Of a DNA stretch of 5,198 bases, positions 1 to 5,198 are shown piece by piece. The stretch is from Candidatus Latescibacterota bacterium (GTDB lineage Bacteria; JAAXHH01; JACQVL01). The translations under genes and the position numbers were made by a program. Position 1 is the stretch's first letter. Each line of letters opens with the position of its first letter. Below the pieces are notes generated by a model that had not been told where the DNA came from, did not search any database, and saw only the letters and a program-made list of their open reading frames with translations. The DNA lies in NCBI GenBank assembly GCA_016209865.1, contig JACQVL010000318.1, forward strand, positions 1-5,198, in the 5' to 3' direction.

Positions 1-1097
1 CCACCCCCTCCTCCACCGCCTCCTCCGCCCCCTTTACTCTTCCCACCCAATACCACGGCAGCCGCGCCGCCACCACCAGCGACGAGCAGGCCGACGACCA
101 GCCCCGCGACCCACTTTTTACTCCCACCGGGGGGTTTCGGCATTGGGGTCAGGCTCGCTGTAAGGTTCTGATTCTGGCTGAGCTGTACCGTCTGCTCCCA
201 GGCGATATACTTATTCCTCATCACACGGACCGTATAACTTCCCGGCGGCAGAGTCCGTGTCACCGTGCCCTGTCCGGCGCGTTGCCCATTGATATACACC
301 TCGGCGTCCGCCGGGGTTGGGACGATGCGGAGCTGATACCGCAGGACTGCTGGCTTAGGGATCGGGTTCAGGTTTGCAGCGAGTTTCTGATCCTGGTTAA
401 GCTGCACGGTCTGTTCCCAGGGGGTATAGTTGTCCTTGGTGACCCGGACCGTATGACTGCTCGGCGGCAAGGTGCGCGTCACCGTTCCCTGTCCGGCCGG
501 TTGGCCGTCGATCGAGACGGCCGCATCTGATGGGGTCGGGACGATTTGAAGCTGAAATTGACGAGGGGGAGGAAGAGCGGGCGGCGTTATGGTGGGGGCT
601 GGAGCGGGGGAGGGTGACGCGAGCGCCTGCGCCAGGTCATGCATCTTGTCCAGGAGTCCGTCGATCTCCCCACGGTGTGTAATGTTCCTGGAAAGCGACA
701 CCCGGCCGGTTTCCACGTCCACCAAGCGCGCGACCACGTTGTACGTCTGCCCGATCTTATCCACCGAACCAGCCACGATGGCCTGCGCGCCTAAGAGCTT
801 CCCGGCTTCGGCCACGCACTCATTGGTGACGCAGCCGGTCTGGGCCAACCCCTGCTCTTTCAGGAGTTCATCCACTCTGGCGCGTTCGATGATGATGAAA
901 CTGTTCGTCTGGACCAGTTCATTCTGCAGTTGATTGGTAAGCGCATTCGCTTCCGTCGGTGCAATCCCTGTGGGAGTCAGGGGTAAAATGGCCAATGTTT
1001 TCCTGGCTGCCGGCTGTTGAGCCCAGCCTGTATTCGTCTCAATGCCCACTGTGTAGCTGAGAAAACAGATCAGTACGATGATGTTGAGCGTCCTCAT
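1..1097 (-). CDS. CsgG-like domain protein with two PEGA repeats and C-terminal membrane segment (3' partial)
   Basis: The frame runs 365 codons from ATG 1097 to the left edge without a stop, so the C-terminus is missing. GGAG (1107-1104, 6-nt spacer) supports ATG 1097; an in-frame ATG at 1109 is a weaker alternative. Residues 1-26 are a signal peptide (MRTLNIIVLICFLSYTVG, cut near GWA-QQ). Residues 33-160 match the CsgG / curli-assembly-like alpha-beta domain: TLAILPL, SFIIIERARVDELLKEQ, TGCVTNECVAEAGKLLGAQ, IVAGSVDKIG, ARLVDVETGRV. A proline-rich linker (161-180) follows, then PEGA repeats at 183-243 and 256-316. Next come a hydrophobic segment (329-350) and ten consecutive glycines at the edge. 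PEGA modules are surface or envelope beta domains. A likely role is envelope-bound sensing or assembly; the exact function is unknown. Start coupled to the thioredoxin gene through ATGA suggests co-translation. Confidence 0.88.
   Translation of the reverse strand, partial: MRTLNIIVLICFLSYTVGIETNTGWAQQPAARKTLAILPLTPTGIAPTEANALTNQLQNELVQTNSFIIIERARVDELLKEQGLAQTGCVTNECVAEAGKLLGAQAIVAGSVDKIGQTYNVVARLVDVETGRVSLSRNITHRGEIDGLLDKMHDLAQALASPSPAPAPTITPPALPPPRQFQLQIVPTPSDAAVSIDGQPAGQGTVTRTLPPSSHTVRVTKDNYTPWEQTVQLNQDQKLAANLNPIPKPAVLRYQLRIVPTPADAEVYINGQRAGQGTVTRTLPPGSYTVRVMRNKYIAWEQTVQLSQNQNLTASLTPMPKPPGGSKKWVAGLVVGLLVAGGGGAAAVVLGGKSKGGGGGGGGGG
150..551 (-). repeat. Tandem pair of PEGA-encoding repeats
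   Basis: Two 183-bp units (551-369 and 332-150) are offset by 219 bp and separated by a short proline-containing spacer. They encode IVPTP-[SA]-DA-x-V-x-I-[DN]-GQ, an identical AGQGTVTRTLPP block, and W-EQTVQL. Both DNA and protein are visibly similar, indicating internal duplication. The glycine-proline-rich pattern is that of the PEGA domain family. Confidence 0.85.
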
Positions 1098-1756
1098 TCT
1101 GGTCTCCATGGCAGGGGGTCCTGGAGCAATGGACTAATCGTTGTGATCAGTTCCCGTTGGAATTCCCGTGGTGATCCGCTAAACCCTGTGTTGATGAGAC
1201 GAAGATACCCGTCACGATCGATCACAAATAAGTGAGGAAGCCGAGCCCGATCCCGGTCGTCAGCCACCTTGAAATTACGGGCCGCCGTCCCGAATTCATC
1301 CAGCAGGACAGGCAGGGTGTACCCCTGTTCCTTGACGAACTCGCGGACGACTTCCAGACGCCGCTTTGAGTCTGAAATCGGCTGATGTGTCACCAGATCC
1401 TGTTCACTCGGCGTATAGTTGACGAGAAACACTTTAAGGGGTTCATCCTTGAAAGTTTCATAGAATTGCTGCAGGATAGGAATCTCCGTTCTGCACGGCA
1501 CACACCAGGATGCAAAGAAGCTCAGGATGACCACGTATTTGGTCTTGTGGAATGGCCGCAACTCTTTTCCGCAGTAGTCCCTGAGGAAGACGGTTTCCCC
1601 ATTGAGGGCTTTGAGCACAAACGTCGGGGCCTGATCTCCGACCTTGAGTTGGTTCTGTCCGTTCTTCTGGTCGTTCTTCGCTTCCTGGCCAAACGCAGGC
1701 CCGACGGCTCCGCTGAGGAGACAGCCCATCACGAATAAGAGGATCGATTTGCGCAT
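1094..1756 (-). CDS. Exported TlpA/ResA-type thioredoxin-like protein
   Basis: This 220-residue protein starts at ATG 1756 behind GAGG (1766-1763, 6-nt spacer), 12 bp after the cytochrome lipoprotein gene. Residues 1-23 form a Sec signal peptide (MRKSILLFVMGCLLSGAVG, cut likely after AFG); VMGC at 9-12 resembles a lipobox but is followed by more hydrophobic sequence, so it is a weaker option. The mature part is an AhpC/TSA-Redoxin fold: VGDQAPTFVLKALNG, then FFASWCVPCRTEIP with active-site Cys85 and Cys88, a long insert after the catalytic helix (115-145), and the cis-proline loop ARLPHLFVID (Pro174). Such proteins reduce or isomerise disulfides outside the cytoplasm, for example in cytochrome c maturation. 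Here it could keep apocytochrome heme-site cysteines, or the Cys-Gly-Sec pair of the upstream product, reduced; this is inference. An extra Cys62 in DYCGKEL is unexplained. Its stop overlaps the next start as ATGA. Confidence 0.92.
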   Translation of the reverse strand: MRKSILLFVMGCLLSGAVGPAFGQEAKNDQKNGQNQLKVGDQAPTFVLKALNGETVFLRDYCGKELRPFHKTKYVVILSFFASWCVPCRTEIPILQQFYETFKDEPLKVFLVNYTPSEQDLVTHQPISDSKRRLEVVREFVKEQGYTLPVLLDEFGTAARNFKVADDRDRARLPHLFVIDRDGYLRLINTGFSGSPREFQRELITTISPLLQDPLPWRPE

Positions 1757-1768
1757 ACGAGACCTCGG

Positions 1769-3040
1769 TTAATGGACGACCTTCTTCACCATGTCCTCAT
1801 AATGAAAATCCGGGTTCTGGATGGGATCATGACAGGTCCGGCACTGCGCCGCCGTGACGCGCGGCACGGTCGTGACGCCGTTCGGCTGCCCGTGGTCTGC
1901 CGTCACCACATGGCAGGATAGACACTGGATGCCTTCGTGCTCCGCTTCGGCGAGCGTGACGTGACAACTTAAACACTCCGGGTTGTCCTGTTTGCCGGCC
2001 CGGACGAGCGTCTCGAACGCGTGCCGGTGCGGGGTTGTGTCCCATTGCGCCGCCTGAGGCCGATGGCATGGCGTGCAATCCGCCGCCTTCAAGCGAGGAC
2101 TACGAGACGACTCGACCTGCTTCTGCCGCTGCCGGGTTTTCAGAAGTCCGATGTACTCGGCCACAAGACGGTCCAGGTCGGGGTCGGGGGCAACTCTGTT
2201 ATCGAGCGGGATGAGCGTATTGGCGAACTCCCGGATGTGGCGTCCCTTGAGAGAGAGGGTCAACATTCCCAGATGTTCTCCGTTCTTCCCGGCCTGGACG
2301 ATCAGTGTCTGCCCCACCAGCACCGGGTCTTTGACAAACGTCTGGCTGTGGCCTCCAACGATGACATCGATGCCGGGGACAGTCTGAGCCAGCCCCTGAT
2401 CCGCCTCAAACCCGGCGTGTGAGAGGACGACCAGCAGATCGCACTGCTTGCGCAGCAGCCGGACCTGGCGGGTGAGGACGGTGTCCGCCGGGGCGATCGT
2501 CAGTCCAGCGCGAATGGCGGGGTCGAGAAATCGAAACGCCTTGTCGGGCGTGATGCCGAGGAGCCCGACTCTGAGGCGTCCGACGCGCACGAGCCGCCAG
2601 GGCAGGACTGCGGCGCCCCAATCGTCATGCGATGCGGCCGTCACCGTGGCCGAGACAAGCGGCAGGGACGCCGCCTGCGCCTGCTCGAGCAGGAAAGCGA
2701 CGCCATCGACACAGTCCTGGTCGCCAACATTGATCGCATCATAGGCCAGACGCCCCATCGCCTGGGTGACATACCGGTCCTTGACCGGGTTGGAGGAGAC
2801 GCCGAAGAGATCCCCGGCATCCACCACCAGGACAGCCTGGCGCTGGGTCCGGAGTTCCTTGAGCTTTGCGGCGCGCTTCGGCAGGCCGCCGAAGGGATTG
2901 CCGGGTCACCCGCAGGCTTCGAGCAGACCGTTCGTGTTATTCGTGTAGAGAAGGGTCACGGTCTGCGACCGGGTCCACGGTAAAAACCCCCCACAGCCGG
3001 TGAACAACACGACAAGAAAAATTGTGAAAAGGTAAAACAT
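1769..3040 (-). CDS. Candidate selenoprotein: lipoprotein with 5'-nucleotidase-like domain fused to a tetraheme cytochrome c554-like tail (UGA read through)
   Basis: This 423-residue product is read through one in-frame TGA (2908-2906, residue 45). Residues 1-16 are a lipoprotein signal with lipobox LFTGC; Cys16 would be acylated, and Gly at +2 fits outer-membrane retention. Residues about 28-290 match the metallophosphatase domain of 5'-nucleotidases: LLYTNNTNG, then CG-[UGA]-PGNPFGG, VDAGD (74-77), SHAG (His208) and GGHSQ (229-233). Two usual metal motifs are altered: TND-x-HG reads TNNTNG, and GNHE reads GDQD (106-109). There is no usual C-terminal nucleotidase domain. Instead four CxxCH heme sites occur at 322-326, 356-360, 373-377 and 400-404, in a cytochrome c554-like pattern (CTPCH...WDTTPHRHAFETL). 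The fused part cannot work alone as a cytochrome: starting at GTG 2827 it lacks a signal for heme attachment in the periplasm, and no ribosome site precedes that GTG. Function is likely extracytoplasmic electron transfer or redox chemistry; substrate unknown. The alternative is a pseudogene by Cys-to-stop mutation. Confidence 0.75.
2869..2903 (-). promoter_or_regulatory. SECIS-like stem-loop just downstream of the UGA
   Basis: On the mRNA strand CUUCGGC pairs with GCCGAAG (2894-2876), a perfect 7-bp stem closed by the 5-nt loop GGCCU. The loop begins with G and starts after 18 nt from the UGA. A lower helix CGGC/GCCG (2903-2900 with 2872-2869) can stack below an internal loop of AAUCC opposite CGC. 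Bacterial SECIS elements bind SelB and have a short upper stem with a G in the first loop positions, placed roughly 16-37 nt after the UGA. The local string GGCGGCCUGCC also resembles, from memory, the E. coli fdhF apex (GCAGGUCUGC). High GC makes chance hairpins likelier, which lowers certainty. Confidence 0.65.
2906..2908 (-). other. In-frame UGA, predicted selenocysteine codon
   Basis: The codon lies between GCC TGC GGG and CCC GGC AAT, giving A-C-G-[UGA]-P-G-N-P-F-G-G. The frame is open and has protein-like composition on both sides. The preceding Cys43 and the position of the UGA fit a CGC motif that I recall from related 5'-nucleotidase/cytochrome proteins, with Sec replacing the second Cys (TGC versus TGA). 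Selenocysteine usually replaces cysteine in homologues. The recall of the family motif needs an alignment to confirm. Confidence 0.72.
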
Positions 3041-3044
3041 GATG

Positions 3045-3049
3045 CCTCC
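3045..3049 (-). promoter_or_regulatory. Shine-Dalgarno GGAGG fixing the lipoprotein start
   Basis: GGAGG lies 4 nt before the ATG at 3040-3038. It favours this start over the in-frame upstream GTG at 3088 and ATG at 3067. The chosen start gives a short hydrophobic signal ending in a lipobox, which the longer versions would spoil with a polar 16-residue extension. Confidence 0.8.
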
Positions 3050-3065
3050 GGGGTTCCCGAACCCC
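3050..3065 (-). promoter_or_regulatory. Intercistronic hairpin abutting a Shine-Dalgarno
   Basis: On the transcribed strand the bases GGGGTT-CGGG-AACCCC form a perfect 6-bp stem with a 4-nt loop in the 44-bp gap between the secreted-protein gene and the lipoprotein gene. It ends directly at the GGAGG ribosome binding site. No U-tract follows, so it is not an intrinsic terminator. It could protect or mark an mRNA processing point, or tune access to the ribosome binding site. The role is inference. Confidence 0.45.
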
Positions 3066-3084
3066 ATACGCCGAATCCCGAGTA

Positions 3085-5198
3085 TCACTTGACCAATGCC
3101 ATCTTGCGACTCTGCCGGAAGCTCCCCGCCTGGATGGCGTACACATACACCCCGCTGGCCACCCGCTGCCCGCTACGATTCGTCCCGTCCCACACCACCT
3201 GATGATACCCGGCGGGCATGACCTGATCGACTAACACCTTCACTTCCTGTCCCAGGATATTGTACACCACCAGCCGGACCGGCACCGTCTGGGGCAGGGC
3301 AAAGCGGATCGTGGTCGTGGGGTTGAACGGGTTGGGCGCGTTCGGCTCTAAGGCGAAGGCTCGCGGGAGCAGGGTTGCTTTGACTCGCTCGATGTACGTT
3401 GAACTCCCCACGATGAGCTTGAAGTGTCGTGTACTCCCTGTCTCGCCCGTGGGGAATGTCACCATCGCGCGTTCCCGCAGGTTGAGTTCCCGGTAGTGAT
3501 CCAGATCGATCAACAGGGCCGTAAAGCCCGGCGGAACCTGATTCACATCCCGTACCGTGACCGTTGCGGTCGTGCGCGGGATGGCCGCATCGACCGTGAC
3601 ATCCCAGGCATATCCTTCGGCGTTCACCGGCCGGAAATCCCCGGCATACTGACCGGCCATGGGGGCCGGCCAATCTGGGTGCGGCACATAGAGCGCCACC
3701 GTGCCGGCCCCTAACGGCGGGGGTTCGGCAAAGTCCAGCGGATCCCACTGCTCCGCAGCCTGGGACGAGACGCCGAGATAATTGTCCACATCCTGCATCC
3801 CCCCCGCCTCTGCGACGACGCGGATCGTCCACCCGTCCGGCCCCGTCGGGCTCGTCAGCGGTGGGAGGGGCTTAGGGGTGGCGTTCGCATCGACCGGGGG
3901 AATCGTGATGGTGGTGGCGGTCCCGGTGCTCTTGACCCAGTACCCTTGCCACGGCTCCAGAAGAGCGGTAATCGTATACCCGCTCCCAGTCCACCGCCAC
4001 GCCCGGCTGTCCAGCGTCGGGTTATGGGCGCGGGTGCTGTCATACGGGACGGAGAAGGTATACGGGACGCCGACCTGCGTAAAGCCATTTTGGTTGATGG
4101 AGATCGACGGGGGCGAGCGGGTATCAGACGATTGTCCAGCGCCGAGCGTGATGGCACTGGGAGGCGTCCGTGAGATCACCCAGAACGCCTTGCCCGGCTC
4201 CATGCTCTCTGAGGTGGCTTCACTATACCCGGCGCCATTCCACCGGAAGATCCGCCCGATTTTGCTATCCCCGATGCCCAGTTGGCTGCCGAGCACGGTC
4301 TGCGCTGAGCGGTTGCCGTCGAGGGCGATCGGGATGGACAGCATCCGGAATTTGCTGTATTGCGTTTTCGTGAAGGTCGTGTCTGCCACATTCCCGGTAT
4401 CCGCCACGGCCAGACCGATCGTGCTGACGCTCACGGAGAGACTGGGGACGGCCACGCGCAGCGCACTGATCGCCGTCGAGTCGCTGGTGCTTGTTGCATC
4501 AGTCCCCTTGACATACACCTCCAGCCCATGATCGGTCACGTCCGCCGCCGGGATGGTCGCCGCGAAACTGTCCGCGCTGGCCGTCGTCGCCGCCATCCCC
4601 AGCCGCTGCCAGGTCGTCGTCCCGCCCCGCCGGTAGGCCAGGCTCACCGTCGTCGGCTCGCCATCGACCAGCGCCACCGCCACCCGCTTCGCGGTGCTGA
4701 TCGTGGCAGCCGTGATGCTGGACAGGCTACTGAAGGCCGCAGCCCGGGCCGCCGCCAGTCGATAGACCGAGAACCCGGTGAGGTGAATGTAGACGCGGCC
4801 GGTGGTCGTATTCACGCTATCGACCGTGACCCGTGTCCAGGTCGTGTCTGTGGCGGCGGCCTTCGTGTAGACCCGGAGATGGCGCGGATGGGTGACCCCG
4901 GCGGTACTCAGTTGGCTGGCCGTATACGCGAAGGCAAGCTTCGCTGCCGGGTTGAAGGTCGGGGAAGGCGTGGCGGTGAACTCATACGCCGGGCCGATGC
5001 CGATCAGGCGCTCTGAGCCACTCGGGATCGCCGCCCGGCTGTCGCTCTCCGCGAGCGTCGTCAGGGTGATGATCGTGTTCGACGTGAGCGCGCCGGACGG
5101 GATGGTCAGGGTCGTGCCGCTGGCATCGGTGACCGTCCCGCCGCCGGAGCCGACCACCTGGCCGGCGGTCGGGGCGGCGCTCACCTGCGTGCTTGGGC
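3085..5198 (-). CDS. Large secreted beta-rich protein with C-terminal Por/FlgD-like sorting domain (5' partial)
   Basis: The frame is open from the right edge to a TGA at 3087-3085. A GTG at 5184 is possible as a start, but the frame continues upstream of it (PSTQ before the valine) with no stop or signal peptide, so the true N-terminus is probably outside the window. Numbering from 5184 gives 699 residues. Residues about 12-140 resemble a ZU5-like domain (GGGTVTDASGTTLTIPSGAL). Residues 165-240 look like an Ig/Fn-type beta domain. Residues 276-420 hold two copies of a Trp/Tyr-rich unit (RWNGAGY...FWVIS and RWTGSGY...YWVKS). Residues 614-699 form a classic C-terminal sorting/FlgD-Ig-like domain: NAPNPFNPTTTIRFALP, VVYNILGQEV, WDGTNRSGQRVASGVYVY, ending KMALVK. 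In Bacteroidota this domain directs type IX secretion and surface attachment; similar tails occur in other phyla. The specific function is unknown. It leads the visible operon, 44 bp before the cytochrome lipoprotein gene. Confidence 0.9.
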   Translation of the reverse strand, partial: PSTQVSAAPTAGQVVGSGGGTVTDASGTTLTIPSGALTSNTIITLTTLAESDSRAAIPSGSERLIGIGPAYEFTATPSPTFNPAAKLAFAYTASQLSTAGVTHPRHLRVYTKAAATDTTWTRVTVDSVNTTTGRVYIHLTGFSVYRLAAARAAAFSSLSSITAATISTAKRVAVALVDGEPTTVSLAYRRGGTTTWQRLGMAATTASADSFAATIPAADVTDHGLEVYVKGTDATSTSDSTAISALRVAVPSLSVSVSTIGLAVADTGNVADTTFTKTQYSKFRMLSIPIALDGNRSAQTVLGSQLGIGDSKIGRIFRWNGAGYSEATSESMEPGKAFWVISRTPPSAITLGAGQSSDTRSPPSISINQNGFTQVGVPYTFSVPYDSTRAHNPTLDSRAWRWTGSGYTITALLEPWQGYWVKSTGTATTITIPPVDANATPKPLPPLTSPTGPDGWTIRVVAEAGGMQDVDNYLGVSSQAAEQWDPLDFAEPPPLGAGTVALYVPHPDWPAPMAGQYAGDFRPVNAEGYAWDVTVDAAIPRTTATVTVRDVNQVPPGFTALLIDLDHYRELNLRERAMVTFPTGETGSTRHFKLIVGSSTYIERVKATLLPRAFALEPNAPNPFNPTTTIRFALPQTVPVRLVVYNILGQEVKVLVDQVMPAGYHQVVWDGTNRSGQRVASGVYVYAIQAGSFRQSRKMALVK
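3088..3345 (-). other. C-terminal sorting / FlgD-Ig-like domain within the large secreted protein
   Basis: The last ~86 residues show the diagnostic order of the type-A-like sorting domain: PNPFNPTT, then a beta strand and YNILGQEV, then WDGTNRSG, then ASGVYVY and a lysine-ending tail. In known systems this tail is recognised by the outer-membrane type IX machinery. Whether this organism has that machinery cannot be seen here; the same fold is also used as a cell-surface Ig module in genomes lacking it. Confidence 0.85.
3928..4254 (-). repeat. Two diverged copies of a Trp/Tyr-rich protein repeat
   Basis: Copy 1 is encoded by 4254-4171 (RIFRWNGAGY...MEPGKAFWVIS) and copy 2 by 4005-3928 (RAWRWTGSGY...LEPWQGYWVKS). 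The shared pattern is R-x-x-R-W-x-G-x-G-Y, then E-P-x-x-x-[FY]-W-V-x-S. The units are about 83 residues apart. They read as repeated beta modules inside one secreted protein. The copies match at protein level only, so the duplication is old. Confidence 0.7.

Follow-up and report, generated by a model that had tools for sequence, protein, structure and literature searches.

We analysed a 5,198-nucleotide stretch of a Candidatus Latescibacterota contig, referred to here as the window (Table 1). Translation of window positions 1769-3040 with TGA read as U gave 423 residues ending at a TAA and containing a single internal TGA, codon 45 at 2908-2906, as the initial annotation had described. Encoded ahead of the TGA are the first β-strand of a 5'-nucleotidase-like domain and, N-terminal to it, a putative lipoprotein signal; the remainder of the domain and four CXXCH hemes come after the TGA. 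Read from the ATG at 3040, which has a GGAGG ribosome site immediately 5' of it, the N-terminus MFYLFTIFLVVLFTGC appears to carry a non-ideal lipobox (F-T-G-C) and an n-region without positive charge. No Shine-Dalgarno sequence precedes the internal GTG at 2827, and a start there would lie inside the conserved domain. Gene calling with table 11 breaks the selenoprotein frame into pieces with GTG starts. Just 5' of the ribosome site lies a perfect 16-base inverted repeat, GGGGTTCGGGAACCCC (3050-3065), with no T run after it, which is possibly regulatory.

Table 1. Features of the window discussed in the text.
Feature	Position	Strand	Evidence
Gene of the UshA-like tetraheme selenoprotein (423 aa, TGA45 as Sec)	1769-3040	-	translation, profile match, structure
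Putative signal peptide of a lipoprotein, MFYLFTIFLVVLFTGC and the residue after it	2990-3040	-	read from sequence
Cys43, invariant partner of Sec45	2912-2914	-	55-sequence alignment
TGA codon 45, Sec of C-G-U motif	2906-2908	-	homologue column
SECIS-like hairpin CTTCGGC-GGCCT-GCCGAAG	2876-2894	-	loop start 18 nt after UGA
Heme motif 1, CTPCH	2063-2077	-	residues 322-326; invariant in 55-sequence alignment
Heme motif 2, CLSCH	1961-1975	-	residues 356-360; invariant in 55-sequence alignment
Heme motif 3, CLSCH	1910-1924	-	residues 373-377; invariant in 55-sequence alignment
Heme motif 4, CRTCH	1829-1843	-	residues 400-404; invariant in 55-sequence alignment
Exported ResA/TlpA-like thioredoxin (SWCVPC), next gene	1094-1756	-	Pfam AhpC-TSA E=5.5e-23

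The gene upstream (3085-5196), whose start may fall off the contig, has at its end a FlgD-Ig-like domain (ALEPNAPNPFNPTTTIRF) of the kind found in type IX-like sorting signals. At the other end of the window, the gene at 3-1109 encodes a protein that combines a CsgG/LpoB-like domain, two PEGA repeats and a poly-Gly end; this gene overlaps the thioredoxin-like gene where the latter ends. The genes on either side of the selenoprotein gene both use TGA as their stop (3085 and 1094). TGA is thus an ordinary stop there, and a whole-genome recoding of TGA was rejected.

Homologues were collected by querying species genomes with a profile built from an alignment, which returned 80 loci in at least a dozen phyla; a single-sequence query over genome contigs had returned no homologous loci. 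One locus (L075) starts 3' of codon 45, leaving 79 that cover it, two of which (L069, CLC; L078, CGU) were assigned by eye. The results showed TGA in 41 of the 79 loci, Cys (TGC or TGT) in 38 and any other residue in none. All four same-order members, the window gene included, carry TGA, in the contexts CGU, CDU, CTU and CDU, each followed by PGNPFGGLP. In an alignment of 55 sequences, Cys43 and residue 45 (C/U) were as invariant as the heme ligands. Because the TGA stands at an invariant column that holds Cys or TGA at every covering locus, its position is beyond chance. A quick tree required at least seven changes between Sec and Cys, of which only two were forced by well-supported branches. 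Three UshA-like homologues with TGA (L020, L022, L039) lack any CXXCH motif, and the Sec motif is therefore independent of the heme tail.

The genome of the window encodes the complete selenocysteine system. On one contig, tRNA-Sec (68.3 bits) directly follows selB (337 bits), and selA (351 bits) and selD (390 bits) were also found, so that the search for selA, selB, selC and selD proposed in the initial annotation recovered all of them. The SelD gene of this genome (L052, G000:C19:21578-22510, minus strand) contains an in-frame TGA of its own, at HGAGUACK, and SelD is therefore likely a second selenoprotein of the genome.

A SECIS-like hairpin follows the TGA. The bSECIS model, as set out in PMC13188914, specifies a stem of 4-16 bp, a loop of 3-9 nt with a G in its first two positions, a spacing of 16-37 nt and a minimum free energy of at most -7.5 kcal/mol. 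The window hairpin has a loop of 5 nt (GGCCU) on a stem of 7 bp, stands 18 nt from the UGA and has an energy of -17.3 kcal/mol, within all of the limits published there. Three same-order relatives have the same hairpin; their loops differ, and two of them show a U-G in place of one U-A stem pair. Since the coding motif GGLxR alone favours hairpins, and plain MFE z-scores cannot separate the window hairpin from its GC-rich background, each gene was compared with synonymous recodings of itself, and the Cys homologues served as a second control. Against synonymous recoding, 17/43 TGA members and 0/37 Cys members had a SECIS-like hairpin at p<0.05, the median hairpin score was 19 versus 10, and total folding energy differed between the two groups (Mann-Whitney p=0.0012); all these p-values are indicative only, because related members are not independent. 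The TGA members thus have hairpins beyond what the coding sequence demands, and the Cys members have none such. Taken alone, the window hairpin was marginal against synonymous recoding (p 0.079), and the overall fold of the window gene was not unusual (z -1.33). An Rfam search of the window gave no match, a result that is weakly informative because bSECIS elements vary widely.

These observations bear on two readings in which codon 45 does not encode Sec. If the TGA were a true stop, the region would be a pseudogene or two genes, which would agree with the way any table 11 caller splits the frame. However, the downstream piece would then have neither an export signal nor a ribosome site, as the initial annotation had pointed out, distant genomes also carry a TGA at this column, where Cys is the sole alternative, and the genome holds a full Sec system; we regard a true stop as very improbable. 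A sequencing error that hides a TGC or TGG codon is no more credible: the window is a single contig of a draft MAG, but the TGA recurs at this codon in three other same-order genomes and in 41 of the 79 covering loci, and the window gene and those three relatives all have the hairpin after it. Recoding within one gene, preferred in the initial annotation over two separate genes, is upheld by the TGA/Cys-only column and the Sec genes. With the hairpin, these also support its proposal of a Cys-Gly-Sec selenoprotein with a putative export signal and four hemes. We conclude with high confidence that UGA45 is read as Sec in an unannotated member of the NF041198 family. SelB and tRNA-Sec would decode the codon, with the hairpin immediately 3' of it as the directing element.

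The protein matched the NCBIfam model NF041198, 'UshA-like (seleno)protein', with E 5.7e-78. Its score of 262.8 bits falls 12 short of the curated cut-off of 275, a shortfall that seems to stem from a short deletion in the segment joining heme 2 to heme 3, and the E-value leaves the homology beyond doubt; a same-order relative (L030) scored above the cut-off, at 289.1 bits. The match covered profile positions 3-268 and 345-519, that is, the nucleotidase-like and heme regions, so the heme fusion already lies within the curated family. C43-G44-U45 corresponds to the C-x-U/C motif that follows the first strand in NF041198. The initial annotation had considered the protein undescribed, which did not hold: UshA-like selenoproteins (COG0737, CxU) are tabulated in PMC2398784 (2008, 76 sequences), and again in PMC9312934 (2022) and PMC13188914 (2026). 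The passages of the three papers that list the family state no function for it. Our literature search found no description of PCGU and no characterised multiheme selenoprotein of the UshA-like kind. The window protein is therefore a new, divergent and unannotated member of the known UshA-like family, not a new kind of protein.

Comparison with related families defined its position further. It shares with NF041198 (UshA_like_PCGU) the domain order, the C-x-U position and the profile over the heme region, and many NF041198 members likewise end in four CXXCH hemes; it differs in being 35-42% identical to its same-order relatives and in the deletion between hemes 2 and 3. UshA-like selenoprotein family 2 (NF049981) has the same fold (E 1.1e-13), but the window protein scores 51 against a cut-off of 140 and has CxU, whereas the motif of that family is given as CxxU in PMC13188914. 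The C-terminal domain matches cytochrome c554 (PF13435; PDB 1bvb) with E 8.6e-8, although here it is a tail fused to another domain. ExtKL (NF040886), named in PMC13188914, is likewise a multiheme cytochrome that appears among the listed selenoproteins, but it is a separate family entry.

An AlphaFold2 model computed on the alignment had a mean pLDDT of 88 and a pTM of 0.86. Foldseek searches with this model pointed to a 5'-nucleotidase fold, with CD73, UshA and relatives as matches (best E 1.8e-24), and a profile search of structures matched nucleotidases, SoxB and cytochrome c554. The SoxB model TIGR04486 was matched with E 1.5e-28 and 99.4 bits, under its 550-bit threshold. The metallophosphatase fold is thus common to the window protein, SoxB and the UshA/CD73 5'-nucleotidases. 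The window protein differs from them in lacking several metal or catalytic residues and in having Cys-Gly-Sec and a tetraheme tail in place of the C-terminal nucleotidase domain. Active-site columns were placed by the TNDxH, GNHE and GGH motifs of aligned nucleotidases together with general background on these enzymes. Where 5'-nucleotidases have H, N and H, at positions 37, 107 and 108 of the window protein, it has N, D and Q. Across the 55-sequence alignment, the first-strand His occurs in 3/55 sequences, the Asn of the GNH motif in 0/55 and its catalytic His in 1/55, and D77, H208 and H231 are mostly kept. The dimetal/catalytic site is degenerate, since these His, Asn and His positions are lost family-wide, and some metal binding is possible given the residues that remain. 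Cys-x-Sec/Cys, an invariant feature, adjoins the degenerate site in sequence. For the label '5'-nucleotidase-like' given in the initial annotation, the fold is thus borne out by the model and profiles, and the function is doubtful because key catalytic positions are lost.

The next gene downstream encodes a thioredoxin-like protein that also matched a ResA subfamily model (E=4e-20, under the cut-off of that model). In a KSB1 genome (L068), a close homologue of this thioredoxin abuts the UshA-like gene, and at two further loci (L027:931-2397 and L045:883-2361) an AhpC-TSA/Redoxin thioredoxin-like domain and a CxC UshA-like domain without hemes form one open frame. When relatives were searched for an operon that joins the UshA-like and thioredoxin-like genes, only the KSB1 genome and these two fusions showed the association; the three closest heme-bearing Sec relatives have no thioredoxin gene alongside and BamA/TamB-like genes nearby. 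Gene fusion commonly signals that two proteins work together. On the strength of the fusions we propose thiol/selenol exchange with the UshA-like protein, and the ResA/TlpA-like thioredoxin is its probable redox partner.

The protein would be exported and probably lipid-anchored. Its degenerate 5'-nucleotidase/SoxB-type fold carries the Cys-Gly-Sec redox pair and precedes a cytochrome c554-like tetraheme domain. Cys43 and Sec45 may form a selenenylsulfide/selenol couple; the thioredoxin-like protein encoded next door would swap electrons with this couple, and these electrons could pass to or from the hemes. Heme-free relatives keep CxC or CxU, so the pair need not feed hemes. Another reading compatible with Sec is a metal-dependent hydrolase, 5'-nucleotidase or SoxB-like, in which Sec or Cys would be a metal or substrate ligand and the hemes an electron acceptor, for example on sulfur carriers as in SoxB. 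The SoxB model hit, the nucleotidase and SoxB structures matched by profile and the mostly kept D77, H208 and H231 favour a hydrolase, but the near-complete loss of the first-strand His, the GNH Asn and the catalytic His argues against it, and we consider this reading unlikely. The invariance of Cys43 and C/U45, the loss of nucleotidase positions 37, 107 and 108 and the adjacent or fused thioredoxin-like gene point instead to a redox role, and the protein is most likely an envelope thiol/selenol redox protein rather than a nucleotidase; the full redox mechanism is put forward tentatively. For UshA-like selenoproteins in general, it is possible, at somewhat less than even chances, that the two-metal site has decayed and that the adjacent Cys-x-Sec has become the active centre of an envelope oxidoreductase that is coupled to thioredoxin and wired to hemes.

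The window gene shows how table 11 calling splits such selenoprotein genes in draft genomes. Fusion to thioredoxin domains, missing catalytic residues and the frequent tetraheme tail make a testable redox hypothesis out of what had been, since 2008, an entry in selenoprotein lists for the UshA-like family.
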